A stretch of 39,461 bases of DNA from Ignavibacteria bacterium (GTDB taxonomy: Bacteria > Bacteroidota > Ignavibacteria > Ignavibacteriales > Ignavibacteriaceae): positions 1-39,461 of the forward strand of contig JAUXVN010000060.1 in assembly GCA_030684555.1 (NCBI GenBank), written 5' to 3'. A program made the translations under genes and the position numbers. The notes below the pieces were generated by a model that searched no databases, was not told where the DNA came from, and was given only the letters and a program-made list of their open reading frames with translations. This document shows positions 1-39,461 of this stretch, piece after piece. Numbering within the stretch: the stretch's first letter is position 1; each line of letters begins with the position of its first letter.

Positions 1-61
1 AGCGAAGTGATTCGTCAAATAATCCTTTTGCTTGTTTGTGTTTGTATTTTCTGTGGCTCAT
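1..61 (-). CDS. Transposase N-terminus, IS5-like (partial)
   Basis: An ATG at 61 on the minus strand opens a frame reading MSHRKYKHKQAKGLFDESLR that runs out of the window. A basic start followed by GLFDE-x-LR resembles the N-terminus of IS5-family transposases, where a GLFDEELRLEKL-like segment precedes the DDE domain. Only 20 codons are visible, so no catalytic residue can be checked. The position, about 105 bases inside a putative terminal repeat, fits an insertion sequence. Alternative: an unrelated gene start that looks similar by chance. Confidence 0.45.
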   Translation of the reverse strand, partial: MSHRKYKHKQAKGLFDESLR

Positions 62-167
62 TTAATTTCTTTTATTTATTACTATCGTAAAAATACAACT
101 TTACGATTTATCTTCCATTCTTTCTTTTACTTTTTATTAACTCTTGGGTGAGTTTTTAGAGATGCCC
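1..167 (-). mobile_element. End of an IS5-like insertion sequence (runs off the window)
   Basis: The outer edge is placed at 167 because the minus strand there reads GGGCATCTCTAAAAACTC. This resembles both ends of the two MITEs at 3763 and 4514 (GGGCACCTCTAA and, inverted, GGAAACCTCTAAAAACTG). A transposase-like start codon follows inward at 61. The homology of the neighbouring oxidoreductase remnant stops exactly at 167/168, which supports an insertion junction. A 4-bp target duplication (TTAT at 168-171 on the minus strand) is possible, but the other end lies outside the window. Confidence 0.5.
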
Positions 168-406
168 ATAATATAATGGTATCCGGCCATCAGGATATCT
201 CTTCCAACCCTTTTCATTCAAAATGTATGCAAAATCCACAAAAAATGAAAAATCCATCTCTTGAAATACGGGATTGAATTTTGTTTTTACAAATCGAGAA
301 TTTCATATTGATGGCCCGCTTCTTTAATGCCCTTGACAAAATTATCAAGAATTCCTTTTGTAAATGATATCGGATTTGGATGAGCATAAACGATTAGTAC
401 TTTCAT
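168..406 (-). pseudogene. NAD(P)H oxidoreductase (flavodoxin-like fold) remnant, frameshifted and truncated
   Basis: From the ATG at 406 the minus strand reads MKVLIVYAHPNPISFTKGIL and continues to EILDL, the typical N-terminus of MdaB/KefF/quinone-reductase-type flavoproteins, where the P-N-x-x-S-F segment binds FMN phosphate. A stop follows directly near 289. Dropping one base restores YKTKFNPVFQEMDFSFFVD and then AYILNEKGWKR, matching the family pattern L-Y-x-x-x-F-x-P, so a single-base deletion broke the gene. The restored frame stops matching at the putative IS edge at 167/168, and the C-terminal half is absent. It sits 10 bases downstream of the methyltransferase remnant, as if the two were once an operon. 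Confidence 0.6.
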
Positions 407-416
407 GGTTAAAATC

Positions 417-871
417 TTAAAAAGTTATATATCTTTTCACTCTTTTTGCATATTGTATATATTCTTCGCCATACTGGAAATGAGAAATTGCTCTTCTTTA
501 ATCATAATAAAATGGTGGATAATCCCGACGACAATGAATGCTGTAATATTTATAAAATGAGGATTGAAAAGACAGGACGAGAATAGGTTGAAAATAAATC
601 CTAAATAAAACGGATGACAACTAATAGATTAAATACCATTTGTTTGTAATTTGTGGTTGTTAGGATAAGCTAAGCCAAAAATCAAATCCTTGTTTAGTTT
701 GAAGGTGGAAATAAATAATATTAGAGTTCCAATAAATAAAAATAGTAGTGCAATAATATCAGTATCTCCAAAAGGGTTTAATACTCTATAAACATTTACG
801 TTTATTCCTTTCAATAGTAATAATGTTAGATTTATAGGTACCTGAATTTGTAAAAGACTCCCAAAGCCCGG
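417..871 (-). pseudogene. Isoprenylcysteine carboxyl methyltransferase-like membrane protein remnant
   Basis: The minus strand carries a hydrophobic frame (one clear membrane segment, ALLFLFIGTLILFIS) leading to LQTNGI, then an in-frame TAA at 629-631. The same frame continues with SISCHPFYLGFIF. Family members have (T)xGIYxxxRHPxYLG here, so the stop replaces the conserved Tyr. Further on, EEQFL is followed by a +1 frameshift near 480, after which YGEEYIQYAKRVKRYITF appears, the usual C-terminus of this family (FGEEYxxYxxRVxRfiP). Two lesions in one short gene mean it is dead. The family methylates carboxyl groups of small or prenylated substrates at the membrane; the substrate here is unknown. 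Confidence 0.6.
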
Positions 872-1199
872 TTATTCTATTATCTAAAAATGGGGTTGTC
901 CAAAAAATTCTATTGGCAATTTAATGTAATGAATTTAATCTTTGAATGTAGGGAACGGTCGAGACCGTTCCGCATTGCTATCAGTATTCAAACCTATCAT
1001 TATCACACATCCATATAGAATCGTTATTCTCTCGATATAGAACCTATACAGACGGCTACTGAATCCGCTCTGAATTCGCTCTCGTTCCGCTCTACTTCCG
1101 CTGATTTTTAATATATAATCATTATTTTTGAAGTGTGGAGTATCGATAACTCTGAAAGGAATTATTATCACACAAATTGCAAAAAACACTTAAGTCTTA
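872..1199. other. Non-coding stretch between pseudogenes
   Basis: No convincing gene is seen. A minus-strand frame across 935-1189 is low complexity and includes the translated REP palindrome, so I do not call it. The stretch contains the palindrome at 952-971 and a degenerate 11-12-base tandem repeat around 1061-1102, built on variants of g(a)attccgctct repeated about four times. Confidence 0.5.
952..971. repeat. REP-like palindrome ggaacggtc-ga-gaccgttcc
   Basis: Perfect 9-base arms are separated by 2 bases. The core (ggtcgaga) recalls the gtcgagaa palindromes at 29417, 34471, 34588 and 35351, so all may be one dispersed palindromic family. It is not followed by a T-run, so it is unlikely to be a terminator. 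Confidence 0.5.
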
Positions 1200-1403
1200 C
1201 ATGGAAGAGTATGGGATTTGGTCTTTAGAATATTTAACGACAAAGAAATTGTTTCAGTAAGACCGGATAAATATAAGAAATCTACTCCCCTCAAAGCAAT
1301 CAAAAACTAAAAAAGATTTACAGTTGTCGTCACTCTTGCAAAATTTGTTAAATTATACCTCAAATTTGTATCTTGCTCCAGGGCATTCCATATATTTTTT
1401 TAA
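1200..1403 (+). pseudogene. Coding debris, unknown family, with in-frame stop
   Basis: One frame reads HGRVWDLVFRIFNDKEIVSV, RPDKYKKSTPLKAIKN, then TAA at 1308-1310, and continues in the same frame with KRFTVVVTLAKFVKLYLKF up to TAA at 1401. The layout (G-x-V-x-D-x-V-F-R, then S-x-x-P, then a basic A-x-x-x-R-F segment) recalls short unnamed proteins common in Bacteroidota-group genomes. No start codon with a ribosome binding site was found. I treat it as a remnant; it could be chance. Confidence 0.3.
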
Positions 1404-1512
1404 TCTGACCTAAACTAAATGAACTATTAAATAGTTATTCATGTTTATTGATAAAGAAGTCTGCTGCTGCGGAATGTATTTTGTAAATTAATAAAATAAA
1501 ATTTATCCTATT

Positions 1513-1525
1513 TTAATCAAATTAA
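1513..1525. promoter_or_regulatory. Candidate operator upstream of katG (ttaatcaaattaa)
   Basis: A 13-base near-palindrome lies just before and touching the katG ribosome binding site (aaaggag). It differs by one base from the centre of the perfect palindrome at 11158-11174 in front of the Rrf2 regulator gene (ttaatcagattaa). This could mean one regulator controls both katG and the cyd operon. In AT-rich DNA such a match can also be chance. Confidence 0.3.
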
Positions 1526-3733
<2,208 letters not shown>

Positions 3734-3762
3734 CAATACAATTGTTGATAATGTTATTTTAA

Positions 3763-3855
3763 GGGCACCCTTAATAATTCAAATTCATTTGCCACAAAGG
3801 CACACAGACACAAAGAATTTTTAGTGAAACTTCGTGGCAGTTTTTAGAGGTTTCC
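3763..3855. mobile_element. MITE copy 1 (93 bases, TTAA target duplication)
   Basis: It starts gggcaccc(t)taataattc and ends tttttagaggtttcc. The two ends form imperfect terminal inverted repeats (left core acccttaa, right ttagaggt inverted). Inner inverted segments tgccac and gtggca make the element hairpin-prone. It is flanked by ttaa at 3759-3762 and 3856-3859. It is nearly identical to copy 2 at 4514-4622 in the same orientation, but lacks 16 bases present there (tgccttcgtgtcctcg). There is no coding capacity. The ends resemble the IS end at 167. Confidence 0.75.
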
Positions 3856-3872
3856 TTAATTTAGTTGAAAAA

Positions 3873-3912
3873 ACGGTTACAGCAGATTGAGTATCTCAAC
3901 TGTTGTAACCGT
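3873..3912. repeat. Strong imperfect hairpin
   Basis: The arm acggttacagcagattgag pairs with ctcaactgttgtaaccgt around a 3-base loop (tat), with one mismatch and one bulge. No T-run follows on the plus strand. It may help end katG transcription or be the remnant of a palindromic element. It shares no sequence with the MITEs. Confidence 0.55.
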
Positions 3913-4081
3913 AATATTAAAATTTCTAATAATGGTGTAAAATGCAGCAATGCTATGAATCGTTGTTTGAAAACTATGCCTTGAAATATGAGCAAGAATG
4001 TTTTACTCAATTGATCGCTAATAGGTGATGATGGTGCTACAGTTAATAAATTTACTATTCCAAATATTATAAAGGATAATT

Positions 4082-4468
4082 GTGTTAATTTTAATCGGGT
4101 CTGATGGAGAAACTATTGATAGCAAAATTGCCAAACGATTTGGGCATGCGAACTATTATTTAGTTTATGATACAAATTCAAACTCTCTTGAAGTCTTCAA
4201 AAATGATAGTGAGGAGCATGATCATAAAAACCTTGAGCAGTTTTTAATAAAAGGTGTAGAAGCATTTATTGTTGGTAATATTGGTCCTCATGCCTTTGAG
4301 ATTATTAATACATCTAAGTCATTTGTTTATCTTGTTAGAAAATGTAGTGTTAAAGAGGCTATAGATAAATTAAAATTAGGGGAGCTGACCAAGCTAACTG
4401 AACCTACAGTTAAAAAGAATATCGAACATGATCATAATGAAGAGGGGCATCACCATCATAATCATTAA
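4082..4468 (+). CDS. NifX/NafY-type (Nitro_FeMo-Co) protein with His-rich tail
   Basis: 128 residues starting with GTG, with aaagga 7 bases upstream. The body matches the small Nitro_FeMo-Co (PF02579) fold: an N-terminal SDGETIDSKIAKRFGHANYY segment, a central VEAFIVGNIGPHAFEII strand-helix segment, and a C-terminal helix. In the wider family these domains bind iron-sulfur or molybdenum cofactor precursors. Stand-alone members occur in non-fixers with undefined roles. The last residues (HDHNEEGHHHHNH) form a histidine-rich metal-binding tail, so metal carriage is plausible. There are no nif genes nearby. The gene is bracketed by two direct MITE copies, with no co-oriented partner. Confidence 0.75.
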   Translation: MLILIGSDGETIDSKIAKRFGHANYYLVYDTNSNSLEVFKNDSEEHDHKNLEQFLIKGVEAFIVGNIGPHAFEIINTSKSFVYLVRKCSVKEAIDKLKLGELTKLTEPTVKKNIEHDHNEEGHHHHNH

Positions 4469-4513
4469 TAGAAATCCCGGATGGAATTTAGTTTGCGTGA
4501 TCATTTAACTAAT

Positions 4514-4622
4514 GGGCACCTCTAATAATTCAAATTCATTTGCCACAAAGGCACACAGACACAAAGAATTTTTAGTGAAACTTCGTGCCTTCGTGTCCTC
4601 GTGGCAGTTTTTAGAGGTTTCC
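4514..4622. mobile_element. MITE copy 2 (109 bases, TAAT target duplication)
   Basis: Same element and orientation as 3763-3855. The left end gggcacctctaataattc and the right end ttttagaggtttcc share perfect 8-base inverted cores (acctctaa / ttagaggt). It is flanked by taat at 4510-4513 and 4623-4626. This is the longer form, with an inner cttcgtgccttcgtgtcctcg segment partly complementary to the tgccacaaaggcac segment on the left. It lies between the NifX-like gene and the 3' end of cydC. Confidence 0.78.
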
Positions 4623-4665
4623 TAATCCATTCGATAAAATATTTTTTGTTTTTAGGTAAAGTTAC

Positions 4666-6393
4666 TTACCCGATACTATTACCTGCAGAAATTAACTTTA
4701 AGTAGTAATCGGAAGTTTTTAATAATTCTTTGTGATTACCTTGTGCGATAAGTCGACCATCCTGAAGAACTAAAATATTATCGAACATCTCCATTTTATT
4801 CAATCTGTGTGTGATAAATAAAACTGTTTTCTCATCAGAAAAATTGGCAATGGAATTAAGAATATTTTGCTCGGTTATATTATCCACATGAGAAGTAACC
4901 TCATCAAAAATCAATATAGGATTATTTTGGAGTAACGCTCTAGCAATAGATAATCTTTTACTTTCGCCTCCGCTTAGCTTTTTACCAAGCTCCCCAATGT
5001 TTGTGTTAAGTTTTTCGGGAAGATTGTTTACGAATTCAGATAAATCAACTTTTGTCAGAGCTTCAATTAAATCATTCCCGGTTGCATTTGGTTTTGCTAT
5101 TAATAAATTTTCTTTTATCGTACCGGTAAATAAATGAACTTTTTGCGGAACTACAGAAATGAGATTTCTTAAATTTATTTCATTGATATTTCGATAGTTG
5201 ATATTCCCTAAATAAATATCGCCGGAATCATACTCCCACAATTTTGTTATTAAATTTACAATAGTCGATTTACCTGCTCCGCTTGCACCGACAATCGCAG
5301 TTTTATTTCCTTGCTTTATCTTAAAAGAAACATCCTTCAGTGCAACAGCATCTTTTTGATAGGAGAATGAAATATTACTGAATATTAAGTTCGTATCAAT
5401 TAAACTTAAATCTTTTGTCGGGATTTCGGAATGTTTAATTTCTTGATTTGTAACATCAAACAACCTTTTGGCTGATTCACTACTTTTACTCAAATACTGA
5501 AATGCTTGTGGAATTGAAACAACTGCTTCAAAGGCTGCCATTATACCTATAGAAATCACACTCAGAAAAACACCATCTAAAATTTTATTCGTTACATCCG
5601 GAATTGCGGTAATCAATAGTAAAATAACAGTTACATTCATCATTAATCCTGTTAAAGTTTCATGCAAAGATTGAATGTTACTCATTTTAGTTTCAGAAGA
5701 AACTAGTTCTTTATGCAGAATATCGAATTGATTAACCTGACTTCCGTATTGATTATAAAAAGCTAATTCACTGAAACCTTGAAGTGTATCTATACTTAAC
5801 TCTTTCAATCTCGATTTAAGCAATACAATTTTTCTTCCAAGTTTATTACTCATTAAGTAAGTAACAAAGGGAATTCCAATTGCAGAGAGATAGAATAGAA
5901 TTAAAAAAAGTAATGCATAATTAAGACTAAATAGATTAAGTAAATAAAACATCAAAACTGAAATTGAAAGGAAGATAAACGGGGGAGAGATTACACGAAC
6001 AAAAATGTGTTCAAGGTTTTCGATATCTTCAATGGATCTTGTTAAAAGGTCACCGCTTGATAAATCAGTTGTTTTAGATGGAACAATAGAAACTAAAGCT
6101 CTAAAAAACCAGACTCTTAAGTTTGTGAGAAGTTTAAATGTTACATTATGAGAAACTAACCGTTCTGAATATCTTAATACACCTCGCGAAATACCAAAAA
6201 ATCTTACCCCAACAATTGCAACCTGTAATTGATAAATTGGAGTTTGTAAAGCAGCTTTTGAAATTAGATATGCGGATGTCATCATTAAACCAATACCGCT
6301 TCCAATCGTAAGAAATCCTAATAAAACTGCAAGAAGCATCCAGTATTTATATTCTTTTCCTAGAGAAATTGTTTTTATGATTGTCTTAATCAT
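4666..6393 (-). CDS. cydC: CydC, ABC transporter subunit for cytochrome bd assembly
   Basis: Half of the CydDC exporter that moves reduced thiols (cysteine, glutathione) across the inner membrane and is needed to mature cytochrome bd. N-terminal membrane domain of about six helices (roughly residues 15-290), then an ATPase domain with Walker A GASGAGKST, signature LSGGE, Walker B ILIFDE and a switch His in ITHRL. The D-loop region is SHVD rather than the usual NLD, as often seen in the CydC half. The frame can start at 6399, but the ATG at 6393 overlaps the cydD stop as ATGA, the classic coupled arrangement, so I use it (575 residues). It is last in the rrf2-cydABDC operon. Confidence 0.88.
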   Translation of the reverse strand: MIKTIIKTISLGKEYKYWMLLAVLLGFLTIGSGIGLMMTSAYLISKAALQTPIYQLQVAIVGVRFFGISRGVLRYSERLVSHNVTFKLLTNLRVWFFRALVSIVPSKTTDLSSGDLLTRSIEDIENLEHIFVRVISPPFIFLSISVLMFYLLNLFSLNYALLFLILFYLSAIGIPFVTYLMSNKLGRKIVLLKSRLKELSIDTLQGFSELAFYNQYGSQVNQFDILHKELVSSETKMSNIQSLHETLTGLMMNVTVILLLITAIPDVTNKILDGVFLSVISIGIMAAFEAVVSIPQAFQYLSKSSESAKRLFDVTNQEIKHSEIPTKDLSLIDTNLIFSNISFSYQKDAVALKDVSFKIKQGNKTAIVGASGAGKSTIVNLITKLWEYDSGDIYLGNINYRNINEINLRNLISVVPQKVHLFTGTIKENLLIAKPNATGNDLIEALTKVDLSEFVNNLPEKLNTNIGELGKKLSGGESKRLSIARALLQNNPILIFDEVTSHVDNITEQNILNSIANFSDEKTVLFITHRLNKMEMFDNILVLQDGRLIAQGNHKELLKTSDYYLKLISAGNSIG

Positions 6394-8120
6394 GACCATT
6401 CACCGGAAGGATTAACTAATGATCTATAGAAAAGATTTCTTTCAAGTAATTCTGTATGATGTCCGATATCTAATATTTTTCCATCATCCAAAACGATAAT
6501 ACGATCAGCATTAATAATTGTATTTAACCTGTGAGCAATAACAATTACTGTTTTATTTGAAAATAGCCGATACATATCTTTAATAATTTCTTCTTCAACA
6601 ATAGGGTCTAAGTTGGCAGTAGGTTCATCAACAATAAGCAATGGAGTATCTCTTAAATATGCGCGTGCCAATGCAATCCGTTGTATTTCACCCCCACTCA
6701 ATTTTATTCCATTTTCTCCAACAAAAGTATTATATGCATTGGGAAGTGATTCAATGAAATTATGAATCCGTGCATTTTGTGCCGCTATAACAACCTCGTC
6801 GAAAGCAGCATTAGGTTTTGCGATTTTTATGTTTTCTAAAATTGATTTTGCATATATAAATGGAGCTTGCGGAAGCCAGGAAATGTTATTTCTCCATTTT
6901 TCTTTTGTAACTGTTGAAAAATCAATCTTATCAATAAAAATATTTCCGTCATCAGGTTCTAAAAATCCGAGAAGCATATTTATTAGAGTTGATTTACCTC
7001 CACCGGACTTACCGACAATTGCATTTATTTTTTGCGGCTCGATTATTAAGGAAATATGGTTTAATGATTTCGATGTTCTGTTTGGATAAGTGAAAGAGAC
7101 GTTTTCAAATCTTATAGCAGATAATGGGGATAGTTCTAAGTGAGTTTGATTACTGAGTTGGTTAGAATTTTTGTAATTAAATATTTCAGCAACTCTTTCG
7201 AAAGCTGAAATCCCATCCATACCGGCATGGTAACTTGTCCCGAGCACTCTAAAAGGTAAATAAAATTCCGGTGCTATTATCAAAATGAAAAGAGCATCGG
7301 AAAAGATAAAATTTCCACTTAACAATCTTAAACCAATTTCTACTGCGACAATAGCAACACTAATAGTTGCTGCAATCTCCAATACTAATGCAGAAAGAAA
7401 TGCTATCTTCAACACCTTTAAAGTTTTTATTCTGAATGTTTCCGAGATTTCTTCAATTTTGAGCAAAACATCATTTGTGCGATTAAAAAGTTTTAATGTA
7501 ACCGCACCTTGTAAAACATCAAAGAAGTATGCGCTCATTCTGCTCAAAGTCTGCCATTGTTTTTTATTAAGTTTTTCTGCCATTGAACCAATCAAAAACA
7601 TAAAAAGGGGAATAATGGGGGCCGTTATAATAAAGACAAGTGCGGTTAACCAATCAATAGGAAAAACAAATATTAAAACTAATAACGGAATAAAAACTGA
7701 TAAAAACACTTGCGGTAAAAACTTTGAGAGGTAATCATCAAGTTTATCTATTCCATTAAGTAGTGTATTGACGAGTTCACCCGCTCTTTCTGATTTTAAA
7801 TTTATTCCTCCGTGTGCTTCAATTTTTTTTAGAATTCTTCTACGAAACTCAATCTTTATATAAGCAACAATCTTAGCGGCAAAATAGTTTTGAATCCAGA
7901 CTAAAAGTGATTTTAGTGCAGCCAAGGATAAGAATATATAAATAATAGGATAAACACTTTCGAGCGAACTGTTAAAAAGAAAAACATCACTGATTATTTT
8001 GCTTAAATTAAAAGCGAGAAGAATTGTAGTGACAGCAGCTAATAAACCAAAAGTTATAGTTAAAATAAATTTGATTTTTACTGGTTTGAGTTCAAGAAAA
8101 AGTTCTTTATTAAAATTCAT
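6390..8120 (-). CDS. cydD: CydD, ABC transporter subunit for cytochrome bd assembly
   Basis: Partner of CydC in the heterodimeric inner-membrane thiol exporter. 576 residues: membrane segments across about 18-290, then the ATPase with Walker A GKSGGGKST (about 370-378), signature LSGGE (474-478), Walker B LLIVDE (494-499) followed by PTANLDP, and the switch His in VIAHRL. The canonical D-loop makes this the CydD-like half. It follows cydB after a 141-base gap containing a hairpin, and its stop overlaps the cydC start. CydC and CydD were assigned by order and D-loop; the names could be swapped without changing function. Confidence 0.87.
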   Translation of the reverse strand: MNFNKELFLELKPVKIKFILTITFGLLAAVTTILLAFNLSKIISDVFLFNSSLESVYPIIYIFLSLAALKSLLVWIQNYFAAKIVAYIKIEFRRRILKKIEAHGGINLKSERAGELVNTLLNGIDKLDDYLSKFLPQVFLSVFIPLLVLIFVFPIDWLTALVFIITAPIIPLFMFLIGSMAEKLNKKQWQTLSRMSAYFFDVLQGAVTLKLFNRTNDVLLKIEEISETFRIKTLKVLKIAFLSALVLEIAATISVAIVAVEIGLRLLSGNFIFSDALFILIIAPEFYLPFRVLGTSYHAGMDGISAFERVAEIFNYKNSNQLSNQTHLELSPLSAIRFENVSFTYPNRTSKSLNHISLIIEPQKINAIVGKSGGGKSTLINMLLGFLEPDDGNIFIDKIDFSTVTKEKWRNNISWLPQAPFIYAKSILENIKIAKPNAAFDEVVIAAQNARIHNFIESLPNAYNTFVGENGIKLSGGEIQRIALARAYLRDTPLLIVDEPTANLDPIVEEEIIKDMYRLFSNKTVIVIAHRLNTIINADRIIVLDDGKILDIGHHTELLERNLFYRSLVNPSGEWS

Positions 8121-8215
8121 TTACCAATAAAATATATTTCTATATTAATAAAAAATAACTTTAATATCATTTACTCTCTGATATTTCAGCATGTAAGAAT
8201 TTGGATAAATAATAA

Positions 8216-8241
8216 GGGAAGGGAGATTTCTAACCCTTCCC
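8216..8241 (-). terminator. Hairpin between cydB and cydD
   Basis: Perfect 8-base stem (gggaaggg / cccttccc) with a 10-base loop, 20 bases past the cydB stop. On the minus strand it is followed by ttattattta, only a weak U-tract. It probably attenuates read-through into cydDC or protects the cydAB message end, rather than fully terminating. Confidence 0.5.
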
Positions 8242-8261
8242 ATAAAAAATAAGGTTTGGTT

Positions 8262-9275
8262 CTAATATTCAAGTTTTGATTTTGTTGAGACTCTCTTTCT
8301 AAAAATCCAATATGACCAAGCCTGATACGCTAAAACTATAGGTACAAATATCAATGCTATAATGCTCATTACCTTTAAAGTATACGGACTTGAAGATGCA
8401 TTGTAGATTGTCAAACTATAATCACTATTTGTACTTGAAACCATTACACGCGGGAATAAACCCATAAAAATTGTTATAGTTGAAAATGCAATTGTAATCC
8501 CTGTCATTACAAATGCCCAGCCTTCTCTTTTAATTTTCAAAAAGTAGCCGACAGAAACGATTGCTATAGCTGCTAATACTGGAATTACTCCAGGATTTAC
8601 TCCAAGTTTTGAAAACATATCTGTATCAAAGTAACCAAAGATTACATAAGTAAACAAAAGAAACGTGGTTGGTAGCCAGAGTTTATTGGCAACTTTTCTT
8701 GCTCTATCCAATAAATTGTCGGTCAACTTCAGTGATAAGAAAATAGAACCGTGTAGCGTAAAAAGAGAGAGAGAAGCTAACCCACCAACTATTGCATAAG
8801 GATTAAGCAGAGTGAAAAAACTACCTGTATAATTCATATTCTGATCAATAGGTACACCTCGAATCAGGTTTGCAATGGCAACACCCCATAAAAGTGCCGG
8901 AATAAAACTTCCGAAGAATATAACCCAATCCCATCTATTACGCCAAACCGGTGAGTCTTTTTTACTTCGATATTCAAAAGCTACACCTCTTGCAATTAAT
9001 GCAAGCAGCATTAATACAAGCGCGAGATAAAATCCGCTAAACAAAGTTGCATACCAGTTTGGGAAAGCCGCAAACATAGCACCGCCGGCGGTTAGCATCC
9101 AAACTTCATTTCCATCCCAAAATGTACCGATGGAATTAATAATAGCTCTTCGTTCTCTGTCTTCTTTACCAAGGAATGGTAAGAGTATCCCTACTCCGTA
9201 ATCAAATCCTTCTAAAAAGAAAAACCCGATAAAGAGTACTGTGATTAGTATAAACCAGATAATATTTAAGTCCAT
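8262..9275 (-). CDS. cydB: Cytochrome bd ubiquinol/menaquinol oxidase subunit II
   Basis: Membrane subunit of the high-affinity terminal oxidase that reduces O2 to water with quinol. 337 residues with about eight to nine hydrophobic helices. Conserved features are FFLEGFDYGVG near the N-terminus and the GTFWDGNEVWM segment around residues 50-60, which holds the Asp/Glu pair near the proton path. Ends with a short basic tail. It lies 10 bases after cydA with a good ribosome binding site (aggggc). Confidence 0.95.
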   Translation of the reverse strand: MDLNIIWFILITVLFIGFFFLEGFDYGVGILLPFLGKEDRERRAIINSIGTFWDGNEVWMLTAGGAMFAAFPNWYATLFSGFYLALVLMLLALIARGVAFEYRSKKDSPVWRNRWDWVIFFGSFIPALLWGVAIANLIRGVPIDQNMNYTGSFFTLLNPYAIVGGLASLSLFTLHGSIFLSLKLTDNLLDRARKVANKLWLPTTFLLFTYVIFGYFDTDMFSKLGVNPGVIPVLAAIAIVSVGYFLKIKREGWAFVMTGITIAFSTITIFMGLFPRVMVSSTNSDYSLTIYNASSSPYTLKVMSIIALIFVPIVLAYQAWSYWIFRKRVSTKSKLEY

Positions 9276-9285
9276 TTTATTGCCC

Positions 9286-10671
9286 CTATACTTTACTTAA
9301 TAGTTTGTCTTCTTCAATACCATGATCGTCAACATCAATTTCTTCTACACTTCTTGTTGCAAACTTTTTCATAAGTGATATCATGATAACCATTAAGATT
9401 GCATAAATCAGTGTATAAGATATTAACGAAAACAGAACTTCACCTGCTGAAACAGTATTAGAAACTGAGTCGGCAGTTTGAAATAATCCGAATACTGTCC
9501 ATGGCTGCCGCGCAATTTCGGTAAATAACCATCCTGTTGTATTCGCAATTACCGGCAGCAGCATTGACCAGAAGACAATTCTATACATGAAAGGACTAAA
9601 CTCAAATTTCTGTTTGAATGTTTTGAATGTTGCAATTGCTGCAATCAATAACATTAAAAATCCTGCCCCCACCATAATTCTGAATGTCCAATAAGAAACA
9701 GCAACAGGAGGAACATAATCTCCTTCACCAAATTTTTGGACAGCCTCAGCCTGAAGTTGTTTGATACCTTTTATTTCACCTTCAAACTTGTTAAAAGCTA
9801 AAAAACTTAACCCTCCAGGAATTTTGATTGCAAATAGATCTTTTTTGTTTGCTTCATCACCAAATGTAAATAAAGACATAGCTGCGGGATTTTCAGTTTC
9901 CCAAAGTGCTTCTGCAGCCGCCATTTTCATGGGTTGAATTTTAATCATGTACTGAGCTTGGTTGTGACCCACAAGTATCACAAGTAGAGAACCAAGTAAG
10001 GCATAAACGGCCCCAAACTTAAATGACTTTATAAATACGTCATGTTTTTCTTTTTTTACAAGATGATAAGTACTAATGGAGAGAATCAAAAATCCTGCAG
10101 TTGCAATTGCACCAAAAAATACGTGTGGAAATTGAACCCAAAGATGTCCATTTGTAATTAGCGCGAAGAAATCGGTCATTTCCGCTCTGCCGTTTCTAAT
10201 TGCATAACCTACGGGTTGTTGCATAAAAGAATTAGCAGCGAGAATCCAAATAGCAGAGAGATTGGAACCAATAGCAAGCAACCAAATTGCAGTCAGGTGC
10301 AACTTTTTCGAAATTCGATCCCAGCCGAAAATCCAAATACCAATGAAAGTTGATTCCATAAAGAAAGCGAGAAGTGCTTCTATTGCTAAGGGAGCGCCAA
10401 AAATATCTCCCATAAATCTTGAATATTGAGACCAGTTCATTCCAAACTGAAATTCTTGAACGATTCCTGTTACAACCCCGATAGCAAAGTTAATTAGAAA
10501 TAATTTTCCCCAAAACTTTGTCATTTTTTTGTAATTCTCATTACCGGTACGATAGTATGCTGTTTGCATAATCGCAACAGCGATAGAAAGTCCTAGTGTA
10601 ATGGGAACAAATAAAAAGTGGTAAGCAGTTGTTACGGCAAACTGCAAACGCGCAAGAACTAGTGCATCCAT
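9286..10671 (-). CDS. cydA: Cytochrome bd oxidase subunit I
   Basis: Catalytic haem-bearing subunit of cytochrome bd. 461 residues, the short Q-loop form. Haem ligands by family alignment: H18 (haem b595), H183 and M333 (haem b558). The acidic residues E98 and E106 near the di-haem site are present (APLAIEALLAFFMES). Quinol-binding residues K249 and E254 are conserved. The signature GWxxTExGRQPW reads GWLFTEIARQPW at 380-391, with Ala for the usual Gly. First structural gene after the Rrf2 regulator (31-base gap). Confidence 0.96.
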   Translation of the reverse strand: MDALVLARLQFAVTTAYHFLFVPITLGLSIAVAIMQTAYYRTGNENYKKMTKFWGKLFLINFAIGVVTGIVQEFQFGMNWSQYSRFMGDIFGAPLAIEALLAFFMESTFIGIWIFGWDRISKKLHLTAIWLLAIGSNLSAIWILAANSFMQQPVGYAIRNGRAEMTDFFALITNGHLWVQFPHVFFGAIATAGFLILSISTYHLVKKEKHDVFIKSFKFGAVYALLGSLLVILVGHNQAQYMIKIQPMKMAAAEALWETENPAAMSLFTFGDEANKKDLFAIKIPGGLSFLAFNKFEGEIKGIKQLQAEAVQKFGEGDYVPPVAVSYWTFRIMVGAGFLMLLIAAIATFKTFKQKFEFSPFMYRIVFWSMLLPVIANTTGWLFTEIARQPWTVFGLFQTADSVSNTVSAGEVLFSLISYTLIYAILMVIMISLMKKFATRSVEEIDVDDHGIEEDKLLSKV

Positions 10672-10702
10672 TATTCCACCCCTTTAGTGTGTTATTATTT
10701 TG

Positions 10703-11125
10703 TTATTTAGTAAATCTGAATATATAATCAGAAATTTTTTGTTGTTTTAATTGTTCGAAAATATTTTGTTCAAGACCAATAAAGAACGTATGAAACTGAC
10801 ATCCGAACATTAAGTCACAGAAAAAGTTTTCATCCATACAATCGTTTAGCCTCACCTTATATCCCATCGCATTTAGCACATCCCAAATAGAAATTTCTTC
10901 CGAATTTGCTTTCAAATAAAAACCACCATACTTACCCTGAACTGAACCAACGATATTTGCGACTCTGAGTTTGTGGATAATCCTTGCTGTAAAAATTTTT
11001 GAGAGGTGAAGTTTTTTAGAAATGCTGCTAACATTAATAATTTCATCTTTATCGAGTGAAGCTAAAAATGCGGTTATTCGAAGTGAATAGTCGTGTTCTC
11101 GATTGAATAAACTGTTTTTCTTCAT
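10703..11125 (-). CDS. Rrf2-family transcription regulator, likely Fe-S
   Basis: 140 residues. An N-terminal winged helix (about 12-70) contains the family pattern LHLSKIFTARIIHKLRVANI then GKYGGFYL, the wing that contacts DNA. Three cysteines, C96, C103 and C109, lie in the dimerisation loop with spacing C-x6-C-x5-C, close to the 2Fe-2S/4Fe-4S triads of IscR and NsrR. This suggests it senses O2, NO or iron-sulfur status. It is the first gene of the cyd operon, so it probably autoregulates and controls cytochrome bd. A 17-base palindrome 33 bases upstream of its start is the candidate operator. Confidence 0.88.
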   Translation of the reverse strand: MKKNSLFNREHDYSLRITAFLASLDKDEIINVSSISKKLHLSKIFTARIIHKLRVANIVGSVQGKYGGFYLKANSEEISIWDVLNAMGYKVRLNDCMDENFFCDLMFGCQFHTFFIGLEQNIFEQLKQQKISDYIFRFTK

Positions 11126-11477
11126 GGTTTAAATAATACTTAATAAGTAATGATTAAAATTAATCAGATTAATTGTCACTGTCAATAAATAATTAAAAAT
11201 ATATTAACCAAGACAATCATAATTATAATTTAGGTTAAGATAAAAATAATCGGTTAACAATTATATGGCTTTAAAAAACGCTCTGACTGAAAAAAGGTAA
11301 GTCAGCGGTAAAAAGGCAGGTGAAAAATTATTAAGCTAAGTTTCGATAAAAACTATGTGAGACTTATTTATTTGAAGTGAATCGGAAATACTTATTTTCT
11401 AATAAATATCTGTAATGAAAGATTTGTCTCTCTTATTCAAAGTTATGATTATGGAGATATATCAAATTAAGTCGGAG
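11126..11477. other. Leader region of the rrf2-cyd operon
   Basis: About 350 AT-rich bases between the Rrf2 gene and tRNA-Ser, without a gene. They contain the palindrome at 11158-11174 and must hold the cyd promoter. A possible hairpin around 11281-11300 (gctctgac...gtcagcg) is weak. Confidence 0.5.
11158..11174. promoter_or_regulatory. Palindromic operator candidate for Rrf2/cyd operon
   Basis: aattaatc-a-gattaatt has perfect 8-base arms around one central base and lies 33 bases upstream of the Rrf2 start codon. Its size and position fit a dimeric winged-helix repressor site overlapping the promoter. A variant lies in front of katG (1513-1525). Confidence 0.5.
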
Positions 11478-11564
11478 CGGAAAGGGAGGGATTCGAACCC
11501 TCGGTAAGGTTGCCCCTACAACGGTTTTCGAGACCGTCCTATTCAACCACTCTAGCACCTTTCC
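11478..11564 (-). tRNA. tRNA-Ser (anticodon CGA)
   Basis: 87 bases on the minus strand. The acceptor stem GGAAAGG pairs with CCTTTCC, with discriminator G. The anticodon stem-loop is ACGGT-CTCGAAA-ACCGT, giving anticodon CGA for codon UCG. A long class II variable arm follows (TGTAGGGGCAACCTTACC). The T-arm is GAGGG-TTCGAAT-CCCTC. CCA is not encoded. The long variable arm confirms serine rather than another class. Confidence 0.95.
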
Positions 11565-11628
11565 GGACTTTAAATAAATGTCCACAAATTTAAGAACTTC
11601 AATTTTCAATAAAAAGTAGTTTTAAAGT

Positions 11629-12375
11629 TTAATGAATTAAAAATCCAACTAAACTTATTAAGATAGCACCAGAAATAAATGATAGTGTTACAAGTAATTT
11701 ATGGTTTTTAAAAACTTCACCAATTATCGCATGTATTGCGAGAAATAAAAATCCACCTGCAATATGTGCTTCAATTATTCCTAACCAGAATGGAGTAACA
11801 TAGTCAATGAGGAAAACAACACCAAATAAACCACCGAGAATTGTTGTAGATTCAACTAAAATAACATCTCGCATTATTCTGAATTTTGAGTAACCTGCTC
11901 CAAGCATAAGCGAAGCTAAAGCCAATCCCTCAGGAAATTTATGTGTAATAATTGCAGCAATTACTGAATTTCCACCATGTGAGTGAAATCCTTCTGTAGA
12001 AACTGCCACACCATCAAGGAATGAATGAAACGCAAGTACCCCGAATAAGAGTTTCACAATTTCCGTAAATTTCTTTGTTGTCTGTTCATCAAAATGGGAA
12101 GCTGAACATGCCGGACAAACGTGAATTATATAATGACTAATAAACCAAAATAATCCGATACCACTCACTAAACTAATGAATAATTCAATTACTCCGAGCT
12201 TATCAAAAGCTTCAGGTAAGAAGGTGAAAATAGCTGCCCCAAATAATGCCCCTGCAGAAAAGGAGATTAGCGAACAAAGTTTATGGTGATTTAGCTTAAT
12301 TAGAAAAACGAGATACCCACCGAGCACAGCCGAAAGAACAGCAAGAATCGTTTTTATTAAAATTTCATTTATCAT
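11629..12375 (-). CDS. ZIP-family metal cation transporter
   Basis: Inner-membrane importer of divalent metals (Zn, Fe or similar). 248 residues with about eight helices. The metal-binding helix IV carries HSFLDG (H117, D121) and helix V carries HKFPEG (H145, E149), the two hallmark motifs. A cytoplasmic loop between helices III and IV has HVCPACSASHF, and H131/H133 lie in the loop after helix IV; both are likely metal-sensing or delivery sites. Divergent from yceD and convergent with nothing nearby, so probably monocistronic. Metal preference cannot be read from the sequence. Confidence 0.92.
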   Translation of the reverse strand: MINEILIKTILAVLSAVLGGYLVFLIKLNHHKLCSLISFSAGALFGAAIFTFLPEAFDKLGVIELFISLVSGIGLFWFISHYIIHVCPACSASHFDEQTTKKFTEIVKLLFGVLAFHSFLDGVAVSTEGFHSHGGNSVIAAIITHKFPEGLALASLMLGAGYSKFRIMRDVILVESTTILGGLFGVVFLIDYVTPFWLGIIEAHIAGGFLFLAIHAIIGEVFKNHKLLVTLSFISGAILISLVGFLIH

Positions 12376-12552
12376 TTTAGTACTGTATTTTTTAATTTAG
12401 CTTAACAAATTATGGATAAATATTTCACTAACCAATAAATTTCTAAAGTAAGAAGTCCAGCATTTCTGATTTGGTGAGAGAAGCAGAAAAAAAATTGCAC
12501 TAAAAGATGTCGGGATGGTAAAAATTTCAAAATATCTAAATCAAGTGATTTG

Positions 12553-12581
12553 TTGACTATTGAACTGATACTCTTTATATT
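12553..12581 (+). promoter_or_regulatory. Sigma70-like promoter of the yceD-rpmF-fab operon
   Basis: TTGACT at 12553-12558 and TATATT at 12576-12581, with an ideal 17-base spacer, 27 bases before the yceD ATG. It lies in the 232-base divergent gap to the ZIP gene. Confidence 0.6.
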
Positions 12582-12607
12582 TACCGGACTTTTGCAAAAA
12601 TTTTCCT

Positions 12608-13117
12608 ATGATAATAAAAATTTCTAATTTAAGTGAAGGCGAACACTACTTAAATCAAGTAGGCAAGGTTGAGGAGCTTAGATTAACAGAACCATTTAAG
12701 GGCAATTATGATGTTTCTGTTAAAGTTGCCAAGACTCATCATCAAATTGTTCTTGACACTAGTATCTCAGTAGTTGCTCATTTTGAATGTGATAGATGTG
12801 CTGAAGAATTTGATCATCAGATTGCGGTTAAATATCAAATGGTTTATCTTTTTGGAGAAGATAAAGAAATTAGAGAGAATGATGATGCAAATTTCGCTTA
12901 CTTATCTATTGAAACAGATAAAATTGATATAACGAAAGATATTCACGATTTTTGTCTTATATCTATTCCATTGAAAAAACTGTGTAAAGAAGATTGCAAA
13001 GGGTTATGCTTTAAGTGCGGAGTTAATTTGAATGTTGGAGAATGTTCATGCACTAAAGAAGAGGTTGATGCACGCTGGCAGCCTCTATTAGATTTGAAGA
13101 GTAAATTAAATAATTAA
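12608..13117 (+). CDS. yceD: YceD/DUF177 family protein (large-ribosomal-subunit-linked)
   Basis: 169 residues. DUF177 proteins sit upstream of rpmF across bacteria and are linked to 23S rRNA or ribosomal protein maturation. Cysteine motifs are visible: CDRC at 61-64, then CKEDCKGLCFKCG at 126-138 and CSC at 146-148, suggesting zinc binding, though the family's classic core is only partly Cys-dependent. First gene of the plus-strand operon, 23 bases before rpmF. Confidence 0.88.
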   Translation: MIIKISNLSEGEHYLNQVGKVEELRLTEPFKGNYDVSVKVAKTHHQIVLDTSISVVAHFECDRCAEEFDHQIAVKYQMVYLFGEDKEIRENDDANFAYLSIETDKIDITKDIHDFCLISIPLKKLCKEDCKGLCFKCGVNLNVGECSCTKEEVDARWQPLLDLKSKLNN

Positions 13118-13140
13118 ACAATAAATAAAACGGATACGAA

Positions 13141-13320
13141 ATGCCAAATCCAAAACGTAAAATGTCTAAAACTAGACGTGATAAAAGAAGAACTCACTAT
13201 AAAGCAACTGCTCCTTCAATGGGGACTTGCAGTAATTGTGGCGAATTAAAACTTACTCACCATGCTTGCTCTTCCTGCGGTTATTATAATGGACGCTCAA
13301 TGTTCATTCCTAAAAACTAG
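13141..13320 (+). CDS. rpmF: 50S ribosomal protein L32
   Basis: 59 residues beginning MPNPKRKMSKTRRDKRRTHY, the standard L32 start, with a zinc ribbon C30-x2-C33 and C43-x2-C46, the zinc-containing (C+) form. It lies in the conserved yceD-rpmF-plsX order, which links ribosome and phospholipid synthesis genes. Confidence 0.97.
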   Translation: MPNPKRKMSKTRRDKRRTHYKATAPSMGTCSNCGELKLTHHACSSCGYYNGRSMFIPKN

Positions 13321-13337
13321 GTAATAACTAATTCAGA

Positions 13338-14372
13338 ATGTCTAATATCGCTTCAAACAAAGCAAAGTGTAGAATTGTTGTTGACGCAATGGGGGGAGAC
13401 TTCGCCCCCCGTAATGCTGTAATTGGTGCAATTGAAGCACTAAATGTTAACAATGATTTTGAACTTTTGTTCGTTGGAAAAAAAGATGATATTCAAAAGG
13501 TTATTTCTGAAAACAACCTGACTTTTGACGAAAATAACATCATACACACTTCTCAAGTTATTGAGATGGGAGATACTCCCACTCAAGCAATTAAAACTAA
13601 AACAGATTCTTCGATTGTGGTCGGTGCCAGATTAGTTAAAGATAAAAAAGCAGATGCATTTGTAAGTGCCGGAAATACCGGCGCTATGATGGCAGCTTCA
13701 ACTTTAATAATGGGACGAATCCCGGGCGTCGGAAGACCCACGATTGGCACTTTCATGCCGAATGAATCCGGTATTACTACTATTTTTGATGTCGGTGCTA
13801 GTGTTGACTCAAAGCCATCGCATCTATTCGAATACGCAGTGATGGGTTCCATATTTGTTAAAGAAATTTATCACATTGATAACCCCAAAGTAGGGCTCCT
13901 TAGTGTAGGAGAAGAAGATTCCAAAGGAAACGAAACGACTTTATCAGCTTTTCAACTCTTGAAAAAATCTCAGTTAAATTTTGTAGGAAATATTGAAGGC
14001 AGGGATGTTTTGAAGGGTTCAGTACATGTAGTCGTTTGTGACGGTTTTGTCGGTAATATTCTTCTCAAATTCGGTGAAGGTGTGTTAAGTATTTTAAAAC
14101 ATCTTTTCCGTGAATATGCTTCACAAGGATTATTCAACAAACTTAAAGTTTTACTTGTTAAGGGAACTCTTAAAGAAATTCTTAAAAAATTTGATTATCA
14201 AGAATATGGTGGTGTCCCGTTACTCGGAGTAAATGGAATTTCTATAATTGGACATGGCTCAAGTTCACCTAAAGCGATAAAAAATATGGTTCTACGTGCA
14301 AAAGAAATGTATGATCGTGAGCTTGTCTTAAAGATAGAGAACTCGATTAAAAACTATTCCTCAATTTTATAA
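13338..14372 (+). CDS. plsX: Phosphate acyltransferase PlsX
   Basis: Converts acyl-ACP to acyl-phosphate, the donor for PlsY in phospholipid synthesis. 344 residues, full length. N-terminal VVDAMGGDFAPRNAV is the family signature, and the central SAGNTGAMMAAST segment forms the active-site cleft. Cytosolic, peripheral to the membrane. The ribosome binding site is poor (taattcag), which may imply translational coupling to rpmF 17 bases upstream. Confidence 0.97.
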   Translation: MSNIASNKAKCRIVVDAMGGDFAPRNAVIGAIEALNVNNDFELLFVGKKDDIQKVISENNLTFDENNIIHTSQVIEMGDTPTQAIKTKTDSSIVVGARLVKDKKADAFVSAGNTGAMMAASTLIMGRIPGVGRPTIGTFMPNESGITTIFDVGASVDSKPSHLFEYAVMGSIFVKEIYHIDNPKVGLLSVGEEDSKGNETTLSAFQLLKKSQLNFVGNIEGRDVLKGSVHVVVCDGFVGNILLKFGEGVLSILKHLFREYASQGLFNKLKVLLVKGTLKEILKKFDYQEYGGVPLLGVNGISIIGHGSSSPKAIKNMVLRAKEMYDRELVLKIENSIKNYSSIL

Positions 14373-14382
14373 TTGGAAAAAT

Positions 14383-15384
14383 ATGAATAACAAAAAATAT
14401 AATGCCGTTATTACGGCAGTTGGAATGTATGTGCCTGATAAAGTATTAGACAATAAATATTTTGAATCGATTATCGATACTAATGATGAATGGATTGTTT
14501 CAAGAACCGGGATTAAAGAAAGACGAATTCTTGAAAATGGCGCTACAAGTGATTTAGCCGCCAGAGCAATCGAAGATTTACTCAAAACTAAAGAAATCAA
14601 TCGTGAAGAAATTGATGTAATTATTGTTGCTACAGTTACTCCGGATATGTTTTTTCCGGCAACAGCATGTTTAGTTCAAAATAAAATTGGGGCGAAGAAT
14701 GCATGGGGTTTTGATCTCTCTGCAGCATGTTCCGGTTTCTTGTTTGCTTTTCAAGTTGGTGCTTCACTTATCGAAAGTGGTACTTATAAAAAAGTAATTG
14801 TGGTAGGTGCTGATAAAATGAGTTCAATTGTTGACTACACTGATAGAAATAATTGCATTCTATTTGGAGACGGTGCAGCAGCAGTTTTACTAGAGCCAAC
14901 AGAAGATAAAACTGTTGGACTTCAGGATTCAATATTGCGAACCGACGGTTCAGGTGAGGCTTTCTTAAATATGCGTGGCGGTGGAAGTTTGAATCCACCT
15001 TCACACGAAACTGTTGATAAAAAGATGCATTATCTATTTCAAGATGGTAAATCAGTTTATAAAGTAGCTGTCGTAGGTATGGCAGATGTATCTTACGAAA
15101 TTATGAAGAAGAATAATTTAACTGCTGATGATGTTGCGTATCTTGTCCCGCATCAAGCAAATTTGAGAATTATTGATGCGACAGCTAAACGTTGTGGTAT
15201 TCCACCAGAAAAAGTTACTATGAATATTGAAAAATATGGAAATACAACAGCAGCAACTATTCCTTTATGTTTAGTCGAATATTACAGAGACGGGAAAATC
15301 AAAAAAGGTGATAAGTTGATTTTAGCCGCATTTGGAGCTGGTTTTACATGGGGTTCAGCGCTTTATGTTTGGGGTGTTGATTAA
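14383..15384 (+). CDS. fabH: 3-oxoacyl-ACP synthase III (FabH)
   Basis: Starts fatty-acid chains by condensing acyl-CoA with malonyl-ACP. 333 residues with catalytic triad C116 (DLSAACSGFL), H257 (VPHQANLR) and N287 (YGNTTAATIP). Chain preference (acetyl or branched) cannot be read here. Follows plsX by 10 bases. Its stop overlaps the fabD start by one base (TAATG). Confidence 0.97.
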   Translation: MNNKKYNAVITAVGMYVPDKVLDNKYFESIIDTNDEWIVSRTGIKERRILENGATSDLAARAIEDLLKTKEINREEIDVIIVATVTPDMFFPATACLVQNKIGAKNAWGFDLSAACSGFLFAFQVGASLIESGTYKKVIVVGADKMSSIVDYTDRNNCILFGDGAAAVLLEPTEDKTVGLQDSILRTDGSGEAFLNMRGGGSLNPPSHETVDKKMHYLFQDGKSVYKVAVVGMADVSYEIMKKNNLTADDVAYLVPHQANLRIIDATAKRCGIPPEKVTMNIEKYGNTTAATIPLCLVEYYRDGKIKKGDKLILAAFGAGFTWGSALYVWGVD

Positions 15385-16298
15385 TGGGTAAGAAAGCATT
15401 TTTATTTCCGGGTCAAGGTTCTCAATATGTCGGAATGGCTCAAGATCTTTTCGAAAATTCCGTTGAAGCAAAAGAGATGATTAAAACCGCAGACAGTGTT
15501 CTCGGAGTTAACTTATCTCATGTAATGTTTTATGGTCCTGAGGAAAGTTTAAGACAAACTGAAAACACACAGCCTGCAATTTTTATACATTCTGTTATTC
15601 TTGCAAGTTTAATTCGAAGACTTAATATAGAAGGCGCTGCCGGCCATTCACTCGGTGAATATTCAGCACTTGTTGCATCAGGAGCAATTCAATATTACGA
15701 TGCTGTACAATTAGTAAGATTTAGAGGTAAAGGGATGCAGCAAGCCGGAATAGATAATCCAGGTACGATGGCTGCTGTTGTCGGTTTAACTCCCGAAGCT
15801 GTTGAATCTGTTTGTAAAGATGCTTCCGAAGTTGGAATTGTTCAGTGTGCTAACTTTAATTCACCGGGACAAATTGTTATCTCAGGATCGGTTGATGGTG
15901 TTCGTAAAGGAATGGAATTAGCAAAACTAAGTGGAGCAAAACTTGTAAAAGAATTAGTGGTCAGCGGTGCCTTTCATTCACCTTTAATGCAGTCAGCAAA
16001 AGACCTTTTAAAAGAAGAGCTTAATAAAACAAATATTTATGACGCCCGCTTTCCGGTTTATGCAAACGTAACTGCGAAACCTGTAACAGATAAAAATGAA
16101 ATTAAAGAATTATTGTTTCAACAAGTAACTTCTCCGGTAAGATGGGAAGAGACTATTGTTAATATGATAAATGACGGCTTCGATGAATTTTATGAAGTTG
16201 GTCCGGGAAAAGTTTTACAGGGTTTGGTCAAAAGGATTAATCCGAATGTTACTTGTTTCGGTATTGATAAATATACCGATGTAGAAAGGTTTATTTAA
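15384..16298 (+). CDS. fabD: Malonyl-CoA:ACP transacylase (FabD)
   Basis: Loads malonyl onto acyl carrier protein. 304 residues with N-terminal FPGQGSQYVGM, nucleophile S89 in GHSLGEYSAL, and catalytic H198 in GAFHSPLM. Overlaps fabH and the following DUF3109 gene by one base each (TAATG), so translation is coupled. Confidence 0.97.
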   Translation: MGKKAFLFPGQGSQYVGMAQDLFENSVEAKEMIKTADSVLGVNLSHVMFYGPEESLRQTENTQPAIFIHSVILASLIRRLNIEGAAGHSLGEYSALVASGAIQYYDAVQLVRFRGKGMQQAGIDNPGTMAAVVGLTPEAVESVCKDASEVGIVQCANFNSPGQIVISGSVDGVRKGMELAKLSGAKLVKELVVSGAFHSPLMQSAKDLLKEELNKTNIYDARFPVYANVTAKPVTDKNEIKELLFQQVTSPVRWEETIVNMINDGFDEFYEVGPGKVLQGLVKRINPNVTCFGIDKYTDVERFI

Positions 16299-16885
16299 TG
16301 ACAGAAGAATTTACAAAAGAGATAAATGGAATTAAAATTGATCCGATTATCTTTACATTTCCATTTGCATGTAAATGTAATGGTGAGTGCTGCAACTACG
16401 GTGTTTATACCGATAAAAAAGAAGCTGAAATGATTTTATCAATTCAAGATAAAGTCAAAACAATGATGGATGATTCACAATCATTAGATGTAAATGCCTG
16501 GTTTGAAGCTCCTGAGGAAGATGAAGATTTTGATTCAGGTGTTGCTGTTGGAACACAGATTATAAACGGCAAGTGTACATTCTTAGATAAAAATGGATTA
16601 TGTTCCTTACAAAAATTGGCTTACTTTGAGAATGAGAATCCTTGGAAGTATAAACCGTTATATTGCATACTGTTTCCACTAACAATTTGGAATGGTGCAC
16701 TTACGGTTGACGATGAACATATTGATCGTCTTCATCATTGCAATAAATTTCCGATTTCAGAATCCACTATGGTTGATTATTGTAAAGATGAACTAATTCA
16801 TTTTCTTGGTGAATCAGGATATAATGAATTAATTGAATACAAAAATGAATATCTTTCGAATCAAATTAAGAAAGAAATTGAATGA
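16298..16885 (+). CDS. DUF3109 / YkgJ-like cysteine-rich protein
   Basis: 195 residues without a signal peptide. The N-terminal CKCNGECCNYG (C25, C27, C31, C32), a middle KCTFLDKNGLCSL, then YCILFPLTIW and HHCNKF follow the layout of DUF3109, a cluster of conserved cysteines thought to chelate zinc or iron. Function unknown. It is embedded between fabD and fabG with one-base and four-base overlaps, so it is co-translated with fatty-acid synthesis enzymes. That suggests a link to lipid metabolism or acyl-carrier modification, by inference only. Confidence 0.82.
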   Translation: MTEEFTKEINGIKIDPIIFTFPFACKCNGECCNYGVYTDKKEAEMILSIQDKVKTMMDDSQSLDVNAWFEAPEEDEDFDSGVAVGTQIINGKCTFLDKNGLCSLQKLAYFENENPWKYKPLYCILFPLTIWNGALTVDDEHIDRLHHCNKFPISESTMVDYCKDELIHFLGESGYNELIEYKNEYLSNQIKKEIE

Positions 16886-17625
16886 GCTTAGAAGGTAAAC
16901 GCGTTCTAGTAACCGGAGGAACACGAGGGATCGGGAAGGCAATTGTTTTTGAACTAGCTTCAAAAGGCGCCTCGGTAGTTTTTACTTACTTCAGTTCTGA
17001 TGCGGTTGCTAAAGAATTAGAAGATGAAGGATTATCAAAAGGTTATAAACTATTCGGATTCAAAGCCGATGCTGCAATATTTGAAGAAGCCGAAAAAACT
17101 ATTAATTTCACTTTGGAAAAATTGGGCGGTTTAGATATTTTAGTAAACAATGCTGGAATTACTAAAGATAATCTATTAATGAGGATGTCACCTTCTGATT
17201 TTGATGTAGTTATTTCAGCAAATTTAAAGAGCGTATTTAATTATACTAAATTAGCACTCAAACCAATGATGGGGCAGCGGTACGGTCGAATAATTAATAT
17301 TTCATCTGTAGTAGGAATTATTGGAAATCCGGGTCAATCAAATTATGTGGCTTCAAAAGCCGGAGTAATCGGATTTACAAAATCAACTGCAAAGGAATTG
17401 TCCTCAAGAAATATTACTTGTAACGCTGTTGCTCCCGGGTTTATCGCTACAGATATGACAGGCTCACTAAATGAGAAACAAAAAGAGGCTATACTCTCTG
17501 TGGTTCCATTAAAAAGAATGGGAGTAGCAGAAGATGTTGCAAAAACTGTAGCATTTTTAGCTTCGGATGATTCGAGTTATATTACGGGACAAGTTATCGC
17601 CGTTGACGGCGGAATGACAATGTAA
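16882..17625 (+). CDS. fabG: 3-oxoacyl-ACP reductase (FabG)
   Basis: NADPH-dependent short-chain dehydrogenase that reduces 3-oxoacyl-ACP. 247 residues. Cofactor motif TGGTRGIG at 11-18, NNAG at 89-92, and catalytic residues N114, S142, Y155 and K159 (NYVASKAG). The C-terminal VDGGMTM end is typical. The start overlaps the previous stop as ATGA. Confidence 0.96.
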   Translation: MSLEGKRVLVTGGTRGIGKAIVFELASKGASVVFTYFSSDAVAKELEDEGLSKGYKLFGFKADAAIFEEAEKTINFTLEKLGGLDILVNNAGITKDNLLMRMSPSDFDVVISANLKSVFNYTKLALKPMMGQRYGRIINISSVVGIIGNPGQSNYVASKAGVIGFTKSTAKELSSRNITCNAVAPGFIATDMTGSLNEKQKEAILSVVPLKRMGVAEDVAKTVAFLASDDSSYITGQVIAVDGGMTM

Positions 17626-17667
17626 ATTTTATTTTAATAACCATAAACAAAAAAATAGGAGATAAAA

Positions 17668-17901
17668 ATGGATGTTCAAACCAAAGTTAAAGAAATCATT
17701 ATGGATAAATTAGGAGTAGAAGAAGCTCAAGTTACTCCTGAAGCATCATTTACAAATGATTTAGGTGCTGATTCTTTAGACATCGTTGAATTAGTAATGG
17801 GATTTGAAAGCGCTTTCAATATTTCTATTCCTGATGAGGATGCTGAAAAAATTACAACAGTCGGTGACGCTGTTAAATATTTATCAGAAAAATTAGCTTA
17901 A
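17668..17901 (+). CDS. acpP: Acyl carrier protein
   Basis: 77-residue acidic four-helix carrier. The phosphopantetheine attachment serine is S36 in [11 protein letters not shown]. It has its own strong ribosome binding site (aggagat), in keeping with its need for high expression, and is followed by a hairpin before fabF. Confidence 0.97.
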
Positions 17902-17911
17902 TTATTTTATT

Positions 17912-17958
17912 AGGTTGAACGGGTGAGGGCTTAAATCTGTGGCTTGTTCAACCTTTTT
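17912..17958 (+). terminator. Hairpin with U-tract between acpP and fabF
   Basis: aggttgaac pairs with gttcaacct (9 bases) around a 25-base loop and is followed by ttttta. Probably a partial terminator that keeps acpP mRNA abundant relative to downstream fabF-rnc. Confidence 0.6.
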
Positions 17959-18031
17959 ATTTGAGAGTTAGATATTTTCTAATCTTTGCGGGACTGTTCA
18001 TAATTGTTAAATCAATTTAACCGGAAATATT

Positions 18032-19279
18032 GTGCAAAAAAGAAGAATTGTTATTACAGGTGTTGGTGCTGTTACTCCAATCGGAAATGATGTAACCTCA
18101 TTTTGGAATGGATTATTAGAAGGCAAAAATGGTGTTGATTTAATAACTCATTTTGATACTGAAAAATTTGACACAAAATTTGCTGCTGAAATAAAAAATT
18201 TTGATCCTTCCTTATTTATAGATAAAAAACAACTCAGAAGAATGGATTCATTCACTCAATTTGCAATTTCCTCTGCTGAAATGGCGATGAGCGATTCCGC
18301 TCTAAATTTGGAGAATGTTAACAGAGAAAAATTTGGAGTTATCTACGGAAGTGGTATAGGTGGAATAAAAACTTTTGAAGATCAAAGCCGAAGTTATTAC
18401 TTAGAAAAAAATCCACTCAGAATCAGTCCGTTTTTTATTACAATGATGATAGCAGATATCGTTGCCGGTTATATTTCAATTCGTTTCGGGTTAAAAGGTC
18501 CAAATTATTCCACTACCTCAGCATGCGCAACCGCATCCCATGCAATTGCGGACGCCTTCATAATGATTGAAAGAGGAAATGCAGATTTAATGTTATGCGG
18601 CGGTACAGAAGCAGCGATAACAGAATTATCTATCGGTGGTTTTAATACTATGAGAGCACTTTCAACCTGGAATGATAATTATAAGAAAGCATCTCGTCCC
18701 TTCGATAAAGATAGAAATGGATTTGTCATGGGAGAAGGCTCGGGTTCATTAATTCTCGAAGAACTAGAACACGCAAAAAAACGTGGAGCAAAAATATATG
18801 CTGAAATGAGCGGCATTGGATTAACAGCAGATGCATTTCACATTACAGCTCCTGATCCAAATGGTGATGGTGCGGTTCGTTCCATGAAGGAAGCAATTCG
18901 TGATGCGGGGCTACAACCGGAAGATATCGATTATATTAACGCACACGGTACTTCAACTCAATTGAATGACGTAACAGAAACTAAAGCAATAAAACAAGTT
19001 TTTGGAGAACATGCTTATAAACTTGTTGTAAGTTCAATTAAGTCGATGACAGGGCATCTACTCGGCGCAGCAGGTGCAATTGAAGCTATCGCAACAGTTC
19101 TTGCAATTAAAAATAATATTATTCCACCTACAATAAATCTTGAAAATCCTGATCTGGAATGTGATTTAAACTATTGCCCCCATAATCCTATTCAAACTGA
19201 AGTTAATGCTGCAATAAGTAATACATTTGGTTTTGGTGGTCATAATGCATCTCTCTTATTTAAAAAATACGTAGACTAA
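18032..19279 (+). CDS. fabF: 3-oxoacyl-ACP synthase II (FabF)
   Basis: Elongating condensing enzyme of fatty-acid synthesis. 415 residues starting with GTG. Catalytic C165 (TTSACATASHA), H305 (NAHGTSTQLND), K337 and H342 (SSIKSMTGHLLGAAG). The usual FGFGGHN motif is at the C-terminus. Separated from acpP by 130 bases with a hairpin, and followed by rnc after 2 bases. Confidence 0.97.
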   Translation: MQKRRIVITGVGAVTPIGNDVTSFWNGLLEGKNGVDLITHFDTEKFDTKFAAEIKNFDPSLFIDKKQLRRMDSFTQFAISSAEMAMSDSALNLENVNREKFGVIYGSGIGGIKTFEDQSRSYYLEKNPLRISPFFITMMIADIVAGYISIRFGLKGPNYSTTSACATASHAIADAFIMIERGNADLMLCGGTEAAITELSIGGFNTMRALSTWNDNYKKASRPFDKDRNGFVMGEGSGSLILEELEHAKKRGAKIYAEMSGIGLTADAFHITAPDPNGDGAVRSMKEAIRDAGLQPEDIDYINAHGTSTQLNDVTETKAIKQVFGEHAYKLVVSSIKSMTGHLLGAAGAIEAIATVLAIKNNIIPPTINLENPDLECDLNYCPHNPIQTEVNAAISNTFGFGGHNASLLFKKYVD

Positions 19280-19281
19280 TT

Positions 19282-20034
19282 TTGTTCAAATTCATTTCAC
19301 ATATTTTTGAAAAATTCAGATCAGGAAAAGTCCTATCCAGAAAAAATATTGAAAAACTTGAGGAATTGATTGATCATAAAATAAGTGATCCTCAAATTTT
19401 TATTGAAGCACTAACACACCGTTCATACCTCGATAATCGAAAATTTAAAGTTTCAAACGAAAGACTTGAATTTCTTGGAGATGCAGTTCTTGGTTTTATA
19501 GTTGCCGAAGGGTTGTATCAAATATTTACAGATAAAGATGAAGGATATTTAACAAAGATTAGATCAAATTTTGTTAACCGAAATTCTCTTTACGATGCAG
19601 CAGTGCGGATTGATCTGATTCATTTTGTTTTTGTTAGCAAAGAATTGATGGCAGTTGAAAATCTCGGAATAAAAACTATTCTTGCTGATGCTTTAGAAGC
19701 ACTACTCGGAGCAATTTATCTTTATTGTGGACTTGATACATGTCGTAATTTTATTCTTAAATACATTTTTAATCCCAATATTAAAATGGGAATTCATCTG
19801 ATTGATGAAAATTATAAAAGTCAACTCCTTGAATATGCACAATCTATAAAATTAGAAATTCCCAAATACTTTGTCATTTATGAAGAGGGTCCGGAGCATG
19901 AACGATATTTTACGGTAGAAGTTCGGATAGGTCAACAGTCTTTGGGTGAGGGGAAAGCTCGAAATAAAAAATCTGCCGAACAAGATGCTGCAAAAGCTGC
20001 GCTACAAAATCTTTCAGTCTTAAAAAAATCTTAA
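19282..20034 (+). CDS. rnc: Ribonuclease III
   Basis: Cleaves double-stranded RNA (rRNA precursors, mRNA). 250 residues. The catalytic domain carries ERLEFLGDAVL at 60-70, with metal ligands E60, E63 and D67 and the distal pair D136 and E139. The C-terminal double-stranded RNA-binding domain has GEGKARNKKSAEQDAAKAAL. The TTG start 2 bases after fabF is the only reasonable one, because the fold needs this N-terminus; a short N-terminal extension (about 20 residues) compared with E. coli is common in this group. The fabF-rnc order is conserved. Confidence 0.95.
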   Translation: MFKFISHIFEKFRSGKVLSRKNIEKLEELIDHKISDPQIFIEALTHRSYLDNRKFKVSNERLEFLGDAVLGFIVAEGLYQIFTDKDEGYLTKIRSNFVNRNSLYDAAVRIDLIHFVFVSKELMAVENLGIKTILADALEALLGAIYLYCGLDTCRNFILKYIFNPNIKMGIHLIDENYKSQLLEYAQSIKLEIPKYFVIYEEGPEHERYFTVEVRIGQQSLGEGKARNKKSAEQDAAKAALQNLSVLKKS

Positions 20035-20132
20035 CCTAAATTTTCCTTTTTTAACCGTTAATTATTTCAATTGTAAATCGTACATTTGAGGTAAACTTTT
20101 TTAATAATATTTGGAAAAACATAGTTAATTAT

Positions 20133-23033
20133 ATGAAGAATTTTGATTTTACAGACAAATTTGAAAATCGTCACATCGGTCCAAATGAAGAAGATACCAA
20201 AGCAATGCTTGCTATTATTGGTGTTGAGTCCTTGGATGAATTGATTGATAAAACCGTTCCCGCACAAATCAGATTGAATAAAGAATTAGAGATTGAAACT
20301 CCTATGACTGAATCTCAATTTCTCGATTTTGTACGCTTACAAGCTTCTCAAAATAAAATTGCTAAATCATATATAGGGATGGGTTATTATCCTACAACAA
20401 CTCCTCCTGTAATTCAGAGGACGATCCTTGAAAATCCGGGTTGGTATACACAATATACACCATATCAAGCTGAAATATCGCAAGGTCGGTTGGAAGCATT
20501 AATTAATTATCAAACCATGATTATCGAATTAACCGGTTTAAACATTGCTAATGCTTCTCTGCTCGATGAAGCGACAGCCGCCGCAGAAGCTATGATTATG
20601 CTCCACTCCTATTCAAAAAGTTTGAAGAAAAATAGGAATAAATTTTTTGTTAATAGTGAAGTTTATCCACAAACGTTATCTGTATTAATAACTCGTTCAG
20701 TTCCGTTGGGTATAGAGATAGTTACCGGAAAATATAATGAATTTGAGTTTACAGATGAGTTTTTTGGACTATTGGTTCAATACCCTGCCGGAAAAGGAAA
20801 TATAAATAATTTTACTGATTTCTTTATTCATGCAAAAGAAAAGGAGATATTTACAGTCGTTGCTGCAGACCTGCTTAGTTTAACCCTACTTACTCCTCCC
20901 GGTGAATTTGGTGCCGATATAGCAGTTGGTTCAACTCAACGTTTTGGAGTTCCAATGGGTTATGGCGGACCACACGCTGCATACTTTGCATGTAAAGATG
21001 AGTTTAAGAGAATTATGCCCGGCAGAATTATTGGGGCTTCAATTGATGTAAATGGAAATCTTGCATATCGTATGGCACTACAAACTCGCGAGCAACATAT
21101 TCGAAGAGAAAAAGCTACGAGTAATATTTGTACTGCACAAGTTCTATTAGCTGTGATGGCTGGAATGTATGCAGTTTATCATGGACCTGTTGGACTAAAA
21201 AATATTGCAAACAGAGTTCACAAATTAACTGTACTGTTAGATCAACTGCTGCGAAAATATGGTTATAATCAGATTAATAATTTTTTCTTTGATACATTAC
21301 AATTCGTGATTGATGATTCAAATCTATATAATTCGATAAAGGTTAAGGCAGAAGAAAATCTTATTAATCTGAGATATATAGATGAAAAAACAATTGGTAT
21401 TAGTTTAAATGAAACTGTTTCAATTGAGAATATAATTGAACTCGCTTCGATTTTTGCTTCTTCAAACAATGAAAGTTTTAATCAAAAGGATATTGAAGAA
21501 TTAGCTGAAAATATTTCCGAAAAAATTCCTGCTGATCTTTTAAGAACTACTACGTTTCTTCAACATCCGATATTTAATCAATATCACTCCGAGACAGCAT
21601 TATTGCGCTATACTAAGAAATTAGAGAATAAAGATCTAAGTTTAACCGGTTCAATGATTCCATTGGGATCGTGTACTATGAAACTTAATGCTGCTGCTGA
21701 AATGATGGGTATAAGTTTACCACGTTTTGGAAATATTCATCCATTTGCACCAAAATCTCAAGTGCCCGGATATACCACAATAATTTCAGAATTAGAAAAA
21801 TATCTATCTGAAATCACGGGATTTGCAGGTGTTTCATTGCAGCCAAATTCAGGAGCACAAGGTGAATATGCCGGATTGATGGTAATCAGGCAATACCATG
21901 TTAACCGCAGCGAATCTCATAGAAATATTGTACTTATTCCCTCATCAGCACATGGTACAAATCCGGCGAGTGCAGTAATGGCAGGAATGCAAGTAGTGGT
22001 TGTTAATTGTGATGAACTTGGCAATATTGATGTAAACGACCTAATTAATAAAGCTGAACTTCATAAGGATAATTTGTCTGCATTGATGGTTACTTATCCA
22101 TCAACACATGGTGTTTTTGAAGAGTCGATTAAAGAAATTTGTTCTATCATTCATAAAAATGGTGGACAGGTATATATGGATGGCGCAAATATGAATGCTC
22201 AGGTTGGTTTAACCAGTCCTGCGCTGATAGGTGCTGATGTATGTCATCTTAATCTTCACAAAACTTTTGCTATACCTCATGGAGGCGGCGGTCCGGGAGT
22301 TGGACCTATTTGCGTTGCTGAACATCTGAAATCATTATTGCCCGGTCATCCTGTTGTGAATATTGGTGAAACTGATGCAATAGGAGCAGTCTCAGCCGCA
22401 CAGTATGGAAGTGCTAGTATACTTCTTATTTCTCTCGGATATATTAAAATGCTTGGAGCAAAAGGATTAACCAATTCTACAAAATATGCGATCTTAAATG
22501 CAAACTATATAAAATCGAGACTTGAAGGTTATTATAAGACTTTATATTCCGGTAAAAATGGATTTGTTGCCCATGAAATGATAATTGATATGCATGAGTT
22601 TAAGAGAACTGCAAATATTGAAGTTGAAGATATTGCAAAACGATTGATGGATTACGGATTCCATGCCCCAACAGTTTCATTTCCGGTTCATGGTACTCTA
22701 ATGGTTGAGCCAACAGAATCAGAACCTAAAGCAGAATTAGATCGCTTTTGTGAAGCTATGATTCAAATACGTGAAGAGATTGCTGAAATAGAAAAAGGTG
22801 CAGCCGATAAAATTGATAATGTTTTGAAAAACGCACCTCATACAATGGCTATGGCAATCTCGGAGGATTGGAAACATAATTACTCGCGTGAGAAAGCTGC
22901 TTTTCCTACTCAGTTTACAAAAGACAATAAGTTCTGGCCTACAATTGCTAGAGTAAATAATGCTTATGGTGATCGAAACCTTGTTTGCTCATGCGTTCCG
23001 ATTAATGAATACATTAATGAAGTTGTGATTTAA
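20133..23033 (+). CDS. gcvP: Glycine dehydrogenase (decarboxylating), P protein
   Basis: Pyridoxal-phosphate enzyme of the glycine cleavage system that decarboxylates glycine and passes aminomethyl to the H protein. 966 residues in one chain (the homodimeric fused form, not split GcvPA/PB). N-terminal [14 protein letters not shown] is typical. The PLP lysine is K710 in [18 protein letters not shown]. The other glycine cleavage genes (T, H, L) are not in the window. It ends with a good terminator at 23057. Confidence 0.97.
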
Positions 23034-23056
23034 TTCCAACCATTTTATATTTTAGT

Positions 23057-23097
23057 AAATACCTTCAGTTATTATCTTAACCGAAGGTATTTTTTTT
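23057..23097 (+). terminator. Rho-independent terminator after gcvP
   Basis: aaataccttc pairs with gaaggtattt (10 bases) and the right arm runs into an 8-base T-tract. It lies 24 bases after the gcvP stop. Confidence 0.85.
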
Positions 23098-23138
23098 AGT
23101 TATTATAATGATTTAATAAATTCAATATTGGAGAATTA

Positions 23139-23525
23139 ATGGATGCTTGTTCGATATTAAAGAATTCGAAAACTATTGCTGTTGTAGGCATATCTGATAA
23201 ACCTGAAAGAGATAGTGGTCGAATAGCACTTTTCTTAAAAGAGAAAGGTTATGATGTGGTTGGGGTTCATCCAAATCTTAAAGATGTATTTGGAATAAAA
23301 GTTTATCAAAGTTTAAAAGATATTCCTCATAAAATTGATTTAGTTGATATTTTTTTAAGTTCAGATAAAGTCAATTTAATTGTTGATGATATTATTGCTA
23401 TAAAACCAAAATATTGTTGGTTCCAATTAGGAGTAATAAATAATGAGGCGGCTTCCAAATTAATAGAGAATGAGATTCCGACCATTCAAAATAAATGTGT
23501 AGCAATTGAATATAGATTCTGTTAA
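23139..23525 (+). CDS. CoA-binding domain protein (YccU-like)
   Basis: 128 residues forming one Rossmann CoA-binding domain: VVGISDKPERDSGRIALFL at the start, GYDVVGVHPN in the second strand, and CWFQLGVINNEAA then KCVAIEYR at the end. Relatives bind CoA; role unresolved. Good ribosome binding site (ttggaga). It ends 4 bases before the best ATG of the next gene, so the two are probably co-transcribed. Confidence 0.9.
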   Translation: MDACSILKNSKTIAVVGISDKPERDSGRIALFLKEKGYDVVGVHPNLKDVFGIKVYQSLKDIPHKIDLVDIFLSSDKVNLIVDDIIAIKPKYCWFQLGVINNEAASKLIENEIPTIQNKCVAIEYRFC

Positions 23526-23529
23526 AAAA

Positions 23530-24867
23530 ATGCCCAAAGTACTATTAATCATATCATTAATTATTTTCAATTTGAGTTTCACCAAAGCAGAGAATCTTAG
23601 TATTGATTCGGTTTCTACAGTATTCGTTTCATTACCCGCGACTATTGATTCAATTTTCATTACCGGTGAAACTGAAACTGATTTTGATATAATTGAAAGA
23701 GAGTTAACATTAAAAGTCGGGCAAGAGGTTGATTCATCTCAATTATATTATGATCGGGAAAGGATTTATAGTCTTGGAATTTTTACAAGAGTTAAACTTT
23801 CGGTTATTCGGGTTGATGATAAAAATGTACTACGTATTTTTATTGAAGATAGTTGGAATATATGGCCGATTCCCTATGCTTATCTTCAGGATAATGATTG
23901 GAAAAGATTATCATTCGGACTTGACTTATACTTTCATAATTTCCGCGGAAGAAATGAAAAATTCAGAGTAAAAGGAGGAGCCGGATTTGATCCAATGATC
24001 GGGGTGCAATATTCTATTCCTGATCTATTTAGAAAAGAACAAATCTCACTCGATTTTAGTGTTGAATATAAATCGGTAACAAATAGAAGTTTAAAAGCTG
24101 AAACAATTTACGGCTCTGTTTTCGAACAAAAATTTTTTGGAACATCTCTTATGATAGGGAAGAGGTATAATTTGTTCCACAAATTTTCTACTTATATTGG
24201 ATTTTCATACATCGAAACTCCTATCTATTTTCCTCAAATATCAATTTACGGAGATAGAATTGATAGAATCGGTTATCTCGGTTTTCGGTACACTTACGAT
24301 ACCCGCGATCTCATTCAATTTCCATCAAAAGGAATTTCACTTTTTGCCGATTATCAATTCAAAGGAATTGGTAATAAGGAGATCAATTATAGAATTATGT
24401 TACTCGACTTTCGAAGCTACGAACCTATGATTTATGGCTTTACAACTAAATGGCGTCTATCAACACGACAGACTTTTGGTGATAAAATACCCTATTATGA
24501 TTATTCAATCATCGGTTTTGGTGAAAGGATTAGAGGACATTTTAATAAGAAAAAGGAAGGCGATAATCTATATAAGGGTTCGTTCGAACTTAGTCGCTCT
24601 ATTATTAATAACTGGGACATTAGTTTTGATCTTCCATTAGTTCCAAGAGAATTAACCACTTATAGAGTCGAAATTCATGCACAAATATTTGCGGATGCCG
24701 GTTTTGTTGAGAAGAAAACATATCCGGTAAGTTTACGTGATATTGATAGAGGATTTGGATTCGGTTTCACATTTTTAGTTTTACCGTATAACATTGCACG
24801 AGCTGAACTAGCATTTAATGAATCATTTAAATCGGAGATTATTTTAGTACTTGGAATATCTTTCTAA
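23530..24867 (+). CDS. Outer-membrane POTRA/beta-barrel protein (BamA/TamA superfamily)
   Basis: 445 residues from the ATG at 23530. An upstream TTG at 23506 is possible but would overlap the previous gene and spoil the signal peptide MPKVLLIISLIIFNLSFTKA. Mature residues about 30-100 form one POTRA-like domain (IDSIFITGETETDFDIIERE, then YYDRERIYSLGIFTRVKL). The rest is beta-rich with alternating aromatic strands ending in GISF, the C-terminal aromatic typical of barrel proteins. There is only one POTRA, unlike the five of BamA, so it is not BamA itself. Probably exports or inserts outer-membrane material; specific role unknown. Confidence 0.8.
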   Translation: MPKVLLIISLIIFNLSFTKAENLSIDSVSTVFVSLPATIDSIFITGETETDFDIIERELTLKVGQEVDSSQLYYDRERIYSLGIFTRVKLSVIRVDDKNVLRIFIEDSWNIWPIPYAYLQDNDWKRLSFGLDLYFHNFRGRNEKFRVKGGAGFDPMIGVQYSIPDLFRKEQISLDFSVEYKSVTNRSLKAETIYGSVFEQKFFGTSLMIGKRYNLFHKFSTYIGFSYIETPIYFPQISIYGDRIDRIGYLGFRYTYDTRDLIQFPSKGISLFADYQFKGIGNKEINYRIMLLDFRSYEPMIYGFTTKWRLSTRQTFGDKIPYYDYSIIGFGERIRGHFNKKKEGDNLYKGSFELSRSIINNWDISFDLPLVPRELTTYRVEIHAQIFADAGFVEKKTYPVSLRDIDRGFGFGFTFLVLPYNIARAELAFNESFKSEIILVLGISF

Positions 24868-25537
24868 TTCACAATTGTATTTCTCAACTGAAGTTGATTT
24901 TTCTCTAACCGGGGAAGAAGCACATCACGTTATACGTGTAATGAGACATCGGATTGGAGATAAAATTTTTATTACAAATGGAAAAGGTTTGATTCGTGAA
25001 TCTAAAATAATATCCATTGAAAATAATAGAATTCTAACCGGTGAAGAGAAAAATTTTATTTATGAAAATCAATTAAAACATTTCACATTCTGCATCCCGA
25101 TTCTCAAAAATCCAGATAGATTAAGTTTCGCTATTGAAAAATCTGTAGAGTTGGGAATTACAAATTTCACTTTCTACTTGTCTGGAGTTAGTCTTAAAAA
25201 AGAAATCAAATTAGAACGGTTTTCAAAAATTGGGATTGCTGCGATGAAACAATCTTTAAGGGCTTATTTACCTGATTTTCAAAAAATATCCTCATTGAGT
25301 GATTTAAATTATGAAAACATTTTCTATTTTGATCAAAAAGGTAAAACCGAAATAACCTCTGCAAAGTTTGGGAAGGATAAGTCGACAGTTTTTATTTTTG
25401 GTTCGGAAAGTGGTTTTAGTCAAAAAGAACTAAAGTATTTAGAAAAAATGGAGTGCCTAAAACTTTCTGTGAATCGATTAAGAAGTGAAACTGCCATAGT
25501 TACAGCAGCTTCACTATTATCAATATGTAATCGATAA
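24851..25537 (+). CDS. rsmE: 16S rRNA (uracil-1498-N3) methyltransferase RsmE
   Basis: Methylates U1498 of 16S rRNA with S-adenosylmethionine. 228 residues: an N-terminal PUA-like domain (HHVIRVMRHRIGDKI, NGKG) and a C-terminal SPOUT knot with FGSESGFSQKEL and LRSETAIVTAAS (the family's RTETA motif carries S). A TTG start overlaps the barrel gene by 17 bases; no better start is nearby. Convergent with the acyl-CoA synthetase after 6 bases. Confidence 0.92.
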   Translation: MEYLSNSQLYFSTEVDFSLTGEEAHHVIRVMRHRIGDKIFITNGKGLIRESKIISIENNRILTGEEKNFIYENQLKHFTFCIPILKNPDRLSFAIEKSVELGITNFTFYLSGVSLKKEIKLERFSKIGIAAMKQSLRAYLPDFQKISSLSDLNYENIFYFDQKGKTEITSAKFGKDKSTVFIFGSESGFSQKELKYLEKMECLKLSVNRLRSETAIVTAASLLSICNR

Positions 25538-25543
25538 CCCTTA

Positions 25544-27220
25544 TTAATTAATGTAAAGGTATCTCTTTATTTTTTGTGTTGGTGTTTTTTCAAATTGTTC
25601 AGTTTGTTCAATTACCTTAACAAGTTTTGAAAATGAAGAAACGTTATTATTGACTTCTTCTTTAATAATCGACAAAATATTATTTACTACCTCTTTTTGT
25701 TCTGATTGTGATTTTTTGCTCGTCTCAAAATCTTCATCAATTTTTTCATAATTCAAAAATACTAAAGCAACAAGTTGATTCTCTTTTTTACAAACTAATG
25801 ACTCTAAAATATATTGTGAGCGGTTAACTACAGACTCAATAATCTCGGGATAAATATTTTCACCACTCGGACCAAGAATCATATTTTTAACTCTTCCTTT
25901 GATATACAAATAATTTTCCTTATCAAAGCATCCTAAATCACCTGTATGAAACCATCCATTTTTGTCAATTACTTCACTAGTTTTTTCAGGGTCTTTATAG
26001 TAACCTTTCATCACTACATCACCACGAACAAGAATTTCACCTTCACCTGTTTTTGGATCCGGATTATCAATTATAAGTTCTATTCCGGGAACAGCCGGTC
26101 CAGTTGAAAGAAGCTTTGTGTGATATTGATTAGTTCCGGCAACAAGAGGTGAAGTCTCAGTTAAGCCATAACCGATTGAATAGGGAAAACCAGCTTCCTT
26201 CAAAAATCTCTCAACATCAGATGAAAGAGCAGCACCGCCAATACAGAATAATTCAAGTTTACCGCCAAATGTTTTAAGCAATTTTTTACCGGCTGCTTGA
26301 TTAATCTTCTTCCTTAAAGCTGGTACTTTATAAGCAAGTTTTACAATTTTTCTTTTCTGAATTTCAGGAAGGATTCTCGCCTTATACATCTTTTCAATTA
26401 TCAATGGTACAGATAAAATTAACGTTGGTTTTACTGAAGATAAAGCAGGAAGTAAAACAGCGGCGGTAGGTGGTTTACGTAAATAATAAACTGTAGCCCC
26501 TCCCATAATCGGAATAACTAACCCCAATGTGCACTCGTAAACGTGCGCTAACGGTAATAATGAGATTGAACGATCATTTACATCAAACCGGACAAATTTT
26601 AATGTTGCAAGTGCATCAAAAATAATATTTTTATGAGTCAGCATAACTCCTTTTGAATGTCCCGTTGTTCCGGAAGTATAAATTATTGATGCAACATCAT
26701 CTTCTTTAACTTCATCTGAAACAATCCCGGAAAATTTTAAAACAAGATTTTTAATCTTCTGAAGTTCCTTGCTTCCATCAGCAATTAAATTTTTAAGAGT
26801 ATCTTTTGGTGTGTTCGGTTCGATTAAAGAAAAATCGTCAATGAGAATAAGATCTTTCACTGAAGGGGCTTTTAACTCTTCAATTTTTGTATACAATTTT
26901 TCTGAAACAAAAATAGTTTTAGCTTCGCAATGCTGTAAAATATGATGAATTTCAGATGTGTGAAACTCAGTTAAAACTGGAACAGCTATAGCACCCATTG
27001 AAGTTATAGCAAAATATGCTATTCCCCAGTTTGGTGAATTTTCGCTAAGTATTGCAATTCGATCGCCATGAACAATTCCCCGTGATTTTAGAAAGTTAAC
27101 AAGTTGATCCACTTGTTTTTTGTATGAGGAGAAAGAGATTGGATCGCTATCTACAAAACTGACAGCAGCCTTTTCCCCATACTTAATACTACTTTCTTCT
27201 AACATTGATTTTAGTGTCAT
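25544..27220 (-). CDS. Long-chain acyl-CoA synthetase (AMP-forming)
   Basis: Activates fatty acids with ATP and CoA. 558 residues. ATP/AMP motif YTSGTTGHSKG at 181-191, YGLTETSP in the A5 motif, WFHTGDLGCFD (A7) and KGRVKNMILGPSGENIYPE (A8), then PTQKIKRYLY with the A10 lysine. The GENIYP variant (instead of GEKV) is found in the Bacteroidota-type FadD15/FAA group. Monocistronic, divergent from the orphan gene at 27406. Confidence 0.92.
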   Translation of the reverse strand: MTLKSMLEESSIKYGEKAAVSFVDSDPISFSSYKKQVDQLVNFLKSRGIVHGDRIAILSENSPNWGIAYFAITSMGAIAVPVLTEFHTSEIHHILQHCEAKTIFVSEKLYTKIEELKAPSVKDLILIDDFSLIEPNTPKDTLKNLIADGSKELQKIKNLVLKFSGIVSDEVKEDDVASIIYTSGTTGHSKGVMLTHKNIIFDALATLKFVRFDVNDRSISLLPLAHVYECTLGLVIPIMGGATVYYLRKPPTAAVLLPALSSVKPTLILSVPLIIEKMYKARILPEIQKRKIVKLAYKVPALRKKINQAAGKKLLKTFGGKLELFCIGGAALSSDVERFLKEAGFPYSIGYGLTETSPLVAGTNQYHTKLLSTGPAVPGIELIIDNPDPKTGEGEILVRGDVVMKGYYKDPEKTSEVIDKNGWFHTGDLGCFDKENYLYIKGRVKNMILGPSGENIYPEIIESVVNRSQYILESLVCKKENQLVALVFLNYEKIDEDFETSKKSQSEQKEVVNNILSIIKEEVNNNVSSFSKLVKVIEQTEQFEKTPTQKIKRYLYIN

Positions 27221-27405
27221 ACAAAATCTCCAAATCCATTAATAATAAGAAATAGCTTTAACAAACTTAAGCATTTTTTTATCCAAAGGAATTAAAAAAA
27301 ATGTGTAAGAGGCTATGAAAAATCTTAGTCGCAAGAGTTCTTTCTCTAATGATTCATACTTTTTTATTATCTTTCATATGCATTTAAAATTAAACTGAGA
27401 GTAAA

Positions 27406-27657
27406 ATGGAACCCACACAAAATCTTAATGAAAAATTCCAATTTGAAGACGAGATTAAAATTCTTAATTCAATATATTCCGATATGCTTGAAGCTATTCA
27501 ACATAAACCTAACGATAATGATCTGGAATCTTTAAGGTTGTATGCTGATAACGTTTATGTATTGTTAAATCGTACAGTCTTGAGGGTTCAAGAGATCAAG
27601 AACTCATTGTTATCAGATAAAAAATTATTTTTAGAGACTTATAACCCCCCGGCTTAA
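27406..27657 (+). CDS. Small unknown helical protein
   Basis: 83 residues, acidic and mainly helical, with no signal peptide, membrane segment or cysteines. The leucine/isoleucine spacing from residue 14 to 75 suggests a two-helix bundle or coiled coil. I do not recognise the family. It has a plausible ATG and codon use like its neighbours. 46 bases before glnS, so possibly co-transcribed. Confidence 0.6.
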   Translation: MEPTQNLNEKFQFEDEIKILNSIYSDMLEAIQHKPNDNDLESLRLYADNVYVLLNRTVLRVQEIKNSLLSDKKLFLETYNPPA

Positions 27658-27703
27658 TTTATTTCAATTAGTAATTATTTTATAATAAAAATCAGATATT
27701 AAA

Positions 27704-29392
27704 ATGGAAGAGAATAAAGATTTATCACTCAATAATGACAAAGTAAAAGTTAAAAATTTCATTTATGAAATTATTGAAGATGACCTTAAAACAGACAAAT
27801 GGAACGGAAGAGTTCATACTCGTTTTCCACCTGAGCCAAACGGATATTTGCATATCGGTCATGCAAAATCAATTTGTTTGAATTTCGGTATTGCTGAAAA
27901 TTTTCATGGAAAATTCAATCTTCGATTTGATGATACTAATCCCGAGAAAGAAGAGCAGGAATATGTTGATTCGATTGTTGAGGATGTAAAATGGCTCGGT
28001 GCTGATTTTGAAGATAGAATTTTATATGCATCTGATTATTTCGAACAAATGTACGAGTATGCAATCGAATTGATCAATAAGGGAAAAGCTTATGTTTGCG
28101 ATTTAACTTCTGACGAAATACGAGCAACGAGAGGAACGCTTACTGAACCGGGAAAAGAAAGTCCTTATAGAAATAGAACTATTGATGAAAACCTTCATCT
28201 TTTTGAGAAGATGCGAAACGGTGATTTTGAAAATGGATCAAAAACTTTACGTGCAAAAATTGATATGGGTTCACCAAACTTTAATATGCGTGATCCAATT
28301 ATGTATAGAATAATTCATGCTGAACATCATAGACAAGGGGATAAATGGTGTGTTTATCCAACCTACGACTGGGCGCACGGTTTAGAAGATTCACTCGAAA
28401 GAATTACACATTCAATCTGCACACTCGAATTTGAAAATCATCGTCCATTATATGATTGGTATCTCGATGCACTTGGTATTTATCACCCGCAACAAATAGA
28501 ATTCGCACGACTGAATTTAAGCTATACTGTAATGAGTAAAAGAAAACTTTTGCAGTTGGTGAATGAAAAATTTGTTGATGGTTGGGATGACCCTCGAATG
28601 CCGACAATCTGCGGTTATAGAAGAAGAGGATACACATCCCAAGCTATTCGGAATTTTGCTGAAATTATAGGTGTCGCAAAAAGGGATGCATTAACGGATA
28701 TTTCATTGTTGGAATATGCTATTAGGGAGAATCTTAATAAATCAGCAAATCGTGTTATGGCAGTTCTAAAACCACTAAAAATAGTTTTGACTAATTATAA
28801 AGGCGAAGAAGAACTCGATGCAGTAAATAATCCTGAAGATCCAACAGCAGGTAATAGAAAATTAAAATTTACAAGAGAATTGTACATTGAGCAAACTGAC
28901 TTTATGGAAAATCCTCCAAAAGGATTTTTCAGACTTGTCCCCGGTGGTGAAGTTCGACTTCGTTATGCATACATCATTAGATGTGAAGAAGTAATAAAAG
29001 ATGAGAACGGGGAAGTCATTGAACTTAGGTGTACATACGATCCCGAAACCAAAAGTGGAGCCGCAACCAGTACTAAAAAAGTTAAAGGAACAATTCACTG
29101 GGTCTCTGCTAAATATGGAGTTAACGCAGAAGTTAGATTGTACGACAGATTATTTGTTACTGAAAACCCCGGTAACAAGGATAATTGGTTAGACCTAATT
29201 AACCCAAATTCCCTTGAAATACTAAATGATTCAGTAGTTGAACCATCTGTTGAAGATGCTAAACCCGGAGAGAGATTTCAGTTTGAACGCACAGGTTATT
29301 TTTGTATAGATACAAAATACTCAACAGAAAAAAAGATTGTATTTAATCGTACTGTAACTTTGAAGGATAGCTGGGCGAAAGCAAATAAGTAG
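27704..29392 (+). CDS. glnS: Glutaminyl-tRNA synthetase
   Basis: Charges tRNA-Gln directly, so this organism need not rely on Glu-tRNA-Gln amidation. 562 residues, class I. HIGH motif HIGH at 50-53 in [18 protein letters not shown] motif as VMSKR at 276-280, and a C-terminal anticodon-binding beta-barrel domain. The start ATG is followed by an acidic extension of about 15 residues. Downstream, a REP-like palindrome marks the entry to the accessory island. Confidence 0.97.
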
Positions 29393-29416
29393 TTTTAATG
29401 ATTAGGAATTTCCATG

Positions 29417-29442
29417 GCTGTCGAGAACCACTTCTCGACAGC
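29417..29442. repeat. REP-like palindrome
   Basis: gctgtcgagaa-ccac-ttctcgacagc has perfect 11-base arms and a 4-base loop, 25 bases after glnS. Related copies lie at 34471, 34588 and 35351. It may also help terminate glnS, though no clear T-run follows. Confidence 0.8.
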
Positions 29443-29652
29443 GGTTTGGAGTAAAGTAAAAATATTACAACAAAGCAGGATATGCGTGAGTTTGTGTACA
29501 TGCGGGTGTTATGGGGTTCATTGTTGAAAGCTGACCGAACATTTATGCACATTAAGTTTTGTCGACACATATAGCTCAAATAAAAAAGCCAAAAGAACTT
29601 GAACTTTACCTTTACCTCCGCACCCAAATAAAATGATGATTTAAATGCTCAT

Positions 29653-29686
29653 TTTGTGAGATATTATATTTTTATTCTTATATTTG
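29653..29686 (+). promoter_or_regulatory. Bacteroidota-type promoter of the HTH-TrlF-AlbA operon
   Basis: TTTG at 29653-29656 and TATATTTG at 29679-29686 (pattern TAnnTTTG), with a 22-base spacer, 23 bases before the HTH start. This is the -33/-7 form known from Bacteroidota sigma factors. It contrasts with the TTGACT/TATATT pair at 12553 and may point to the origin of the operon. Confidence 0.45.
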
Positions 29687-29709
29687 TAATATATAAAAAA
29701 AGTTAAAGA

Positions 29710-29907
29710 ATGAATCGAATAAAAGACGTTTTAGAACAGAAGGGAATTAAACAAAAATGGTTGGCTGAGCAATTAGGCAAGAGTTATAATATGGTAAACT
29801 CTTATGCCCAAAACAGACGCCAACCAAGTTTAGAGGACTTGTACAAGATTGCTGAAATCCTTGATGTAGAAATCAAAGAATTATTAATTGAAAGAAAAAC
29901 GCAATAA
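29710..29907 (+). CDS. XRE-family helix-turn-helix regulator
   Basis: 65 residues, a single HTH of the Cro/CI type: KGIKQKWLAEQLGKSYNMVN then YAQNRRQPSLEDLYKIAEIL. No effector or protease domain. One-base overlap (TAATG) with the ATPase gene, so it is the first gene of a three-gene operon and most likely the operon's own repressor. Confidence 0.9.
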   Translation: MNRIKDVLEQKGIKQKWLAEQLGKSYNMVNSYAQNRRQPSLEDLYKIAEILDVEIKELLIERKTQ

Positions 29908-32525
29908 TGGAAAACGAAACCAAAAATATTTTTGGAAATGGAGCGATATGGCTTCGGGCTGATTTCCATATGCATACAAAAGCAGATTATGAATTTGACA
30001 AAAAGGGATTTGATGAAAATAATTTTTTCCGACTGTATGTTGAGAAACTAATACAACAGAATATCAATGTTGGAGTTATTACGAATCACAATAAATTTGA
30101 TAGAAATGAATTTGTTGCCCTAAGAAAGAAAGCAATCAAAGAAGGTATTGGATTATTTGCTGGAGTTGAATTTTCTCTAAAAGAAGGAATTCACATTTTA
30201 GTTGTTTTTGATGATAAATGGTATCAGTGTGAAACAGACAATATCAACAAGTTTTTGGAAAATGCTTTTTATGGTATAGCTAACTATGACAAACCTAATT
30301 ACCCAAATTCGAACTTCAATCTAAAAGAAACGGTAGAAGCGTTAGACAAAATCGGACACGATTACTTTATTGTTTTGGCTCACATTGACGACACCAATGG
30401 TTTATTCACGGAATTGAGAGGTAGAACTCAAGAAGATTTTGTAAAGCAAGAATCATTCAACAAAGTTTTGGCTGTTCAAAAAAGTGCAAATCTTGAAAAT
30501 TACAACAAACTTTGTCTGTGGTTAAATAGAAAGAGTAAAATTGCTTGTGTTGAAGGTTCAGACAATGCTTATGGAGGCATTGATACTATTGGGAAAGGTA
30601 AGGTTACTTATATAAAAATAGGTGACTTTAATTTTGAAGCATTAACATTTGCATTATCTGACAGCGAATACAGGGTTTCACCGAAAGACAAACCCGAAAT
30701 AAAAAATTCTTACATTAAATCAATTGCATTTGAAGGTGGTTTATTAGAGGGAACAAAAATTGATTTTTCTCCTGAACTTAACAATTTAATCGGAATTAGG
30801 GGAAGTGGAAAATCATCTTTATTGGAAGTTTTACGTTATGTTCTTGGTATTTATCTTCCAGTTAATGCTGCTGACCCTGATTATAAAAATTCATTAGTAA
30901 CCCGTTCAATGGGAAGTGGAGGAAAAGCCATAGTTAACATAGTGAACAAGCAAAATGAAGAATACATGATAGAAAAACTGTATGGTCAAAAAGAGGATAT
31001 CTACAAAAACAACCTATTACAAACTGGAATTTCTATTGATGCGACTGGTTTTCAATCTCCTATTTATTTTGGGCAAAAAGACCTTTCAAACAAAGGTAAA
31101 GATTTTGAAGGAGATTTGATACAAAGGTTAATTGGAACAAGATTGAAAGGAGTTCAAGTTAAAATTGAGCAAAAGAAAAGAGAGGTTGAAAATATTATTT
31201 CGGAATTAAAAAAACTTCAAAACTTAAAAGATTTAAAAAGAGATACAGAGGCTCAAATAAAAAATTCACAACATCAGCTTAATTTTTTCAAGGAAAAAGG
31301 TGTTGAAGACAAATTAAGACAACAAACACTTTTTGATTCAGACATTTCAAAAATGGTTCAAGCAGAATCAACTGTCAGAAGTTATTTAAGCGAATTGGCA
31401 TCTTTAATTTCTAATCATGATTATTTTTTTCAACAAGAAATTACTGGTTCAGAAATTAATAAAGAATTATTTGAAGAAGCAAAGACAATCATTCAAGAAT
31501 TAAAAATTGAGTTTGAAAAACTAAAAACTATACAAAAGAATTCTATACTAAGTCAGCAAAAATTAAAAGAGGTTATCGCAAAAATTAATACTAAGAAAGA
31601 AGGATTAAAAGAAGAGTTTGCTAAGATTAAACGAGAAACAAATACTGACACTATTAACCCCGATAATTTTCTGAATCTGAATAGGCAAATTGAAACAGCA
31701 CTTTTGAAATTAAAGGAAATCGAAAAATCAGAAAAAAGAAGAAGCGATTTACAAACTAATTTATTAGAACGTCTTACTGAACTTGATAACCTATGGCTTG
31801 AAGAATATAATGTTCTTAATAAAGAGGTAAAAAGAATCAATGAAGCAGAAAGTAAAATTTCAATTGAAGTTGAATTCAAAGGCAGGAGGGATAAACTCAC
31901 CGACAAGATGAAACAGGTTTTTAGAGGCAGCGGTATTCGGGAAACAGCTTATCAAGAGATTGAAGCTAACTATAAAGACTTCATTCAGATTTACAGAGAC
32001 GGCAGTAAATTATCTGACATTTTAAATGAAAATCATGTAGTTGATTTTAAAAGAAGGTTTTCTGAAAATCTGGAAGAATTGCTCACTTTCAAAGTAGAAA
32101 ATAAAATAGTGATTCAATACAACGGAAAATCATTAGACAAACATTCTCTTGGGCAAAGAGCATCAGCATTAATTCTTTTCTTATTAGCTCAAAGGGAAAA
32201 TGACGTATTGATAATTGACCAACCAGAAGATGATTTAGATAATCAAACCATCTATGATGAAGTAATAAAAGAATTAAAAAAAATTAAGGGTAATATGCAA
32301 TTTATCTTTGCAACCCATAACGCCAATATCCCTGTGCTTGGTGATAGTGAAAAAGTTGTTTCGTGCAGCTATGATGAAAAGAAAATCACAGTACATTCAG
32401 GCACTATTGATAATCACCAGACACAACGGTTTATTGTTGACATAATGGAAGGTGGAGACGAGGCATTTAACCGCAGGAAAAATATTTACAGTATTTGGAA
32501 CATTGAAAAAACAAAATCACTATGA
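29907..32525 (+). CDS. PHP-domain + SMC/RecF-like ATPase (TrlF-type)
   Basis: 872 residues. N-terminal PHP phosphoesterase domain (about 1-260): HMHT (H21, H23), TNHN at 59-62, E88, H159 and D219. Two usual metal ligands differ (Asp to Asn at 60; His to Ala at 221), so activity is uncertain. Then Walker A GIRGSGKSS at 296-304, a long coiled-coil section (about 400-690), and the ABC-type head LGQRAS (748-753) with Walker B IIDQPEDDLDN (about 769-779) and ATHNAN. This is the TrlF-like layout: a sensor/nuclease-like PHP fused to a RecF/Rad50-style ATPase. Such proteins sit in defence or repair loci. It overlaps the next gene by ATGA. Confidence 0.82.
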   Translation: MENETKNIFGNGAIWLRADFHMHTKADYEFDKKGFDENNFFRLYVEKLIQQNINVGVITNHNKFDRNEFVALRKKAIKEGIGLFAGVEFSLKEGIHILVVFDDKWYQCETDNINKFLENAFYGIANYDKPNYPNSNFNLKETVEALDKIGHDYFIVLAHIDDTNGLFTELRGRTQEDFVKQESFNKVLAVQKSANLENYNKLCLWLNRKSKIACVEGSDNAYGGIDTIGKGKVTYIKIGDFNFEALTFALSDSEYRVSPKDKPEIKNSYIKSIAFEGGLLEGTKIDFSPELNNLIGIRGSGKSSLLEVLRYVLGIYLPVNAADPDYKNSLVTRSMGSGGKAIVNIVNKQNEEYMIEKLYGQKEDIYKNNLLQTGISIDATGFQSPIYFGQKDLSNKGKDFEGDLIQRLIGTRLKGVQVKIEQKKREVENIISELKKLQNLKDLKRDTEAQIKNSQHQLNFFKEKGVEDKLRQQTLFDSDISKMVQAESTVRSYLSELASLISNHDYFFQQEITGSEINKELFEEAKTIIQELKIEFEKLKTIQKNSILSQQKLKEVIAKINTKKEGLKEEFAKIKRETNTDTINPDNFLNLNRQIETALLKLKEIEKSEKRRSDLQTNLLERLTELDNLWLEEYNVLNKEVKRINEAESKISIEVEFKGRRDKLTDKMKQVFRGSGIRETAYQEIEANYKDFIQIYRDGSKLSDILNENHVVDFKRRFSENLEELLTFKVENKIVIQYNGKSLDKHSLGQRASALILFLLAQRENDVLIIDQPEDDLDNQTIYDEVIKELKKIKGNMQFIFATHNANIPVLGDSEKVVSCSYDEKKITVHSGTIDNHQTQRFIVDIMEGGDEAFNRRKNIYSIWNIEKTKSL

Positions 32526-33685
32526 ACGCATTAGAATTACTGGATATAATTAGCGATAAAGAAACAAGCGCAGTACAGTTTAAAAGAGAAATTACTCATA
32601 ATGACTCGATGGCAGCGGAAATTATTGCAATGGCAAATTCTTTGGGTGGATTGATTTTGCTTGGAGTAGTTGATAAAACAGGAGATATTGTTGGTGTAGA
32701 TTTAAATAGTAAAATTAATGAACGAATTGCGAACATCGCGACCAATAATGTTAAGCCTCCAATTTACATTCAGACTGAAATTGTTACCATTGAGAAAGAA
32801 GTCCCATCGAAAATTCTTGTTGTCCATGTTCCTCACAATCCAAGCCAAATTTATAAAGATAACAATGGAGCAATTTGGGTTAAACAAGGGTCAGATAAAA
32901 GAAGGATAACTGATGATTCTGAAATCCTACGGTTATACCAAAGAAGTGGAAATTTATTTGCTGATGAAATGCCTGTTTATAATGCATCGGTTGATGATAT
33001 TAATGAGAATACTTTTCGGGAATATTTTAAAAAACTTAGAGATAGAACAATAGAGGAAGAAGGATTAACTTATGAAAAGGCTTTGCAGGCAAAACGGGTA
33101 TTACTGAAAGGAAATATTTCGTTGGGAGGTTTGTTGTTTTTTGGCAATCAACCGCAATTCTTTAAAACATCTTTTTGCATTAAAGCGGTTTCATTTTTTG
33201 GAAATGATTTAAGCGGATTAGACTATAGGGAAAGTATTGATATTGAAGGAACTATACCGGAAATGTTTGAAAGAGGAATTAAATTTTTTGAATCCAATTT
33301 ACAGCATACCCAGCAAGGACAAAGTTTTAATTCGATTGGAAAACTTGAAATATCAAGAATTGCAATTGAAGAATTGTTGCAAAACGCATTATTGCACAGG
33401 GATTATTTTAAAAATTCACCCGTTAGATTGATGGTTTTTGACAATAGGATTGAGATTATCAGTCCGGGAAAACTTCCGAATAGCTTAACGGTTGAAGAAC
33501 TAAAATATAGCAACCCTGTTCCTCGAAACAATCTTTTAATCGCATATGCAAAAGATTCGATGCTATTTCGTGGATATGGAACAGGTATAAGCAGGGCTTA
33601 TGCTGAACAGCCAAATATTGAATTAATTAATGACATAGAAGGTGAACAATTCAAAGTCATAATTCCAAGACCAGAAAAGAAATGA
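32522..33685 (+). CDS. AlbA/Schlafen-type ATP-binding protein
   Basis: 387 residues. N-terminal AlbA_2 (Schlafen-core-like) domain: E-T-S-x-x-Q-F-K-R at 14-22 and ANSLGGLILLGVVD at 38-51, then DPS-like and GxxW-like segments. C-terminal GHKL-type ATP-binding fold: EELLQNALLHRDY at 283-295 and RGYGTGISRA near the end. Members are annotated as RNA-binding or ATP-dependent DNA helicase-related regulators and often accompany defence genes. It is coupled to the ATPase gene by a 4-base overlap, so the two proteins probably work together. Confidence 0.85.
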   Translation: MNALELLDIISDKETSAVQFKREITHNDSMAAEIIAMANSLGGLILLGVVDKTGDIVGVDLNSKINERIANIATNNVKPPIYIQTEIVTIEKEVPSKILVVHVPHNPSQIYKDNNGAIWVKQGSDKRRITDDSEILRLYQRSGNLFADEMPVYNASVDDINENTFREYFKKLRDRTIEEEGLTYEKALQAKRVLLKGNISLGGLLFFGNQPQFFKTSFCIKAVSFFGNDLSGLDYRESIDIEGTIPEMFERGIKFFESNLQHTQQGQSFNSIGKLEISRIAIEELLQNALLHRDYFKNSPVRLMVFDNRIEIISPGKLPNSLTVEELKYSNPVPRNNLLIAYAKDSMLFRGYGTGISRAYAEQPNIELINDIEGEQFKVIIPRPEKK

Positions 33686-33889
33686 AGTTTTCACCAATCG
33701 ACTAAGCCAATGAACAACAACCACACACATTGTCAAGTCGTATAAGCCGATCGTCAAGCCAATACTTGGCAAAGAGTGTGTCTGTCCAACCGCACGGACA
33801 ACAGTTAAGTACCTTGAAATCCCGCATTATGTATAGCCCTGGACAGTTAACGGCAAGTGTAACAAGATGTCTAAAGTACAAATAAACAA
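33686..33889. other. Compositionally distinct spacer with two small hairpins
   Basis: 204 bases clearly richer in GC than the neighbouring genes. Hairpins gccaa-tac-ttggc (33758-33770) and tgtcc-N8-ggaca (33783-33800) are visible, and the hexamer gtcaag occurs twice nearby. No gene fits. It looks like imported spacer DNA between cassettes; an integron-type attachment site cannot be shown. Confidence 0.4.
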
Positions 33890-34453
33890 ATGCAGAAAAA
33901 TTATTTCACAGACAAGAGCTTTGACCGAATTGACACGCTGATAATAGGCGAGTATGAAAACTGCATTTTCAACAGTTGCGATTTTTCCAACAACAACCTT
34001 TCCGAATTTATCTTCATTGACTGCACTTTTATTGGGTGTAATTTCAGTTTGGCAAAACTCAACCAAACAGCGCTTCGGGGGATAAAATTTAACGACTGTA
34101 AAATGTTGGGACTTCGGTTTGACACCTGCAACGAGTTTGGACTCTCTTTTTCGTTTGACGGCTGTCAACTAAATCACTCTTCATTTTACAAAACGAAAAT
34201 CAAAAAGACAGTTTTTAAAAATTCAGAGTTACAAGAAACAGACTTTGCAGAAGCCGATCTTACAAGTTCCGTCTTTGACAACTGTAATCTGACACAAGCA
34301 ATTTTTGACCACACGATACTTGAAAAAGCCGATTTTCGGACTTCATATAATTATTCCATTAACCCTGAAATTAACCGAATAAAAAAAGCAAGATTTTCAA
34401 TTTTAGGCGTTTCTGGGCTTTTAGACAAATATGATATAGAAATAGAGAAATGA
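33890..34453 (+). CDS. Pentapeptide-repeat protein
   Basis: 187 residues. From about residue 20 to 155 there is a run of five-residue repeats with central F/L/C, such as CDFSN, CTFIG, CNFSL, TDFAE, ADLTS and CNLTQ, giving a right-handed beta-helix. Qnr-like members shield gyrase from inhibitors; most others have no known role. The codon choice is less AT-biased than that of the flanking genes, which suggests import. No signal peptide. A REP-like palindrome follows the stop by 18 bases. Confidence 0.88.
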   Translation: MQKNYFTDKSFDRIDTLIIGEYENCIFNSCDFSNNNLSEFIFIDCTFIGCNFSLAKLNQTALRGIKFNDCKMLGLRFDTCNEFGLSFSFDGCQLNHSSFYKTKIKKTVFKNSELQETDFAEADLTSSVFDNCNLTQAIFDHTILEKADFRTSYNYSINPEINRIKKARFSILGVSGLLDKYDIEIEK

Positions 34454-34470
34454 GACCAAGAATTCTCAGG

Positions 34471-34496
34471 GCAGTCGAGAACCACTTCTCGAGGGC
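34471..34496. repeat. REP-like palindrome
   Basis: Core tcgagaa-ccac-ttctcga (7-base arms) in the same orientation as 29417, with degenerate outer bases (gcag...gggc). It forms a pair with the inverted copy at 34588, about 100 bases away. Confidence 0.7.
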
Positions 34497-34587
34497 GACT
34501 TCCGATAAAACCAGAGAAGATATCTTCTATTGATTTCATTTGAAATGGGAGTGATTTTTTTTAGATTTGAGTGACTTAATAAACTTC

Positions 34588-34609
34588 GGTCGAGAAATGG
34601 TTCTCGACC
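34588..34609. repeat. REP-like palindrome, opposite orientation
   Basis: ggtcgagaa-atgg-ttctcgacc has perfect 9-base arms. The loop atgg is the near-reverse of ccac in the copy at 34471, so the two form a head-to-head pair like a BIME. Confidence 0.75.
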
Positions 34610-34672
34610 CCAAAGAAAAAGATTAATGATTATGAATTTTATATCCTCAGCAATAAAAAAAATGAGGTAGTT

Positions 34673-35302
34673 ATGAAAGATTTCTTAATTGTTTTTTCGT
34701 CAATACTAATTATTGCATACTTATCATCTTGTATAAAGTTTGAGTCTATCAATGAACCACCTGAAGTTAAAGAAATTCCGGATTCTACAAATTATTTTGA
34801 ATACTACCCATTAGATATTGGTAATTATTGGGAATATGGAGACATTGATCGGTCTCGTTTTTCTGTTGAAGTAATTGGAGATACAATAATCCAAAAAAAA
34901 CTTTTCAGAGTTCTTCGTGAGATTCGTTTTAGCTCCAAAATGGATACTTCCTTCAGCTATGAACGAATAGATAGTTCATTGTGTTATGTCTTTACGTTTG
35001 ATCCTTTCTATAATTCTGAATTTAAGCTTGACAGTCTTGCAGCCCCAAAGGGAAAATTTTACGAAGGGAGCAGATTTGTAAGTCGAGGTCCCTGGATTTC
35101 ATATCGAGTAAAATGCGAGTCGATTGATACCATTACAATATTTAATGAAAAATTTGAAACAAAAAGTTTACAATTCTATGGTGCTACAGACCTACCGTCA
35201 TATATTTTGGTTAAAGGTTTGGGATTGTATCAAACATTTTTTTTTAGAGCAGGGGGATATATTCTTAAATCGGCAATAATTAAAGGTAAATATTATAATT
35301 AA
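34673..35302 (+). CDS. Predicted lipoprotein, unknown function
   Basis: 209 residues. A lipoprotein signal ends in the lipobox LSSC with the lipidated C20. After it come YYPLDIGNYWEYGD and a beta-rich body. This PL-x-x-GN-x-W pattern is common in secreted lipoproteins of this bacterial group, with no assigned activity. It lies between REP-like palindromes and is monocistronic. Confidence 0.75.
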   Translation: MKDFLIVFSSILIIAYLSSCIKFESINEPPEVKEIPDSTNYFEYYPLDIGNYWEYGDIDRSRFSVEVIGDTIIQKKLFRVLREIRFSSKMDTSFSYERIDSSLCYVFTFDPFYNSEFKLDSLAAPKGKFYEGSRFVSRGPWISYRVKCESIDTITIFNEKFETKSLQFYGATDLPSYILVKGLGLYQTFFFRAGGYILKSAIIKGKYYN

Positions 35303-35350
35303 AAGAATTATTTCAGTACTTTTTAGATAAATACTAAATATTCAAGCGCT

Positions 35351-35370
35351 GTCAAGAACCACTTCTCGAC
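35351..35370. repeat. REP-like palindrome (one mismatch)
   Basis: gtcaagaa-ccac-ttctcgac, with 8-base arms and one mismatch. It lies 20 bases beyond the gltX stop on the other strand. The bases after it (caaagaaaaa) also follow the copy at 34588. Confidence 0.65.
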
Positions 35371-35389
35371 TTCAAAGAAAAACACAGTT

Positions 35390-36856
35390 TTAGGTAGTCT
35401 GATTTATTCTCAAAATTGCAGAGTTAATTCTTTTTAGAACTTCCTCTTTCCCTAAAATATAAAGTAAATCAAACATTCCTGCTCCGGTACTTTGCCCCGA
35501 GACGGCTAACCTTAATGGATGAATCAGTTTTCCTTTACCTATATTCAATTCTAAGGCAACTTTTGCCAATGCAATCTCATAATCTTCTCTCGTAGGCAAG
35601 TTTAATATTGAGAATACATCATTCAATAATTTTAATTGGCCTGGTGTTTCGGGATTCCAATTTTTCGTAATTGCCGCTTCATCAAATTCATTTGGTTGTT
35701 CATAAAAGTATTTACAGTTAGTTATAAACTCTTTTACAAATGAAACCCGTTCTCTCATTACTTCAATAATTGAAAGAAGATAATCATCACTCAGATTTAC
35801 ATTATTGTACTCAGATTCATTTAGTTCGAGTTTTAATAAAGTAAGTAACTCATCAGCAGATTTTTTTCTCAAGTGTTCTGCATTCAGCCATTTAAGTTTT
35901 TCAAGGTCAAAGACGGCTCCCGATTTATTTACTCTCTCAAGAGAAAACTTTTCAATTAGCGATTCCATCTGATAGAACTCAACATCATCACCGGCGTTCC
36001 ATCCAAGTAGAGCAACAAAATTTACAAGTGCTTCCTTAAGGTAGCCCTTACCTCTATAATCTTCAACTGCTACATCTCCCTGACGCTTACTTAATTTTGA
36101 GCGATCAGCATTTAATAGAAGCGGAAGATGAGCAAAAAGAGGTTTCTCCCATTCGAAGAAGTTGTATAATAAAATATGTTTTGGAGTAGAGGAGAGCCAC
36201 TCTTCACCTCTAATTACATGTGTTATTTTCATTTGGTGATCGTCAACTACATTCGCAAGATGGTAAGTTGGGTAACCATCACTTTTTATAAGTACCTGAT
36301 CATCAATATTGTTGCTGTCGAACTCAACATCACCGCGGATAATGTCATTAAAATTAACTTTTAAATTTGAAGGGACATTCAATCTGATTACATAAGGTAG
36401 ATTATTGTTTAAATTTTCAGCAACCGTTTCTTTAGATAATGAGCAACAATGCTTGTCGTATTTTGCCTGTGGTAGTTTTAATCTCTGTTGTTCTTCACGT
36501 AACTTTTCTAACCGATCCGGAGTACAAAAACAGTAATAAGCATGTCCATTATCTATAAGCTGCAAAGCGTGTTTATGGTAGAGGTATAGTCTTTCGGATT
36601 GTAAATAAGGTTCGAAGTCTCCACCAACTTGAGGTCCTTCATCAAAATTTAAACCACACCATTTAAGCGAATCAATTAGATTATCAATTGCTCCTTCAAC
36701 AAATCGGTTTCGGTCAGTATCTTCAATACGAAGAATGAAAGTTCCATTGTTTTTTTTTGCGAAAAGATAATTATAAAGAGCGGTTCGTAACCCGCCAACG
36801 TGTAAGTAACCGGTAGGACTCGGTGCAAACCGGACTCGTGGAGTTTCAGAGATCAT
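35390..36856 (-). CDS. gltX: Glutamyl-tRNA synthetase
   Basis: Charges tRNA-Glu, also feeding tetrapyrrole synthesis where the C5 route exists. 488 residues, class I. The HIGH motif reads HVGG (H19-G22) in APSPTGYLHVGGLRTALYN, and KMSKS reads KLSKR at 254-258. A Cys pair near residue 109 (YCFC) with a CC further on resembles a zinc site of bacterial enzymes. 27 bases downstream of the hybrid sensor gene and co-oriented, so the two may share a transcript. Confidence 0.96.
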   Translation of the reverse strand: MISETPRVRFAPSPTGYLHVGGLRTALYNYLFAKKNNGTFILRIEDTDRNRFVEGAIDNLIDSLKWCGLNFDEGPQVGGDFEPYLQSERLYLYHKHALQLIDNGHAYYCFCTPDRLEKLREEQQRLKLPQAKYDKHCCSLSKETVAENLNNNLPYVIRLNVPSNLKVNFNDIIRGDVEFDSNNIDDQVLIKSDGYPTYHLANVVDDHQMKITHVIRGEEWLSSTPKHILLYNFFEWEKPLFAHLPLLLNADRSKLSKRQGDVAVEDYRGKGYLKEALVNFVALLGWNAGDDVEFYQMESLIEKFSLERVNKSGAVFDLEKLKWLNAEHLRKKSADELLTLLKLELNESEYNNVNLSDDYLLSIIEVMRERVSFVKEFITNCKYFYEQPNEFDEAAITKNWNPETPGQLKLLNDVFSILNLPTREDYEIALAKVALELNIGKGKLIHPLRLAVSGQSTGAGMFDLLYILGKEEVLKRINSAILRINQTT

Positions 36857-36883
36857 AAAAATAAAAAGTATCCGTTGTTAATT

Positions 36884-39232
36884 TTAGTTCAAAACATTTG
36901 AAGTGTAATACTTGACCTTTTCAATAAATTCCTGGCTGTCAATTGGTTTTGGGACGTAATCTGTTGCACCGGCTTCAAGACACTTTTCTCGATCCCCCTT
37001 CATGGCAAAGGCTGTTAGTGCAATAATAGGGGTCTCATTGTATTCGGGCATTTTTCGAATTCGTTCTGTAGCCTCAAATCCATTCATAACCGGCATTTGC
37101 ATGTCCATGAGAATAATATCGAATTTTTGTTTCTTTACTTGTTCGACTGCCTCTGCGCCATTCTCAACAACCACAATTGATGAAAAGTTATTTTTCTTTA
37201 GAAGTCTTGTTACGATTATCTGTGAGTGTTTATAATCCTCTACTAATAAGATTTTAGGAGTGTCAACCTGCTTTGCTGCGATTTCAGGAGGAGTAGGTTC
37301 ATCGTATCTGTTTATCATTGCATTTATTGTTTGTGCAAGATCTTCAATATTTGTACTCCGTTTACTTAACAATTCAGTAAACAATCCATCAATCTTTTTA
37401 AGATCATCTTCGTAATTTTCTTTTCCTGTATAAATCATAATAGGAAGATTAGCGAATTTAGGATCGGATTTAATCATTTTAATTAATTCGAATCCATTAA
37501 CTTCAGGCATATCTAAATCAACTATCGCTAAATCGAGATCAACATTTTGTATCAGCGACATCACCTTTGATGAACGAGATTCGGCAACAGCATTGTAACC
37601 AACAGATTCAATAGCTTCTTTAACCAGGTTTAATGTTGGTATATCATCATCTACACAAAGGACATTTGAATCTTTTTTAAGCTTATATGAAGTAAGTACT
37701 TCAACTAAATCTTTGTACTTGATAGGTTTAACAAAATACTCTACTGCTCCCATCATAAACGCCTTCTGTTGTTCTGCTTCAACTGAGCAAACTATAACAG
37801 GAGTATTTTTTGTGCTTTTATTCTCACGAATTTTTTTAAGTAACTCTAAGCCATTGTAATCCGGTAAAACTATATCCGTGATGATGGATAAAAAGATTTC
37901 TTTTTCTAACAATTTGAGAGCAGCTTCTCCCGTATTTACAATAGTCGGTTCATAACCCCATTTGTTTAAATAATTGCTTAACAATTTTGACGTTGCATAA
38001 TCGTCTTCAATAACCAATACTTTATTTTTTTGACCGGCTTTTGGAAGAGCACTAATTTGTTCTTCAATTGCAGTCAGTAATTTCGATTTAACTGTAAAAT
38101 TAAATTGGGTTCCTCTTCCCATTGAACTTGTAACATCAATTTGTCCGTCGAGCAGTGAAATATAACGTTTGACAAGTGCAAGCCCAAGAACAGTAGTATT
38201 ACTATTCTTTTTCTGTTGAAGGTTAGCATAACTTGATGGATGGAATAAGTCTTTAATCTTACTTGAAGGAATAACCAAACCTGTTGCGTTGATCTTAACA
38301 CCAAGTTTATTCTTACTTTGAAAAACTGCAATACTTATTTGACTGGAATCGACAGACGTGATAACATATCCAAGAATGTTAGTTATAACAATTTTTAATT
38401 TTTGAATGTCAGTCTTGATAATGTCGGTTAGTGTTTTATCAATTTCAGTATTGAAAGAATATTTCGATTTATCAATTTTTTCACTGACTAATTGAATTAC
38501 TTCTTGAAGAAGAACTTTTATATCTACACCACTCGAAGATATTGTAGATATTCCGTTATCAACTTTTGCTATATCAATTAAATCATTAATAAGAGTTAAT
38601 AATTTTTGTGCATTATCTTTAAGAGATTGGACGTATTCATTTTGAGTTGAAGTAAGTTTATCATCACTAAGAAGGGAAGCAAAACCTACGATGCTATTTG
38701 TAGGAGTACGCAATTCATTTGCAATTTCTGAAAGTAGTGAATGGATCGATAAATCCTTTAGAGGAATTTCACCTTTCCAGTCTGAAATCAGATTGCCTAT
38801 AAATTCACCAACAGTATTCAAAATTTCTTTATCTTTTTGAGTAAACGAATTTTTCTGCGAAATTTTAAGTAAGTATCTTTCTGTGGGGGAAGTTTTAATT
38901 AATTGACAACCTTCGTAAAGAAGATAATCGGTTGACTGGATTCCACATTCAGAATTAGATATGAATTCGAGGTGTTCGGTTTCGGCATTTACCAAATTAC
39001 ATTTTGCACAGCTAACAACCGAGTTTGGGGTAAAAGATTTTTTAACAGAAGAAGATTTTCCGATAACCACTAATTGGTTGTTATCATTTATCTTAAATAA
39101 AATCGCCGATTGGAAACCAAATTCATCAACTAAAAGTTCGCATAGCTTGTCACTATAGCCGGGGTCATTCTGGTCTAGCGATTTTCGTAATGAATTAAGG
39201 GTACTAAATAATTTTAACGATCCTGTTTGCAT
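36884..39232 (-). CDS. Hybrid sensor protein with three receivers, likely pseudokinase
   Basis: 782 residues, no membrane segment, so cytosolic. Order: GAF-like N-domain (about 1-150) with C75-x2-C78, C96 and C109; dimerisation helices with ANELRTPTNS at 171-180; a GHKL-like fold (about 270-382); then three receivers with acceptor Asp at D453, D572 and D710. The dimerisation motif should read HELRTP, but the His is Asn172. The N-box NLLSNA reads NILGYV (285-290), the usual DxGxG reads ATGLV, and the G2 box GLGLA reads VLGLA. Kinase activity is therefore doubtful. Receiver sites are intact, so it probably integrates phosphoryl groups from other kinases. Confidence 0.85.
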   Translation of the reverse strand: MQTGSLKLFSTLNSLRKSLDQNDPGYSDKLCELLVDEFGFQSAILFKINDNNQLVVIGKSSSVKKSFTPNSVVSCAKCNLVNAETEHLEFISNSECGIQSTDYLLYEGCQLIKTSPTERYLLKISQKNSFTQKDKEILNTVGEFIGNLISDWKGEIPLKDLSIHSLLSEIANELRTPTNSIVGFASLLSDDKLTSTQNEYVQSLKDNAQKLLTLINDLIDIAKVDNGISTISSSGVDIKVLLQEVIQLVSEKIDKSKYSFNTEIDKTLTDIIKTDIQKLKIVITNILGYVITSVDSSQISIAVFQSKNKLGVKINATGLVIPSSKIKDLFHPSSYANLQQKKNSNTTVLGLALVKRYISLLDGQIDVTSSMGRGTQFNFTVKSKLLTAIEEQISALPKAGQKNKVLVIEDDYATSKLLSNYLNKWGYEPTIVNTGEAALKLLEKEIFLSIITDIVLPDYNGLELLKKIRENKSTKNTPVIVCSVEAEQQKAFMMGAVEYFVKPIKYKDLVEVLTSYKLKKDSNVLCVDDDIPTLNLVKEAIESVGYNAVAESRSSKVMSLIQNVDLDLAIVDLDMPEVNGFELIKMIKSDPKFANLPIMIYTGKENYEDDLKKIDGLFTELLSKRSTNIEDLAQTINAMINRYDEPTPPEIAAKQVDTPKILLVEDYKHSQIIVTRLLKKNNFSSIVVVENGAEAVEQVKKQKFDIILMDMQMPVMNGFEATERIRKMPEYNETPIIALTAFAMKGDREKCLEAGATDYVPKPIDSQEFIEKVKYYTSNVLN

Positions 39233-39461
39233 TTTTTGCCCACTCGTAAATAGCTTCTAATTACAAATTGAAATATAAAGTATATGATTTCAATAAAAAA
39301 ATATTGTTCAAGATTTTTATAAATACCTCAAATCCGATATAGAAGCAGATGTAGCGAGGAAAATTAGCAAAAAGTGGCTCGACCTTGAAAAAATTATTCG
39401 GGCTATAGTTCTTATACTTGTTTTCATTATTTTCCGGCAATCTCTGACCTTATTTAGTGGG
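39233..39461. other. Upstream region of the hybrid sensor gene
   Basis: 229 AT-rich bases. A plus-strand frame open from 39297 to the window edge includes a hydrophobic segment (IIRAIVLILVFIIF) but has no ATG, GTG or TTG start, so I do not call a gene. It should contain the promoter of the sensor gene. Confidence 0.4.

Follow-up and report, generated by a model that had tools for sequence, protein, structure and literature searches.

A hybrid histidine kinase without its phospho-acceptor histidine in the Ignavibacteriales, and its three conserved receivers

What does a hybrid histidine kinase do once its catalytic residues are gone and its receivers are intact? The question is raised by a 782-aa protein encoded near the end of the window, as we call the whole 39,461-nucleotide stretch of Ignavibacteria bacterium DNA that was analysed (contig JAUXVN010000060.1 of assembly GCA_030684555.1). 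A reading of the sequence alone had described it as a hybrid sensor that lacks the acceptor His, and had suggested a signal-collecting or scaffold protein rather than a kinase. From the comparison of its orthologues, we conclude that the protein probably collects signals made by other kinases. The features concerned are the following (window coordinates):

36884..39232, minus strand: pseudo-histidine-kinase hybrid, whole open reading frame, 782 aa, ATG start
38759..39232, minus strand: N-terminal domain (aa 1-158), GAF fold by AlphaFold2, Foldseek and VIA-align, with Cys75, Cys78, Cys96 and Cys109
38546..38746, minus strand: HisKA/DHp domain (aa 163-229), Asn172 at the phospho-acceptor site, E173-x-x-T176 kept
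38081..38419, minus strand: HATPase_c/CA domain (aa 272-384), N, G1 and G2 boxes eroded
37691..38032, minus strand: receiver 1 (aa 401-514), Asp453
37313..37669, minus strand: receiver 2 (aa 522-640), Asp572
36899..37255, minus strand: receiver 3 (aa 660-778), Asp710; the best-conserved domain, its helix alpha1 (668-681) nearly invariant
35390..36856, minus strand: presumed gltX, glutamyl-tRNA synthetase, 27 bp downstream of the pseudokinase on the same strand

Domain layout and catalytic residues

The Pfam matches above cut-off are HisKA at 166-227 (50.1 bits), HATPase_c at 275-383 (43.5 bits) and three Response_reg stretches; the fold of the core is thus still recognisable, though its catalytic residues are lost. 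In the full-length predicted model the domains are good and their mutual arrangement is unsure (pLDDT 81, pTM 0.39). Within its own genome the next best match to the protein scores 177 bits, against 1677 for the protein itself.

Nine positions serve to judge catalysis: the acceptor His, two N-box Asn, and the motifs Asp-x-Gly-x-Gly and Gly-x-Gly-x-Gly. Aligned to active kinases, the focal protein is canonical at three of them. Residues 171-177 read ANELRTP, placing Asn172 at the phospho-acceptor position, as the sequence-only reading had it. Asn285, Gly318 and Gly350 are kept; Tyr289 stands for the second N-box Asn, Ala316 for the Asp, and Val320, Thr346 and Val348 for Gly. The N-box and both glycine boxes are therefore eroded, as had been claimed, rather than absent, and by our count three of the eight ATP-site positions are kept. 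All three receivers retain their acid pocket, Asp, Ser/Thr and Lys, the Asp residues being the predicted D453, D572 and D710. Measured against a canonical hybrid kinase, the protein possesses receivers with their Asp and lacks both the acceptor His and intact N, G1 and G2 boxes. By sequence only, it matches the published description of a pseudo-histidine kinase, namely a histidine kinase fold with at least one catalytic function lost (PMC12632262), a class that is recognised in that source and, for DivL, in PMC4211667. The protein fits this class, and by their defining features it is neither a RetS nor a DivL.

The N-terminal domain is of a different kind. The AlphaFold2 model of residues 1-158 (pLDDT 89) has a predicted GAF fold, matching 4g3v in Foldseek (E 4.9e-5, probability 1.00) and 3trc in VIA-align (Z 12.9, 144 residues aligned, rmsd 3.5). 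In a Pfam search with 62 members at E 1, 31 families matched and 25 are listed, none of these a GAF family; weak matches of the N-terminal part to Nairovirus NSm, seen in 7 of the 62 with a best E of 0.004, were judged to be due to chance. Its four Cys are widely retained (Cys75 in 126 of 140 orthologue rows, Cys78 in 128 of 140, Cys96 in 135 of 141 and Cys109 in 124 of 137); of the 141 rows with a letter at one or more of these sites, 120 have the full set. A metal site, an Fe-S cluster or a thiol switch is plausible here. A profile of the domain gave one match each in 14 of 119 genomes of the class, all 14 belonging to the order; the remaining 105 gave none (85 match-less genomes were counted without being named individually).

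Orthologues and the erosion of the core

Orthologues are present in 146 of the 164 genomes of the host order, its own genome included, some of the matches being cut by contig ends. Among genomes at least 90% complete and with at most 5% contamination the protein is found in 103 of 109; the 18 genomes of the order with no match include six that are at least 90% complete. The named contigs that carry orthologues are assigned to Ignavibacteriaceae, Ignavibacterium, Melioribacteraceae and unclassified 'Bacteroidetes' MAGs, which places the lineage in Ignavibacteriota. A search of the class outside the order at E 1e-75 gave as its only matches five kinases of about 1066 aa (286-305 bits) belonging to a family that we call f13; in the class search the 177 match-less genomes were counted and not named one by one. 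Searches of an open-access library gave no paper on this protein and nothing on the lineage together with a pseudokinase; the papers they gave on the lineage and hybrid histidine kinases look unrelated, judging by their listing.

Two sets of loci were compared. The first consists of 176 fetched loci with a frame matching the query at E 1e-30, divided into 92 orthologue loci (77 exact-distinct frames) and 84 non-orthologous loci, for which residues were compared initially on 24 hand-picked rows and afterwards on all 84. Domain conservation, dN/dS, the tree and the gltX counts refer to this first set only. The second set added 79 loci, seven of them identical to or contained in earlier rows, for a total of 149 rows; 18 of the 149 have frames shorter than 760 aa, mostly at contig ends. 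Two proteins are cut inside contigs, L045 (the second half of the receivers) and L274 (the first two thirds of the protein); in L264 a stop interrupts the match. Structure alignments used 62 of the 77 first-set rows, leaving out fragments (L042, L045, L174, L175 and L176, the last being the receivers-only protein of genome G058), rows cut by contig ends (L119, L140), divergent rows (L044, L142, L173) and near-duplicates (L122, L123, L135, L138, L162). The tree was built by a quick method from receiver columns only and holds 72 orthologues and seven outgroup rows; 28 of its 76 inner branches are well supported, and its root is weak.

None of the 145 orthologues of the enlarged set carries all nine catalytic residues, the best score being seven, in six rows; likewise, none of the 74 first-set rows with an ATP domain reaches nine. 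The non-orthologous kinases from the same searches score nine in 83 of 84 cases and eight in the remaining one, and all 84 have the His. Its absence from 112 of 143 orthologues, against 0 of these 84 and against 0.9% of the HisKA domains in a published survey (722 of 76,471; PMC12632262), is thus no matter of chance. Position 172 is occupied in the 143 orthologues by 16 different residues: Asn in 38, His in 31, Gln in 30, Ser in 11, Leu in 6, Pro in 4, Asp in 4, Gly and Glu in 3 each, six residues twice and one once. This variety rules out Asn172 as a selected functional residue. The sequence-only reading had proposed to ask of orthologues whether Asn172 is conserved, hence functional, or unique, hence decaying; it is neither, since an orthologue of the same genus has it too and the order at large does not conserve it.

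The ATP site has gone further at some positions than at others. Asp316 is kept in 95 of 141 orthologues, N285 in 75 of 145 and the N-box Asn289 in 25 of 145, and the ATP-lid Gly346 in none of 144. As Gly346 is missing from every row and the His survives in some, the ATP lid was most likely lost before the His, to judge from the present-day sequences. On the receiver-column tree of the first set, whose root is uncertain, at least 7 changes between His and not-His and at least 28 changes of the residue at 172 are needed. A loss-only model requires 16 losses of the His; if the lone His deep in family f2 (L130) is taken as a chance regain, seven losses suffice, one of them covering 49 rows. Selection could be gauged in three of ten pairs, those with dS below 0.9, the remaining seven having an overall dS of at least 1.0 or being not computable. 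In these three pairs dN/dS was 0.03, 0.19 and 0.06 for HisKA, 0.00, 0.09 and 0.13 for the HATPase, and 0.00 to 0.10 for the receivers; by these ratios the core, where retained, is under purifying selection.

Two genomes mark the end points of the erosion. G058 encodes, at L176:2351-3532, a 394-aa open reading frame with an ATG start and three receivers only, matching residues 385-779 with 70% identity. It lies in the middle of its contig, upstream of gltX, and within the 5 kb read no piece of the N-terminal domain or of the core was seen. Two of its genus mates (G326, G327) have a full-length protein with Gln172, and a third has no match. In G345 (L284:3532-5775) a 748-aa frame followed by gltX on the same strand still has all four Cys and all three receivers; Pfam at E 1 finds neither HisKA nor HATPase_c in it, and the family profile skips positions 119-235, where the DHp is expected. 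Every key receiver residue is kept in both proteins. An assembly fault could possibly lie behind these forms, both genomes being drafts; if they are real, the receivers can apparently do without the core. A core that is lost or unrecognisable beside receivers that persist points to the receivers as the working part. Together with the lack of any fully catalytic orthologue, this supports the initial suggestion that the protein would collect signals rather than act as a kinase.

Receivers, an active paralogue and the gltX neighbourhood

Conservation of the protein is concentrated in its receivers. D453 is kept in 136 of 146 orthologue rows (receiver 1 has lost its Asp in the other 10), D572 in 144 of 144 and D710 in 141 of 142. 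In the first set, columns at least 95% identical number 1 of 67 in HisKA, 1 of 113 in the HATPase domain, 42 of 114 in receiver 1, 45 of 119 in receiver 2 and 74 of 119 in receiver 3. An active paralogue with the layout HK-REC-REC-REC (the L178 family), present in many of the same genomes, serves as a control: all 30 of its rows score nine of nine, three of these rows being also among the 84 non-orthologous kinases. Mean top-residue frequencies in 27 pseudokinase rows are 0.71 for HisKA, 0.58 for HATPase and 0.85, 0.80 and 0.90 for receivers 1 to 3; the 30 paralogue rows, from overlapping and not identical genomes, give 0.83, 0.68, 0.59, 0.59 and 0.72, respectively. The conservation pattern is reversed between the two proteins. 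At each of the 14 positions of helix alpha1 of receiver 3 (668-681), 96-99% of 73 pseudokinase rows agree, against 33 to 100% per position in the paralogue. It is on alpha1 that a kinase or an Hpt domain classically docks to a response regulator, and its near-invariance here therefore suggests that receiver 3 likely has a fixed partner.

The L178 family and the f13 kinases (frames of 1065-1073 aa) share with the pseudokinase the core and the order of three receivers, and can be aligned to it over about 165-773; they differ in having all nine catalytic residues and other N-terminal parts. The paralogue exceeds its threshold in 43 of 59 genomes only, and hence is not a strict partner. Its receivers 1 and 2 are themselves eroded in many genomes, among them the copy of the host genome (L198, G000:C130) and several of L192-L208, L192 being scored as eroded solely because an Asn aligns at the receiver-1 Asp position. 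Such copies have an intact kinase and an intact receiver 3, the mirror image of the pseudokinase. By raw count, the pseudokinase has N289 in 7 of 15 genomes where the paralogue's receivers are intact, and in 2 of 13 where they are eroded. With only three independent pairs on supported branches, there is no support for the ATP site of the pseudokinase eroding together with paralogue receivers 1 and 2.

Hpt domains were found in all 21 genomes searched, in part within open frames about 242-261 aa long. The f13 protein L164 has a C-terminal segment that, read by eye, looks Hpt-like. In the host genome a 253-aa frame (G000:C109:38047-38604) combines a receiver match with a weak, sub-cut-off Hpt match, and Hpt-bearing frames of about this length are present elsewhere in the order. 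This frame is a possible relay partner.

Downstream of the pseudokinase lies a gene that we take by its sequence to be gltX. It follows on the same strand at 64 of the 74 first-set loci with room for it and is lacking at 10; at 62 of the 64 the distance to where the tblastn match begins is at most 266 bp, and three of the 77 loci leave no room to see it. Upstream genes vary among the five long loci read, and the stretches fetched around seven f13- and paralogue-type kinases hold no gltX. Pseudokinase and gltX likely form an operon.

The window contains other genes worth recording. Two overlapping genes at 29907-33685 encode an 872-aa AAA/SMC-like ATPase (AAA_21; PADLOC Ppl, 6.6e-37) and a 387-aa SLFN_AlbA_2 protein that ends in HATPase_c_4; by their appearance the two are a candidate pair for anti-phage defence. 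At 33890-34453 lies the gene of a 187-aa pentapeptide-repeat protein. A DUF3109 protein with several Cys (16298-16885) is situated inside an apparent fatty-acid synthesis cluster.

Readings of the protein and their meaning

We hold with moderate confidence that the protein is a three-receiver hub on a dead kinase, with receivers phosphorylated in trans by other kinases and a core reduced to an optional regulator. The pseudokinase itself would not autophosphorylate. Other kinases would phosphorylate its receivers, above all receiver 3 with its near-invariant docking helix, and the active HK-REC-REC-REC paralogue of the same genomes is a candidate donor; that erosion of the paralogue's receivers does not track erosion of the pseudokinase on independent branches counts against this reading, as do the 10 rows without the receiver-1 Asp and the 18 genomes of the order with no match. 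Where retained, the dead core probably tunes the hub by dimerising, by docking partners or by dephosphorylating the receivers, and the four-Cys GAF-like domain may in turn control the core through redox state, a metal or the like. A phosphatase role of some sort is possible for the core, since 74 of the 112 His-less orthologues have the motif [E/D]xx[T/N] and since the acceptor His is described as contributing to, without being essential for, HisKA phosphatase activity (PMC12632262).

Among the closest known systems is RetS, the Pseudomonas aeruginosa hybrid sensor that restrains GacS. According to PMC5992135 its HATPase is degenerate, lacks the G boxes and does not support autophosphorylation; one of its receivers takes phosphoryl groups from GacS, its HExxT motif dephosphorylates GacS, and GacS autophosphorylation is inhibited. 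The hub corresponds to the first of these three mechanisms, which needs only a receiver, the other two needing the core. The two proteins share a degenerate HATPase, the kept E-x-x-T (His of HExxT is Asn here, E173 and T176 being present), the kept C-terminal receivers and a similar predicted core fold. As described there, RetS keeps its acceptor His and has two receivers, whereas the present family has mostly lost the His and has three; it carries a four-Cys GAF-like domain as its sensor and can lose the core altogether.

A restrainer of the RetS kind is accordingly the main alternative, which we consider possible and distinctly less probable than the hub. Its dead core would heterodimerise with active kinases, block their autophosphorylation and dephosphorylate their receivers through E-x-x-T/N, the receivers of the pseudokinase itself being secondary. 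That RetS is described as doing all of this with a degenerate HATPase (PMC5992135) speaks for it, as do the purifying selection on the core and the likeness of the model to RetS, whose structures make up 15 of the 50 matches listed and include the one with the highest TMt among these (7n0e_B, 0.84, a 195-residue chain, rank 22 by E-value). By E-value, however, the best match is not RetS but the active kinase ShkA (6qrj, 1.0e-24), followed by other kinases, and the motif that would do the dephosphorylating, kept in most His-less orthologues, is absent from 38 of the 112. The core is moreover the least conserved half of the protein. Because it erodes, and in G058 and G345 disappears or becomes unrecognisable beside kept receivers, we favour the hub and rank a restrainer acting mainly through its core as the rival.

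A weak or unusual kinase, which still autophosphorylates or phosphorylates another residue, seems to us improbable. Weak activity is conceivable in three orthologues (L014, L118, L228), which have the His, Asp316 and both N-box Asn, and L035 retains seven of the eight ATP-site residues, though with Pro at 172; the 31 orthologues with His and the frequent survival of Asp316 and N285 point the same way. Against this stand the scarcity of N289, the universal loss of G346 and the three canonical positions of the focal protein. A substitute acceptor in the DHp can be dismissed, no His column there being conserved at 95% or more (only H669, in receiver 3, is). Decay or a sequencing error in this one genome, suggested by the acceptor codon AAT, one base off a His codon, is ruled out for practical purposes: close orthologues with His172 and intact ATP boxes would have spoken for it, and the same-genus orthologue has the same Asn and the same score of three of nine, orthologues extend through the order, receiver 3 has a mean top-residue frequency of 0.87 in the first set, and dN/dS is low.

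Other known systems resemble the hub in part. DivL of Caulobacter also lacks a phosphorylatable His and keeps the fold, its structure 4q20 being among the structural matches listed, and is proposed in PMC4211667 to read the state of a receiver rather than to phosphorylate it. As that source presents it, DivL has a conserved Tyr and apparently all its ATP boxes, whereas here the residue drifts, the boxes are eroded and three receivers are fused to the core. The chloroplast sensor kinase CSK/Hik2 joins a GAF domain with an Fe-S cluster to a kinase core, and its green-lineage forms have lost the acceptor His (PMC6949291). A single cluster-binding Cys is identified for it, in place of a CxxC...C...C pattern, and fused receivers are absent from the description given there. 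PMC11481889 mentions a Caulobacter hybrid that lacks the His and has its Asp. The combination that the sequence-only reading had called uncommon is indeed so, and with RetS (PMC5992135) and this hybrid as forerunners it is not unprecedented.

A wider scenario, which we offer as speculative and would not expect to hold in all its parts, is that of a kinase caught at every stage on the way to a receiver hub. The ATP lid would have been lost first and the His many times thereafter; the core would then have been scrambled, as in G345, or deleted along with the sensor, as in G058, the three receivers and gltX being kept throughout. Where the protein is full-length, the hub would be steered by its four-Cys GAF-like domain, acting as a metal- or redox-binding sensor; being expressed together with gltX would couple what the hub integrates to the supply of Glu-tRNA.

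What is new here is that one orthologue extends through an order, that its loss is graded and ends in receivers alone, that three receivers are retained, and that it has a four-Cys GAF-like domain and is linked with gltX. Pseudo-histidine kinases are usually met singly; the Ignavibacteriales present, within one order, a series that runs from seven of nine catalytic residues to no kinase core at all. In this series one can test in which order a histidine kinase loses its parts, whether a dead core matters, and whether fused receivers alone may act as an integrator for several kinases.
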